Of a DNA stretch of 52,082 nt, positions 1-52,082 are shown piece by piece. A program made the position numbers and the translations under genes. The notes under the pieces are model-generated. The model saw only the letters and a list, made by a program, of their open reading frames with translations, made no database searches and was not told where the DNA came from. Origin of the DNA: Ruminococcus sp. (GTDB taxonomy: Bacteria > Bacillota > Clostridia > Oscillospirales > Ruminococcaceae). The stretch is taken from positions 1 through 52,082 of the forward strand of contig JAFQHO010000070.1 of NCBI GenBank assembly GCA_017397925.1, in the 5' to 3' direction. Position 1 is the first letter of the stretch. Each line of letters opens with the position of its first letter.

Positions 1-144
1 GTAGACAAATCTAATGGCATAAATGCTGTATATCGTCGTTGTCCTCCTCACCATACGGCAGTATGCTTTCGTCGTCCGCCTTGATATACATCATTTCTGC
101 TCATCATCTTTGTCTACTAACATTTTAGGGATTGGTATAAAATG

Positions 145-200
145 GGTGAAAAATTCCAAAATACATCACCTTTTAATGCCCTGTGGGTGAAAAAAGGTGA
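145..200 (+). promoter_or_regulatory. Distal GGTGA repeats upstream of mraZ
   Basis: GGTGA occurs at 145-149, 186-190 and 196-200, with an inverted copy TCACC at 166-170. The last two direct copies are exactly 10 bp apart, the same period as the repeats that overlap the mraZ promoter. They may be an auxiliary MraZ site about 150 bp upstream. Binding is inferred from spacing only. Confidence 0.45.
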
Positions 201-296
201 AAATTCAGTTATATAATTTAATATTAAAATACAGAATTCGGCATAAACTCCAAATATTTCCTTTTGACCAATCCTATGATTGTATAATATGCCCTC

Positions 297-325
297 TTGA
301 AAATTATTCTTAAATAGGGTATAAT
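297..325 (+). promoter_or_regulatory. Promoter of the dcw cluster (PmraZ)
   Basis: TTGAAA at 297-302 and TATAAT at 320-325 are separated by 17 bp, a good housekeeping-sigma promoter. The expected start near 332 lies inside the GGTGA repeats and leaves a leader of about 95 nt before mraZ. The rest of 1-427 holds no convincing gene; an imperfect inverted repeat GTAGACAAA/TTTGTCTAC at 1-9 and 109-117 is its only other visible structure. Confidence 0.8.
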
Positions 326-334
326 TGTTGTAGG

Positions 335-359
335 GGTGAAAACAGGTGATTAGTTGTGA
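335..359 (+). promoter_or_regulatory. Probable MraZ operator
   Basis: Three direct repeats GGTGA (335-339), GGTGA (345-349) and TGTGA (355-359) have an exact 10-bp period and cover the predicted transcription start. MraZ proteins form rings of AbrB-like units and are known to bind short direct repeats with a 10-bp period upstream of mraZ (TGGGN with 5-bp spacers in E. coli). Placement over the start point fits autorepression. The assignment to MraZ is inference. Confidence 0.65.
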
Positions 360-427
360 TTTTTTCCACTTTTTGGTAAATCACGGCATCGATAAGTGAC
401 CAAAATGGAAAAAAGGAGGCGAATGTC

Positions 428-859
428 ATGAGCGAGCCGTTATGCGGTACTTACAATCCCAGTATCGATACTAAAGGCCGTATGAGCTTTCCAACTAAGC
501 TCCGTGATGTTCTTGGTGCCGAATTTTATCTTTGTGTAGGCCACGATAAGAATTACATCGCCGTTTACTCCGTGGAAGAGTTCAAAAAATATTGCAATAA
601 GCTTAATGAAATCCCCGGAGATATAGGCTCCGAGATAAGACGTGAGCTTCTTGCAGGTGCCGATAAGCAGATACCCGATAAGCAGGGACGTATATTCATT
701 TCACAGACATTAAGGGAATTTGCCGGCATTACCGATGAAGTAACAGTTATAGGCAATCTGAACAGGGCTGAAATATGGAATCCCGCGTTCTTTGCTGAAA
801 GCAGAAAGAGTCTTGACCCTGCAGCCAAAAAGGCTGCACTGGCTAATCTTGTACTGTAA
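428..859 (+). CDS. mraZ: Transcriptional regulator MraZ
   Basis: A 143-residue protein of the usual MraZ length with two SpoVT/AbrB-like halves; the N-terminal YNPSIDTKGRMSFP and central DKQGRIFI segments are the repeated DxxGR swapped-hairpin signatures. It is the conserved first gene of dcw clusters, a DNA-binding ring protein that regulates its own operon. The start ATG follows an AAGGAGG at 413-419. rsmH begins 11 bp downstream, so the two are surely co-transcribed. Regulation is probably through the GGTGA repeats at 335-359. Confidence 0.97.
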   Translation: MSEPLCGTYNPSIDTKGRMSFPTKLRDVLGAEFYLCVGHDKNYIAVYSVEEFKKYCNKLNEIPGDIGSEIRRELLAGADKQIPDKQGRIFISQTLREFAGITDEVTVIGNLNRAEIWNPAFFAESRKSLDPAAKKAALANLVL

Positions 860-870
860 AGGAGATTACA

Positions 871-1812
871 ATGGAGTTCAGACACATTCCTGTTCTTCTC
901 GATCAATGTATTGAAGGACTTAATATCAACCCCGATGGCATATACATTGACTGTACTGCCGGAGGAGGCGGACATTCCTCTGCAATTGCTGCAAAATTAA
1001 GCGATAAGGGCAGACTTTACTCCCTTGACCGCGACCCTGATGCCGTTAAAGCGGCTTCTGCAAGACTTGCTGAATTTCCTAATGCCCGTGTAATTCATCG
1101 TAATTATTCGGAGTTGGACGCTGTTCTTGCTGAATTGGGTATTGATGCTGTTGACGGTATACTTATGGATTTGGGAGTATCCTCTCATCAGCTGGACGAA
1201 GAAAGCAGAGGTTTTTCTTATCATACCGACGCGCCTCTCGATATGAGAATGAGCCAGACGGGTATGAGCGCTGCCGATGTTGTTAATACTTTCTCGGAAC
1301 AGCAGCTTGCAAAGATTATATTTGAGTATGGCGAGGAGAAATTCTCACGCCGTATTGCTGCAAATATCGTCAAAGCAAGAGAAATTGCTCCTGTAGAAAC
1401 GACGCTTCAGCTGGCGGATATCATAAGGGAAAGTGTTCCGCAAAAGGCACGGAGAGATAAAAATCCCTGTAAAAAAACATTTCAGGCAATACGTATAGCT
1501 GTAAACGGAGAGTTTGACCACCTGTATGAGGGATTGGATAAAGCTTTTGCAGCATTGAAGCCTGAGGGCAGGCTTGCCGTTATCACCTTCCATTCCTTAG
1601 AGGACAGAATCGTTAAACAGCGATTTGCAGGCTGGTGTAAGGGCTGTATTTGTCCGCCCGATTTTCCCCAGTGTGTATGCGGACGCAAGCCGCAGGGAAT
1701 TCTTGTGAACAAAAAGCCTTTAGAGGCAGACAGTAAAGAACTGGAAAACAACAACAGAAGCAGAAGCGCAAAGCTCAGGGTTATAGAAAGGAGTGCCTGC
1801 TGCGATGGCTGA
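871..1812 (+). CDS. rsmH: 16S rRNA (cytosine(1402)-N(4))-methyltransferase RsmH
   Basis: 313 residues, the normal RsmH (MraW) size. The SAM-binding motif DCTAGGGGHS is near the N-terminus, MDLGVSSHQLD follows, and HSLEDRIVK near residue 240 is the family motif. The enzyme N4-methylates C1402 in the decoding centre of 16S rRNA. A cysteine cluster near residues 256-270 (CKGCICPPDFPQCVCG) is typical of Gram-positive members. An AGGAG lies before the start, and the 3' end overlaps ftsL by 8 bp. Confidence 0.97.
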   Translation: MEFRHIPVLLDQCIEGLNINPDGIYIDCTAGGGGHSSAIAAKLSDKGRLYSLDRDPDAVKAASARLAEFPNARVIHRNYSELDAVLAELGIDAVDGILMDLGVSSHQLDEESRGFSYHTDAPLDMRMSQTGMSAADVVNTFSEQQLAKIIFEYGEEKFSRRIAANIVKAREIAPVETTLQLADIIRESVPQKARRDKNPCKKTFQAIRIAVNGEFDHLYEGLDKAFAALKPEGRLAVITFHSLEDRIVKQRFAGWCKGCICPPDFPQCVCGRKPQGILVNKKPLEADSKELENNNRSRSAKLRVIERSACCDG

Positions 1813-2251
1813 ACAGAATTCTGTAGCAAAACAGAACGATGCGAAAAATGGTCATTCGCAGAATGAACCGCAGAGAACTGAAACCAAAGCAGGTTCGGTT
1901 ATATCAATTATATTAATTGCGGCTTTGGCAGCAATACTTCTTGGAACTGTAATCTACAGTCTTGACAGAAGAAATACAATGTACAGTAAGGTAGCGGCTC
2001 TCAATAATGAGCTGACATATGCCGAAGCTGAAAATGTCAGACTGCAGGCGGAGCTTGAAAGTAAGATATCTGCAAAAAACGTCGAGGATTATGCAGAAAA
2101 TGTACTGGGAATGAAAAAAATAGACTCCTCCCAGATTAAGTACATTGAGATTCAGACCGATGACGTAGTTAGTATTCCTGAACAGGATGACGGTCTTATT
2201 GCTAAGATAAAAAAATTTTTTGACCGCTGTGTGGAATATTTCAGAGGGTAG
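1805..2251 (+). CDS. ftsL: FtsL-like division protein
   Basis: 148 residues from ATG 1805, chosen over an in-frame GTG at 1793 because AAAGGAG (1787-1793) sits at ribosome-binding distance from the ATG but would overlap the GTG. A polar N-terminus is followed by one transmembrane helix (about residues 32-54) and an extracytoplasmic coiled coil (SKVAALNNELTYAEAENVRL onward). This plan and its place between rsmH and a class B PBP identify FtsL, which bridges DivIB/DivIC and the septal synthase. FtsL sequences diverge, so the call leans on topology and context. Confidence 0.85.
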   Translation: MAEQNSVAKQNDAKNGHSQNEPQRTETKAGSVISIILIAALAAILLGTVIYSLDRRNTMYSKVAALNNELTYAEAENVRLQAELESKISAKNVEDYAENVLGMKKIDSSQIKYIEIQTDDVVSIPEQDDGLIAKIKKFFDRCVEYFRG

Positions 2252-2280
2252 TATCATATAATATAATAGAGAATAAAAAT

Positions 2281-2560
2281 ATCTCGGACTGCCTGTATAA
2301 AAACTGACGGCACAAAAAATAAAATCGCCGCAGTTGGGAAATACCGTAAAGTAGAACGTACGCTGTTTCCATAAAAGTAGAACACGGAGACACAGCGAGT
2401 GATCGGAATAAAGGATTGCTCTCCCCGCATAAATATAAAAAACAGGGGAGAGCCTATCCTTCGCTTGAGGGACAACAAGCGAAAACCTTTTACATCGTGT
2501 GTCAAGAGCAAAACATCGTAAAAGATGTATTAGGCAGGGTTGCTCATTAACCCTGCCTTA
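2281..2560 (+). ncRNA. Multi-hairpin structured RNA between ftsL and PBP gene
   Basis: This 327-nt gap has no plausible gene but folds strongly. Stems seen: H1 2302-2311/2327-2335 (9 bp with one bulged A); H2 2361-2366/2392-2397; H3 2411-2416/2456-2461 continuing into a perfect 9-bp 2418-2426/2445-2453; H4 2461-2467/2476-2482; H5 2491-2496/2524-2529 or the competing 2488-2493/2518-2523. A terminator-like hairpin 2533-2541/2549-2557 is followed by a weak T-run. CTGCCT at 2289-2294 can pair with AGGCAG at 2532-2537, closing the whole domain and competing with the terminator. AAAGTAGAAC is repeated at 2348 and 2374. I recognise no known RNA class (not T-box, RNase P, tmRNA, SRP or 6S). It could be a cis-acting attenuator for the PBP gene or a separate small RNA. 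Confidence 0.65.
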
Positions 2561-2566
2561 TTTATT
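2533..2566 (+). terminator. Terminator-like hairpin before PBP gene
   Basis: A 9-bp stem GGCAGGGTT/AACCCTGCC with a 7-nt loop is followed by TTATTTATT. The T-run is interrupted, so termination may be partial or conditional. It ends about 33 nt before the PBP ribosome-binding site. Confidence 0.6.
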
Positions 2567-2598
2567 GCAATTCATTTGTGAAGCAGAAAGGATTAGCT

Positions 2599-5004
2599 AT
2601 GAACAATAAGAATCTGCCTTCAAAATCAATGAAATTCAGAGCGAAGATTACTATGACAGGTGTATTTCTTCTGCTCTTTTCGGGAGTTGCTGCAAATTTT
2701 TTCAACATCTCCGTCATAAAAAACAAGGAATATCAGGCTATGGCGAATGAGCAGCATTTCGGCTCAATTCCCATATCTGCACACCGCGGCTCTATTTACG
2801 ATTCAAAGGGTACTGCCCTTGCAAAAAGTGCCACGGTATATAAAGTGTTCCTCGACCCCAAGCAGTTCCGTGAGGATATGGAATCCTTACAGAAACGTAT
2901 TGACAAAAGGGCTGAGGATATCAAAAATGGTACATATAAGCCTCAGATAGAAACAACTACCGATGCTGAGGGCAATGAGGTTACACAGGTAATCGAGGAT
3001 GCACTCCCTCAGTCAGCGGAGGCATTCCGCCTTGAGGCTATAACACTTCTTACAACTAAGCTCGGAATAACTGCCGAAAAAGTAGAAAGGGCTATGATTG
3101 CCGAAAACCGCTACAGTGTTTTACAGGAACAGGTTGAAAAGCCTGTTGCTGATGAAGTCCTTGACTTTTTCAACAAATATAATCTGGTCTGCATTAATGT
3201 GGAGGAGGATACAAAGCGTTATTACCCCCAGAATGAGCTTGCAGCGGCAGTTATAGGCTTTACAGCCTCTGACGGCTATGGTCTTTACGGTGTTGAATCC
3301 TACTACGATGACTACCTTTCGGGTACGGACGGAAGAACCATTTCCGCTAAGGACTCCCACGGAAACGAGCTGCCTTACCGCTATTCAAAGACATATCCTG
3401 CACAGAACGGAAATGACATATACCTTACCCTTGATATGGATATACAGTATATCCTTGAAAAGTATCTTGAGGAAATGTCAACGGAATTTATGGTCAAAAA
3501 CAGAAGCTGTGCTATTCTTATGAATGCCAAGACAGGCGCTATATATGGTATGGCACAGTATCCAAGCTATGACCTTAACAACCCTTATGACGTTGTTGAC
3601 CCGAAGGTTATTGAAGAGCTGAAAACTCTTAACGATGAGGAATACAGCAAAGTACAGGGTGCAGCCCGTGAAAAACAGTGGAGAAACAAGTGCTTAACTG
3701 AGCGATATGAGCCTGGTTCTGTATTCAAGGTTATTACAAGTGCAGCGGCTTTTGAAGAAAATCTTATTGATATAGTTAATGACCGCTTTTATTGTCAGGG
3801 TTATCTTAAACTTGACGGTATGGAACAGCCTGTAAATTGTCATCTTACAAGTGGTCACGATTCACAGAAATATCAGGTTGCATTAACCAATTCCTGTAAC
3901 CCTGCATTTATGGAAATCGGAGCAAGAGTAGGCAAGGAGAAGTTCCTTTACTACTTTGATGCTTTCGGCTTCAATGAACCTCTTGGAATTGACCTTCCTG
4001 CGGAAGTAAAAGGAGACCAGAAAAATCCAGAAGAATTCACCCATGTTGACCTTGCACTTTCATCTATCGGGCAGTGTGAGACTATTACACCTCTCCAGAT
4101 GATAACCTCATATTGTGCCGTTATAAATGGCGGTTATCTGCTGCAGCCCTATGTAGTGGATAAGGCTGTTGACGAGGACGGAAACGTGGTAATGAAAAAT
4201 GAGCGTACTGTTAAAAGACAGGTTGTATCGGAGGAAACATCTGCTATAATGCGTAATGCTCTCCATACTGTAGCGACAGACGGAAACATCAATATCAAGG
4301 GCTATGCCATAGGCGGTAAATCCGGAACATCCCAGCGCCTTTCCGAAACTAAGGGCGGTCAGACACTGGTACAGGGACAGCAAGAAATTGCCAGCGAACA
4401 GGAGTACGGCTCATCATACTGCTGTTTTGCCCCTGCTGATGACCCCGAAGTTATACTCCTTGTTCTTGCTGATATGCCCGATAAGGAAAATAACGGCGGT
4501 AACTACTACGGAAGTAAGGTTGCTGTTCCTACAGCAAGAAATATACTTACAGACGTTCTGCCATATCTTGGTATAAGTCCCCAGTATACCGATAAGGAGC
4601 TTGCAGAGCTTGATATCAAGGTTCCTCTCCTTGAGGGAAGCGTTGAGGAGGCTAAGGCTACTATTGACGGACTTGGTGCTGTTGCTGAGGTAATAGGCGA
4701 AGGCTCTACAGTTGTGGCACAGTCGCCTGTTACAGGCTCATCAATTGCAAAGGGCGGTACGGTATACCTTTACACAGACCCGAGCCATACTGTTGACTAT
4801 ACGGAAGTTCCTGATTTAGTGGGACTTTCGCCGCAGATTGCCAACGATTCAATTGTTTATATGGATCTGAACTATGTGGCAACAGGCGCATCAATTCATC
4901 GTGACGGCGCTGTAGTAACAAGTCAGTCAATACAGCCTGGTGAAAAGGTGGCAAAGGGTACAACAATTATTCTTGAATTCAGCGTAGCCAGCGGCGGCGA
5001 TTGA
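2599..5004 (+). CDS. Class B penicillin-binding protein with PASTA domains (SpoVD/FtsI-type transpeptidase)
   Basis: 801 residues from ATG 2599, preferred over GTG 2578 because AAAGGA (2587-2592) precedes the ATG. A short cytoplasmic tail, a transmembrane helix (about residues 18-38) and the PBP dimer region (AHRGSIYDSKG) precede the transpeptidase. Catalytic motifs are all present: SVFK with Ser374 and Lys377, SCN at 432-434, KSG at 574-576. Two PASTA repeats fill the last 140 residues. The family makes septal or spore-cortex peptidoglycan cross-links together with the SEDS partner encoded at 7579. Lone in its cluster, it may serve as the vegetative FtsI as well as SpoVD; sequence alone cannot decide. 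Confidence 0.95.
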   Translation: MNNKNLPSKSMKFRAKITMTGVFLLLFSGVAANFFNISVIKNKEYQAMANEQHFGSIPISAHRGSIYDSKGTALAKSATVYKVFLDPKQFREDMESLQKRIDKRAEDIKNGTYKPQIETTTDAEGNEVTQVIEDALPQSAEAFRLEAITLLTTKLGITAEKVERAMIAENRYSVLQEQVEKPVADEVLDFFNKYNLVCINVEEDTKRYYPQNELAAAVIGFTASDGYGLYGVESYYDDYLSGTDGRTISAKDSHGNELPYRYSKTYPAQNGNDIYLTLDMDIQYILEKYLEEMSTEFMVKNRSCAILMNAKTGAIYGMAQYPSYDLNNPYDVVDPKVIEELKTLNDEEYSKVQGAAREKQWRNKCLTERYEPGSVFKVITSAAAFEENLIDIVNDRFYCQGYLKLDGMEQPVNCHLTSGHDSQKYQVALTNSCNPAFMEIGARVGKEKFLYYFDAFGFNEPLGIDLPAEVKGDQKNPEEFTHVDLALSSIGQCETITPLQMITSYCAVINGGYLLQPYVVDKAVDEDGNVVMKNERTVKRQVVSEETSAIMRNALHTVATDGNINIKGYAIGGKSGTSQRLSETKGGQTLVQGQQEIASEQEYGSSYCCFAPADDPEVILLVLADMPDKENNGGNYYGSKVAVPTARNILTDVLPYLGISPQYTDKELAELDIKVPLLEGSVEEAKATIDGLGAVAEVIGEGSTVVAQSPVTGSSIAKGGTVYLYTDPSHTVDYTEVPDLVGLSPQIANDSIVYMDLNYVATGASIHRDGAVVTSQSIQPGEKVAKGTTIILEFSVASGGD

Positions 5005-5040
5005 TGCTCTGCATTTTTCGCAGCGGCGAACGGAGGAAAT

Positions 5041-6477
5041 ATGAAATTATATGAACTTCTTGAAAATAATGCCGTAACTGCCATTGGCGATACGGAAATA
5101 ACGTCTGTAACAGACGATACACGAAAAGTCACAGAGGGAAGCCTTTTTGTCTGCGTAAAGGGCGGCAGCTTTGACGGACATAATGCGGCGGCAGAAATGC
5201 TTGAAAAGGGCGCGGCAGCTGTTGTATGTGAGCGTGACCTCGGACTGGGCGAAAGACAAATTATCACAAAAAACAGCCGTGAGCTGTACGGAAAGCTCTG
5301 TGCAGCGTGGTTTGGTCATCCTGAAAAGCGTTTGACTATGATAGGCGTTACGGGTACAAACGGCAAGACCACTATTACCAATATAATCAAGCATATCCTT
5401 ATGGAAAACGGCTATAAAACCGGACTTATCGGTACTATCCGCAACGAGATAGGCGATGAGGTACTTCATACAGAGAATACAACTCCTATGGCATACGATT
5501 TTATGGCTCTCCTTGCAAAAATGGCTGATGCAGGCTGTAAATATGTTGTTATGGAGGTCAGCTCCTTTGCCCTTGTACAGCACAGAATAGGCACATCTCA
5601 TTTCAAAACAGCGGTATTTACAAATCTTACACAAGATCACCTTGATTATCACAAGGATATGGAGGATTATTTTGCCGCAAAGAAAATGCTTTTTGATGTG
5701 TGTGATACTGCACTTCTCAACATTGATGACAGCTACGGCAGACGGCTCTGCGATGAGGTTAACTGCAATAAACTGACTTTCTCCGTAAAGGAAAAGGCAG
5801 ATTTCTGCAGTAAGAATATATCCATAAAATCCACAGGAAGCAGCTTTGAAATTGACTGCGACGGCGAAAAATATGACGTATCTTCGAGAATTCCGGGTAT
5901 GTTCAATGTGTCAAATCTCACAGCGGCAATTGCTGTGTGCAGTCTTGAAGATATTCCTATGGAAAATATTTTAAAGGCCGTTGCTGAATACAACGGTGTA
6001 AAGGGCAGATGTGAAATTATCCCGACATATCGCGATTTTACTGTGATATGTGATTATGCCCACACTCCCGATGCTGTGGAAAATATTCTCAGAAGTGTCA
6101 AGGAATACACCGAGGGCAGGCTTATATGCCTTTTTGGCTGCGGCGGAAACCGTGATGCGGCAAAACGTCCGAAAATGGCGGCAGCTGCGGCACAGTATGC
6201 CGACAGGCTTATTATCACTTCGGATAATCCGAGAAATGAAAATCCCGAAACCATTATTGAGGATATCCTCAAAGGCATAGAAAACTCAGAAATACCATAT
6301 GATGTGGTAGTTGACCGCAGAGAGGCTATATATTATGGCTTGAAAATTGCGGAAAAAGGTGATATAATAGTATTGGCAGGCAAGGGTCATGAGGATTATC
6401 AGGTGCTTGCAGGTATGGAACGTATCCATTTTGATGAAAGAGAAGTTGTTGCCGAGGGGCTGAAGCTTCTCCCTTAA
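5041..6477 (+). CDS. murE: UDP-MurNAc-L-Ala-D-Glu:meso-diaminopimelate ligase MurE
   Basis: 478 residues, typical Mur ligase length. The ATP-binding TGTNGKTTI lies near residues 103-111 and GKGHEDY near the C-terminus. DNPR at 395-398 is the signature for meso-diaminopimelate rather than lysine, which predicts A1-gamma, DAP-type peptidoglycan. It adds the third stem-peptide residue in the cytoplasm. It follows the PBP gene by 36 bp, with GGAGG just before the ATG. Confidence 0.97.
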   Translation: MKLYELLENNAVTAIGDTEITSVTDDTRKVTEGSLFVCVKGGSFDGHNAAAEMLEKGAAAVVCERDLGLGERQIITKNSRELYGKLCAAWFGHPEKRLTMIGVTGTNGKTTITNIIKHILMENGYKTGLIGTIRNEIGDEVLHTENTTPMAYDFMALLAKMADAGCKYVVMEVSSFALVQHRIGTSHFKTAVFTNLTQDHLDYHKDMEDYFAAKKMLFDVCDTALLNIDDSYGRRLCDEVNCNKLTFSVKEKADFCSKNISIKSTGSSFEIDCDGEKYDVSSRIPGMFNVSNLTAAIAVCSLEDIPMENILKAVAEYNGVKGRCEIIPTYRDFTVICDYAHTPDAVENILRSVKEYTEGRLICLFGCGGNRDAAKRPKMAAAAAQYADRLIITSDNPRNENPETIIEDILKGIENSEIPYDVVVDRREAIYYGLKIAEKGDIIVLAGKGHEDYQVLAGMERIHFDEREVVAEGLKLLP

Positions 6478-6512
6478 TCTGCTTTGTCCATTAAATAAGG
6501 AGATGTATATAA

Positions 6513-7550
6513 ATGACATTATGGTTAATAATATTGCTGACTTCCCTGGTATCCTTCGGAATTGCAGCACTTTCGGGAAAATGGCTTGTACCATTTCTTC
6601 ATAAGCTGAAATTCGGTCAGCCTATCAAGGTAAAGGACGGCCCCGAATGGCACGCTAAAAAGCAGGGTACTCCCACAATGGGCGGCTTTATGTTCATTAT
6701 ATCAACAGTGCTTGCTGCTATGGGAAGCTATATGGCATACCGCATATGGGCAGGTATTGACTCCCTTGATATTGCGGCAAATAACCGTTTCTTCCTTCTT
6801 CTCAGCGTTCTGATTTTCTCTCTGCTGTTCGGATTTATCGGTTTTATTGATGACTATACGAAGGTAGTCCGTAAGAATAATGACGGTCTTACGGCAATTC
6901 AGAAGATTATTTTACAGACGATTTTCTCAGTGGGATTTCTTTTCGCCCTTCATATATTCGGTGGCGGAAGAACAACAATAAATCTCGGATTCTGGGAAAG
7001 TCCTGACTTGGGTATATTCTACTATATACTTATGTTTGCGGTGATTATTTATCTTACAAACGCAGTAAATCTCACTGATGGCGTTGATGGTCTCTGCGGC
7101 TCTGTAACATTCACAGCAATGCTTATTTATACCGTATGCTGTTCTATTCTTCTTGAAACTGAGCTAAGCATATTTACAATGGCTCTGGCTGGCGGATGTC
7201 TCGGCTTCCTTATGTGGAATCTCAATCCCGCTAAATGCTTTATGGGCGACACAGGTTCAATGTTCCTTGGTGCAGCTGTAACGGCTGTGGGACTTGTACT
7301 TCACAATCATATGCTTATGCTTCTTGTATCACTTGTTTACATCATTGAGGCGCTGTCTGTTATGATACAGGTGACATATTTCAAGATTACAAAGAAGATA
7401 TACGGTGAGGGAAGAAGAATTTTCAAGATGACACCCATTCACCACCACTTTGAAATGAGCAAGTGGAGCGAATACAAAATCGTTATTTCATTTTCACTTA
7501 CCGGTGCAGTTTTCGGCATACTGGGAATTGTACTTGTTCTGACATTCTGA
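6513..7550 (+). CDS. mraY: Phospho-N-acetylmuramoyl-pentapeptide transferase MraY
   Basis: 345 residues with about ten transmembrane helices. Signature segments are all present: KKQGTPTMGG, IDDYTKV with the catalytic aspartates, NAVNLTDGVDGL and HHHFE. MraY links UDP-MurNAc-pentapeptide to undecaprenyl phosphate to form lipid I at the inner face of the membrane. It sits 35 bp after murE behind an AAGGAGA ribosome-binding site. Confidence 0.97.
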   Translation: MTLWLIILLTSLVSFGIAALSGKWLVPFLHKLKFGQPIKVKDGPEWHAKKQGTPTMGGFMFIISTVLAAMGSYMAYRIWAGIDSLDIAANNRFFLLLSVLIFSLLFGFIGFIDDYTKVVRKNNDGLTAIQKIILQTIFSVGFLFALHIFGGGRTTINLGFWESPDLGIFYYILMFAVIIYLTNAVNLTDGVDGLCGSVTFTAMLIYTVCCSILLETELSIFTMALAGGCLGFLMWNLNPAKCFMGDTGSMFLGAAVTAVGLVLHNHMLMLLVSLVYIIEALSVMIQVTYFKITKKIYGEGRRIFKMTPIHHHFEMSKWSEYKIVISFSLTGAVFGILGIVLVLTF

Positions 7551-7578
7551 CATCAATCCATAATTCAGGGGGGAGTAT

Positions 7579-8838
7579 ATGTCTGCTTCGGCAAAAACAG
7601 TAAAAAAGACAAATAAGAAAAGCAAGACAGGCGGTCTTTTCAGAACGCTTTTCGGCGGCGGAAGAAACGGCGATATGAGCCTTTCGTTCTTTGCCTATGT
7701 TATGATACTTCTTGTTGTGGGACTGGTTATGATGTCCTCTGCAAGCTATGCCTGGGCATACAGCGAATTCGGCGACGGACTTTATTACGCGAAAAATCAG
7801 GCTTTAAACGCAGGCGTCGGCTTTGTGGCTATGATATTCTTTATGAAGTTCGATTACCACAATTTCAAACAGCTTAAACTGCCCCTGTTTAAAAAATTCA
7901 ATATTGCAGGAATATTTTATGTTGCTGTTGCAATCCTCCTCATTGCCGTTCTTCTTATCGGTAACACCGAGGGCGGTGAAATGGGTGCTAAGCGCTGGAT
8001 TGACATCGGCCCTTTTAACCTACAGCCTTCCGAGGTTGCAAAGCTTGCTCTTATTGTTTTCTTTGCCTACAGTATGGAAAAGGACGGAGCAAAAATGAAT
8101 ACCTTTAAGACAGGTATTATGAAATATGCCGTCCTTCTTGGTGTATATGTCCTGCTTATCGCCCTTGAAAAGCATATTTCCGGTATTATCCTTATCGGTA
8201 CAATTGCTATTGCTATGATACTCTGCGGCGGAGCGAACAAACGTCAGTTTGTAGTGCTTGGTACAATAGCTGTATCAGCCGCTGTAGGCTTCATCTTCTG
8301 GCAGTATAACACCCCCGGAAGTTATGTTCAGGCTCGTATTAATGCCTGGCTTCACCCCTTTGAGGATGTTTTAGGGGATTCCTGGCAGACTGCCAATTCC
8401 CTTATTGCTATTGGTTCGGGAGGACTTTTTGGTCTTGGACTTGGTAACTCCCGACAAAAATATCTCTATCTTCCCGAAACGAAAAATGACTTTGTATTCC
8501 CTATTGTATGCGAGGAAATCGGCTTTGTTGGCGCATTGGCAATTATTATTGTATTCTTCCTTCTTGTGATTGAGGGTTATTCCATAGCAGTACGCTGCAA
8601 AGATCGCTTTGGTATGCTTCTTGCCGTTGGTATAACCACGCAGATAGGCATACAGACAGTTTTAAATCTTGCCGTTGTAAGCAATCTGATACCGAATACA
8701 GGTATCAGCCTGCCCTTTTTCAGCTACGGCGGAACGGCGTTGATTATGCAGCTGGTGGAAATGGGAATTATGCTGAATATTTCACAGCACAGATACTATC
8801 CTGCCGAAAAGAAAACGGCAGAAACAAATAAGGAGTAA
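7579..8838 (+). CDS. ftsW: SEDS-family glycosyltransferase FtsW/SpoVE
   Basis: 419 residues, multi-pass membrane protein of the SEDS family with a basic N-terminal tail (about 30 residues) and roughly ten helices. GAKRWIDIGPFNLQPSE and the C-terminal NTGISLPFFSYGG are diagnostic. SEDS proteins polymerise lipid II into glycan strands together with a class B PBP, here probably the product of 2599-5004. In Bacillus this cluster position is held by spoVE, so SpoVE is an equally good name. The ribosome-binding site is AGGGGGGAG. murG begins 2 bp after the stop. Confidence 0.95.
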   Translation: MSASAKTVKKTNKKSKTGGLFRTLFGGGRNGDMSLSFFAYVMILLVVGLVMMSSASYAWAYSEFGDGLYYAKNQALNAGVGFVAMIFFMKFDYHNFKQLKLPLFKKFNIAGIFYVAVAILLIAVLLIGNTEGGEMGAKRWIDIGPFNLQPSEVAKLALIVFFAYSMEKDGAKMNTFKTGIMKYAVLLGVYVLLIALEKHISGIILIGTIAIAMILCGGANKRQFVVLGTIAVSAAVGFIFWQYNTPGSYVQARINAWLHPFEDVLGDSWQTANSLIAIGSGGLFGLGLGNSRQKYLYLPETKNDFVFPIVCEEIGFVGALAIIIVFFLLVIEGYSIAVRCKDRFGMLLAVGITTQIGIQTVLNLAVVSNLIPNTGISLPFFSYGGTALIMQLVEMGIMLNISQHRYYPAEKKTAETNKE

Positions 8839-8840
8839 AT

Positions 8841-9968
8841 ATGAGAGTATTGATTTCCTGCGGCGGCACAGGCGGACATATCAACCCTGGCTTAGCCATT
8901 GCAGATATAATAAAATCAAAATATCCTGATACAGAATTCCTGTTTGCAGGAACTCCAAACGGTATGGAGTCAAAGCTTGTACCGCAGGCAGGCTATAAAA
9001 TCGAGCCTATAAAGGTTGCAGGCTTTCAGAGAAGCCTTTCTTTTGAAAATATCGGAAGAAATGCAAAGGCAATTGCCTATCTTATTACATCAGGCAAGAG
9101 GGCAAAAGAGATAATCAAGGGCTTCAATCCCGATATTGCTATTGGAACAGGCGGATATGCCGCAGGACCTGTAATCCGCAAGGCGGCAAGAATGGGTATA
9201 CCAACAGCTATTCACGAGCAGAATGCTTACCCCGGCGTAACAAACAGACTTCTTTCAAAAGAAGTTGATTATGTTATGCTTACGGTTAAAGAGGCTCTTG
9301 ATTTTATGGATAAGAGCAAATTCCGCCACAGCGTTACGGGGCTTCCCGTCCGCAGCAGCATCAACAATAAGCTGACAAAGGCGGAAGCAAGAAAAAAGCT
9401 TGGCTTCAACGATGATTTCACCATACTTTCCTTTGGAGGTAGTCTTGGTGCAGGCTGTATAAATGAAACTATGACTGAGGCTATAAAATGGCATCAGAGC
9501 AAGGGATTGGCGATTAACCATATCCACGGCTATGGCGGTATGGGAAAAGATACATTCCCACAGGCTATGAAAGCGGCAGGGATTCCGCTGAAAAGCAATC
9601 GTCTGCGTATTACCGAGTATATCACCGATATGGATGTATGCCTTGCGGCGGCTGACCTTGTGGTATGCCGTTCAGGAGCTTCAACTCTGGCAGAGCTTGA
9701 AGCGGCCGGAAAGGCATCAATACTTATTCCCTCACCTATAGTTGCAGGAAATCATCAGTATCATAACGCTATGGTTCTTGGCAAAGCAGGGGCAGCAGAG
9801 GTTATCGAGCAGAAAGACGCTTCTCCTGAAAGAATTATTTCCGAAATTGAAAAGCTTTATGAAAATAAGGCTAAAGTGGAGGTAATGTCCGCAAGCGCAA
9901 AGGGACTTCATCTCACTGATACAAATGAGCGGATACTTGCCGTTATAGAGGAACTTCTCAAAAAGTAA
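8841..9968 (+). CDS. murG: Lipid II synthase MurG (N-acetylglucosaminyl transferase)
   Basis: 375 residues, GT28 fold. The N-terminal SCGGTGGHINPGLAIA loop binds the lipid-linked acceptor, and the C-terminal CRSGASTLAELEAAGKASI is the UDP-GlcNAc site. MurG adds GlcNAc to lipid I on the cytoplasmic membrane face. It is translationally close to ftsW, with only TA between stop and start and AAGGAG inside the ftsW 3' end. Confidence is high because both substrate motifs are intact. Confidence 0.97.
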   Translation: MRVLISCGGTGGHINPGLAIADIIKSKYPDTEFLFAGTPNGMESKLVPQAGYKIEPIKVAGFQRSLSFENIGRNAKAIAYLITSGKRAKEIIKGFNPDIAIGTGGYAAGPVIRKAARMGIPTAIHEQNAYPGVTNRLLSKEVDYVMLTVKEALDFMDKSKFRHSVTGLPVRSSINNKLTKAEARKKLGFNDDFTILSFGGSLGAGCINETMTEAIKWHQSKGLAINHIHGYGGMGKDTFPQAMKAAGIPLKSNRLRITEYITDMDVCLAAADLVVCRSGASTLAELEAAGKASILIPSPIVAGNHQYHNAMVLGKAGAAEVIEQKDASPERIISEIEKLYENKAKVEVMSASAKGLHLTDTNERILAVIEELLKK

Positions 9969-10013
9969 CCAACTTCCGCCCCTTTGCATACTATGAGTAT
10001 GTGAGGTGGTGGT

Positions 10014-11273
10014 ATGCAGAAGTTTATTATTACAGGAGGAAATCGGCTTAACGGCGAAATTGAGCTTCAGGGCAGCAAGAACAGTGCCCTCCCGATTATG
10101 GCGGCGGCATTTCTTGCTAAAGGTAAGTGTACCCTTGAAAGCTGTCCGAATCTTACTGATGTTTATTCTGCCGCAAGAATTCTCAATAGCTTGGGAAGTA
10201 AGTGCAGTATTACAGGTAATCGGGCTGAAATTGATTCAACGGTTGTCAGCGGCAGCAAGATATCCGAAACCCTAATGCGTGAAATGCGTTCTTCCATAAT
10301 GTTTATGGGTGCAATTCTCGGCAGAATGGGAGAGTGTACATTCAGTGTCCCCGGTGGGTGTGAGCTTGGTCCTCGTCCCATTGATATGCACCTTGCAGCT
10401 CTTTCGAAAATGGGCGCCGAAATTACCGATATCAATGGAGAAATAACCTGCCGTATGCCAAAGGGCAGGGGACGTGGTGCAAAGATTTCCCTGTCATTTC
10501 CCTCAGTTGGTGCGACAGAGAATATTATCCTCTGCGCCGTTCTTGCAGAGGGTGAAACAGTCATAAACAATGCCGCAAGAGAGCCTGAAATATGTGATAT
10601 GTGCCATTTTCTCCGCAGATGCGGAGCCAGGATAAAGGGCGATGGTGAAAGCCATATTGTAGTTGAGGGCGTTGAGAGTCTTCACGGCTGTGAATACCGC
10701 ATAATGCCCGACAGAATTGCAGGTGCAACATATCTTGCTATGACAGCGGCGGCAGGCGGCGCAATGATACTTAAAAATGCCTGTATAGCTGAAATGGAGC
10801 CTTTTATTTCTGTTTTGGAACAGACGGGCTGCTTTATATGTGCTGCTGATAACAGAATATACCTCCGCAGAGGGGGAAGACTGAAAGCAATCCGCGACAG
10901 GATAAGGACAATGCCGCATCCCGGATTTCCTACAGACGCACAGGCTGTTCTTATGGCGGCTTTAATCACAGCTGACGGTACCAGCGTTTTTGAGGAAAAT
11001 ATTTTTGATTGCCGTTACAGACACACTGATGCTCTTATTAAAATGGGGGCAGACATTCAGGTTATGGGCAAAGCGGCAGTTATACGCGGTGTGAAGCGGC
11101 TTCACGGTGCCGATGTGGAGGCTACCGACCTTCGCGGCGGTGCAGCTATGGCAGTAGCGGCAGTTGGCGCAGAGGGTATAACACGGATAAGTTGTATTTC
11201 CCACATTGACAGAGGCTATGAAAATTTTGAGGATGTAATAACATCGCTGGGCGGAAAAATTCGCAGGGAATAG
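10014..11273 (+). CDS. murA: UDP-N-acetylglucosamine 1-carboxyvinyltransferase MurA
   Basis: 419 residues, usual length for the EPSP-synthase-like fold. KNSALPIMAAAFLA near the start binds UDP-GlcNAc. PGGCELGPRPIDMH carries the catalytic cysteine (Cys116), the residue attacked by fosfomycin. The enzyme commits UDP-GlcNAc to peptidoglycan by transferring enolpyruvate. Its place between murG and divIB is not the Bacillus order, where murB is found. GAGGTGGTGG precedes the start. Confidence 0.96.
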   Translation: MQKFIITGGNRLNGEIELQGSKNSALPIMAAAFLAKGKCTLESCPNLTDVYSAARILNSLGSKCSITGNRAEIDSTVVSGSKISETLMREMRSSIMFMGAILGRMGECTFSVPGGCELGPRPIDMHLAALSKMGAEITDINGEITCRMPKGRGRGAKISLSFPSVGATENIILCAVLAEGETVINNAAREPEICDMCHFLRRCGARIKGDGESHIVVEGVESLHGCEYRIMPDRIAGATYLAMTAAAGGAMILKNACIAEMEPFISVLEQTGCFICAADNRIYLRRGGRLKAIRDRIRTMPHPGFPTDAQAVLMAALITADGTSVFEENIFDCRYRHTDALIKMGADIQVMGKAAVIRGVKRLHGADVEATDLRGGAAMAVAAVGAEGITRISCISHIDRGYENFEDVITSLGGKIRRE

Positions 11274-11310
11274 TTTTCCCTGCCTGTTCCGCAACAGAGG
11301 AGAAAAAGAT

Positions 11311-12207
11311 ATGAATGATGTAGAAAAAACGAAGATAGAAAGGACTAACAGCGGAAAACGTATGCGGCGTCGTAAGCGTATGATGAGCGTATATGTTTTC
11401 ATTGTTGTCGTAATTGTGCTTACAATCGGCGTTACAATGTGCTTTACTTTCCTTTTCAATATAGACAGAATAGTTGTATCAGGAGAGTCGGAGGACTACA
11501 CAAGCCTGCAGATTGTTGAAGCTTCAGAAATCAACGCAGGAGATAATATGCTTCGTCTTGATGCTAAAAAGGCGGCAAAGAATATACTGGACAAGCTGAC
11601 CTATGTGGAAACAGCGGAGGTAGGGAGAGATTTCCCATCGACGCTTCGTATAACAGTTACAAGATGCATTCCCGGATTTAACGTCCGCTATGACGGAGGT
11701 GTGCTTCTTCTGAGCCGCAAGGGAAAAATTCTTTCAGACGGTGAGGTTTACACGGATATTGAAAAAATACCGATAATCAACGGTTATGCTCCCTCTGAAA
11801 AGACAATCGGAGCAATGGCTGCTTCTGAAAACCCTAATAAAGATGAGGCGTTTGCTCAGTTTGTGAAGCGTTTTGAAAATGAAAAATGCGATGATATTTC
11901 TGTTGTTGATCTTTCAAATGAGTATGATATTGTTGTGACTTACCGCAATGGAATGATATTCAGAATGGGTAACTGGAGTGATGTTGACTATAAGCTTGAT
12001 CTTGCTGAAGAAGTGATGAAAGATGACGCTATAAGCGGCAAAAAGGGATTTATCACAATGGTAGGAAAAAATCAGTGCAGTTTCAGAAGCAGCGGAGAGC
12101 AGGAAGTTGTTACAGAGCCTGCTGCAACAGCTGTAACGGATGCTTTGGGGCAGTCTGTTACTGAAACTACAGTAACTACAGTTGCAGGGGAAATTTATGG
12201 GTTCTGA
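11311..12207 (+). CDS. divIB: Cell division protein DivIB/FtsQ
   Basis: 298 residues. A basic cytoplasmic tail (KRMRRRKRM) precedes one transmembrane helix (about residues 28-50), then a POTRA domain beginning IDRIVVSGESEDYTSLQIVE and a beta domain. A Thr-rich tail of about 35 residues ends the protein. DivIB stabilises the FtsL-DivIC complex at the septum. It is the last gene before the separate ftsZ promoter, and no terminator is obvious between them. Confidence 0.92.
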   Translation: MNDVEKTKIERTNSGKRMRRRKRMMSVYVFIVVVIVLTIGVTMCFTFLFNIDRIVVSGESEDYTSLQIVEASEINAGDNMLRLDAKKAAKNILDKLTYVETAEVGRDFPSTLRITVTRCIPGFNVRYDGGVLLLSRKGKILSDGEVYTDIEKIPIINGYAPSEKTIGAMAASENPNKDEAFAQFVKRFENEKCDDISVVDLSNEYDIVVTYRNGMIFRMGNWSDVDYKLDLAEEVMKDDAISGKKGFITMVGKNQCSFRSSGEQEVVTEPAATAVTDALGQSVTETTVTTVAGEIYGF

Positions 12208-12289
12208 TTGCTGTGGTTAAAGTGAATAAAAAAAAGAAAAAATACAACGTTATGCTGTGCAAAGTGCAGAAATTTAAAAAAATAGCGGT

Positions 12290-12323
12290 TTGACTTGCAA
12301 TAATGAGTAAAATATGATAAAAT
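12290..12323 (+). promoter_or_regulatory. Overlapping ftsZ promoters
   Basis: TTGACT (12290-12295) is 17 bp from TATGAT (12313-12318), and TTGCAA (12295-12300) is 17 bp from TAAAAT (12318-12323). Both read toward ftsZ, offset by 5 bp. At least one should give ftsZ its own transcription, independent of the upstream dcw operon. Confidence 0.7.
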
Positions 12324-12383
12324 GATAAGTGTATTTATAGCTTATTTTGAAGTGACATAGAATAATTAAGGAGGAGTTTCAAA

Positions 12384-13499
12384 ATGTCAGATTTTAATTA
12401 TGAGGAAGCAATGGAACCCGATGTTAATATAAAAGTTATAGGTGTCGGCGGCGGCGGCGGAAATGCCGTTAACTGTATGGTAGAGTCAGGTGTAAGCAAT
12501 ATTGAGTATATTGCGGTAAACACAGATGCCAAGGCTCTTAATAAGTCTAAGGCTACTACAAGAATTCCAATCGGTGCAAAGCTCACAAAGGGCAGAGGCG
12601 CAGGAAATAAGCCTGAAATCGGCCAGAGAAGCGCTGAGGAAAACAGAGATGAAATCGAAGCACATCTTAAGGGTGCTGATATGATATTCATTACAGCAGG
12701 TATGGGCGGCGGAACAGGTACAGGTGCTGCTCCTGTTGTTGCAAAGATTGCTAAGGAAATGGATATTCTCACAGTTGCTGTTGTTACAAAGCCTTTCCTC
12801 TTTGAGAGAGAGCAGAAAATGGCACAGGCTGAGAGAGGTATCACAGAGCTTAGAAAGTACGTTGATTCCCTTATCGTTATCCCTAATGAGAAACTTCTTG
12901 AGGGCAAACAGCAGCTTACTATGAAGCAGTCATTCTCCCTTTCAGATGATATTCTCAAAACAGGTGTAAAGAGTATTTCAGACCTTATCGTTGAGGAAGG
13001 CTACATAAACCTTGATTTTGCTGATGTTTCCACAATTATGAGAGGTGCCGGATATGCTCATATGGCTATCGGTCACGGTTCAGGCAAGGATAAGGCTAAG
13101 GAAGCAGCAAATGCTGTTATTACAAGCCCACTTCTCGAAACATCTATTTCAGGTGCAAAGAGACTCCTTATCAATATTGCAATGTCCGAGGATATTCTTT
13201 CTTCTGATGTTGATGCAGCTACAAAGATGATTACAGATACAGCTTCTGAGGACGTAGAGTTCATCTTCGGTACTGCATTCAAGGAAGATATGCAGGATGA
13301 GATGACAATTACAGTTATCGCAGCGGGCTTTGACGATCCTGAGGGAGGTTCTGTGTCACGTGCTGCAGCTGAGGATGAAGAAGTTATCAAGATTGATAAT
13401 CCTCTTATAGATGGACTTGGAATTGGTGAGACAAATGCAAAGCCACAGTCTGCTAATGACTATGACCTTGATGATATTCTCAAAATCCTTGGTTCATAA
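12384..13499 (+). CDS. ftsZ: Cell division GTPase FtsZ
   Basis: 371 residues. GVGGGGGNAVN at the N-terminus and the tubulin signature GGGTGTGAAPVVA are intact, as is the T7-loop region NLDFADV. FtsZ polymerises into the Z ring that recruits the division machinery. The linker after the globular core is short (about 45 residues) and the tail ends DYDLDDILKILGS, which departs from the usual basic-ended FtsZ tail (DIPxFLRR type). No ftsA lies next to it. AAGGAGGAG precedes the start. Confidence 0.98.
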   Translation: MSDFNYEEAMEPDVNIKVIGVGGGGGNAVNCMVESGVSNIEYIAVNTDAKALNKSKATTRIPIGAKLTKGRGAGNKPEIGQRSAEENRDEIEAHLKGADMIFITAGMGGGTGTGAAPVVAKIAKEMDILTVAVVTKPFLFEREQKMAQAERGITELRKYVDSLIVIPNEKLLEGKQQLTMKQSFSLSDDILKTGVKSISDLIVEEGYINLDFADVSTIMRGAGYAHMAIGHGSGKDKAKEAANAVITSPLLETSISGAKRLLINIAMSEDILSSDVDAATKMITDTASEDVEFIFGTAFKEDMQDEMTITVIAAGFDDPEGGSVSRAAAEDEEVIKIDNPLIDGLGIGETNAKPQSANDYDLDDILKILGS

Positions 13500-13529
13500 T
13501 CGGATTTAAAGTATAATATGATAATTAAA

Positions 13530-13565
13530 GGGTATCGGGTTTAGTACTCGATGCCCTTGTTTTTG
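13530..13565 (+). terminator. ftsZ terminator
   Basis: Stem GGGTATCG/CGATGCCC (13530-13537 and 13549-13556) with one G-T pair is followed by TTGTTTTTG. It lies 30 bp after the ftsZ stop and closes the dcw transcript. Confidence 0.85.
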
Positions 13566-13619
13566 TCATATTGTGCAATGTTACTAATTTTGAGTTCCAA
13601 AATTCAGTATTTATAACAG

Positions 13620-13648
13620 TTGAATGAAAATTAAAAATATGTTATAAT
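13620..13648 (+). promoter_or_regulatory. Promoter of the DivIVA-like gene
   Basis: TTGAAT at 13620-13625 and TATAAT at 13643-13648 are spaced by 17 bp, about 65 bp upstream of the start codon. Confidence 0.75.
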
Positions 13649-13712
13649 TGAAATAAGGCATATTGTCGATTAATTTTTATCCGCAGTATCTGCGGGGAAT
13701 GGAGCATAACCT

Positions 13713-15224
13713 ATGGAACAGCCAAATGTTTTAAGAGAAACGAAAATGGGTCAGAAAGGTTTCGTCAAGGAAGACGTGTTGATGTACCTTGATGAATTGA
13801 ATTCCAGAATTGATGAACTGAAAAAACAGAATGAGCAGGCAAGCGGTAGTCAGCCTGCCGATTCACAGGAAATTATTAAATACAGAAATCAGATTGACAA
13901 CTTACAGGAAAAGCTTAACGCTTCAAATAACGCACTCAGACTTGCAAAGAAGGAGAATGAGGAACTTCAGCAGCAGATTTCCAAACTGAAGGCTGGCGGA
14001 GCTGCACCTGCTGCAGGCGGTGCTGCTAACGTTGACGCACAGACAAAGGCTGCTCTTGAAGCTGCTAAGAGGGAAATTGACTCACTCAGAGCTCAGCTTA
14101 AGGCTGCAAATGAGAAGGCAGCTGCTCCGGCATCTGCTGCACCTGCACAGGTTGATAATTCTGCACTGGAGGCTGCTAAGAAGGAAATTGATACTCTTAA
14201 GGCTCAGCTTAAGGCATCTGAGGATAAGGCTGCTGAGGCTGCAAAGAACATCAGTAACGATAACAAGTCAGCTGAGGAACTTGCTAAGGTTAAGCAGGAA
14301 GTTGAAAAGGTTACAGCTGATCTGAAATCCAAGACTGACGAGCTTGATAATGTTAAGAAGAGTATTGCTGAGAAGGATGCTAAGATTGACGAGCTTGCAA
14401 AGGCAAGTGAGGAAGCTGCAAAGAAGGATGAAGAAATCTCCAGACTCAATGCAGAGATCGTTGACCTCAAGGCTAACGCAAATAATCCTGCTGCAATTAT
14501 GGGTTCACTCTTTGCAGAGGCTCAGAGAACTGTATCTCAGCTTAAATTACAGGCTGAACAGGAGGCTAATCAGACTACTAAGGAGGCAGAGGATAAGGCT
14601 GCTGCTGTAGTTCGTGAGGCTAATGCAACTGCTGATAAGACAATCAGAGAGGCTAACACTGTGGCTGAAAAGACAATCACAGAGGCTAATCTCAAGGCTA
14701 AGATGACTGTTGAAGATGCTAACACAAAGGCTGGCAAAATCAACGAAATGTCTACTACTGTGCGTTCAATGCTTCTTAACGAAATTGAGAGCGTAAACAG
14801 CAAGTTCAACGACATTACATCTTCACTTATGAAGCTCACTGGTCAGGCAACTGACAGAATGAATGATGCTCAGACAATTATCAGCGAGGCTAAGAAGGCT
14901 GTTGCTCCCTCTGATGATAACAGTGTGAAGCTTGCAGAGGCTCCCAAGGCTGATTTCTCAGCTGCAAAGGCTCCTACAGCTTCAATGTCAAAGCCTGAGA
15001 ATAAGCCTGCTGAAAACAGCGATCCATTCTCCAGAGTTTCCGGTGGTTCTTATAACAGCAGAGCTAACACAAACAGCTTTAACAATAATAAGCCCGCTTC
15101 TAACCCTGCATCTTCTCACGATGTATCCAAGCAGGCTCCAAAGAAGCCTGTAAGCAACTTCAATTTTGATATGTCAGACCTTTTAAAGGCTGCTGAGGAA
15201 GAGGCTGCTAAGGAAGATCAGTAA
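13713..15224 (+). CDS. DivIVA-like coiled-coil protein
   Basis: 503 residues, almost entirely helical. The N-terminus (GQKGFVKEDVLMYLDELNSRI) resembles the short lipid-binding DivIVA head and runs into a long Ala/Lys/Glu-rich coiled coil. Residues 284-349 are six tandem 11-residue units ending mostly in EAN or DAN, a hendecad pattern. A low-complexity Pro/Asn/Ser region follows, then a conserved-looking end NFNFDMSDLLKAAEEEAA. There is no signal peptide or membrane segment. Position after ftsZ suggests a scaffold at septum or poles. DivIVA kinship is by pattern only; other coiled-coil scaffolds are possible. Confidence 0.6.
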   Translation: MEQPNVLRETKMGQKGFVKEDVLMYLDELNSRIDELKKQNEQASGSQPADSQEIIKYRNQIDNLQEKLNASNNALRLAKKENEELQQQISKLKAGGAAPAAGGAANVDAQTKAALEAAKREIDSLRAQLKAANEKAAAPASAAPAQVDNSALEAAKKEIDTLKAQLKASEDKAAEAAKNISNDNKSAEELAKVKQEVEKVTADLKSKTDELDNVKKSIAEKDAKIDELAKASEEAAKKDEEISRLNAEIVDLKANANNPAAIMGSLFAEAQRTVSQLKLQAEQEANQTTKEAEDKAAAVVREANATADKTIREANTVAEKTITEANLKAKMTVEDANTKAGKINEMSTTVRSMLLNEIESVNSKFNDITSSLMKLTGQATDRMNDAQTIISEAKKAVAPSDDNSVKLAEAPKADFSAAKAPTASMSKPENKPAENSDPFSRVSGGSYNSRANTNSFNNNKPASNPASSHDVSKQAPKKPVSNFNFDMSDLLKAAEEEAAKEDQ

Positions 15225-15234
15225 AAAATATAAA

Positions 15235-15291
15235 CAGTGCCGCATTTGCGGCACTGTGCGAGGTGTCCGACAACTCGTATGAGTTGTCGGA
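15235..15291 (+). other. Two tandem strong hairpins
   Basis: Stem one pairs 15235-15244 with 15247-15256 (10 bp on paper; the real loop must be wider). Stem two pairs 15266-15276 with 15281-15291 (11 bp, 4-nt loop GTAT). Neither has a proper T-run; only ACTTTCTG follows. They lie between the DivIVA-like gene and the sigma-factor gene, and may end the first transcript, protect its 3' end, or hinder expression of the second. Confidence 0.6.
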
Positions 15292-15330
15292 GATACTTTC
15301 TGTCAAACTATAAAACCAATAACAGCGATT

Positions 15331-15942
15331 GTGGTGGATATCTTGCTTGATCTGGATTTAAAACTAAATGAATTCTGCGGAAAAACCGACGAGGAGCTTG
15401 TCGTACTTGCCAAAAGCAACAGATTTGCGGCAGATGCTCTTGTTTTACGCTATTCAAGACTGATTTTTATTAAAGCGGAAATTTTTTCATCCCATAGTTC
15501 GGACAGTGACGATTTTTGTCAGGAGGGCTTAATGGGATTGCTAAATGCTATTTCCTCTTATAATCCTGAAAGAGCGGCAAAATTTTCAACTTTTGCTGAG
15601 GTGTGTATTGTCAATAGAATGAAATCTTATGCGACTAAAATTAAGTTGAAGTCGTGTAACGTTATTAGCATTGATGAGCTGCCGGAGGATATAGCTTCAC
15701 AGGAAGAAAGCCCCGAAATCATTTGTGTTAACAAAGAAATGTTTTCCGAATTATGGCGTATTGTAGACGGCAATCTCTCTGATTTAGAAAGACAGACTTT
15801 TGAGCTTTATATCCGGGGAGAAACATACAGTGACATTTCCGGAATAATTGGAATATCTGAAAAATCTGCTGCAAATGCTATTCAGAGGGCAAGAGGTAAA
15901 ATCCGCAAAATTTTTAGTTCCGCTTCATTGAATAATTCTTGA
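15331..15942 (+). CDS. RNA polymerase sigma factor, SigH-like
   Basis: 203 residues. Region 2 is clear: DSDDFCQEGLMGLLNAISSYN (core binding) and FSTFAEVCIVNRM (-10 recognition). Region 4 near the C-terminus contains LSDLERQTFELYIRGETYSDI followed by a helix-turn-helix. Overall it resembles sigma-30 (SigH), which drives early stationary-phase and sporulation genes. The start is uncertain: the GTG has no good ribosome-binding site, while TTG at 15343 is preceded by GGTGG. The missing strong ribosome-binding site suggests low translation. Confidence 0.8.
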   Translation: MVDILLDLDLKLNEFCGKTDEELVVLAKSNRFAADALVLRYSRLIFIKAEIFSSHSSDSDDFCQEGLMGLLNAISSYNPERAAKFSTFAEVCIVNRMKSYATKIKLKSCNVISIDELPEDIASQEESPEIICVNKEMFSELWRIVDGNLSDLERQTFELYIRGETYSDISGIIGISEKSAANAIQRARGKIRKIFSSASLNNS

Positions 15943-15988
15943 ATATTTTCAGGTATACATAGGTGGAAATAAGTATAATGACCGTGTA

Positions 15989-16066
15989 GCTTAAAAAGAG
16001 CGTTGTTTATCATCATGATATATCAAAGGTGTCGGTGTAAGTCCGACCGGGGTACAAAAATTAAGC
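15989..16066 (+). other. Candidate folded leader of the zinc-ribbon gene
   Basis: GCTTAA (15989-15994) can pair with TTAAGC (16061-16066), enclosing a TATCAT/ATGATA palindrome near 16008-16020 and the hairpin GTCGG/CCGAC (16031-16035 and 16043-16047). A TATAAT at 15974-15979 could be a -10 element, but no good -35 is visible. The identity of the RNA is unknown. Confidence 0.4.
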
Positions 16067-16079
16067 GAGGTATATTAAA

Positions 16080-16355
16080 ATGTACGAAGACAAGACATTA
16101 GTCTGCAAGGAGTGTGGCAACGAGTTCATTTTCTCCGCAGGCGAGCAGGAGTTCTATGCTGAAAAAGGCCTTACAAATGAGCCCCAGAGATGCAAGAGCT
16201 GTCGTGATGCAAGAAAAAATGCTACAAGAGGCGAGCGTGTATTCTTTACAGGCGTTTGCGCAACTTGCGGCGGCGAGGCAAAGGTTCCTTTCGAGCCTAA
16301 GGACGGCAGACCTGTTTACTGCAGTGACTGCTTTGCAAAGCTCAATCAGGACTAA
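16080..16355 (+). CDS. Small double zinc-ribbon protein
   Basis: 91 residues with two zinc-knuckle halves: CKECG...CKSC (about residues 9-42) and CATCGG...YCSDC (about 60-84). The first half matches the probable zinc-binding domain found in short clostridial proteins often annotated as zinc-ribbon (zf-trcl); the second resembles the CxxC-type domain in which FEPKDGRPVYC is typical. Its function is not known. There is no signal peptide, so it is probably cytoplasmic and may bind nucleic acid or protein. Confidence 0.8.
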   Translation: MYEDKTLVCKECGNEFIFSAGEQEFYAEKGLTNEPQRCKSCRDARKNATRGERVFFTGVCATCGGEAKVPFEPKDGRPVYCSDCFAKLNQD

Positions 16356-16394
16356 TTTGTTGACTTAGTTTACAAATTGAAGGTGGTTTATATG

Positions 16395-16461
16395 GCTTTC
16401 CCCTGTAATCGGGGAAAGCGGCCATTTCTATTAATATGGCGGAAAACGGTGGAATATCCGC
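16395..16461 (+). other. Hairpin-rich leader of the DUF1858 gene
   Basis: A perfect 9-bp stem GCTTTCCCC/GGGGAAAGC (16395-16403 and 16411-16419) abuts GCCAT/ATGGC (16421-16425 and 16436-16440) and a possible GCGGA/TCCGC (16439-16443 and 16457-16461). The group lies 32 nt before the start codon. AATTTGT/ACAAATT at 16354-16378 is a further inverted repeat just upstream. No T-run follows, so a structured leader is likelier than a terminator. Confidence 0.4.
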
Positions 16462-16492
16462 AATCCGCACCAATTTTGAAAGGATGTAAATT

Positions 16493-16696
16493 ATGGAAAT
16501 CACAAAAAATACTATCATCGGCGATATTCTTGACGCTGATTTTGAGGTTGCTCCCTATTTCCTTGAAATGGGTATGCATTGTCTTGGCTGCCCTGCTTCA
16601 AGAGGCGAAACAATTGAGGAGGCTTGTGCAGTTCACGGCACAAATGCCGATGAATTAGTTGCAAAGCTGAACGAGCATTTTGCTAAAAAGGCTTGA
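16493..16696 (+). CDS. DUF1858 redox-disulfide protein
   Basis: 67 residues. The sequence MGMHCLGCPASRGETIEEAC, with a CxxC pair and a third cysteine, matches the small hybrid-cluster-protein-associated disulfide redox domain (DUF1858). Members are thought to act as thiol-redox carriers in anaerobes; the partner is not visible here. AAAGGATG provides the ribosome-binding site. A terminator follows directly, so it may be expressed alone. Confidence 0.88.
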   Translation: MEITKNTIIGDILDADFEVAPYFLEMGMHCLGCPASRGETIEEACAVHGTNADELVAKLNEHFAKKA

Positions 16697-16704
16697 GTTA
16701 TTGC

Positions 16705-16737
16705 GGCGTGCTGATTTTTCGGCACGCTTTATTTTTT
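16705..16737 (+). terminator. Terminator after the DUF1858 gene
   Basis: Stem GCGTGC/GCACGC closes a 10-nt loop and is followed by TTTATTTTTT. It lies just upstream of the next ribosome-binding site, so the trmK-nif3 gene needs its own promoter or read-through. Confidence 0.8.
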
Positions 16738-16753
16738 GAATGGAGACTTATTT

Positions 16754-18190
16754 ATGCTTGATAATAGACTAAAAATGTGTGCTGATATGATAAGCGGCAA
16801 GGGTATAGTATGCGACGTAGGTACTGATCACGCATTACTGGCAGCACATCTGATAACTACAGGCAAATGCGAAAAAGTAATTGCCTCTGATATAAATGAA
16901 GGTCCACTGGAGTCCGCACGCAAAACTGTTGAAAAATACGGTATATCGGAAAAAGTCGAGCTTGTGCTGTCTGATGGACTGAAAAATGTCAATGGCGAGG
17001 GCGTTTCTGATATTGTCATTGCAGGTATGGGCGGCGAAACTATTGTAAAAATCCTTAACGAATGCCAGTTCGATCTTAATGAAATTCGTCTGATTTTACA
17101 GCCTATGACAAAGGCTGAGATTCTCAGAAAATGGCTTGCAGACTATGGATATAAAATTGTGTCAGAAAACGGTGTTTCTGAGGGTGAAAAGCTGTATACT
17201 GTTATAACTGCTTCTGCAATGCCAGGCTGCGAATCTTTGACTGAATTTGAAGCACTTCGTGGATTTTACAGTGATGATGACGAAGTCGGCAAGATAATTC
17301 GTCAGAAAGAAGCTGAAAGATTGTTGAAAGTCAGCAAATCCTTGAAAAAAGCAGGTAAGGAAAATGATGCAGTTCATTATGCGGCTATGGCAAGCCGTAT
17401 GGTTGATGGCAGTAAATCTGTTCGCATAAGCGACGTTTACTCATTCCTTGATGAGAAATACCCCCTTTCATTGCAGGAAAGTTGGGATAATTCGGGATAT
17501 ATAGTTGAATCCGATAGCGAAAAATGCTCAAAGATTTTACTCACATTGGATATTACAAATGATTCTGTTGATGAAGCAATTTACAAAAAGGCTGACCTTG
17601 CTATTTCTCACCACCCTGTGATTTTCAATCCGCTGAAAAAAATACAGGTGGATACCCCTGTTTATAAGCTTGTCAGAAGTGGAATTGGTGCAATTTGTAT
17701 GCATACAAATCTTGATATAGCTGAGGGCGGCACAAATACGGTAATTGTGAGGAAAATCGCTGAAAAGCTTGATATATCACCAAATATTGAGTCTCTGGAC
17801 GAGTCAGGACTCGGTTGTATTATTGAACTTGATAATGTGGTAGATTGTGACTGTTTGGCATCTATACTCAAAGAGATTTTCAATATTGACCGTATAAAAA
17901 TGAGTATGTATGGCGAATTTATTTTATCAAAAATTGCGATTTGTTCAGGTTCGGGCGGTTCATTATGGAAACTGGCGAAAGCTAAGGGTTGTGATGCGCT
18001 GATAACAGGCGATGTAAAGCACGATATATGGATTGACGCAAATAACAGTAAATTTACTGTTATTGACTGTGGGCATTTCCATACAGAAAATATCGTTTTA
18101 TGGGAACTTCGTCGTGCCTTAGAGGAAAAATTTCCTATGCTTGATATTGAAATTGCAGAATCCACAACAGACCCCTGTGAATATTTTTGA
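16754..18190 (+). CDS. TrmK-Nif3 fusion: tRNA (adenine-22-N1)-methyltransferase plus dinuclear-metal protein
   Basis: 478 residues from ATG 16754 (TGGAGA 8 bp upstream; an in-frame TTG at 16736 has none). Residues 1 to about 218 form a TrmK-type methyltransferase: VCDVGTDHALLAAHLI is the SAM loop and DIVIAGMGGETI the family motif. Residues about 220-478 form a compact Nif3/YqfO-type protein with metal-ligand segments SHHP, MHTNLD and CGHFHTE. In Bacillus the two are adjacent separate genes (trmK/yqfN and yqfO); here no stop or start separates them. TrmK methylates A22 of tRNA; the role of Nif3 proteins is unsettled. Confidence 0.9.
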   Translation: MLDNRLKMCADMISGKGIVCDVGTDHALLAAHLITTGKCEKVIASDINEGPLESARKTVEKYGISEKVELVLSDGLKNVNGEGVSDIVIAGMGGETIVKILNECQFDLNEIRLILQPMTKAEILRKWLADYGYKIVSENGVSEGEKLYTVITASAMPGCESLTEFEALRGFYSDDDEVGKIIRQKEAERLLKVSKSLKKAGKENDAVHYAAMASRMVDGSKSVRISDVYSFLDEKYPLSLQESWDNSGYIVESDSEKCSKILLTLDITNDSVDEAIYKKADLAISHHPVIFNPLKKIQVDTPVYKLVRSGIGAICMHTNLDIAEGGTNTVIVRKIAEKLDISPNIESLDESGLGCIIELDNVVDCDCLASILKEIFNIDRIKMSMYGEFILSKIAICSGSGGSLWKLAKAKGCDALITGDVKHDIWIDANNSKFTVIDCGHFHTENIVLWELRRALEEKFPMLDIEIAESTTDPCEYF

Positions 18191-18198
18191 GGTGAAAA

Positions 18199-19026
18199 AT
18201 GAGTATGTTTATATGTCCTGTATGTGGTGAAAAGCTTGAAATATCGGGGAAATCCTACATTTGCACAAAGCGTCATACCTTTGATATGGCGAAAAGTGGT
18301 TATGTAAATCTGCTGCCAACAAATAACAGCGGCAGTGTTCACGGGGATAATAAACTTATGTTGAGGGCAAGACGGGAATTTCTTGAAAAAGGCTATTATA
18401 AGCCACTTTGTGATGCCGTGTGCAGTTCAGTTGCTAAATATTGTCATAATGGATCTATAATACTCGACGCAGGATGTGGAGAAGGTTATTATACAACTGC
18501 TGTGAAGGCAATATCTGACCAATCAGAAATTGCGGTGGATATGTACGGAATTGACATATCAAAGGACGCTGTAGATATGGCAGCAAAGCGGAAATCGGGA
18601 GTTAATTTTGCCGCGGCAAGCGTGTTTCATATCCCTGTAATGACGGAAAGCTGTGATATTTTGCTTACGATGTTTGCTCCGTACTGCGGTGAGGAGTATT
18701 GTCGTGTACTGAAAAAAGACGGTATTATGATTATGGCGATTCCTTCGGAAAATCACCTGTGGGAGCTGAAAAGTAAAATATACGATACTCCGTACAAAAA
18801 TGAGGTCAAGAATTATCAGCTTGAAGGATTTGAATTTATGGATTCGGAAAAAATCAGATATACAATGGAAATTCCTGAAAATTCAGATATTTTAAGCCTG
18901 TTTTCCATGACACCTTATTATTATAAAACAGGAAAAATTGAACAACAGAGGCTCAATGAGCTTAAATCGCTGGTGACGCAAGCTGATTTTGAGCTTCTCA
19001 CCTACAAAAAAACAGCAAAGGATTGA
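18199..19026 (+). CDS. 23S rRNA (guanine-N1)-methyltransferase, RlmA family
   Basis: 275 residues. An N-terminal zinc site FICPVCGEKL...YICTKRHTFDMAKSGYVNLL is diagnostic of RlmA(I)/RlmA(II), followed by a class I SAM domain starting ILDAGCGEGYYTTA. These enzymes methylate G745 or G748 in helix 35 of 23S rRNA; the second type alters macrolide binding. Sequence alone does not tell which guanine is used. It starts 8 bp after the trmK-nif3 stop, in the same transcript. Confidence 0.88.
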   Translation: MSMFICPVCGEKLEISGKSYICTKRHTFDMAKSGYVNLLPTNNSGSVHGDNKLMLRARREFLEKGYYKPLCDAVCSSVAKYCHNGSIILDAGCGEGYYTTAVKAISDQSEIAVDMYGIDISKDAVDMAAKRKSGVNFAAASVFHIPVMTESCDILLTMFAPYCGEEYCRVLKKDGIMIMAIPSENHLWELKSKIYDTPYKNEVKNYQLEGFEFMDSEKIRYTMEIPENSDILSLFSMTPYYYKTGKIEQQRLNELKSLVTQADFELLTYKKTAKD

Positions 19027-19030
19027 TTTT

Positions 19031-20782
19031 ATGGCTCTGGACGGAGCATTTCTCTATGCAGTAAAAAATGAACTTATGCAACTGATCGGTGGACGAGTTG
19101 AAAAAGTGTTTCAGCCCTCCCGTGAAGAAATCGTTATATTCATCCGAACAAGACAGGGTAGTAAAAAGCTCTATATATCAGCAAATGCAGGCAGCTCAAG
19201 AGTGCATATTACTGAAAAACAGCCTGATAATCCGCAGACTCCGCCGATGTTTTGTATGCTTATGCGTAAGAAACTTGGCAGCGGAAAACTGATTGCAATT
19301 CGGCAGGATGGTTTGGAGCGAATTTTGTTCCTCGACTTCGAATGTATTAACGAGCTGGGAGATATGGTGACAGTTACTCTCGCCTGTGAAATTATGGGAC
19401 GCTGTTCAAATCTGATAATAATCGGCGATAATGGGAGAATAATCGACAGTATAAAGCGTGTTGACGAGGATATGTCTCGTGAACGAATGGTTTTACCCGG
19501 TATGCAATATGAGCTTCCGCCTCGCGACGATCGTCTGAATTTCCTTACAGCTGAGCCTGAGGAGATCTTTGAAGGGCTGAGGGCGGCAAATCCTGCGGAG
19601 CTTTCTAAGGCTCTTATACGTATCTTTGAGGGTATATCCCCAATTCTTGCCCGTGAATGGGCATATTTTGCAGGCAGGGGAGTATATCTTCAGAGCGATA
19701 CAATCGAAGGGGATTTCCTCGACAGATTGCTGTATATTGTCAAGAAAACGAAGCAGCAGCTTATTTCAGGAGAATGTTGTTTCTCCGCTGCAAGCACAAA
19801 AGAAGGAATGCTGAAAGACTTTTCTTTTATCAGACTTAATCAATTCGGCAATCTTATGCTGACAAAAGAATTATCGTCTGCATCAGAATTACTTGACTAT
19901 TTCTACTACGAAAGAGACAGGGCAGTGCGTACAAAACAGCGTGCCAACGATCTTTTCAAACTTCTTGTCAATCTTACCGAGCGTACTTCCAGGCGAATTC
20001 TTGCCCAGCGTGAAGAGCTTACAGCCTGTGCTGAAAAGGAGCATTTCAAGCTCTGCGGAGATATAATTTCTGCGAATATGTATGCTATCCAAAAGGGCGA
20101 TACATCGCTGATTGCTGATAATTTTTATGCTGACGGCTGTCCGAAAATTACAATAGAGCTTGATTCACGGAAATCACCGTCACAGAATGCACAGTACTAT
20201 TATAATGAGTATAAAAAATGTGTAACTGCGGAGAGTATGCTGACTGTTCAGATTGAAAAAGGTGAGGAAGAATTACAATATCTGGAAAGTGTTTTCGATG
20301 CCCTTACCCGTGCTGAGTCTGAAAATGACATTATTCAGCTGCGACTTGAACTACGAGAGCAGGGATATATAAAATCATCGGGAAATAAAGCAAAGCCGCC
20401 TAAGGCTCTGCCGCCTCTGGAATATAAATCAAGTGACGGATATACGATTTTAGTTGGTAGAAACAACCATCAGAACGATCAGTTGACAATGAAATTTGCC
20501 GAAAAATCGGATATATGGCTGCATACGCAGACTATTACAGGCTCTCACGTTATTATCGTAACAGACGGTGAAACGCCGCCGGATAAGACTATTGAGGAAG
20601 CGGCAATAATTGCCGCATATAACAGCAAGGGAAGAGGTTCAAATCTTGTTCCTGTTGACTATTGCCTTGCAAAATTTGTGAAAAAACCGTCGGGTGCAAA
20701 GCCGGGAAAGGTGATATTTACCAACTACAAGACCGCTTTTGTAACCCCCGATGAAGAATTGGTGAATAAGCTGAAAGTGTAA
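19031..20782 (+). CDS. rqcH: RqcH/NFACT family ribosome quality-control protein
   Basis: 583 residues from ATG 19031 (MALDGAFLYAVKNEL), 4 bp after the rlmA stop. The NFACT-N domain, a central coiled coil with helix-hairpin-helix features and the C-terminal NFACT-R domain (YTILVGRNNHQNDQLTMKFA...DIWLHTQTITGSHVII) are all present. Bacterial RqcH binds obstructed 50S subunits with peptidyl-tRNA and adds alanine tails. Older annotations call it fibronectin-binding protein. The DIWLHTQ and GSHVII segments are intact. Confidence 0.92.
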   Translation: MALDGAFLYAVKNELMQLIGGRVEKVFQPSREEIVIFIRTRQGSKKLYISANAGSSRVHITEKQPDNPQTPPMFCMLMRKKLGSGKLIAIRQDGLERILFLDFECINELGDMVTVTLACEIMGRCSNLIIIGDNGRIIDSIKRVDEDMSRERMVLPGMQYELPPRDDRLNFLTAEPEEIFEGLRAANPAELSKALIRIFEGISPILAREWAYFAGRGVYLQSDTIEGDFLDRLLYIVKKTKQQLISGECCFSAASTKEGMLKDFSFIRLNQFGNLMLTKELSSASELLDYFYYERDRAVRTKQRANDLFKLLVNLTERTSRRILAQREELTACAEKEHFKLCGDIISANMYAIQKGDTSLIADNFYADGCPKITIELDSRKSPSQNAQYYYNEYKKCVTAESMLTVQIEKGEEELQYLESVFDALTRAESENDIIQLRLELREQGYIKSSGNKAKPPKALPPLEYKSSDGYTILVGRNNHQNDQLTMKFAEKSDIWLHTQTITGSHVIIVTDGETPPDKTIEEAAIIAAYNSKGRGSNLVPVDYCLAKFVKKPSGAKPGKVIFTNYKTAFVTPDEELVNKLKV

Positions 20783-20786
20783 TATT

Positions 20787-21299
20787 ATGAAATTGAATGA
20801 GGATTTTTTTAGACGTGATGCCCTTGAAGTTGCTCCTGATCTTGTGGGTAAAATCATCGCCCGAAAGCTTGATGACGGCACAATTCTCCGTGAACGCATT
20901 GCCGAAACTGAAGTATATCGCGGTGAGGAGGACTTAGGCTGTCACGCTTCAAAGGGGCGGACAAAGCGGACGGAACTGCTTTATGGTGAAAGCGGCATAA
21001 TTTACGTCTATCTCTGTTACGGTATGCACTGGCTGATGAACGTCATAACAGGTGAGAGGGAACATCCTCAGGGTGTGCTTTTTCGCTGCGGCACGGTGAA
21101 AAACGGCCCCGCCAAGCTGACGAAATATTTGCAGATTGACGGCAGCTTTAATGGCAAAAAAATTTGCGGAAATGACCGTGTCTGGATTGAAGATGACGGA
21201 TTCAGACCGAAGATTACTACTGCTCCGAGAGTCGGAATTGACTATGCAGGTGAGTATTGGAAAAATGTGAAATGGCGGTATATTGCGGAAAAGGAGTGA
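20787..21299 (+). CDS. DNA-3-methyladenine glycosylase (AAG/MPG type)
   Basis: 170 residues. AETEVYRGEEDLGCHASKGRTKRTE contains the catalytic Glu and conserved Tyr, and YVYLCYGMHWLMNVI is the core of the alkyladenine glycosylase fold. The enzyme excises alkylated bases for base-excision repair. It is shorter than many homologues (about 190-200 residues), with a reduced central loop, but motifs are complete. It begins 4 bp after rqcH. Confidence 0.92.
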   Translation: MKLNEDFFRRDALEVAPDLVGKIIARKLDDGTILRERIAETEVYRGEEDLGCHASKGRTKRTELLYGESGIIYVYLCYGMHWLMNVITGEREHPQGVLFRCGTVKNGPAKLTKYLQIDGSFNGKKICGNDRVWIEDDGFRPKITTAPRVGIDYAGEYWKNVKWRYIAEKE

Positions 21300-21303
21300 T
21301 TGA

Positions 21304-22071
21304 GTGAATATCCGTGCTGTGGGTTGGAATTGCGTGTATGACAGAGGCTATTCTTTTTTTCAGCAAGGAGAAAGGGGAGTGTATCTTCTTTTGCTTGCTC
21401 GGTCTGAGGTGTGCATTGGCGGTGATATTCTGCCGCAGAATACCTTTGTTATATTTGACGGAAGTGAGGATATTGTCTACTCTGCTGTTGGTGATTGCCT
21501 TGTATGTGACTGGATTGTCTTTGATGCAGAGGTTGATTCTGAAATGTCAGATATTGCTGATATACCGTATAATACACCATTATTTCACACAGATTGGGAG
21601 TTTATCAGCCAACTTATCAGCAACATAACAACAGAATTTTACTCAACAAACAACCGCAGAATTAAAATAATTGATTTTATGGTTAAATCGCTGATTATAA
21701 AAGCTTCTGAAAGGGGCGTTAACCGCGATATTATGCAATCTGCTGCTGACCCGCACTACAGTTCACTTATTGAACTGAGAGAGCGAGTTTATCGCAATCC
21801 ACAGATGAAGTGGAATGTGGATACAATGGCAGCAGTGGTTAATATGTCACGTTCCTATTTTCAGCATATTTACCGTGAGCTTTTCGGAGTTTCATGTATG
21901 ACTGACGTAATAAACGGAAAAATTGAGAAGGCGAAGGAAATTCTGAGTGAAACGGGTTGTACAATATCCCAGGTGGCGGCTATGTGCGGATATGACAACG
22001 AGGAGCATTTTATGCGACAATTCAAGAAAATTGTGGGGGTAACACCTACAGGATATAGAAAAAACAAGTGA
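21304..22071 (+). CDS. AraC-family transcriptional regulator
   Basis: 255 residues, GTG start 4 bp after the glycosylase stop. The N-terminal half looks like a cupin-type sensor (SFFQQGERGVYLLLLARSEV). The C-terminal 100 residues hold two helix-turn-helix units: MAAVVNMSRSYFQHIYRELFG and ISQVAAMCGYDNEEHFMRQF, ending VTPTGYRK as AraC proteins do. Ligand and targets are unknown. It overlaps the start region of the acetyltransferase gene. Confidence 0.92.
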   Translation: MNIRAVGWNCVYDRGYSFFQQGERGVYLLLLARSEVCIGGDILPQNTFVIFDGSEDIVYSAVGDCLVCDWIVFDAEVDSEMSDIADIPYNTPLFHTDWEFISQLISNITTEFYSTNNRRIKIIDFMVKSLIIKASERGVNRDIMQSAADPHYSSLIELRERVYRNPQMKWNVDTMAAVVNMSRSYFQHIYRELFGVSCMTDVINGKIEKAKEILSETGCTISQVAAMCGYDNEEHFMRQFKKIVGVTPTGYRKNK

Positions 22072-22079
22072 GATGCAGT

Positions 22080-22565
22080 ATGATAAGAAATTTTACAAAA
22101 GAGGACGCAAAAGAGGTTTCAGACCTTGTTGCGTTGACTCTCAGAACTACAAATATCAAGGATTATTCTGCGGAACGTATCGAAGCGGATGTTCTTGTTT
22201 TCAATGAACAATATCTCATTAACCGTATGAGCTGGACGAATGGCTATGTTTACTGCGACGGTGAGAAAATCGTGGGCTGTGTATTTATCGGGAATTACTG
22301 GGATAAAAAAGACGAGGCGTGTCTGTTTACATTTTTCGTTCACCCCGATTATCAGGAAAAAGGTATCGGCAGACAGCTTATAAATGCGGTGGAAAATGAC
22401 GAGTATTTCCTCCGTTCTAAGCGAATTGAGATACCTGCTTCTATAACAGCTGTTGAGTTTTACCGCAAATTCGGCTATGACTACAAAAACGGAGTTACAG
22501 AGCCCGATAATGAACAGCTGATACGGCTGGAGAAGTTCAGAAATAAAAGCATTTCTATGGAGTAA
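22080..22565 (+). CDS. GNAT-family N-acetyltransferase
   Basis: 161 residues from ATG 22080, 8 bp past the regulator stop. FTFFVHPDYQEKGIGRQLI is the acetyl-CoA-binding motif A of the GNAT fold (Q/RxxGxG/A), and AVEFYRKFGYDY is the usual C-terminal motif. The substrate is unknown. It is probably co-expressed with the AraC regulator. Confidence 0.9.
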   Translation: MIRNFTKEDAKEVSDLVALTLRTTNIKDYSAERIEADVLVFNEQYLINRMSWTNGYVYCDGEKIVGCVFIGNYWDKKDEACLFTFFVHPDYQEKGIGRQLINAVENDEYFLRSKRIEIPASITAVEFYRKFGYDYKNGVTEPDNEQLIRLEKFRNKSISME

Positions 22566-22571
22566 AATAAT

Positions 22572-22811
22572 ATGGCTAGAATGACTTGTTCATGTGGAGA
22601 GTTGCTCTCAAATTCGACTGTTCCTAATGATGTTGAACTTTTTGTTTACACAGGTGAAGAATGGGACGAAATCTTAAAATTTGATACTATTGAAACATGG
22701 AAAATTCCTGCTCCTAAATATGAAGTGTGGAAATGTCCCAAATGCGGAAAAATTTATGTCTTTAAAGATGGCGATAATGAAGCTATAAAGGTATATGTTC
22801 CGGAAAAATAA
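22572..22811 (+). CDS. Small zinc-ribbon protein, unknown function
   Basis: 79 residues with two cysteine pairs: CSCG near the N-terminus and CPKCGK about residues 55-60, suggesting one zinc ribbon. It starts 6 bp after the acetyltransferase stop and is probably the last gene of that operon. I do not recognise a named family. The reading frame is closed on both sides and codon use matches its neighbours, so it is probably real. Confidence 0.65.
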   Translation: MARMTCSCGELLSNSTVPNDVELFVYTGEEWDEILKFDTIETWKIPAPKYEVWKCPKCGKIYVFKDGDNEAIKVYVPEK

Positions 22812-23212
22812 ACACTAATGTCAAGCGTTTTTAATGGTTCTACGATCAGTAGCCCTGACCGTACAGTCTGCAGAAAAGGTGTTTTGTATAACGGACACGG
22901 CTCGCCGTGCCCCTACGAATTAGCTATATATCGTGATTTTGTGTAGGAGCTGCCTTGGCAGTCTGTAATTTCGGTACGAAATTCAGGTTTTTTGACAACT
23001 GTGTAAACGTACCATTAACAACAAAATCAGGAAGTCCTGTTAGATTTATTGCCCTACTGCATTTTACGCATAAAAACACTTGCAATTAAAAATGCAATAT
23101 GTTATAATATTTATTAATTTAATGCAACAGAATCAATCAGATATTAATTTCTTGAATTGCCAATCATGGTATATAACTTTGAGGCAGAGGATGTATTGTA
23201 GTGGAGGAAATT
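22812..23212. other. Repeat-rich intergenic region
   Basis: About 400 bp without a supported gene. It contains palindromes CACGG/CCGTG (22896-22909), CTGCC/GGCAG (22950-22960) and AATTTCG/CGAAATT (22977-22993), plus a degraded copy of the ATCAG/CTGAC hairpin also found at 24111. The same palindrome types recur near 38335-38403, suggesting a dispersed repeat family. Confidence 0.55.
23080..23108 (+). promoter_or_regulatory. Promoter of the orphan gene pair
   Basis: TTGCAA at 23080-23085 and TATAAT at 23103-23108 with a 17-bp spacer, about 105 bp before the start at 23213. Confidence 0.72.
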
Positions 23213-23644
23213 ATGGATACAACATTAGATGAAGTGTTATCAGTAGCTGAAGGAAAGAATTTAACGGTGTCGGTTTTATCTCCTATTGAGGTTGAGAAGA
23301 AAATTGAATTGATTTATGAAAAATATATTATCAAAAATTTAAAGACCTCATTTCTATGGGAAGATATGGCAGATGCAGAGTTTATTAATGATAGTGACGG
23401 TTGGAGTTATATTGATAGCTTTGTTGGCGAAAATCATTGTTTATTGATGTTTGAGGAATTTAAAAAATGGTTTATTGTAGAAGTGCATTCGGGAAAAGAT
23501 TTGAAAATATTACTCGAAGAAACATCTTCCTTTGAATTCTATGTCTTTGATGAAATTTTATCATATTTAATATGTTTTAGTCATCACGATCAGCTTATAG
23601 GATGCGGAAAAGCTAAAACGTGGATAAAAACATTAAAGAAATAA
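23213..23644 (+). CDS. Hypothetical protein, acidic and A+T-rich gene
   Basis: 143 residues from ATG 23213 behind GGAGG (the in-frame GTG at 23201 lacks a site). No family recognised. The protein is acidic and aromatic-rich (FLWEDMADAEF, WSYIDSF, FEEFKKWFIVEVHSGK), a composition common among SMI1-like or other immunity proteins of contact-dependent toxins. The gene is visibly richer in A+T than metK or the upstream operon, suggesting acquisition. It is followed after 14 bp by a second orphan gene. Function is not assignable. Confidence 0.6.
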   Translation: MDTTLDEVLSVAEGKNLTVSVLSPIEVEKKIELIYEKYIIKNLKTSFLWEDMADAEFINDSDGWSYIDSFVGENHCLLMFEEFKKWFIVEVHSGKDLKILLEETSSFEFYVFDEILSYLICFSHHDQLIGCGKAKTWIKTLKK

Positions 23645-23658
23645 GAGGTGAAAAAATA

Positions 23659-24060
23659 ATGCATTCATATGAGTTGCAAATATCAGAGGAAATGAATGGA
23701 ATTGCAGGAAAGGATATATATAATAATATTAGTGATATATATTCTTTGGATTCTGATAAAATTGAAGCGTTGATCAAACTTCTTTTAGAATATGCATGTT
23801 GGGCTACAAATCATTTGCTTATTACTATTTCCAGAAATTTTTTAACTGCAATTGATAGCAAATTATTGTTAAATTATGTTTATGATTTAGCAAGTGTTTG
23901 TATTGATTTTAATGATGAATGGGAGAGCCGAAGATTTATGGAACTGTCAAAAATCATTTCTGATGAAATGCTAAATTGGGCAATTACACAAGCTAAATGT
24001 TCAAATAATGCGGAAGTTATAGAAGCAATTAGCGATTATGAAAACGAGTTTTATAATTAG
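23659..24060 (+). CDS. Hypothetical helical protein, partner of preceding orphan gene
   Basis: 133 residues from ATG 23659 with GAGGTG upstream (an in-frame start at 23620 lies inside the preceding gene). The sequence predicts as mostly helical (SDKIEALIKLLLEYACWAT, SKLLLNYVYDLASVCIDF). No domain recognised; no signal peptide. Like its neighbour it is A+T-rich, and it ends at a strong terminator. The pair may be immunity genes without a nearby toxin, which is a guess from size, composition and pairing. Confidence 0.6.
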   Translation: MHSYELQISEEMNGIAGKDIYNNISDIYSLDSDKIEALIKLLLEYACWATNHLLITISRNFLTAIDSKLLLNYVYDLASVCIDFNDEWESRRFMELSKIISDEMLNWAITQAKCSNNAEVIEAISDYENEFYN

Positions 24061-24110
24061 TTTTTGAATTGTTTTAGTTGGTTGTGGATTATATAACTAA
24101 TTTTAATTTC

Positions 24111-24138
24111 TGCGGTCAGCAACCCTGACCGCATTTTA
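24111..24138 (+). terminator. Terminator after the orphan pair
   Basis: Perfect 9-bp stem TGCGGTCAG/CTGACCGCA (24111-24119 and 24125-24133) with a 5-nt loop, followed by TTTTAG. Confidence 0.75.
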
Positions 24139-24186
24139 GCACATAATTTCATTTCAACCATAGGCAAAAAATTTTCCCTCCCGCTA

Positions 24187-24215
24187 TTGACAAACCTCGA
24201 CAAATATAGTATAAT
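24187..24215 (+). promoter_or_regulatory. metK promoter
   Basis: TTGACA (24187-24192) and TATAAT (24210-24215) match the consensus exactly, with a 17-bp spacer. The transcript would begin a few bases before the SAM riboswitch. Confidence 0.9.
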
Positions 24216-24224
24216 AAATCAGTA

Positions 24225-24324
24225 CCTTATCAAGAGTGGCTGAGGAAACAGGTCCTGTGAAGCCCGGCAACCTGCCATGTATCGGCAACGGTGCCAAATC
24301 CTGCGGTATATCCGGAAGATGAGG
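24225..24324 (+). promoter_or_regulatory. SAM-I (S-box) riboswitch
   Basis: The conserved S-box core is present: CTTATCAAGAGTGGCTGAGG at the 5' side, then GAAGCCCGGCAACCTG, GGTGCCAAATCCTGC and the 3' GATGAGG. P1 pairs CCTTATC (24225-24231) with GATGAGG (24318-24324). Binding of S-adenosylmethionine stabilises the aptamer and favours the terminator at 24348-24372, shutting off metK. This is feedback control of SAM synthesis. Confidence 0.97.
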
Positions 24325-24347
24325 AGCTGTGAATAAGTTCAATTCAG

Positions 24348-24372
24348 AGCGTCCCATTGAGGACGCTTTTTT
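24348..24372 (+). terminator. Riboswitch-controlled terminator
   Basis: AGCGTCC/GGACGCT (24348-24354 and 24361-24367) with a 6-nt loop and six T. It is the expression platform of the SAM-I riboswitch. Confidence 0.93.
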
Positions 24373-24407
24373 CATCTCGGAATTTGAAATTTATGGAGGT
24401 TAAATCA

Positions 24408-25595
24408 ATGAAAAAAGTATTTTTCACATCGGAGTCAGTAACTGAGGGACATCCCGATAAAATCTGCGACCAGATTTCAGACGCTGTTCTTGACGCAATG
24501 CTTGAACAGGACGAGAATTCCCGTGTAGCTTGCGAAACTGTTGTTACAACAGGTATGATTATGTGTATGGGCGAAATCACCACAAAGGCTAAGGTGGATA
24601 TTCCTAAGATTGCAAGAGAAGTTGTCAAGGAAATCGGCTATGACAGAGCAAAATACGGCTTTGATTGTCACACTTGTTCAGTTCTTACAACAATTGACGA
24701 GCAGTCCCCTGACATTGCTATGGGTGTAAACGAGGCTTACGAGTACCGTGAGGAAAACGGCGAAAATGACGGTCTTTCTAATGGTGCGGGAGATCAGGGA
24801 ATTATGTTCGGCTATGCCTGCAATGAAACTCCTGAGCTTATGCCTCTGCCTATTTCCCTTGCACACAAGCTTTCATTGAAGCTTACTGAGGTGCGCAAGG
24901 ACGGCACTCTCCGTTATCTCCGTCCCGATGGAAAGTCACAGGTAACTATTGAGTATCACGATGACAAGGCTGTAAGAGTTGACGCTGTTGTTGTATCTTC
25001 ACAGCATTCAGCAGATATTTCCCTTGACCAGCTTCGCCGCGATATTGAGGAATATGTAATCCGTACAGTAATTCCTGCTGAGCTTATGGACGAGAATACA
25101 AAGATTTTCATTAACCCCACAGGACGTTTTGTTGTAGGCGGTCCACAGGGCGACAGCGGACTTACAGGACGTAAGATCATTGTTGATACATACGGCGGAT
25201 ATTCCCGTCACGGCGGCGGTGCATTCAGCGGAAAGGATCCTTCTAAGGTTGACCGTTCTGCGGCTTATGCGGCACGCTATATCGCTAAAAACGTAGTTGC
25301 AGCAGGACTTGCTGACAAGTGCGAGATTCAGCTTTCATACGCTATCGGCGTTGCAAAGCCTATCTCAATTCTCGTTGATACATTCGGCACAGGTAAGGCT
25401 GACGAGGCAGCTATTTCCGAGGCTGTTTCTCAGACATTTGACCTCAGACCTTCTGCTATTGTAAATATGCTTGAGCTTAAAAAGCCTCAGTATCGTCAGC
25501 TTGCGGCTTATGGACATATGGGCAGAGAGGATTTAGGCGTTGCCTGGGAGAAAACAGATAAGGCTGACATACTCAGAAAAATCGTTCTCGGATAA
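24408..25595 (+). CDS. metK: S-adenosylmethionine synthetase
   Basis: 395 residues from ATG 24408 (GGAGG at 24395-24399; the longer frame from 24357 runs through the terminator and is not used). [23 protein letters not shown] and [19 protein letters not shown] are the ATP, methionine and metal-binding signatures. It makes SAM from methionine and ATP. Expression is under the upstream SAM-I riboswitch. Confidence 0.98.
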
Positions 25596-25626
25596 AACGG
25601 CGATATGCCGTAAAACGGTGTAAGCT

Positions 25627-26631
25627 ATGAAAAAAATATTGATATTGGCCGTTGTTGTTACAGCGGCGGCATTCAGTTCCTGTGAAAACTACAGGGACGG
25701 AATAGGTCTTGACCCGCCTCCTTTTGAAGAAGCGACAGCGGCTCCTACAGAAGCTACTGAGGCTGTCTACGTGGATTTTTCAGAGATTGAATTTGAAGGA
25801 TTTGACGGATATTCTGATTATCACGATTATTTCAGTCATACTGACATATCGGAGTCGGATGATTATTCTGATGAAATAATTTCTGATACAGTGGAGGAAC
25901 AAACGGAAACTCCAACTGAGAAAATTACAGAAAATCCCATGGAGTCTGAAAAGACTGAAAAAAACGAGCCTGCTGCAACAACTGAAAAACCGTCAAAGGA
26001 AAAGAAACCTGATTACAAAACGGCAGGATGTATAAAAGTGCCGTATAAGTCACAGGAGGATTATCCTACAGGCTGTGAGCTTGTCAGCACGTCAATGCTG
26101 CTGTCTTATTACGGCTTGGAAATTGAGCCTATGCAGCTTATTGAAGAAGGTTATATAAAATCTGTACCTGTTGAGCGTAAGGGCGGTAAGCTTTATGGTG
26201 GTGACCCGAACAAGGTGTTTGTGGGTGATCCGACGAAGACAACGGGATATGGATGTTATTCAGGTGTTGTGACGAAATGTCTTAAAAAGATTCTTGAAGA
26301 TGAATTTTTCGATGTTTATTCCCTTGAAGGTATGACGCTGAAAGATATTTGCTCCCAGTATATCGACTTTGATCAGCCTGTGATAATATGGGCAAGCATA
26401 GATATGAAACCTCTGGAGGAGAAGGAAGAATCTATGTGGATAATCGAAGAAACCGGCGAGGAATTCAAGTGGCTTTCCAACGAGCATTGTATGGTTCTTG
26501 TAGGATACGACGATGAATATTATTATATCCACGACCCCCAGAACAAGGCGTATACTCCATATAAAAGAAGCGATGTTGAGAAACGCTTCAAGGAAATGGG
26601 AAGTCAGGCTGTAACAATTATTCAGTGGTGA
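25627..26631 (+). CDS. Lipoprotein with C39-like papain-fold domain
   Basis: 334 residues. A lipoprotein signal peptide ends at the lipobox FSSC with Cys19. A Glu/Thr-rich acidic linker (about residues 30-130) leads to a peptidase_C39_2-like domain: YPTGCELVSTSMLLSYYG with the candidate nucleophile Cys150, NEHCMVLVGYDD with His287, and HDPQN with Asp303. It is anchored outside the membrane and may cleave peptides or wall-linked substrates. It starts 31 bp after metK; a small ACGGC/GCCGT hairpin lies between, without T-run. Confidence 0.85.
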   Translation: MKKILILAVVVTAAAFSSCENYRDGIGLDPPPFEEATAAPTEATEAVYVDFSEIEFEGFDGYSDYHDYFSHTDISESDDYSDEIISDTVEEQTETPTEKITENPMESEKTEKNEPAATTEKPSKEKKPDYKTAGCIKVPYKSQEDYPTGCELVSTSMLLSYYGLEIEPMQLIEEGYIKSVPVERKGGKLYGGDPNKVFVGDPTKTTGYGCYSGVVTKCLKKILEDEFFDVYSLEGMTLKDICSQYIDFDQPVIIWASIDMKPLEEKEESMWIIEETGEEFKWLSNEHCMVLVGYDDEYYYIHDPQNKAYTPYKRSDVEKRFKEMGSQAVTIIQW

Positions 26632-26820
26632 ACTTCGGAAATATTCAAAAATATCAAAAATGCAGGGTAGCAGATATTCAGATTTATCATATTTCTGAAA
26701 TTGCATTCTGAAATAGATTGATAGTTTAAGAAAAAGGCAAATGAAAATATAGTGATTTTGCTTGATTTCAAAGTTGGTATTTAGTTATATTCAACTTAAA
26801 ATATCAAAAATGTAATTGTT

Positions 26821-26867
26821 ATGCATAATAATCTTTTGAATAAAGGATTATTATGCATATATTTTTT
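26821..26867. terminator. Long A+T-rich hairpin terminator
   Basis: A 13-bp perfect stem ATGCATAATAATC/GATTATTATGCAT (26821-26833 and 26846-26858), followed by ATATTTTTTTG. It lies 190 bp after the lipoprotein stop in a 436-bp gap (26632-27067) that has no gene; the rest of the gap is A+T-rich and carries the promoter and leader of the esterase gene. Confidence 0.7.
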
Positions 26868-26929
26868 TGCCTAATGATATTTGGTGAAAAAGTATCAAAA
26901 AATTGATAGAAAAGTACATAATTAATTCG

Positions 26930-26958
26930 TTGACTTTGTGAAGAGGATATGATATAAT
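26930..26958 (+). promoter_or_regulatory. Promoter of the CE12 esterase gene
   Basis: TTGACT (26930-26935) and TATAAT (26953-26958), 17-bp spacer. Leader of about 105 nt. Confidence 0.85.
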
Positions 26959-26972
26959 TAAATCAATGGAAT

Positions 26973-27022
26973 ACATAGCGTATTTGCACAGAATTCGTCT
27001 ATGTTAACACTGTTCTCTGTGC
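26973..27022 (+). other. Possible pseudoknot in the esterase mRNA leader
   Basis: ACATAG (26973-26978) pairs with CTATGT (26999-27004), and GCACAGA (26986-26992), which lies in that loop, pairs with TCTGTGC (27016-27022). The two stems interlock in H-type pseudoknot order, about 30 nt upstream of the ribosome-binding site. Function unknown. Confidence 0.45.
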
Positions 27023-27067
27023 GGTATAACATATTTGGGATTTTATTTATGAAAGGAATTGATTATT

Positions 27068-30000
27068 ATGAAGATGAAAAAGCTCATAAGCGGGCTCACC
27101 TCAGCAGCCCTTTCGCTTTCTGCTTTTGCAGGTATCGGAATTTCACCACAGAATTCTGTAACTGCACAGGCAGCAGGAGGTAACTGGAAATTTGACCTTG
27201 GCGGTTCTGGTGCAGCAAGCGGCTATACCGGCGTATCAGCAAAGGATGCCTACAGTGCCTCAAAGGGCTACGGATTTACAAGTACAGGCAATGTATCAAA
27301 TGTTGCAGCAAAAGGTTCAGGAGCTTATGCTGATGCTGTACAGTTCAACAACACAGCTTCAAGCAACGTATTCAAGGTGGATCTGCCAAAGGGTACATAT
27401 GAAGTAAAGGTTGTAACAGGAAACGTTTCGCGTACAACAATTAATATTGAGGGTATTCCTCAGATGATCAACCTTACAGGCAACAACGCTGTTGAAACAA
27501 TACAGATACCGGTAACAGACGGCAGTCTTGAAGTTCAGGCAACTGCAGGAAAGTCTGGAACAGCTTTCTCAATCTCTGCTATCGAAGTAACACAAATCAA
27601 CACAACAGGAGAAACTGATCCTACAATATGGATCTGCGGTGACTCTACTGTTGCGAGCTATTACAATGTATCTGCTGCATCTCAGCACGGCTGGGGACAG
27701 TTCCTTGGCGATAATATTGATACCGACTACTGGCAGGTAAGAAATCTTGCAGCGTCAGGACAGTATGCAAAGGGATTTATAGATGCAGGACAGTTCAAGC
27801 CTGTTGAGAAATACGGTAAAAAAGGTGACGTTTACCTTATTGCTATCGGTATCAACGATTCAAAGTATTATGACGGTGCTGAATATGCAACATATATTAC
27901 CGATATGGTTAAAACTGCAAAGTCAAAGGGCGTAGAGGTTATCCTTGTAAAACAGCAGGGACGTCGCGGAGATTTACAGAAAAATCCTCTCCTTAGCAGC
28001 CGTTGGTTCGCAGGTGAAATGGCTCAGGTTGGTAAAGAACAGGGCGTAGAGGTTATGAATCTCTTCAAAGCTTGGCAGGATTTCGGCGCAGGTATTGGCT
28101 ATAACGGTATGGCTGAGTACTATGCTACAAAGAATGACGGTACAGCCGATGATCTCCACCAGAGCATGAAGGGTGCAAAGAAGCTTGCAGAGCTTGTTGC
28201 AAAGCTCCACGATTTCAAGGCAGCAGGCGGCACAACAACACCTCCCACAACAACTCCTCCTGAAAGCTCGCTTACAGCTGAGGTATTTGACGAAAGTGTA
28301 ACATATTCATTCAAAAACGTAAACAGCGGACTTTATATGGAAGTTGCTGACGCTAAGGCTGAAAGCGGTGCAAACGTACAGCAGTGGGGCAAGGACGGCA
28401 ACGCTGCACACAATGTATGGAAACTTGATTCCGCAGGTGACGGATATTACTACATCTATTCCGCACTTTCTGATACTCTCGCTCTCGATGTTGCAGGAAA
28501 TAAGGCAACAAACGGTCAGAATGTTTCTATTTACAATTTCAACGGAAACAACAACCAGCAGTTCAAATTCGCAAAGAACAGAGATGGTTCCTATAAAATC
28601 CTTACACGAATTACCAATGACGCATCAGCAGTTGAGGTTGAAAGTGCTTACACAAATGCAGGCGCAAACGTTCAGCAGTGGGAAGTAAATGGCGCAAATT
28701 GTCAGGACTGGATAATTGAAAAGGCAGTAATTACAGAAGCTCCTACAACAAATCCTCCTGCTACAGAGCCTCCTGTGACAAATCCTCCCGCAACTGAGCC
28801 ACCTGCACAGGATTACGTATACTATGGTGACGCTAACTGTGACGGCGGTGTAACAATGGCTGACGCAGCTGCTATTTTCCAGTATCTTGGAAATCAGGAT
28901 AAGTATAATCTTTCAGTACAGGGAAAAAAGAATGCGGATGTTACAGGCAGCGGTGTTACAGCAGATGACGCTATATTCATTCAGAAGGTGCTTGCAGGAC
29001 TTGAGACGCTTCCCGAATACAAGCCTCCTGTAACAACTACACCAACTACCACAACTACTACAGATTCACGATATTTTGCCGTTGACCAGACTTGGACAAT
29101 GGGCGTTACAGAAACAACAAACGAGGGCTTTACAAAGGCTGAAGGATACGTAAACCTTAATAACGAGCTTGACAGTGAAATCACATTTACAGTAAATGTT
29201 CCCGAAAAGGGCAACTATCATACTCATATCCGCTTTGCTAACGGTTCTGCCAATGACCGTAAGATGAAGGTATATGTAAACGGCGATAAGAACAATTACT
29301 GGATGCAGTCCTTTACAAGCACAACAGCTTGGACAGAATGGACAGAATTCGGAATAGTACTCCCTCTCAACGCAGGAAAGAACACAATTCAGTTTGTATC
29401 TGCTACAGCCGAGGGCGGTCCTAACCTTGACTATATCAGACTGACTCTTACAGATGAGCCTTATGCAGAGGTTTATGACCCAGCAGACGAGCAGAAGCCT
29501 GTTGTAAGCTCCAAGCCTACAATTTTCATTGCAGGTGACTCCACAGTTCAGAGCTATAAGGCATCATATGCACCTCAGCAGGGTTGGGGATATTATCTCC
29601 AGAGCTATTTCAACGATAATGTATCAGTATCAAATCAGGCACTTGCAGGACGTTCTACAAAGAAGTTCTACGACGAGGGCAGATGGGATACAATCGTTAA
29701 CAGCCTCAAGGAAGGCGACTACGTAATGATCCAGTTTGCGATCAATGACGCAGGAAAGGCAAATGCTGACAGATACGCACCTATCGGCGGAAATATCGAC
29801 AATCCTTCCAAGGGAACTTACGAATGGTATATGACAGAGTTTATCAAGACAGCGAAGGCAAAGGGCGCAACTCCCATACTTGTAACAACAGTTATCGGAA
29901 TGAAGGCATATTCAGGCGGTAAATTCGTAAACAGCTACACAACATATTGCGACGCTTGCAAGAAGCTTTCAGCTAAGTATGACGTTCCTTGTATTGATCT

Positions 30001-30193
30001 TAACTCAATTATGGTAAGCCATTATAATTCAGTAGGATATGATACAGCAAAGGGATATCATCTTATGGGCGCAGTTTCCGGCTCAACAGACGGCACACAC
30101 TTCTGCGAAAAGGGTGCAAACATCGTAGCAGGTCTTGTGGCTAAGGATGTAAAGGCACAGAACCTTCCCGGACTTGCAGAAAACATCAAGTGA
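27068..30193 (+). CDS. Secreted two-headed CE12-type esterase with CBM13, internal dockerin and CBM35
   Basis: 1041 residues from ATG 27068, with AAAGGA at 27052. Order: signal peptide (about 1-33); beta domain common in rhamnogalacturonan acetylesterases (36-175); SGNH domain 1 with GDS at Ser193 and DDLH ending His364; Pro/Thr linker; ricin-type CBM13 (about 400-555); Pro/Thr linker; type I dockerin with two calcium-loop repeats (about 585-652); Thr linker; CBM35-like module (about 668-795); SGNH domain 2 with GDS at Ser825 and DGTH ending His1011. CE12 enzymes remove acetyl groups from pectin or xylan. The dockerin predicts attachment to a cellulosomal cohesin. Both catalytic sites look intact. 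Confidence 0.92.
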   Translation: MKMKKLISGLTSAALSLSAFAGIGISPQNSVTAQAAGGNWKFDLGGSGAASGYTGVSAKDAYSASKGYGFTSTGNVSNVAAKGSGAYADAVQFNNTASSNVFKVDLPKGTYEVKVVTGNVSRTTINIEGIPQMINLTGNNAVETIQIPVTDGSLEVQATAGKSGTAFSISAIEVTQINTTGETDPTIWICGDSTVASYYNVSAASQHGWGQFLGDNIDTDYWQVRNLAASGQYAKGFIDAGQFKPVEKYGKKGDVYLIAIGINDSKYYDGAEYATYITDMVKTAKSKGVEVILVKQQGRRGDLQKNPLLSSRWFAGEMAQVGKEQGVEVMNLFKAWQDFGAGIGYNGMAEYYATKNDGTADDLHQSMKGAKKLAELVAKLHDFKAAGGTTTPPTTTPPESSLTAEVFDESVTYSFKNVNSGLYMEVADAKAESGANVQQWGKDGNAAHNVWKLDSAGDGYYYIYSALSDTLALDVAGNKATNGQNVSIYNFNGNNNQQFKFAKNRDGSYKILTRITNDASAVEVESAYTNAGANVQQWEVNGANCQDWIIEKAVITEAPTTNPPATEPPVTNPPATEPPAQDYVYYGDANCDGGVTMADAAAIFQYLGNQDKYNLSVQGKKNADVTGSGVTADDAIFIQKVLAGLETLPEYKPPVTTTPTTTTTTDSRYFAVDQTWTMGVTETTNEGFTKAEGYVNLNNELDSEITFTVNVPEKGNYHTHIRFANGSANDRKMKVYVNGDKNNYWMQSFTSTTAWTEWTEFGIVLPLNAGKNTIQFVSATAEGGPNLDYIRLTLTDEPYAEVYDPADEQKPVVSSKPTIFIAGDSTVQSYKASYAPQQGWGYYLQSYFNDNVSVSNQALAGRSTKKFYDEGRWDTIVNSLKEGDYVMIQFAINDAGKANADRYAPIGGNIDNPSKGTYEWYMTEFIKTAKAKGATPILVTTVIGMKAYSGGKFVNSYTTYCDACKKLSAKYDVPCIDLNSIMVSHYNSVGYDTAKGYHLMGAVSGSTDGTHFCEKGANIVAGLVAKDVKAQNLPGLAENIK

Positions 30194-30234
30194 TATAATT
30201 CCTGAGGGTATGTTATACCCTATGAACTCCTTAG

Positions 30235-30277
30235 CAATCCCTTTCGCACTGGGCGGAGGGGATTGTTATCTATTTGA
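30235..30277 (+). terminator. Terminator after the esterase gene
   Basis: CAATCCC (30235-30241) pairs with GGGATTG (30259-30265) across a 17-nt loop; TTATCTATTTGAATTTTT follows. A second hairpin AGGGTAT/ATACCCT (about 30204-30220) stands just upstream. Confidence 0.6.
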
Positions 30278-30334
30278 ATTTTTCGCAAAATAATCAGTTA
30301 AAAAAATTTTTTTTGTATTTTTTTAAAAAAACAC

Positions 30335-30363
30335 TTGCAATTTTGTGATGTATGTGCTATAAT
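30335..30363 (+). promoter_or_regulatory. rpmB promoter
   Basis: TTGCAA (30335-30340) and TATAAT (30358-30363), 17-bp spacer, preceded by a strongly A/T-rich UP-like stretch. Confidence 0.82.
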
Positions 30364-30436
30364 ATTAATGTTGCTATTTTAGAAGCTTATTTTGCTTGTA
30401 TAAAAGCTATGATTTAAGGTAAGGAGGTGCAGCCTG

Positions 30437-30622
30437 ATGGCAAAGTGCAGTATTTGCGGAAAGGGAGTAACATTCGGAATCAAGGTTTCTCACTCTCACA
30501 GACGCACAAACAGAACATGGAAGCCTAATGTAAAGCGCGTTAAGGCTATCGTCAAGGGTACTCCTTGTCATATCTACGCTTGCTCAAGATGCCTGCGTTC
30601 TGGTAAGGTTGAAAGAGCTTAA
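30437..30622 (+). CDS. rpmB: 50S ribosomal protein L28
   Basis: 61 residues. AKCSICGKGVTFGIKVSHSH and RTNRTWKPNVKRV are L28 signatures; this version has the zinc-type cysteine pairs CSIC and CSRC. It belongs to the large-subunit E-site region. AAGGAGGTG precedes the start and the gene is monocistronic, flanked by its own promoter and terminator. Confidence 0.97.
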   Translation: MAKCSICGKGVTFGIKVSHSHRRTNRTWKPNVKRVKAIVKGTPCHIYACSRCLRSGKVERA

Positions 30623-30640
30623 TTACATTAAGAGAATTTA

Positions 30641-30670
30641 GGGCAGTCTGCGGACTGTCCTTTATTTTTT
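30641..30670 (+). terminator. rpmB terminator
   Basis: GGGCAGTC/GACTGTCC (30641-30648 and 30653-30660), with TTTATTTTTT following. Confidence 0.88.
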
Positions 30671-30708
30671 GCAGGGAACCGCAGAATTATGAAATTTTTG
30701 TGTAGTAC

Positions 30709-30737
30709 TTGAAATATTCCTCATTTTGTAGTATAAT
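30709..30737 (+). promoter_or_regulatory. Promoter of the M50-like/scpAB operon
   Basis: TTGAAA (30709-30714) and TATAAT (30732-30737), 17-bp spacer, 32 bp before the start codon. Confidence 0.82.
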
Positions 30738-30769
30738 AATATTAAGTATTATTATGTGAGGTTTTTGAT

Positions 30770-31444
30770 ATGGATTATTCACTTGAATTGATTATTAAAT
30801 ATTTATCAAGAGCTTTGATGCTTCTGCTTGTTCTTCCTGTTATGAACTGTGCAAAGGGTTTGGTTGCAAAGAAACAGGGAGATAACACCGCTGAACAGTC
30901 GGGACGTATAACCCTTAACCCTATGGCACACCTTGATTTGCTTGGCTCTCTTTTGATTATGCTCATAGGCTTCGGTTGGTCAAAGCCAATGCCTATAAAT
31001 TATCTTCGCATGAAAAACACCAAAAAGGGGATAATTCTTGTGGCTCTTACAGGTCCGCTTTCCCTTTTCCTTATGTCAATTGTATGCCGCAATATCTCCG
31101 CTGCTCTTTTTGCATTTTTGGGCTATGAAAACATTACAGTATGGGCAATAGCGTTTATTTTCTCAATGCTTTCCGGTATAAGCGTAAGTATTGGCGTGCT
31201 TCATCTTCTTCCCTTACCGGGAATGGACGGTTTTATCCTGCTTTACTACCTTACAGGCAATAAATTTGCGGCTTGGTATCACAAAAATCAGAGAGCAATT
31301 GACCAGTATTCCTTCTATGTGTTTATGGGACTTATTCTCATAGGCAGACTTACAAACGGACTTATTGACCCTATCGGCTGGATTATCAATATATTTGACT
31401 GGCTTCTCAGCCTGACTACATTCTGGACGCTTTTTATACAATAA
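30770..31444 (+). CDS. Site-2-protease (M50) homologue lacking the zinc motif
   Basis: 224 residues, about five membrane helices. The M50B framework is clear: GRITLNPMAHLDLLGSLLIM, FGWSKPMPINY, ILVALTGPLSLFLM and LHLLPLPGMDGF. The position where active members have HExxH in the first helix reads N26-C27-A28-K29-G30, so both zinc histidines and the catalytic glutamate are gone; the third ligand aspartate (Asp153) remains. It should therefore be inactive as a protease and may bind membrane substrates or scaffold. It is followed after 1 bp by scpA, a neighbourhood where normal M50 genes often occur in clostridia. Confidence 0.85.
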   Translation: MDYSLELIIKYLSRALMLLLVLPVMNCAKGLVAKKQGDNTAEQSGRITLNPMAHLDLLGSLLIMLIGFGWSKPMPINYLRMKNTKKGIILVALTGPLSLFLMSIVCRNISAALFAFLGYENITVWAIAFIFSMLSGISVSIGVLHLLPLPGMDGFILLYYLTGNKFAAWYHKNQRAIDQYSFYVFMGLILIGRLTNGLIDPIGWIINIFDWLLSLTTFWTLFIQ

Positions 31445-31445
31445 T

Positions 31446-32204
31446 ATGGCAGTAATAACGTATAAACTCGAAAATTTTGAAGGTCCTCTTGATGTCCTTC
31501 TTGCCCTAATTACAAAGCATAAACTGAATATCTATGATATTGAGATTTCAAAGCTCTTGGAGCAGTATCTTCTTTTCATAGAAGAAGCCCATATGATGAA
31601 TTTAGAGCTTGCAGGTGAATTCCTTGAAATGGCGGCAAGGCTCATATACATCAAGACAGCGGCACTTCTCCCAAAGCCTGAGGAAGCTGAACAGCTGAAA
31701 AAGGAGCTGGAGGGCGAGCTTATAGAGCTGTCACTTTGTAAGATTGCAGCGGCAGCATTGGCAAAGATGAACATAGGAAGTGATGTATTCGTCCGTCAGC
31801 CTATGGAAATTGAAGCTGATATGACTTATACTCTTGTACACGAACCGCAGATGCTTGTAAATGCTTACAAGGGTATATCTATGAAGAAGATAAAACCGGA
31901 AAATAAGCGTATAAACATCGAAAGCAAGATAAATTCTGTTGTAAAGCGTCGTATTGTTCCCGTACTGACAAAGGTTGTCCACATTCTCCGTGAGCTTTAT
32001 TCCACAGGAGAGTGTGCAATGGACAAGCTTTATGCAGGTGTTACAGACAGGTCGGAGCGTGTCGCTACATTCCTTGCAGTGCTGGAGCTTACACGTTTTG
32101 GCAGAATAAGCATAAGCGAGGACAATACCCTTGTTTATTTCAAGGGAGATAAGAACAGAGAGGGGCGTAAGCGTTGGAAATCAAAGAGAAACTCGGAGCA
32201 ATAG
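31446..32204 (+). CDS. scpA: Segregation and condensation protein ScpA
   Basis: 252 residues. The N-terminal YKLENFEGPLDVLLALITKHKLNIYDI is the kleisin signature that contacts the SMC neck, and the C-terminal winged helix VATFLAVLELTRFGRISI binds the SMC head. With ScpB and Smc it forms the bacterial condensin for chromosome segregation. It is tightly coupled: 1 bp after the M50-like gene and overlapping scpB by 31 bp. Confidence 0.97.
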   Translation: MAVITYKLENFEGPLDVLLALITKHKLNIYDIEISKLLEQYLLFIEEAHMMNLELAGEFLEMAARLIYIKTAALLPKPEEAEQLKKELEGELIELSLCKIAAAALAKMNIGSDVFVRQPMEIEADMTYTLVHEPQMLVNAYKGISMKKIKPENKRINIESKINSVVKRRIVPVLTKVVHILRELYSTGECAMDKLYAGVTDRSERVATFLAVLELTRFGRISISEDNTLVYFKGDKNREGRKRWKSKRNSEQ

Positions 32205-32722
32205 AGGCTGTACTCTTTGCAAGCGGCGAGCCTGTAGAGCTTTATCGTCTTGCAGAGGCGGTTGCCGTTGACGTGGGAACTCTGCCCTCTCTTATAAGGC
32301 TTATTAATGAGAGATATGAGGACTACAACAGCGGAATTATTATAAAAAAACTTGAAGGCAGCTATCAGATGTGCAGCCGCGAGGAATATGCACCTCAGAT
32401 ACGACAGGTGCTTGAAACAAAGAAGAATGTACCTCTTTCAAATGCAGCAATGGAGGTATTGACCATAATTGCATACAATCAGCCTGTTTCTAAAGGATTT
32501 GTGGAAAACGTCAGAGGAGTTGACAGCTCATCTGTAGTGAACAATCTTACAGAAAAGGGCCTTATTGAGGAAGCAGGACGTCTTGACGTTCCGGGAAAGC
32601 CTATAGTATACCGTACAACTCCCGTATTTCTGCGGAGTTTCGGGCTTGCTTCCCTTGCAGAGCTGCCGCCTTTGTCCGATTTCAGGGAAAAGGAACAGCT
32701 TGAATTTGATTTGGATAACTGA
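32174..32722 (+). CDS. scpB: Segregation and condensation protein ScpB
   Basis: 182 residues from a TTG start (EIKEKLGAIEAVLFASGEPV is the standard N-terminus; no other start fits). Two winged-helix domains, with AMEVLTIIAYNQPVSKGFVENVRGVDS in the second. ScpB dimers bind the ScpA linker. The 31-bp overlap with scpA and the weak start codon suggest translational coupling to set the ratio. Confidence 0.96.
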   Translation: MEIKEKLGAIEAVLFASGEPVELYRLAEAVAVDVGTLPSLIRLINERYEDYNSGIIIKKLEGSYQMCSREEYAPQIRQVLETKKNVPLSNAAMEVLTIIAYNQPVSKGFVENVRGVDSSSVVNNLTEKGLIEEAGRLDVPGKPIVYRTTPVFLRSFGLASLAELPPLSDFREKEQLEFDLDN

Positions 32723-32746
32723 AAATCTATGTAAAGGGGCGGTGAA

Positions 32747-33601
32747 ATGATCGTACTCAAAATATTGTTATGGATAATTCTTGCCCTGTTGGGAATTATC
32801 CTGCTGATACTTATAATGCCTGTGTCGGTAAGCGGAGGCTATATCGGCGGAAAGGTATCATACAGCGTAAAATTTGCATTTCTGCCTGTGTTTAACTCAA
32901 AGGGCAGCGGAATTGTGAATAAGCTCCTTGAATGGCGGAAGAAAAAGGCAGCTGCCAAAGGTGATGGCGATGATGACACCAAAGAGGACGACCTGAAAGA
33001 TGATAAGCCAAAGACGGAAAATATTGAACAGGATAAGCCGAAAACGGAGGAATTATCATCTGATAAACCTGAAATACAGGAGGAAACGGCTGAAACTGCG
33101 GAGAATACTCCCGAAACTGAAACAGTTGAAGCTGAGGAGGTATCGGATACTCCCGAACAACCGCAGAAACCTGAAAAGCCTGAGCCTCTTGAAAAGCCCT
33201 CAAATAATGAGGAGGAGAAGAAATCAAAGCTTGAATTTATTCTCGGATTATGGGAGGCGGCTGACCGCCCCGTACTGAAAATATTCAAGGGAATTAAAAT
33301 CAGCGAGCTTTATATTGATTTCTTTATAGCCAACGAGGACGCATATAAATGTGCACTGAACTATGGAAAAATCAGCGGATGGCTGTACAATATAATAGCG
33401 TGGCTCAGTGTATTATTCAACGTAAAGCTGAAAACAGTTGATATAAACCCATTATTCGGGCAGAAAAAGAGCCAGTGGGATGTATCGCTGAAAATCAGTC
33501 TTTGTCTTATGACAATGGTTATTGCAGGAATTCAGTTCCTGATAATATATATATTCAGAGTATTAATCCCGTCTAAAAGACAATTAAAAAAAGCGAGGTA
33601 A
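32747..33601 (+). CDS. DUF2953 (YtfI-like) membrane protein
   Basis: 284 residues. N-terminal transmembrane helix (LLWIILALLGIILLILIM), a long acidic linker of Glu/Asp/Lys/Pro (about residues 65-160), then the DUF2953 core ISELYIDFFIANEDAYKCALNYGKI and a final helix ending IFRVL. In Bacillus, ytfI precedes ytfJ, and here the same pair is seen. The linker is unusually long. The molecular role is unknown; a spore or envelope link is inferred from the neighbour. Confidence 0.85.
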   Translation: MIVLKILLWIILALLGIILLILIMPVSVSGGYIGGKVSYSVKFAFLPVFNSKGSGIVNKLLEWRKKKAAAKGDGDDDTKEDDLKDDKPKTENIEQDKPKTEELSSDKPEIQEETAETAENTPETETVEAEEVSDTPEQPQKPEKPEPLEKPSNNEEEKKSKLEFILGLWEAADRPVLKIFKGIKISELYIDFFIANEDAYKCALNYGKISGWLYNIIAWLSVLFNVKLKTVDINPLFGQKKSQWDVSLKISLCLMTMVIAGIQFLIIYIFRVLIPSKRQLKKAR

Positions 33602-33607
33602 TAAATT

Positions 33608-34030
33608 ATGGCTGCAGAAAAAAGAAGTATAAATGAGGTTTTAGGCATCTCATTGGACAAAATCAAGGAAATGGCTGATACAAGTGCAATTATCGGCGAT
33701 CCTATTACAACTCCTGACGGTACAACAGTAATACCTGTTTCAAAGGTGTCCTACGGCTTTGCATCGGGCGGCTCAGACCTTCCCTCAAAGTATGACAAGG
33801 AGCTTTTCGGCGGCGGTGCAGGCGCTGGTGTAAGCATCAAGCCGGAGGGATTTCTCGTAATCTCACCGGACGGCTCCGTTAAAATGGTCGGTATGGATTC
33901 AGGCAGCGACCCAATCAGCTCTGCTGTTAACGCTGTTCCCGGAATTGTTGAAAAGGTACAGGCATTCCTTGCAAAGAGAAAGGGCGGCGAGTCAACAGAA
34001 GATTCTGCCGATGTAACTATCAGCGACTAA
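33608..34030 (+). CDS. ytfJ: Spore protein YtfJ (GerW family)
   Basis: 140 residues. GDPITTPDGTTVIPVSKVSYGFASGGSD and GAGAGVSIKPEGFLVI are characteristic of the GerW/YtfJ family. In Bacillus the protein is needed for SleB-dependent germination. It starts 6 bp after the DUF2953 gene with an AGGTAATAA spacing. It supports a spore-forming lineage, although family members also exist in non-sporing relatives. Confidence 0.92.
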   Translation: MAAEKRSINEVLGISLDKIKEMADTSAIIGDPITTPDGTTVIPVSKVSYGFASGGSDLPSKYDKELFGGGAGAGVSIKPEGFLVISPDGSVKMVGMDSGSDPISSAVNAVPGIVEKVQAFLAKRKGGESTEDSADVTISD

Positions 34031-34096
34031 AGAGAACTCCTAAATTTATCGCATAAAACAGAACATTTCCGCATATTAATCAGTGGAGGTGTCTGT

Positions 34097-35242
34097 ATGA
34101 AGAAAATATTTGCTCTTATTGCCGCAGCGAGTTGTATTTTAACTGTGGATATACCTGCGGCTTATGCTGAAAATATTGAGGTATCTGCAAAGGCGGCGGT
34201 GGTTATTTCTGCCGATACAGGGGAGATTATTTACTCCAAAAACAGCAGAGAAAAGCTCCCTATGGCAAGTACCACCAAAATTATGTCTGCGCTTATATGC
34301 CTTGAAAGCGGTGACTTATACGAGCCGTTTACGGTGAATTCCGATGCTATTAAAGTCGAGGGTTCATCTATGGGCTTGCAGGAGGGGGATATTGTTACAA
34401 AATATGCCCTTGCCTGCGGAATGCTGCTTCCTTCGGGAAATGACGGCGCTAACGCTGCTGCTGTGAAAATAGCAGGCAGTCTGGAGGCTTTTGCAGAGCT
34501 TATGAACGACAGGGCGCAGAAAATGGGCTTGTCAAAGACGTTTTTTGTCACTCCCTCAGGATTGGAGGGCGAGGGACACGGCTCTTCCGCCGAGGATATG
34601 GCAATTCTTGCCGCTGAGGCGCTGAAAAATGACCTTTTCAGAGAGATATGCTCCTCATCTTCAATGAAACTGGAGTACGGTAATCCGCCCTATACGCGGT
34701 GGCTGAAAAATACTAATAAGCTGCTGACAATGTGTGACGGCGTATACGGCGTTAAAACGGGCTTTACAGACGAGGCGGGCAGATGCCTTGTTTCCGCCTG
34801 TGAGCGTGAGGGAAAACGGCTTATATGCGTTACTCTCAATGCTCCGGATGACTGGAATGACCATATAAAGCTGTATGAGGACAGCTTTAAAAGAGTCAAA
34901 GCTCAGAAACTTTGCATACCTTGTGAAATGTATGTTAACCTTGCAGGCTCAGACAGGGAAAAGCTGTCTGTTACTGTGGGAGAGGATATTGCCGATTTTA
35001 CGGTATATAACCGCGATACAGCTGATTTCACATATACCGTAGCTGCTCCGCCATTTGTGTATGCGCCTGTAAATGCCGGAGATGTGGCGGCAGAGCTGAT
35101 TGTTTCGGATAATGACAGGGAGCTTCAAAGGCTTCCGTTATATGCTGCGGAGGACGCAGAGTATAAGTCAACCGAAAAGATTGAAAAATCGGGAAATTTT
35201 ATTACGAAAGTAAAGGATATATTTAGTAAATGGAAAAAATAA
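34097..35242 (+). CDS. D-alanyl-D-alanine carboxypeptidase (DacB/DacF type, class C PBP5-like)
   Basis: 381 residues with a signal peptide (about 1-24). Serine-protease triad of the S11 family: STTK with Ser58 and Lys61, SGN at 113-115, KTG at 220-222. A beta domain follows, and the C-terminus ends in a basic amphipathic stretch (ITKVKDIFSKWKK) typical for membrane association. The enzyme trims the terminal D-Ala from wall pentapeptides. In this sporulation-flavoured context it may be DacF. It overlaps the next gene by 13 bp. Confidence 0.94.
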   Translation: MKKIFALIAAASCILTVDIPAAYAENIEVSAKAAVVISADTGEIIYSKNSREKLPMASTTKIMSALICLESGDLYEPFTVNSDAIKVEGSSMGLQEGDIVTKYALACGMLLPSGNDGANAAAVKIAGSLEAFAELMNDRAQKMGLSKTFFVTPSGLEGEGHGSSAEDMAILAAEALKNDLFREICSSSSMKLEYGNPPYTRWLKNTNKLLTMCDGVYGVKTGFTDEAGRCLVSACEREGKRLICVTLNAPDDWNDHIKLYEDSFKRVKAQKLCIPCEMYVNLAGSDREKLSVTVGEDIADFTVYNRDTADFTYTVAAPPFVYAPVNAGDVAAELIVSDNDRELQRLPLYAAEDAEYKSTEKIEKSGNFITKVKDIFSKWKK

Positions 35243-35961
35243 GAATTCAGAAAATGATCGCCGACAGCGGCTACTGCTCGCGCCGAAAGGCAGAGGAGCT
35301 TATTTCCAAGGGCAGGGTTAAGCTTAACGGCCATCCTGTAAAATTAGGTGATAAATGCGGTTTCCACGACCTTATCACCATTGACGGTGAGCGTATCTAT
35401 ATGCCCCGTAAGAGAAATTTTGTCTATATTATGATGAATAAGCCCCGTGGTTACGTTACAACGGTGTCAGATGAGCTTGACCGCCGCTGTGTAATGGATT
35501 TGCTGGAAGATGTTGAGGAGCGTGTGTACCCTATCGGACGACTTGACAGAAACTCCGAGGGTCTTCTCCTCTTTACAAACGACGGCGAGTTTGCTAACAG
35601 CATTATGCACCCAAGCCGTCATATTGCCAAGACATACCGCGTTACTGTTCGCCCTGATATAAGCGATGACCAGCTTGTTCAGCTTTCAAGCGGAATTGAA
35701 ATCGACGGCAGAAAGACGATGCCTGCAAATGTTGTTGTAAAGGAAAAACAGCAGGGCAGAGTAGTTATGCTTATAACTATCCACGAGGGCAGAAACCGTC
35801 AGATTCGTAAGATGTGCGAGGCTGTGGGTCTTGAAGTTGCAAGACTTCGCCGTGTAAGCATCGGCCCTCTCCGCCTTGGTATGCTTAAACCGGGCGCGTG
35901 GCGCGAGCTTACTGCTGATGAGCTGAGAGCATTGAGAACAGCTATCGGCAAGGAGAAATAA
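35230..35961 (+). CDS. Pseudouridine synthase, RsuA/RluB family
   Basis: 243 residues. N-terminal S4 domain (RIQKMIADSGYCSRRKAEELISKGRVKLNG) and catalytic domain with GRLDRNSEGLLLFTNDGEF, where the aspartate is the nucleophile, and EGRNRQIRKMCEAVG near the end. In Bacillus the gene beside dacB/scpB is rluB, modifying 23S rRNA near position 2605, so RluB is the likely role. The start codon lies inside dacB. Confidence 0.94.
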   Translation: MEKIRIQKMIADSGYCSRRKAEELISKGRVKLNGHPVKLGDKCGFHDLITIDGERIYMPRKRNFVYIMMNKPRGYVTTVSDELDRRCVMDLLEDVEERVYPIGRLDRNSEGLLLFTNDGEFANSIMHPSRHIAKTYRVTVRPDISDDQLVQLSSGIEIDGRKTMPANVVVKEKQQGRVVMLITIHEGRNRQIRKMCEAVGLEVARLRRVSIGPLRLGMLKPGAWRELTADELRALRTAIGKEK

Positions 35962-35966
35962 TCGCT

Positions 35967-36353
35967 ATGCTGGAGATACAGGAGAGGTTTGATACCGCAG
36001 GATATGAGCATATCATAGAGGCGGCAGGGGAGAATATTCCCCATATAACCGAGGCTATGGACGGCGGAAAGGCTATCGGCTTTATTGCTTATGCTTATGA
36101 TGCCGACAAAACCATAGTCTACGACTACGACGACGGCGGCGACCTTATGCTATGTGATGGTCTTGTCCGTTCAGTTATGTTTAAAAGCGTGCTGAAAGGC
36201 ATTGAAACTATGGAATTCAGCCTGCCTGAAAATGGGAAATTAAAAAACCTTATAAGGCTGAAATTTCTTGCAGAGGGGCAGGTTGTCTGTGATGACCTTA
36301 ACAGCTTTATGAATGGCTGTCAGCACTGCAAGAAGGGAAACCCCGAAAAATAA
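35967..36353 (+). CDS. Hypothetical protein, possibly acetyltransferase-derived
   Basis: 128 residues, 5 bp after the pseudouridine synthase. Acidic alpha/beta protein with KAIGFIAYAYDADKTIVYDYDDGGDLMLCDGLVRSVMF, which vaguely follows the layout of a short GNAT domain but lacks a recognisable acetyl-CoA loop. It ends with a CQHCKK pair, perhaps half of a metal site. No named family recognised. Tight spacing implies co-expression and a real gene. Confidence 0.6.
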   Translation: MLEIQERFDTAGYEHIIEAAGENIPHITEAMDGGKAIGFIAYAYDADKTIVYDYDDGGDLMLCDGLVRSVMFKSVLKGIETMEFSLPENGKLKNLIRLKFLAEGQVVCDDLNSFMNGCQHCKKGNPEK

Positions 36354-36380
36354 GTAAATCAGATACAATGGAGGGATTAT

Positions 36381-37328
36381 ATGCCCATAAGAATATCATC
36401 GGAGCTTCCTGCGTTCAAAACGCTGGTAGAAGAAAATATATTTGTAATGTCCAAGGAAAGGGCGGAGCATCAGGACATCCGTCCCCTTAAAGTTATAATC
36501 CTTAACATTATGCCTAAGAAAATTGAAACAGAATGTCAGCTTATGCGGCTTCTCAGTAATACCCCTTTACAGGTGGATATTGACCTGCTGCAGATGGCTT
36601 CACATACATCTAAAAATACGTCAAGCCACCACCTTGAAGCCTTCTATAAGACATTTGAGGAGATTAAGCACCGCCGCTATGACGGTATGATTGTCACAGG
36701 TGCGCCTGTTGAGCTGCTTGAATTCGAAAAGGTGGACTATTGGGAGGAAATCAAGGAGATTTTTGAGTGGTCAAAAACTCACGTATTTTCAACTCTCCAC
36801 ATATGCTGGGCGGCTCAAGCCGGGCTTTATTATCACTTCGGCGTGCCGAAATATGCCCTTCCGCAGAAAATGTTCGGTATATTCCCTCATAAGGCTGAGG
36901 TGTCTAATTGTCAGCTGCTGAAAGGCTTTGACGATATATTCTATGTGCCTCACAGCCGCAATACTGAGATACACCGCGAGGATATTGAGAAGGTATCACA
37001 GCTTGAAATACTCACAAGCTCTGAAATGGCAGGAGTTCATATTGTAGCCAACAAAAACGGCAGACAGTACTTCATTACGGGACATTCTGAATACGACCGC
37101 GATACCATTGCGGCGGAGTATTTCCGCGATGTGGACAAGGGTATTGATATACAGCTGCCCTATAACTACTTCCCCGACGATAACCCTGAGAATACCCCTG
37201 TATTCTCCTGGAGATGCACAGCTAATCTGATGTTCTCCAACTGGCTTAACTACTGCGTTTATCAGCGGACGCCCTATAATCTGGACGAGCTTGAAATAAG
37301 AAGCTGGACCTGGGCGACAGACTATTAA
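36381..37328 (+). CDS. metA: Homoserine O-acetyltransferase (MetA family)
   Basis: 315 residues with the MetA glutamine-amidotransferase-like fold. Nucleophile Cys142 lies in [19 protein letters not shown], and GHSEYDRDT supplies the catalytic His and Glu. Residue 111 in [10 protein letters not shown] is glutamate; in characterised MetA proteins Glu at this position goes with acetyl-CoA and Gly with succinyl-CoA, so O-acetylhomoserine is the predicted product. This is the first committed step to methionine. GGAGG precedes the start. No S-box is visible upstream, unlike metK. Confidence 0.95.
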
Positions 37329-37355
37329 AGAGATAAATCTCTGGAAAGAAGAAGT

Positions 37356-38033
37356 ATGGAAGATTTTAACGATAATATGAATTATAATTTCAACCACAAT
37401 CAACCTAATGGTGAGCCTTACAGCAATCCCAATAATCAGTTTTATAATATATCAGAGGGTCAAAAGCCTGTCTGGGCAGCGATTGTAAGCTTCGTGCTGA
37501 GTATTATTAACCTTGTTACCTGCTGCTGCTGCGGATATGTTGCTATGATTATTTCCCTTATTCTGGGTATTATATCCCTTGTCAAAAAATGGGGCGGTAA
37601 AGGGTTTGCCATTGCAGGTGTTGCTATATCCTCTGTGTGCCTTGTTATAACAATTTTTTCTCAGATTTTCCTGGGTGGACTGAGTACTTGCCTTACCGAT
37701 GTTATGTCTACTGCTCCGCAATATTATGAGGAGTACAGCAAAACAGGGGAAATTCCTGAGGAAATGGAGAAGTATAACAACGATGAGTACGACTGGTACT
37801 GGAAAATGACAGGAAATGACAGCTTTGCTGAGTTCTATGACCAGTGGATGACTATTTACGGAGGTATTGCCGCGGCTTCTGAGTATTCTGAGGATAGCGA
37901 AAACAGTGACAACGCTATTAATGATGATGATTTCTTCAATTATGGCGATGAGGATTTCTTCGGTTACGATGATTACTACGGCGGCGATGAATCATCTGAG
38001 CCTGAGTTTGGTGAAACTCCTGTGGAGTTGTAA
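37356..38033 (+). CDS. DUF4190-type membrane protein
   Basis: 225 residues. An Asn/Pro-rich cytoplasmic tail of about 40 residues is followed by two membrane helices with the cysteine run TCCCCGYVAM between, then GGKGFAIAGVAISSVCLVI, the DUF4190 pattern. The C-terminal half is extracytoplasmic, very acidic and Tyr/Asp-rich (about residues 125-225). Function unknown. A clean terminator follows. Confidence 0.8.
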   Translation: MEDFNDNMNYNFNHNQPNGEPYSNPNNQFYNISEGQKPVWAAIVSFVLSIINLVTCCCCGYVAMIISLILGIISLVKKWGGKGFAIAGVAISSVCLVITIFSQIFLGGLSTCLTDVMSTAPQYYEEYSKTGEIPEEMEKYNNDEYDWYWKMTGNDSFAEFYDQWMTIYGGIAAASEYSEDSENSDNAINDDDFFNYGDEDFFGYDDYYGGDESSEPEFGETPVEL

Positions 38034-38048
38034 AATTTTGTCTTTAAA

Positions 38049-38077
38049 GGTGGGATTTATTCCCGCCTTTTTTATGT
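38049..38077 (+). terminator. Terminator after the DUF4190 gene
   Basis: GGTGGGA/TCCCGCC-type stem with loop TTTAT and six T. Confidence 0.9.
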
Positions 38078-38453
38078 CCTGATTTTCTGTCTGTGTAACA
38101 TACCCCTCTATAATAGGGCAAAAATCGGCCTTTTTTCAACCAAAAATGGTTGATTATTGAAAAATAATTTTTATTTTCTACTTTTTAGATAATCACCAAC
38201 AGAGAAATTTGTGAAAAAGTACACATAATTTATTGTTATTTATTTTTGTGTTAAACATTAAATTTGTAACGTTATTGTGCTGTGATTGCGGCAAATTTTA
38301 ACTGTTAATAACAGTTGAAAAATAATATAATTGCGGATCGCCGAAGGCGGCCCGTGATTTTGTTGAATTTCGTTCCGAAATTGTGGGCGAGCAATGCTCG
38401 CCCCTACAGGGAATGACGTGAAACAGGCGTTTTATAGGGGCGGTAATTACGCA
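38078..38453. repeat. Intergenic region with dispersed palindromic repeats
   Basis: About 375 bp without a gene. A small CAACC/GGTTG hairpin lies near 38138-38154. Between 38334 and 38403 three palindromes follow one another: CGCC/GGCG, AATTTCG/CGAAATT (38366-38382) and GGGCGAGC/GCTCGCCC (38385-38403). The last is followed by CCCTACAGG. ATTACGCATTACGCATTGAA at 38446 runs into the 3' end of the deacetylase gene. Related palindromes occur at 22896-22993. Confidence 0.6.
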
Positions 38454-39317
38454 TTACGCATTGAATAACCTCGCCATATATTCCTCTGTAGAGTATAATC
38501 CGCTGCGGTTATATCGTCCGATGCCGTAAAGACAATCGGGCTCTCTTGTGATATAATTCATCTGCTCGCGGCAGGTTAATGTCATCAAAAAGCCGCTGTC
38601 ACGTATTACAGGCAGGCTTTCGCGGCTTACGCTTCCAAAGGGATAGGTGAATATAACAGGGTAAAACCCGATATTTTCGCGGAATTCCTCCTGTAATTGC
38701 TGTATATCCGCTGAAAGTGCTGTTCTGTAGCTTTCTTCTGTTTCTCCGCTGTTTCGTGAGCATCCCACTCTGCCGTCATACAGAGAGTGCATATCATATG
38801 TGTGGTTGCCTATTTCTATCCGTCCTGAGCTTACAAGCTCATCTATGTCTGTCCACGTAAGGTAGGAATATTTCGGGTTGTGTGGGTCTTTTATGGCATC
38901 GTTGTCTATATATCGCCCTACGGTGGACACCACTGCGGTCATATCGTATTTTTCAAGGAGGGGGACGAGGACTGATAAATTGTTGTAAAATCCGTCGTCC
39001 AATGTTATCATAACCGCTTTTTCAGGGAGTTTGCCCCTGTTCTGAGTGTATGCAATAACCTGCTCAGCTGTAACCGTCTGATAGCCGTTGTTTTTCAGCC
39101 ATTGCAGGTCAGCTTCTACCTGTTCCGCTGTTACTGCATACTCAGAGGGAGTATCGGTATATATGCTGTGGTACATTATTACGGGCAGGGGGACAGGTTC
39201 TTCTGCCTTTGTAAGCAGGGATTTGCTGCATATTATCAGTGCTGCGCCAACAAGGAATATTATTGCCGCTATATATACACTCCGCAGTAAATTAATGTAT
39301 CTTTTTCCGGTTGTCAT
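38454..39317 (-). CDS. Polysaccharide deacetylase, membrane-anchored
   Basis: 287 residues from ATG 39317 with AAAGGAG upstream; the longer frame to 39416 has no such site. One N-terminal membrane helix (YIAAIIFLVGAALIICS). NodB-type domain: PVIMYHSIY, TLDDGFYNN with the metal aspartate, and GNHTYDMH with two metal histidines. Such proteins deacetylate peptidoglycan or other GlcNAc polymers outside the membrane. It is transcribed away from spoIIP. Confidence 0.92.
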   Translation of the reverse strand: MTTGKRYINLLRSVYIAAIIFLVGAALIICSKSLLTKAEEPVPLPVIMYHSIYTDTPSEYAVTAEQVEADLQWLKNNGYQTVTAEQVIAYTQNRGKLPEKAVMITLDDGFYNNLSVLVPLLEKYDMTAVVSTVGRYIDNDAIKDPHNPKYSYLTWTDIDELVSSGRIEIGNHTYDMHSLYDGRVGCSRNSGETEESYRTALSADIQQLQEEFRENIGFYPVIFTYPFGSVSRESLPVIRDSGFLMTLTCREQMNYITREPDCLYGIGRYNRSGLYSTEEYMARLFNA

Positions 39318-39448
39318 TGTATCACGCTCCTTTTTATTATTATATTTGTGTTGTCGGTGAATAATACTTTTGTTATAAAAATCCTTTCTGCTGAATATAA
39401 TTCCATAAAGGGACAATTATATTTATGGAAAAGGAACGGTGATTTAAA

Positions 39449-40579
39449 ATGAAAAGGCGAAAAAGAAAGGGCATAGGCAGGGTTATCCGATGGGCTGTAT
39501 TGCTGACACTGCCTGTTACTGCCGCTTATGGCGGCAGGGGAGTGAAGCTGGCTGCGGATGTTATGTGCTTTTCTGATGAAAAGCCTCAGCCTGCAGCGGT
39601 TATACGTGAAAGCGTATCTGCTGAACTTACTGAATCGGACTTGCTTTCAGGTGAAACTGTGCTTTCTCACGGCTATGGTGTATATGCTGAGGTCAGCAAG
39701 GACGAAATAAGGCTGAGAAGTCCCCTTGATATGACGGCGGATAACCCTGGGGAAAAGCCTTATCCCGAAAACTGGTCAAAGGGGATAAGCGTAGTACGTA
39801 CAACCTATGGCAGATACAGCGGAAATGCTTTTTTTAATCTTGACGGCGGCAGTCAGGTGAATAATAAATCTACTCTTACCAATGATTTACTGCTGAGAGA
39901 AAGCCGCTCTGCACCCGATTTTACCATTTCTGATACGGATGAGCCGCAGGTGCTTCTCTATCATACCCATACAACTGAAAGCTTTGAGCCGTTTGTAAGG
40001 GAGAATATGGACGCTGAATTCAACTATCGTACAACGGACGAGACAAAAAATATGGTTATGGTGGGAAATGCTATACAGGCGGAGCTTGAAGCCAAGGGTA
40101 TCGGCGTTATTCATGTTACTGAAATACACGATTATCCCTCATATAACGGTTCCTATGGCAGAAGCAGGGAAAGTATCATGCCCATTCTTGAAGAATATCC
40201 CGAAATAAAGGTGGTTCTTGATATCCATCGTGACGCTATTTCAGGGGACGACTATGCGGCTCAGCCGTATATCGAAATAGACGGAAAAGAAGCGGCTCAG
40301 ATTATGATTATATCAGGGTGCGACGACGGTACTCTTGGTATGCCCGATTATCTGAAAAATTTTCACTTTGCCAGTGCTTTACAGCGGCAGTTTGAGGAGG
40401 ATTACCCCGGGCTTGCAAGGCCGATACTATTCGATTACCGCCATTATAATCAGGATCTGACTACGGGCAGTCTGCTTATTGAGGTCGGTTCTCACGGAAA
40501 TACCCTTGAACAGGCGCAGTATTCGGGGCAGCTTATCGGACGTTCACTTTGCAGACTTCTTGAGGAGATGAAAAAATAA
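39449..40579 (+). CDS. spoIIP: Stage II sporulation protein P
   Basis: 376 residues. A basic N-terminus and membrane helix lead to an extracytoplasmic SpoIIP amidase/endopeptidase domain: VLLYHTHTTESFEP carries the zinc His and conserved Glu, VLDIHRDAI the second His region, and LIEVGSHGNTLEQA the catalytic Glu. With SpoIID and SpoIIM it thins septal peptidoglycan during engulfment. A forespore/mother-cell promoter could not be identified with confidence. Confidence 0.95.
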   Translation: MKRRKRKGIGRVIRWAVLLTLPVTAAYGGRGVKLAADVMCFSDEKPQPAAVIRESVSAELTESDLLSGETVLSHGYGVYAEVSKDEIRLRSPLDMTADNPGEKPYPENWSKGISVVRTTYGRYSGNAFFNLDGGSQVNNKSTLTNDLLLRESRSAPDFTISDTDEPQVLLYHTHTTESFEPFVRENMDAEFNYRTTDETKNMVMVGNAIQAELEAKGIGVIHVTEIHDYPSYNGSYGRSRESIMPILEEYPEIKVVLDIHRDAISGDDYAAQPYIEIDGKEAAQIMIISGCDDGTLGMPDYLKNFHFASALQRQFEEDYPGLARPILFDYRHYNQDLTTGSLLIEVGSHGNTLEQAQYSGQLIGRSLCRLLEEMKK

Positions 40580-40887
40580 TGAAAGGCAAAAAAATTACGG
40601 TCAGACTGGTACTGTTGTACCTTATTCTGACCGTTGGTATCTGGATGTTTCTGTATTCCTACTCTAATTCCTATAATAAGCTGAATTCTGAGAAGATATC
40701 TGCTGCTGAAGTCGTTGTGGACAAGGATAAGACCGTTGTTCGTCTGGTCGGCAGAGAATATCCTGTGGATACAGATGTTTTTTCCCCTGAAAGTGATTTT
40801 TATTTTGCCGCCTATATGCTTGCTCCCGCCGAATTCAGATTATTATGTACTGCTGAAAGTGCGTGGGAAAAGGAATTCGGGCTGTGA
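40579..40887 (+). CDS. Small bitopic membrane protein downstream of spoIIP
   Basis: 102 residues; the start overlaps the spoIIP stop (TAATG), so the two are translationally coupled. One N-terminal membrane helix (VRLVLLYLILTVGIWMFLY) is followed by a mixed extracytoplasmic segment with VVDKDKTVVRLVGREYPVD. No family recognised. Its last 45 bp overlap the convergent gene on the other strand. A role in engulfment is possible from context only. Confidence 0.65.
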   Translation: MKGKKITVRLVLLYLILTVGIWMFLYSYSNSYNKLNSEKISAAEVVVDKDKTVVRLVGREYPVDTDVFSPESDFYFAAYMLAPAEFRLLCTAESAWEKEFGL

Positions 40888-41418
40888 TGTTATATCATCG
40901 TGGAAACAATTAAGCTCCCCTGCGTAGTAAAGCTCAGCGTTGGGAAATTTGCGGAAATCATCGGGGGTATACAGAGAGAAGGGCTTTTCGAGAGGGATGC
41001 CTGCTCTTTCCAATGTATACGCCACAAACTGTGAGCATACGAAATTCTTGTCTCTTGCCCAGTTCTTTTTGAGGTATAGCGGAACAAGTCCAAGATAATT
41101 ATACGAGTATATCTTGCGGTTTTCTGCAAAATGGTTTATTAATCTGTTGTATTCTTCCTTTTGCTGAGGTGTAACAGCAATTCGGTATATCTCGCAGGGT
41201 ATAAAATCGAACTGGCCCAATGTGCCTTTGCCTACTACTTCTTTGTTGAATGTGGCAGGGAATAATAAAAGTCGGTATGTCCGACAAAAGCTGTACATTT
41301 CAGATAAGTCCTCGCTGCCTGAGAGGGAAACGTGGTTATATGGCTTTTTTGTCACAAATCTGAAAAGTCTTGCCGGTTTTGTGCCTGTTTGTGCAACTAT
41401 TATATAAATGTAATCCAA
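40843..41418 (-). CDS. Permuted papain-fold (YiiX/NlpC-P60-like) protein
   Basis: 191 residues starting at TTG 41418, which has GGGGGTGA just upstream. The open frame continues to 41616 but that part is an antisense reading of tRNA-Arg. KPYNHVSLS contains the candidate His29 and DKNFVCSQFVAYTLERAG the candidate nucleophile Cys128; His before Cys is the permuted papain order. Such proteins act as amidases or lipid-linked hydrolases. No signal peptide is seen, so it may act in the cytoplasm. It overlaps the convergent 40579 gene by 45 bp. Confidence 0.75.
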   Translation of the reverse strand: MDYIYIIVAQTGTKPARLFRFVTKKPYNHVSLSGSEDLSEMYSFCRTYRLLLFPATFNKEVVGKGTLGQFDFIPCEIYRIAVTPQQKEEYNRLINHFAENRKIYSYNYLGLVPLYLKKNWARDKNFVCSQFVAYTLERAGIPLEKPFSLYTPDDFRKFPNAELYYAGELNCFHDDITSQPEFLFPRTFSST

Positions 41419-41467
41419 ATATTCACCCCCATAAATCAAAATGTAAAAGAAAATTTTTTCTACAATT

Positions 41468-41496
41468 ATTATATCATAAACTCTTGCAAATTTCAA
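41468..41496 (-). promoter_or_regulatory. Minus-strand promoter of the papain-fold gene
   Basis: On the minus strand TTGAAA (41491-41496) and TATAAT (41468-41473) are spaced by 17 bp, about 50 bp before the TTG start. It overlaps the tRNA-Arg promoter on the other strand. Confidence 0.75.
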
Positions 41497-41512
41497 GGGT
41501 TTTTGATATAAT
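41484..41512 (+). promoter_or_regulatory. tRNA-Arg promoter
   Basis: TTGCAA (41484-41489) and TATAAT (41507-41512), 17-bp spacer, 29 bp before the mature tRNA 5' end. Confidence 0.82.
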
Positions 41513-41540
41513 ATTATATGGTATTGTTTTATGCTTATAT

Positions 41541-41615
41541 GCGCCTGTAGCTCAGTGGATAGAGCAGTAGCCTCCGACGCTACGCGCGCTGGTTCGATCC
41601 CAGTCAGGCGTACCA
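41541..41615 (+). tRNA. tRNA-Arg (anticodon CCG)
   Basis: Acceptor GCGCCTG pairs with CAGGCGT, D stem GCTC/GAGC, anticodon stem GTAGC/GCTAC with loop CTCCGAC (anticodon CCG, reads CGG), T arm GCTGG/CCAGT with TTCGATC. CCA is encoded. Confidence 0.97.
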
Positions 41616-41627
41616 AGTGAATTAAAA

Positions 41628-41657
41628 ATGCAGAATTATGAATTAAGAATTCTGCAT
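41628..41657. repeat. Palindrome downstream of tRNA-Arg
   Basis: ATGCAGAATT (41628-41637) and AATTCTGCAT (41648-41657) form a perfect 10-bp inverted repeat, followed by TAATGCGTTATTATTGC. The A+T-rich surroundings suggest a remnant of a small dispersed repeat. Confidence 0.55.
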
Positions 41658-41680
41658 TAATGCGTTATTATTGCATAGGG

Positions 41681-41701
41681 GCTGCCTTTGGCAGCTTTTT
41701 T
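41681..41701 (+). terminator. Terminator after tRNA-Arg
   Basis: GCTGCC/GGCAGC with a 3-nt loop TTT and six T. It lies directly before the ribosome-binding site of the next gene. Confidence 0.8.
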
Positions 41702-41721
41702 GCAAAATTGAAAGGTGCAGT

Positions 41722-42138
41722 ATGGATAAGTTTATAATAAAACACAACGAACTGACAGCAGATGAATTTATTTATCTGTGGAAATCCGTGTGGGGGACTC
41801 CACCTGCTTTGGAGCAGGTGCGCCTTGCTATGGAGAATAGTGTGTTCAGAGTGTCGGTGTATGATAGGGGAAATGTAATTGCAATGGCTCGAATGATTGG
41901 CGATATGGGGCTATGCTATTATATTAAAGATGTAGTTGTGCATCCCGATTATCAGAAGCAGGGGATAGGCAGGCGGCTTATAAATGAACTGCTGGACTTC
42001 ATTAAATCCAACGGTATAAGCGGTACGGAAATTTTTGTGGAGCTTTGTGCTATGCCCGATAAGATTCCCTTTTATGAAAAATTCGGCTTCTCTGCCAATG
42101 AAGCGCAGAGGCTCAGAATTATGCTTCCTGTAGAATAA
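41722..42138 (+). CDS. GNAT-family N-acetyltransferase
   Basis: 138 residues from ATG 41722 behind GAAAGGTG; the longer frame from 41671 runs through the terminator. IKDVVVHPDYQKQGIGRRLINELL is a textbook acetyl-CoA loop and KIPFYEKFGFSANEAQRL the C-terminal motif. It resembles small GCN5-like enzymes of unknown substrate. Confidence 0.9.
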   Translation: MDKFIIKHNELTADEFIYLWKSVWGTPPALEQVRLAMENSVFRVSVYDRGNVIAMARMIGDMGLCYYIKDVVVHPDYQKQGIGRRLINELLDFIKSNGISGTEIFVELCAMPDKIPFYEKFGFSANEAQRLRIMLPVE

Positions 42139-42141
42139 AAC

Positions 42142-42176
42142 AACCGCCCGATGTGTGAATGTCGGGCGGTTATGTT
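42142..42176. terminator. Bidirectional terminator
   Basis: A perfect 10-bp stem AACCGCCCGA/TCGGGCGGTT (42142-42151 and 42162-42171). It is followed by ATGTTTGG on the plus strand and preceded by AAAACA, so it can serve the + strand acetyltransferase and, less well, the - strand gene at 42239. Confidence 0.75.
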
Positions 42177-42238
42177 TGGTTGGATAAACCAAATTGGAAT
42201 TTGTCTCTTCGACAAACAAAAAAACATATGAATTTTAA

Positions 42239-42724
42239 TTAATCTATCATTTCTTCTTCGTTAAAACTCTTTTTGAAATTAAAGTTTTTATCAAAGCAAA
42301 TACACATCTGTAACAAGTTGGGAAAGGAATCATCAACCAATTCACCATCATCATCATAACAATCATCATCGTAGATTTCTCCACCATAATATACCAATGC
42401 AAAATCATGATAATATCCCTCATTATTTTGATATGGAGCACGAAATCTTACTTCTGATAACTTTAATTCAACATTGTTCCAGTTTAAATCCTGTTCCACT
42501 ATTATTTTTCTTGCAAAATCATCCAACTCGGGCAACTTATTCTTGAGCTGTTTAAAGAAATCACAGCCATAAGCGTAAACCTTATCTTCTGTAAAAAGAT
42601 CAAAGTTTAAGAATAATGAATCATCTTTATAATTTACATCTGCATGAACATATTTCGTGGAATTTGGCGGAGAAACTGTAATATCACTTATCCCCCATAT
42701 TTCTTTAAAATCATCTCGTGTCAT
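42239..42724 (-). CDS. Hypothetical acidic protein
   Basis: 161 residues from ATG 42724 with AAGGAGGT upstream. Very acidic (DDDCYDDDGELVDD near the C-terminus) and aromatic. No family recognised; the style resembles immunity-like or SMI1-type accessory proteins. The gene is A+T-rich. It is preceded by one copy of the duplicated terminator-promoter cassette. Confidence 0.65.
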   Translation of the reverse strand: MTRDDFKEIWGISDITVSPPNSTKYVHADVNYKDDSLFLNFDLFTEDKVYAYGCDFFKQLKNKLPELDDFARKIIVEQDLNWNNVELKLSEVRFRAPYQNNEGYYHDFALVYYGGEIYDDDCYDDDGELVDDSFPNLLQMCICFDKNFNFKKSFNEEEMID

Positions 42725-42781
42725 TGAAATTACCTCCTTAGAATAATGAATCAACTTTGTCTATAAGTTCTTATTTTTTGG

Positions 42782-42863
42782 TCTGTCTAACCAACTATAT
42801 TATACCACATTCCGCAAACGATTGCAACAAAAAACCTCCGATATATTCACATCGGAGGTTTTG
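42782..42863 (-). repeat. Duplicated terminator-promoter cassette, copy 1
   Basis: 82 bp repeated at 43753-43834; over the core 42795-42863 the copies differ at only two of 69 positions. On the minus strand it contains a hairpin terminator (about 42834-42859, stem ACCTCCGAT with T-run) followed by TTGCAA (42822-42827), 17 bp and TATAAT (42799-42804). It ends the DUF1349 gene and starts the 42239 gene. Confidence 0.85.
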
Positions 42864-43000
42864 TCACTCTTGCTCAAAATAGATGACATAGAAAATGGCT
42901 ATGTAATATGTTCAGTTCGGTAATTTGAAATTTACTGTTCATAAAATCAAAATTTTTTCTAATCGTTTCTTAGTTAACAATGATGATTGTGTGCTTATAA

Positions 43001-43609
43001 TTATTGTTTCCAGTCTGCGTCTGATTCCCACTGACATTCTGTAACAACCATATCGGTAAAGGTTGCCTTGTATGAGCCGGTTGTCGGACTGCAAGCGTAA
43101 ATTCCGAATGTAATAGTATCTGCACCATTAAACATATGGAAAATTCTTATCTGTCTGAAATTCTTTCCGTCCTCGCTACACTCAATGCAGAAATCACTGC
43201 CACGACGGCTGAAACGATACCACATGCTCTTGATTTCAGAAGAAATATCAGTAGTTGCCCAATCGGAATAGCCGTTATTTGTTACAACGCTGCCAAGTCG
43301 CTGTATCTTTTCGTTTTCATACTCAATGGAAGCCTTGAACCAGTTGTCGCTGTCGAGATACATTGCAACACCGCACTGGTCAAAACGCTGACTGCTTTCA
43401 AACTGTGTTTTTACGATAAAAGAAAAGAACTTTTCGTCTGTTTTAATCTGATAAACAGGAGCGTTATCATTTGTAAAACCATAGTATGTTCTCTGCCAGA
43501 GGTCTGTACCACTCTCTGTGATAACTTCTATTTTATCCTCTGTGACTGTTACATTCTGTGGCTTACGAATCCATTCAGGATTCATAGAAATAAAGTTTGT
43601 TTCTTTCAT
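43001..43609 (-). CDS. DUF1349 (concanavalin A-like) protein
   Basis: 202 residues with AAGGAG before ATG 43609. The sequence matches the beta-sandwich DUF1349 family: DNWFKASIEYENEKIQRLGSVVTNNGYSDWA, MWYRFSRRGSDFCIECSEDG and FGIYACSP are typical stretches. No signal peptide, so it is probably cytoplasmic. Members are often annotated as regulation-of-enolase-like, but the function is not established. It is flanked by two copies of the same 82-bp cassette. Confidence 0.88.
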   Translation of the reverse strand: MKETNFISMNPEWIRKPQNVTVTEDKIEVITESGTDLWQRTYYGFTNDNAPVYQIKTDEKFFSFIVKTQFESSQRFDQCGVAMYLDSDNWFKASIEYENEKIQRLGSVVTNNGYSDWATTDISSEIKSMWYRFSRRGSDFCIECSEDGKNFRQIRIFHMFNGADTITFGIYACSPTTGSYKATFTDMVVTECQWESDADWKQ

Positions 43610-43752
43610 TTTTATTCTCCTTATGTTTAATAAAAATAGCAGAATATAATCAGCATATTCTACTTGTTTATTATACTACATCAATCCCCATAAGTCAATA
43701 TCAAAAAGAACCGTGAGAATTGTGTGTGACACTTACAAATTTTTATTTATGT

Positions 43753-43834
43753 TCTGTCCGACCGACTATATTATACCACATTCCGCAAATGATTGCAACA
43801 AAAAACCTCCGATATTTTCACATCGGAGGTTTTG
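43753..43834 (-). repeat. Duplicated terminator-promoter cassette, copy 2
   Basis: Second copy of the 82-bp element. On the minus strand its hairpin terminates the tRNA operon right after tRNA-Gln, and TTGCAA (43793-43798) with TATAAT (43770-43775), 17-bp spacer, is placed to transcribe the DUF1349 gene. Confidence 0.85.
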
Positions 43835-43907
43835 GTTGGGGTAGCGGGATTTGAACCCACGCATGACAGAGTCAAAGTCTGTTGCCTTACCGCTTGGCCA
43901 TACCCCA
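43833..43907 (-). tRNA. tRNA-Gln (anticodon TTG)
   Basis: Acceptor TGGGGTA/TACCCCA, anticodon stem ACAGA/TCTGT with loop CTTTGAC, encoded CCA. Last gene of the tRNA operon. Confidence 0.97.
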
Positions 43908-43933
43908 GTAAGACTATTGCTTGTTATACAGAA

Positions 43934-43960
43934 AAAAGTCCGAATTATCGGACTTTTCTG
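43934..43960 (-). terminator. Terminator inside the tRNA operon
   Basis: Between tRNA-Cys and tRNA-Gln, minus-strand stem GTCCGA/TCGGAC with a 4-nt loop is followed by six T. It could reduce tRNA-Gln read-through or be a processing site. Confidence 0.7.
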
Positions 43961-43964
43961 AAAG

Positions 43965-44035
43965 AGGCGCCACCCAGATTTGAACTGGGGATCAGGGTGT
44001 TGCAGACCCACGCCTTACCACTTGGCTATAGCGCC
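43965..44035 (-). tRNA. tRNA-Cys (anticodon GCA)
   Basis: Acceptor GGCGCTA/TGGCGCC, anticodon loop CTGCAAC, T arm CCCAG/CTGGG. Discriminator U, as expected for tRNA-Cys. CCA is not encoded, unlike the other tRNAs here. Confidence 0.96.
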
Positions 44036-44040
44036 GTAAT

Positions 44041-44116
44041 TGGAGCGGATTACGAGGCTCGAACTCGCTACCTCCACCTTGGCAAGGTGGCGCTCTACCA
44101 GATGAGCTAAATCCGC
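44041..44116 (-). tRNA. tRNA-Gly (anticodon GCC)
   Basis: Acceptor GCGGATT, anticodon stem CCACC/GGTGG with loop TTGCCAA, T loop TTCGAGC, encoded CCA. Confidence 0.97.
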
Positions 44117-44118
44117 AA

Positions 44119-44195
44119 TGGCGACCCGGATGAGGCTCGAACTCACGACCTCTAGCGTGACAGGCTAGCGTTCTAACCAACTGAACTACCGGGCC
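44119..44195 (-). tRNA. tRNA-Asp (anticodon GTC)
   Basis: Acceptor GGCCCGG/CCGGGTC, anticodon stem CTAGC/GCTAG with loop CTGTCAC, discriminator G and encoded CCA. Only 2 bp separate it from tRNA-Gly. Confidence 0.97.
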
Positions 44196-44197
44196 AG

Positions 44198-44273
44198 TGG
44201 TGGGGACTACAGGGCTCGAACCTGTGACCCTCTGCTTGTAAGGCAGATGCTCTCCCAGCTGAGCTAAACCCCC
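44198..44273 (-). tRNA. tRNA-Val (anticodon TAC)
   Basis: Acceptor GGGGGTT/AGTCCCC, anticodon stem TCTGC/GCAGA with loop CTTACAA, encoded CCA. First gene of the operon. Confidence 0.97.
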
Positions 44274-44316
44274 ACTGTTTGCCGTTGTCAACGTTCTTAC
44301 CGCTGACGACTTATAT

Positions 44317-44345
44317 ATTATAGCATACCTTTTTTGATTTGTCAA
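44317..44345 (-). promoter_or_regulatory. Promoter of the five-tRNA operon
   Basis: On the minus strand TTGACA (44340-44345) and TATAAT (44317-44322) are perfect consensus hexamers with a 17-bp spacer, 44 bp before tRNA-Val. Confidence 0.93.
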
Positions 44346-44612
44346 CCCCTTTTTTGAAATTTTTTTGAAAAATTTTTTGGAATTTGAAAAAATCCCTGTA
44401 TATCGCGGTTTGAGTAGCGAAAAAATTTAAAGTTTTTTTTACAGTTTATATTCTATTATATGAGTTACTGACATATATTGTGCAAAGTCTGGCGGCTGAA
44501 TTAAATATCTGTTAGTTTTCACATAATTCAACAGTACAATTTGTGAAAGTTACTAAAACGAGGAATTCTTATTCTGTTTTTTATGAGATAATCTAAAAAA
44601 CAATAATTTCTA
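44346..44612. other. A+T-rich spacer between tRNA operon and polysaccharide cluster
   Basis: About 270 bp made mainly of T/A runs. I see no gene, no strong hairpin and no repeat. It probably supplies upstream A/T-rich elements for the two divergent promoters at its ends. Confidence 0.5.
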
Positions 44613-44641
44613 TTGACTTTTATTTGTCGTAGTGATATAAT
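44613..44641 (+). promoter_or_regulatory. Promoter of the polysaccharide cluster
   Basis: TTGACT (44613-44618) and TATAAT (44636-44641), 17-bp spacer, giving a leader of about 85 nt before the GTG at 44734. Confidence 0.85.
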
Positions 44642-44733
44642 TGAAATGGTATGGTGTAAAGTATGACTTCTTGTGTATTAGGCGGATTTGTTTTATATTT
44701 AAAGGAGAATTATTAACGTAAGGAGATGTATTT

Positions 44734-45777
44734 GTGCAGTTTAAAGTAAGCGTATTGGGACATTTCGGAGAGGGAAAACTTCTTCTTAATGGTCAGACAG
44801 TGAAAACTAAAATTGTTACAGAAGAACTGCAGCGTCAGCTTGGAAATGAGCAGGTGCTTAAAATAGATACTCACGGCGGTTGGAAAACACTTCTTAAAGC
44901 TCCCTTTCAAGTGTTAAAGGCTTTGGGAAAAAGCAAAAATGTTGTTATTTTTCCCGCACATAATGGTTTGAGAGTGTATGCGCCTTTATTAGCTGCCTTC
45001 AGAAGCTTTTACAAAAACAGAAAACTTCATTACGCTGTTATTGGCGGATGGCTGCCCGTTTTTTTAAAAGACAAAAAAAGCCTTGCTGATTCTCTGAAAA
45101 AGTTTGATGGAATATATGTTGAAACAAATACAATGAAAAAAGCCCTGGATAATATGGGTTTCAAAAATGTCTGCGTAATGCCAAATTGCAAGAAACTTAC
45201 CGTTCTTTCTGAAAATGAGCTTGTATATCCTGAAAAAACTCCCTATAGGTTGTGTACTTTTTCTCGTGTAATGCGTGAAAAGGGGATTGAGGATGCTGTT
45301 AATGCGGTGAAAAAAGTCAATTCAGAGCTTGGATATACTGCTTATTCGCTTGATATCTATGGACAAGTTGATGATGGCCAGGTTGAATGGTTCGATAATC
45401 TGAAAAAACAGTTTCCTGACTTTATACGTTATTGTGGTTGTGTAGATGCTAATAAAAGTGTTGAAATTCTGAAGGATTACTTTTTGCTTCTCTTTCCCAC
45501 TCGATTTTTTACTGAGGGTATCCCCGGAACAATTATTGATGCTTATGCTGCAGGAATCCCTGTAATATCAGCAAAATGGGAGAGTTATGCTGATGTTGTG
45601 GACGAGGGTGTAACAGGAATCGGTTATGAATTTGAAAATACAAAGCAATTTGAAGAAATTCTTCTTTCTATAGCACAGAATCCACAGTCAGTATGTGATC
45701 TGAAACTGAATTGTATCAATAAGGTGAATGATTATATCCCTGAAACAGCAATAAAAGTAATGAGCAGAAAGTTATAA
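44734..45777 (+). CDS. Glycosyltransferase, GT4-like
   Basis: 347 residues, GTG start behind AAGGAGATG. The N-terminal Rossmann half starts FKVSVLGHFGEGKLLLNGQTVKTK; the C-terminal half holds CTFSRVMREKGIEDAVNAV and FFTEGIPGTIIDAYAAGIPVISA, the GT-B donor-binding signature with the conserved glutamate. It presumably adds one sugar to the lipid-linked repeat unit on the cytoplasmic side. The substrate is not predictable. Gene composition is A+T-rich, like the rest of the cluster. Confidence 0.9.
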   Translation: MQFKVSVLGHFGEGKLLLNGQTVKTKIVTEELQRQLGNEQVLKIDTHGGWKTLLKAPFQVLKALGKSKNVVIFPAHNGLRVYAPLLAAFRSFYKNRKLHYAVIGGWLPVFLKDKKSLADSLKKFDGIYVETNTMKKALDNMGFKNVCVMPNCKKLTVLSENELVYPEKTPYRLCTFSRVMREKGIEDAVNAVKKVNSELGYTAYSLDIYGQVDDGQVEWFDNLKKQFPDFIRYCGCVDANKSVEILKDYFLLLFPTRFFTEGIPGTIIDAYAAGIPVISAKWESYADVVDEGVTGIGYEFENTKQFEEILLSIAQNPQSVCDLKLNCINKVNDYIPETAIKVMSRKL

Positions 45778-45821
45778 TTATGTATTTTCGTTCTATAACT
45801 ACAATTCTTTAAGGTGAATAT

Positions 45822-46904
45822 ATGCTGATATATATATTGAATTTCATTTCAATTGCACTTTATGGTGCTTTGATTAAAGATAAAAAAAAACTTGTAACCT
45901 TAATCAGTATACAGTTATTTCTTATTCTTTCTTTAAGAAGTATTTCTGTAGGTTATGTTGATTTAATTACATATATTGAAGGCGGAGAATTCATTGCAAC
46001 GCTGTCATTTCCTGAATTGCTAAGCCGATTACATTTGTTAAGCGCGGCAGAATTGAAGTGGCCTTACTCCTTTGAAAGCGGTTACACACTTATAAGTTGG
46101 TTGTTCTCATTTTTTGATATCCCGTTTCAGATTTTCCTTGTGGTTTATGCTTTTTTTGTAACGTTAAGTCTTGGAGTATTTGTATATAGGTATTCAAAAG
46201 ATCCTGCCTTCAGTTTTTTGCTGTTTATCGCATTTAATATGTTTACTTATTCTTTTTACATATTAAGGCAGACATTGGCAGTGTGCATTCTTCTGTGGGC
46301 GTTCCATTTTCTTATAGAAAAAAAGCATTTCAAGTTCTGGCTGATGCTTTTTATTGCATTTACAATTCACAGAGCTGCAGCTGTATTTATAATTCTGTAC
46401 TTTTTCAGAAATGTAAGAGCTACAATGAAAAGTTTTGAAAGATATATGATTTTGCTTGGAGCATTTATGCTGACAGCTCCATTTGTTTATAAGCTGGTTA
46501 TTACTCCTTTGCTGGTAATGATGGGAAGAAGTATATATACAGATTTGAATTTTTCACTTAATGTTATGATTATCATAATGCTGGGTATTTGCTTCTTGAT
46601 TTATCTTTTTAACAACTTTACTCTTAATTTTAATAAGTATGAAAGTCTTATGTTGCATGCTTTGATTTTTGCGGTATTTCTTGAAATTATCGGTATGTGT
46701 AACGATGTTTTCGCAAGAATTATTCAGTTTATGTTTATTTTTGTTATTGTTCTTATTCCAAATTTACTTATTAAGAATTCGCGTCGTAGTCAGATATTAA
46801 AATTTGGAATATATGCCGTAATGCTGGTGTTTTATATTTATATTTTAAAGGATTCATTTATCGTGCCTTACGAAACAGTATTTCAGACAGGAGTTGTTGT
46901 ATGA
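45822..46904 (+). CDS. EpsG/Wzy-type polysaccharide polymerase
   Basis: 360 residues, about ten membrane helices. ALIKDKKKLVTLISIQLFLILSLRSISVGYVDL near the N-terminus and FILRQTLA-like YSFYILRQTLAVCILLWAFHFL in the middle match the EpsG family, with IAFTIHRAAAV as the conserved His segment. EpsG/Wzy proteins polymerise repeat units outside the membrane. The stop overlaps the next gene by 4 bp (ATGA). Confidence 0.85.
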   Translation: MLIYILNFISIALYGALIKDKKKLVTLISIQLFLILSLRSISVGYVDLITYIEGGEFIATLSFPELLSRLHLLSAAELKWPYSFESGYTLISWLFSFFDIPFQIFLVVYAFFVTLSLGVFVYRYSKDPAFSFLLFIAFNMFTYSFYILRQTLAVCILLWAFHFLIEKKHFKFWLMLFIAFTIHRAAAVFIILYFFRNVRATMKSFERYMILLGAFMLTAPFVYKLVITPLLVMMGRSIYTDLNFSLNVMIIIMLGICFLIYLFNNFTLNFNKYESLMLHALIFAVFLEIIGMCNDVFARIIQFMFIFVIVLIPNLLIKNSRRSQILKFGIYAVMLVFYIYILKDSFIVPYETVFQTGVVV

Positions 46905-48013
46905 AGAAAATAGTTCAGTTTATTACTGATATTGGTGATGGAGGAGCAGAAACCCTTGTAAAAGATTATGCCCTTCTCCTTGACAGAAATGAATTTGAAG
47001 TTGTTATACTTACAAGATATCCCATAAAGGGTACAGCTAATTTCAAGCATCTGGAAAATAATAATATCAGAATTGTTTCTTTGAATAAAAGCAACAGCAC
47101 ATTGGCTAAGATATGGAATAAACTGACATTTAAATTCAGAATACCTGTTCTGATGAGAAGGTTTCTCAAAGAAGAAAAACCTGATATTATGCACGTACAT
47201 CTGGCTCAGCTTCGTTATCTTGATACTGTATCAGATGAGCTTAAAGGTGTTAAGTTGTTTTACACATGTCATAATATCGTATCCCATTATTTTGCAGGAG
47301 ATAATATTGCTGAAAAAATAGCGGCAGAACATCTTATTAAGAATAATAACCTGCGTTTGATTGCTCTGCACGATGATATGAAAAATGAGTTGAATGAGCT
47401 TTTCAATGTTGATAATTCTGTTGTTATTCATAATGGTATAGATTTCAGTCGTTTTAAAAATGTTGCCATAACAAAGGAAGAAAAGAGAAAGGAAATAGGT
47501 GTTCCTGAAAATGCTTTTGTTATGGGGCATATAGGAAGATTTGCGGAGCAGAAAAATCATCCGTTTCTTGTTGAGGTTTTCAATGAGGTTGCCAAGGAGA
47601 GAGAGGATGCCTTTTTACTTATGATTGGTGCAGGTGATATGGCACCTATAGAAGCAAAGCTTCACGATTACGGTCTTGACGGTAAATATGCTATTCTTTC
47701 AAATAGAACCGATATTCCGGAATTGTTGAAAACTATGGATGTTTTTGTTTTCCCATCGTTATTTGAGGGATTGGGAATTGTTTTGATAGAGGCACAGGTT
47801 GCAGGTTTGAAATGCGTTGTTTCAGACAAAATACCGGAAGAAGCTTTTCAGACAGATCAGATTATATCTTTGAGCCTTGAAAAAAGATATAGTGAATGGC
47901 GAGATGCAATCCTTGATAATACCATAAAGGGTAATAGTGTCCGTGATATTGAGAGTTATGATATCAATAAGGAAATTCATAGATTGGAATCTCTATATCT
48001 TGGTAAAATATAA
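46901..48013 (+). CDS. Glycosyltransferase family 4 protein
   Basis: 370 residues. FITDIGDGGAETLVKDYALLL is the acceptor-side loop of GT4 enzymes; MGHIGRFAEQKNHPFLVEVF and FPSLFEGLGIVLIEAQVAGLKCVVS are the donor-side motifs with the paired glutamates. It is similar in plan to EpsF-type enzymes. It overlaps the polymerase gene by 4 bp, so the two are translationally coupled. Confidence 0.93.
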   Translation: MKKIVQFITDIGDGGAETLVKDYALLLDRNEFEVVILTRYPIKGTANFKHLENNNIRIVSLNKSNSTLAKIWNKLTFKFRIPVLMRRFLKEEKPDIMHVHLAQLRYLDTVSDELKGVKLFYTCHNIVSHYFAGDNIAEKIAAEHLIKNNNLRLIALHDDMKNELNELFNVDNSVVIHNGIDFSRFKNVAITKEEKRKEIGVPENAFVMGHIGRFAEQKNHPFLVEVFNEVAKEREDAFLLMIGAGDMAPIEAKLHDYGLDGKYAILSNRTDIPELLKTMDVFVFPSLFEGLGIVLIEAQVAGLKCVVSDKIPEEAFQTDQIISLSLEKRYSEWRDAILDNTIKGNSVRDIESYDINKEIHRLESLYLGKI

Positions 48014-48029
48014 ACAGGAGTAAACTAAA

Positions 48030-49010
48030 ATGAATTCGGAAATTATGGTCAGCATTTGCTGTATGACTTTTAATCATGCAAAATACGTAAGGGACGCTCT
48101 TGAAGGGTTTGTCAATCAAAAGACAAACTTTAAGTATGAAGTTCTTATTCACGATGATGCATCTACAGATGGTACTCAGGACATAATAAAAGAGTATGAG
48201 GAAAAATACCCTGATATTATTAAGCCTATTTATCAGACTGAAAATCAGTATTCTCAGCGTGTTTCCATAAAAAAGAATTTCCAGATTCCTCGTGTTAAAG
48301 GAAAATATGTTACTCTTTGTGAGGGTGATGATTACTGGACTGATCCATGTAAGCTGCAGAAACAGGTGGACTTTCTTGAAAGTCATCCTGAGTATACGTT
48401 GTGTGCTACTGCTTGTACCTGGATGAATTTAAGAGATAACATTGAGCAGAACAATTTTATTATCGAAAAGGATATGGATATTCCTGTTGAAGATATTATT
48501 CTTGAAAAAAACGGAAGAATATTTCCAACTGTATCAATAATGGTAAGACAGGAAATATATACTGTTGTTCCGGAGTGGTTTTCTGCTTTTTCTGTAGGTG
48601 ATATTCCATTGTTTATAAACGCTGGAATTATTGGCAAAATCAGAATGCTTGCTGATAATACCTGTGTATACAGATGGTTTGCAAGTGGTTCCTGGACTGT
48701 TTCAATGGAAAGTAATGATTACAGAGTTAACTTTAAGAAAAGATTTATTACTGCTTTTGAAACTCTGAATAAGGCAACAAATTACAAGTATGATGAAACT
48801 ATAAAAAAACGTATAGCTCATGAAGAATTTACCCTTGCTATTGTTCAAAATGATTGGAAAAAAATACGCACATACAAAAATAGTGATGAATGGAAAGAGT
48901 ATTCCTTCACAGAAAAGTTTAACATCTTTCTTGCTTGTAAATTTCCTAAAGCAAAAAAGGTACTGACAGGAATGTACAGAAAAATACGGAGGTTTAAACA
49001 AAAGACATAA
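48030..49010 (+). CDS. Glycosyltransferase family 2 protein
   Basis: 326 residues. GT-A fold: MVSICCMTFNHAKYVRDALEG, IHDDASTDGTQDII and ALCEGDDYW-type YVTLCEGDDYWTDPCKLQKQ contain the two aspartate motifs for nucleotide-sugar and metal. A basic C-terminus (KVLTGMYRKIRRFKQK) may touch the membrane. It overlaps the flippase gene by one base (TAATG). Confidence 0.93.
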   Translation: MNSEIMVSICCMTFNHAKYVRDALEGFVNQKTNFKYEVLIHDDASTDGTQDIIKEYEEKYPDIIKPIYQTENQYSQRVSIKKNFQIPRVKGKYVTLCEGDDYWTDPCKLQKQVDFLESHPEYTLCATACTWMNLRDNIEQNNFIIEKDMDIPVEDIILEKNGRIFPTVSIMVRQEIYTVVPEWFSAFSVGDIPLFINAGIIGKIRMLADNTCVYRWFASGSWTVSMESNDYRVNFKKRFITAFETLNKATNYKYDETIKKRIAHEEFTLAIVQNDWKKIRTYKNSDEWKEYSFTEKFNIFLACKFPKAKKVLTGMYRKIRRFKQKT

Positions 49011-50455
49011 TGAGTACAAACAAAAATGTTGTTACTAATTTTGCATGGAGGCTTTTTGAGCGATGTGGTGTACAGCTTGTTACATTGATTGTTCAGATTG
49101 TGCTTGCAAGAAAACTTGGTACTGGACCTTATGGTATTGTAGCTATAATTACAATATTTACAACAATTATGCAGGTGTTTGTTGATAGTGGATTGGGAAA
49201 TGCACTCATACAAAAGAAAAATTCGGACGATACTGATTTTTCCACCGTTTTTTATTTCAATATTGTAGTAGGTATTGCATTGTACGGAATTATGTTCATA
49301 ATTTCTCCTTTTATAGCAAGGTTTTATGAGATGCCTGAATTGACTATATTGCTGAGAGTACAGAGTCTTATGCTTATTGTAGCGAGTGTACGAAACGTTC
49401 AGCAGGCATATGTTTCTCGTAATATGCTTTTCAAACGTTTCTTTATTGCAACTGTAGGCGGAACCTTAGGTGCTGCAGTCGTTGGTATTGTTATGGCATA
49501 TAGCGGTTTTGGCGTATGGGCATTGATAGCGCAAAATCTTTTTAATATAACAGTAAGTACCTTGCTTTTGTGGATTGTTGTAAAATGGCGTCCTAAAAAG
49601 GTTTTCTCTGTTGAAAGGCTTAAAGGCTTGTTCAAGTTCGGTTGGAAACTGCTTGTTTCAGCTTTAATTGATACTCTCTATAACGATTTAAGACAGCTTG
49701 TAATAGGTAAGGAATACAGCAAAGACGACCTTGCTTTTTATAATCAGGGTAAAAAGTATCCATATTTTATTATTTCAAATATCAATACAGCTATTGACAG
49801 TGTTCTTCTTCCGACTATGTCAGATGCACAGTCTGATCCATCTGTGGTTAAGCGTATGACACGACGCGCAATTAAAACAGGAACATATATAATGATGCCT
49901 ATAATGGCGGGATTTGCAGTATGTGCTGAATCTGTCATAGACCTGATTTTAGGTGAAGAATGGCTGCCTTGTGTACCTTTTCTCCGTATATTCTGCATAA
50001 CTTACGCTTTCTATCCCATTCATACAGCGAATCTCAATGCAATTAAGGCGATGGGAAGAAGTGACCTTTTTCTTGTTCTTGAAATATTAAAAAAGGCTGT
50101 AGGTGTTATTCTTCTGCTTCTTACTATGTTCCACAGCGTTATGGCAATGGCGTATAGTTTGCTTATATCCACGCTGCTTTCAAGCATAATAAATTCATTT
50201 CCAAATAAGAAGCTTCTTGGATATTCCTATTTTGAACAAATAAAGGATATGCTTCCGCAGATTTTCCTTTCTGTTGTAATGGGAGCAGCAGTTTATGCTT
50301 TGAAATTGCTTGATTTTTCATCTGTTGTGACACTTTGTATTCAGATACCGTTAGGTGTGATTATATATGTGCTTGGGTCAGTTGTTTTCCGTATTGAGAG
50401 TTTCAACTATATACTGTCAACTGCCAAGTCAATGCTTAGAAGAAAATCAAAATAA
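49010..50455 (+). CDS. Wzx-type polysaccharide flippase (MOP superfamily)
   Basis: 481 residues, 12-14 membrane helices. VVTNFAWRLFERCGVQLVTLIVQIVLARKLG and QKKNSDDTDFSTVFYFNIVVG match the Polysacc_synt_3/WzxC-like family. It should move lipid-linked repeat units across the membrane before EpsG-type polymerisation. It is the last gene before the 195-bp structured gap at 50456-50650. Confidence 0.93.
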   Translation: MSTNKNVVTNFAWRLFERCGVQLVTLIVQIVLARKLGTGPYGIVAIITIFTTIMQVFVDSGLGNALIQKKNSDDTDFSTVFYFNIVVGIALYGIMFIISPFIARFYEMPELTILLRVQSLMLIVASVRNVQQAYVSRNMLFKRFFIATVGGTLGAAVVGIVMAYSGFGVWALIAQNLFNITVSTLLLWIVVKWRPKKVFSVERLKGLFKFGWKLLVSALIDTLYNDLRQLVIGKEYSKDDLAFYNQGKKYPYFIISNINTAIDSVLLPTMSDAQSDPSVVKRMTRRAIKTGTYIMMPIMAGFAVCAESVIDLILGEEWLPCVPFLRIFCITYAFYPIHTANLNAIKAMGRSDLFLVLEILKKAVGVILLLLTMFHSVMAMAYSLLISTLLSSIINSFPNKKLLGYSYFEQIKDMLPQIFLSVVMGAAVYALKLLDFSSVVTLCIQIPLGVIIYVLGSVVFRIESFNYILSTAKSMLRRKSK

Positions 50456-50499
50456 CAGAATCTTAAAAAGTTATTGAAAATAATTATGTGGTTCTCTAA

Positions 50500-50630
50500 T
50501 GGGGGTCTCTAAAAAACGGAACACAAGCGGAATTTCGTATATGACAAATATCAGTTGCAAGGTTTGGCAACGAAGCAAATAATATTTGTCATAGAAATTC
50601 AGCTGTGAGGGAGGTTTATAGAGATTTCCT
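50500..50630 (+). ncRNA. Structured leader RNA in the polysaccharide cluster
   Basis: A nested fold sits between the flippase and aminotransferase genes. P0 pairs TCTCTA (50506-50511) with TAGAGA (50619-50624); P1 GAATTTC (50530-50536) with GAAATTC (50594-50600); P2 ATGACAAATAT (50541-50551) with ATATTTGTCAT (50582-50592), 11 bp; P3 GTTGC (50554-50558) with GCAAC (50567-50571). A 10-nt internal loop (50572-50581) interrupts the 3' side. No terminator follows. I know no matching class; a cis-regulatory leader, like the EAR element of Bacillus eps genes in role but not in sequence, is possible. Confidence 0.6.
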
Positions 50631-50650
50631 GATGAGGAAAAGGAGTCTAT

Positions 50651-51754
50651 ATGGAAAGAATAAATGTTACCCGCTCCTCAATGCCTTCGTATGAGGAGTA
50701 CTGTGAAGAAATAAAGGAACTGTGGGACAGCCGCTGGCTTACGAATATGGGAGTCAAGCATCGTCAGCTTCAGACTGACCTTGAAAAATATCTTGATGTA
50801 CCCCACGTATCACTTTATACAAATGGTCATCTTGCTCTTGAAGGTATTCTTCAGGCACTTGATTTCCCTCAGGGAAGCGAGATTATAACAACTCCATTTA
50901 CTTTTGCATCTACTACTCATGCAATTGTACGCAGTGGTCTTGTACCCGTTTTCTGTGATGTTAATGATGTGGATTATACAATTGATGTGACAAAGATTGA
51001 GGCTCTTATTACAGATAAGACAGTTGCAATCATTCCTGTTCACGTTTATGGAAATATCTGCGATACAGAGGCAATTGATGCAATTGCAAAGAAATATAAT
51101 CTCAAAGTTATATATGATGCAGCTCACGCTTTCGGGGTTGTAAAAAACGGAGTAAGCGCTGCTAATTTCGGCTATGCTTCTATGTTCAGCTTCCACGCTA
51201 CAAAGGTATTCAATACTATTGAGGGTGGTGCAGTAACATTTGCAGATGATTCTCTTGTTCAGCTGCTTAATGATATCCGTAATTTCGGTATCTGCGGTCC
51301 CGAATCTGTACGCTATGTAGGCGGAAATGCTAAAATGAACGAGTTTCAGGCAGCTATGGGTATATGCAATCTTCGTCACCTTGACGGTGAAATTGCAAAG
51401 CGTAAAGCTGTTGTTGAGCAGTACCGCAAACGTCTTTGCGGAGTTGAGGGTATAAAACTCTGCTCTGAACAGGAGGGCGTTGTATCAAATTATGCTTATT
51501 TTCCTGCTGTTTTCGATGGTTATAAATACACAAGAGATGATGTTTTTGCTATGCTTGCTGAGGATAATATAATCGCAAGAAAGTATTTCTTCCCTCTGAC
51601 AAACAGCTTTGAATGCTATCAGGAATATCCCACAGCAGGAAGTGAGAAAACTCCTGTTGCAGCATATATTGCTGACCGTGTGCTTACTCTGCCGCTTTAC
51701 GCTGATCTTTCAGCTGAGGAAGTTGACAGAATTTGTGATATTATATTAAAATAA
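50651..51754 (+). CDS. DegT/DnrJ/EryC1 family sugar aminotransferase
   Basis: 367 residues. PLP site SFHATKVFNTIEGG with the Schiff-base lysine Lys185; TNGHLALEGILQALDFPQGSEIITTPFTFAST and DAAHAFG are family motifs. It would make an amino-deoxy sugar from a keto-sugar nucleotide, probably TDP-linked because rmlA follows. AAAGGAG precedes the start. Composition is closer to the housekeeping genes than to the flippase. Confidence 0.94.
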   Translation: MERINVTRSSMPSYEEYCEEIKELWDSRWLTNMGVKHRQLQTDLEKYLDVPHVSLYTNGHLALEGILQALDFPQGSEIITTPFTFASTTHAIVRSGLVPVFCDVNDVDYTIDVTKIEALITDKTVAIIPVHVYGNICDTEAIDAIAKKYNLKVIYDAAHAFGVVKNGVSAANFGYASMFSFHATKVFNTIEGGAVTFADDSLVQLLNDIRNFGICGPESVRYVGGNAKMNEFQAAMGICNLRHLDGEIAKRKAVVEQYRKRLCGVEGIKLCSEQEGVVSNYAYFPAVFDGYKYTRDDVFAMLAEDNIIARKYFFPLTNSFECYQEYPTAGSEKTPVAAYIADRVLTLPLYADLSAEEVDRICDIILK

Positions 51755-51782
51755 GAGATATTAATTCCAAGGAGGTTGTGAA

Positions 51783-52082
51783 ATGAAAGGAATTATCCTC
51801 GCCGGAGGCTCCGGCACAAGACTATATCCGCTGACAAAAGTAACATCGAAACAGCTTTTGCCCGTCTATGACAAGCCAATGATTTTTTATCCTCTGTCAA
51901 CTCTTATGCTGGCAGGAATACGGGATATTCTTATTATTTCAACACCTACAGATACACCACGTTTCAAGGAGCTTTTAGGAGACGGAAGCAGTATGGGAAT
52001 CAACCTTTCATATGCCGTTCAGCCAAGCCCTGACGGACTTGCCCAGGCTTTCCTTATCGGTGAGGAATTTATCGGAGATGAC
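51783..52082 (+). CDS. rmlA: Glucose-1-phosphate thymidylyltransferase RmlA (5' part)
   Basis: The first 100 codons are present; the gene continues past the window end. [19 protein letters not shown] is the nucleotide-binding signature, followed by [25 protein letters not shown] and [14 protein letters not shown], both RmlA hallmarks. It makes dTDP-glucose, the entry to dTDP-rhamnose or amino-sugar donors. AAGGAGG precedes the ATG, 28 bp after the aminotransferase stop. Confidence 0.95.

Follow-up and report, generated by a model that had tools for sequence, protein, structure and literature searches.

Sequence evidence for a conserved structured RNA between ftsL and a spoVD-type PBP gene in Ruminococcus

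The ftsL-PBP gap and the RNA within it

The DNA analysed here (the window) is a stretch of 52,082 nucleotides from Ruminococcus sp., in which ftsL, whose stop codon ends at 2251, is followed by a PBP gene after a gap of 347 bases with no gene inside. Transpeptidase, PBP_dimer and PASTA domains were matched in the PBP, and its best NCBIfam model was spoVD_pbp (TIGR02214) at 506 bits, which is below the cut-off of 688. The RNA of the gap was predicted to fold with a minimum free energy (MFE) of -96.6 kcal/mol (z = -7.5), a value equalled by none of 200 shuffles. The features of the region are as follows.

2231..2251, + strand: frozen 3' end of ftsL, GTG GAA TAT TTC AGA GGG TAG, from codon entropy and base counts
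2234-2240, + strand: -35-like box GAATATT, inside the end of ftsL
2255..2262, + strand: -10-like box CATATAAT, 14 nt after GAATATT, with 7 of 8 positions agreeing with CATACAHT
2286..2294, + strand: conserved 5' element GGACTGCCT, a candidate antiterminator strand, from alignments of relatives; complementary to 2532-2537
2302..2335, + strand: hairpin P1, arms at about 2302-2311 and 2327-2335, from the MFE fold; 31 compensatory branches over 8 pairs
about 2337..2370, + strand: extra hairpin of the window copy, from the MFE fold; a gap in 19 of the 20 relatives first aligned
2377..2411, + strand: near-invariant core GTAGAACACGGAGACACAGCGAGTGATCGGAATA, from DNA matches and alignment, unpaired in the predicted fold; GUAGAACACGGA, a segment in this conserved core, is a candidate ligand-contact stretch
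2389..2503, + strand: closing helix P2, GACAC (2389-2393) with GTGTC (2499-2503), enclosing P3 and P4
2411..2461, + strand: P3, a long variable hairpin with double changes in all 12 pairs of its long helix
2460..2483, + strand: hairpin P4, an inverted repeat with 10 compensatory branches
2512..2527, + strand: hairpin P5, from the MFE fold, with 96.7% of cells formed
2532..2566, + strand: intrinsic terminator, a G+C-rich hairpin (2532-2558) followed by a U-rich tract
2599..5004, + strand: class B PBP with PASTA domains, start ATG with AAAGGA upstream; alternative start at 2578

The RNA in the window had no match at the gathering score in Rfam 15, nor did the Rfam T-box model match it; with E allowed up to 5, five unrelated families appeared below threshold, the best at E 0.66. 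Loci from 20 relatives gave no match at the gathering score either, and in six further relatives a search with E allowed up to 5 yielded three sub-threshold matches to unrelated families. Known RNA classes are ruled out by these scans of the window and its relatives. The preliminary description had called this an unrecognised multi-stem RNA in a gap free of genes, and that view has held: no confident known class was found, and the stems are conserved. Taken with the comparative evidence below, this gives strong support from sequence to the view that window positions 2281-2560 encode a conserved structured RNA of a new family outside Rfam.

Among open PubMed Central papers we found none on such an RNA; supplements could list it as an unnamed motif. 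The main texts of PMC11109978, PMC8632094 and PMC6429828 contain none of the terms Ruminococc, ftsL, mraW, penicillin and division, and in PMC8040213 Ruminococc, ftsL, cell division, penicillin and mraW are absent, with one unrelated Clostridiales passage. The RNA, which occurs in rumen and gut Ruminococcus bacteria, is previously uncatalogued.

Among the 21 sequences first aligned, only one besides the window (L041) has letters in the region of the extra hairpin. GTAGAAC, with which the invariant core starts, occurs twice in the window, at 2351 within the extra hairpin and at 2377, and the first copy may be a partial duplication of the core start.

Distribution and covariation of the RNA

A covariance model was built from 26 relatives with the window copy left out, and it recovered the window copy at 60.9 bits (E 8.7e-16). 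It matched 112 of the 120 genomes of the window's genus, with one strong match per genome. In another set, all 7 same-genus genomes were matched, along with 9 of 340 genomes from other genera of the family; these nine matches (E 3e-4 to 0.01, 17.7-23.1 bits) are near the number expected by chance, in a search with strict filters, which lose weak matches. Run without filters on 28 other-genus loci, the model reached at best 11.6 bits and the RNA was not detected. In a DNA search with E allowed up to 0.01, 41 of 60 same-genus genomes gave matches, almost always at the near-invariant stretch GTAGAACACGGAGATACAGCGGGTGATCGGAAT, the main match site in the genus, and in a few cases elsewhere. The 19 best matches from other genomes of the genus that were made into loci are 85-97% identical over 34-54 nt of the core. 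The exact core pattern occurs in 68 contig stretches among 84,980 species genomes, 64 of them titled Ruminococcus (many R. flavefaciens) and four titled only at a higher rank. As judged by these searches, the RNA is a feature of the genus, or has diverged beyond recognition elsewhere.

Its genomic position is equally constant. Matches to RsmH, FtsL and the PBP are present in 116 of 119 loci (four loci being second copies from genomes already counted); the remaining three are a locus cut by the contig end, which has the RNA, and two unrelated weak matches. Allowing up to 9 mismatches, the core pattern is found in 111 of 112 distinct ftsL-PBP gaps, the exception (L156) having been found by the covariance model. 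In the loci read, rsmH and ftsL are followed by a SpoVD-type PBP gene, consistent with the earlier proposal that the RNA stands before a division/sporulation PBP, and across the related Ruminococcus gaps covered by the covariance model the stems are kept along with the gene order. We also considered a mobile or multi-copy RNA and rejected it, the window's own genome having a single match and the exact core pattern being absent from viral contigs. With about 110 distinct members, the family is ready to be entered in an RNA database.

For the structural alignment, 98 loci were chosen and placed on the model, near-duplicates and fragments being left out; 26 of the 98 had built it. In this alignment, which is fitted to the structure, standard pairs fill 91.1% of pair cells, against 76.5% after shuffling, and 33 of 40 pairs show double changes. 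In P2 99.2% of cells are paired, the middle pair being U-A in 89 sequences and C-G in seven. When the changes are mapped on a tree built from the flanking proteins, the 40 pairs of the core have 275 both-sided compensatory branch changes, whereas the same pairs slid by 1-3 columns have 13-30, a comparison in which the structure-fitted alignment favours the unslid count. P5, scored on an alignment that was not fitted to structure, has 6 compensatory branches, and its slid controls have 0-1. Column-by-column covariation on a plain alignment was weak, with the best pair in P1 at E about 2, probably because the variable hairpin is misaligned there, and the model-based alignment was used instead. 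On the sequences compared, the covariation of the core helices is overwhelming, and a chance fold is ruled out as far as sequence can tell by the 275 compensatory branches.

The promoter-like block, the terminator and their pairing

The last six codons of ftsL are frozen even at synonymous sites. Their codon entropy across 112 sequences is 0-0.43 bits, whereas the amino acids concerned have 0.86-1.99 bits when the last 60 codons are taken together, and the seventh-last codon is at background; base counts give TAG as the stop codon of 100 of the 112. Further up, low-entropy neighbours occur at -25 (Ile) and -26 (Asn), and no second low-entropy run of six is present among the 40 ftsL codons covered. 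The sigma-E consensus is KMATATT at -35 and CATACAHT at -10, about 14-15 nt apart. The window agrees with it at 7/7 and 7/8 positions, respectively. Across the genus the full -35 box is present in 109 of 112 sequences, and the best -10-like box reaches only 5/8 in 89 of 112 (mean best score 5.23 of 8, against 4.36 in shuffled sequences).

A similar block was observed in other genera. GAATA[TC] is present at the end of ftsL in 42 of the 67 other-genus loci in which that gene was called (28 GAATAT, 14 GAATAC) and is absent from the other 25. [CA]ATAnnAT follows at 14-15 nt in 21 of these 42 loci and within 10-24 nt in 23, against a mean of 1.1 and a maximum of 4 in the shuffled control; TAnnAT alone follows in 25 of the 42, against 5.7 in shuffles. 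The end of ftsL and the AT-rich box after it resemble a promoter, possibly of the sigma-E type, and from this resemblance we infer promoter activity. We also weighed reading the frozen block as a sigma-A or a sigma-H promoter. Because the window contains a TTCAGA-16-TATAAT site and TAnnAT is enriched in other genera, the block may also be read by sigma-A.

A sigE model matched all 24 genomes searched (15 of the genus). Nine of the genomes score over its cut-off of 348.6 bits, and the window's genome, at 344.5 bits, falls just short of it. Other sigma factors are matched by this model too, and it gave matches in 10 of 14 control genomes. The spo0A model scored over its cut-off in 23 of the 24. 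Bacillus spoVD is listed among sigma-E-controlled genes in passages of PMC517825. The Ruminococcus locus is like it in gene type and in a motif of similar form to the sigma-E consensus; it differs in that those passages name no RNA domain or terminator and in that the -10 box of most genus members departs from the consensus.

Terminators of a single sequence type are found in 105 of the 112 gaps, at a median of 50 nt before the called PBP start, so that most gaps would hardly accommodate another promoter. About one in ten of the 105 terminators lies at least 134 nt from the called start, which leaves room for one. Two loci have unusually long distances to the called start, 1537 nt (L062) and 607 nt (L143). 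Taking away seven gaps without the terminator pattern and two overlong ones leaves 103 of the 112, and 90 of these passed a 97% identity filter, of which 84 are on the tree and 85 have a recognisable 5' element. In the 84 sequences every cell of the terminator stem is paired, which is partly built in because the rows were chosen by the terminator pattern. The stem hardly varies in sequence and so yields little covariation, with one compensatory branch. Constancy of this degree seems unusual in an ordinary terminator and would be in keeping with a further pairing role.

Of the 67 other-genus loci, 63 have a usable gap, and since these gaps reach to the start of the PBP alignment they may take in the first PBP codons. 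A terminator-like hairpin is present in 50 of the 63, against 19.6 expected from shuffles. The gaps of other genera are thus like those of Ruminococcus in position, in this hairpin and in the promoter-like motif (23 of 42), and they differ in that the RNA model is unmatched in the 28 loci. A terminator before the PBP gene therefore looks like a trait of the family to which the genus added the RNA domain, and, by the same comparison, the promoter-like block and the terminator look older than the domain. In most of the genera sampled, the division/cell-wall cluster is broken by a terminator-like hairpin, and one genus has put an elaborate RNA there. In the long gaps of L164 and L166 the terminator type is shared and the core is not detectable. 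By eye, other-genus terminators are often of the type AGUUAAG...CUUAGCUUUCUU (L163-L191, L260-L299).

Within the genus, six of the eight members without a model match could be located (L300-L305). Inspected by eye, four of them (L301, L303, L304 and L305) lack the core and keep a terminator. L300 retains a hairpin together with what is left of a decayed RNA, so that five of the six have a terminator-like hairpin, and in L302 the RNA and the terminator are both gone. In L301 the 5' GACUGCCC and a GGGCAG-type terminator remain although the core is gone. The best score of the unfiltered model in these loci was 16.5 bits, for a match in L301 that lies outside the gap. The four members that have the terminator without the core suggest that the RNA domain can be lost.

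The preliminary description had also proposed a switch, in which CTGCCT at 2289-2294 would pair with AGGCAG at 2532-2537 and so block the terminator, whose 5' arm it shares. An inverted-repeat search showed the two segments to be exactly complementary, and both they and the terminator lie where they had been placed. In predicted folds of truncated transcripts, in which the terminator 3' arm is absent, 81 of 85 sequences have the 5' element paired with the 5' arm, a near register included; it is the arm's best partner in 82 of 85, and the pairing gains a median of 8.2 kcal/mol. In the full-length RNA the 5' element is paired with the arm in 3 of 85, the terminator being favoured by a median of 9.8 kcal/mol. 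About 51 of 85 still pair when the 5' segments are shuffled, under a looser test in which any part of the segment may pair. Folding favours the switch geometry, with its candidate closing helix, above a high shuffled background.

Selection on the pairing of these two segments did not show in the sequences compared. The register first proposed (CUGCCY with AGGCRG) shows no compensatory change among the 84 sequences on the tree and is broken by G-to-A in seven of them. When the register is shifted by 5 nt in the 3' direction (CUGCCY with GGGGCAG), one compensatory change is seen, from G-C to A-U, confined to a single clade (L049, L068, L120, L123, L151 and L152), along with one uncompensated A-C row (L056). 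As modelled, a two-state switch is plausible.

Proposed function and alternatives

We propose that the RNA is a regulatory leader of the spoVD-type PBP gene, in which promoter, RNA domain and terminator together attenuate the PBP, and we give this reading a probability of a little under 0.6. The transcript would start slightly upstream of GGACUGCC, from a promoter that overlaps the 3' end of ftsL. The RNA would fold into P1, the unpaired conserved core, a multibranched P2-P3-P4 unit and P5, and the domain would then meet the intrinsic terminator directly before the ribosome-binding site of the PBP gene. When the CUGCC of the 5' element holds the terminator 5' arm, the domain would be closed and transcription would read through into the PBP and later genes; when it does not, transcription would stop. 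A signal acting on the conserved core, be it a small molecule, an ion or a protein, would set the balance between the two. Conditional termination and any ligand are what we infer from this arrangement, by which the RNA probably sets how often the PBP gene is read.

A more specific and tentative form of this proposal is a riboswitch-like class in the middle of dcw, in which a sporulation-type promoter in ftsL would feed an RNA sensor that gates the SpoVD-type PBP and later genes by antitermination. If this were true, Ruminococcus would have an RNA checkpoint for septal/cortex peptidoglycan synthesis whose input might be a cell-wall precursor or a second messenger, and a sensor of this kind would offer a handle on the control of the SpoVD-type PBP in a genus that keeps spo0A and sigE-like genes. 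In terminator-controlled ON riboswitches the helix that closes the aptamer competes with the terminator. The Ruminococcus RNA is, as riboswitches are, a conserved structured domain upstream of a gene, and it is like the ON type in its conserved core, in a closing strand that overlaps the terminator 5' arm and in the gene immediately downstream. Unlike them, it has no Rfam match, its closing helix lacks covariation support and its ligand is hypothetical.

The nearest published parallel we found is UpsM, on the basis of passages in PMC5089854, which describe it as both an sRNA and the 5' leader (268 nt) of the dcw cluster of Rhodobacter sphaeroides, with a Rho-independent terminator at its end; a refolding of this terminator was proposed there, and it is not conserved in the UpsM family. 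The likeness, drawn from those descriptions and not from sequence, lies in a structured dcw leader with a terminator and a proposed refolding. The two differ in that UpsM is alphaproteobacterial and stands before mraZ, the first dcw gene, whereas the Ruminococcus RNA lies between ftsL and the PBP gene. UpsM, with a read-through of about 1 in 100 (passages in PMC5089854), is also the precedent for a different reading, in which the locus is a stand-alone sRNA gene whose terminated product of about 280 nt acts in trans, the PBP gene being reached by leaky read-through. An RNA bracketed by a promoter-like block and a terminator, with a near-invariant unpaired core, would suit such a gene. A trans-acting RNA would have no need to stand beside the PBP gene, as the one strong match per genome does in the loci read, and the terminator is kept where the core has been lost; we consider this reading unlikely, if a serious competitor.

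Less probable still is that the RNA is a structured 3' UTR that both ends and protects the mraZ-rsmH-ftsL mRNA, with the PBP gene served by constitutive read-through. The terminator-like hairpins in 50 of 63 gaps of genera without the domain are what it would predict, but the promoter-like block, the conserved 5' element and the conserved unpaired core would be left unexplained.

That the gap holds a short coding region, or that its fold is due to chance, has a negligible probability: the window gap does hold ORFs of 40-44 aa (+ strand) and 85 aa (- strand, 2254-2511), and the longest - strand ORFs of 90 relatives are slightly longer than in dinucleotide shuffles (mean 40.6 aa against 35.6 aa), but those on the + strand are no longer than in shuffles (30.1 aa against 31.7 aa), the - strand ORFs share no single frame with respect to the core (13, 20 and 23 in the three frames, with another 32 not covering it), and the 275 compensatory branches speak for an RNA. 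A small protein in the gap was rejected on the same ORF comparison, no conserved ORF being found among the 90 relatives.

Several further elements were noted elsewhere in the window. A SEDS-like ORF, identified by eye, lies at 7579-8838, and a SAM riboswitch (RF00162) at 24224-24325 with 87.2 bits. A tRNA is present at 41541-41612 on the + strand and a group of five tRNAs at 43836-44273 on the - strand. Upstream of mraZ, the repeat GGTGAAAA occurs at 145, 186, 196 and 335, and these copies are presumably MraZ binding boxes.
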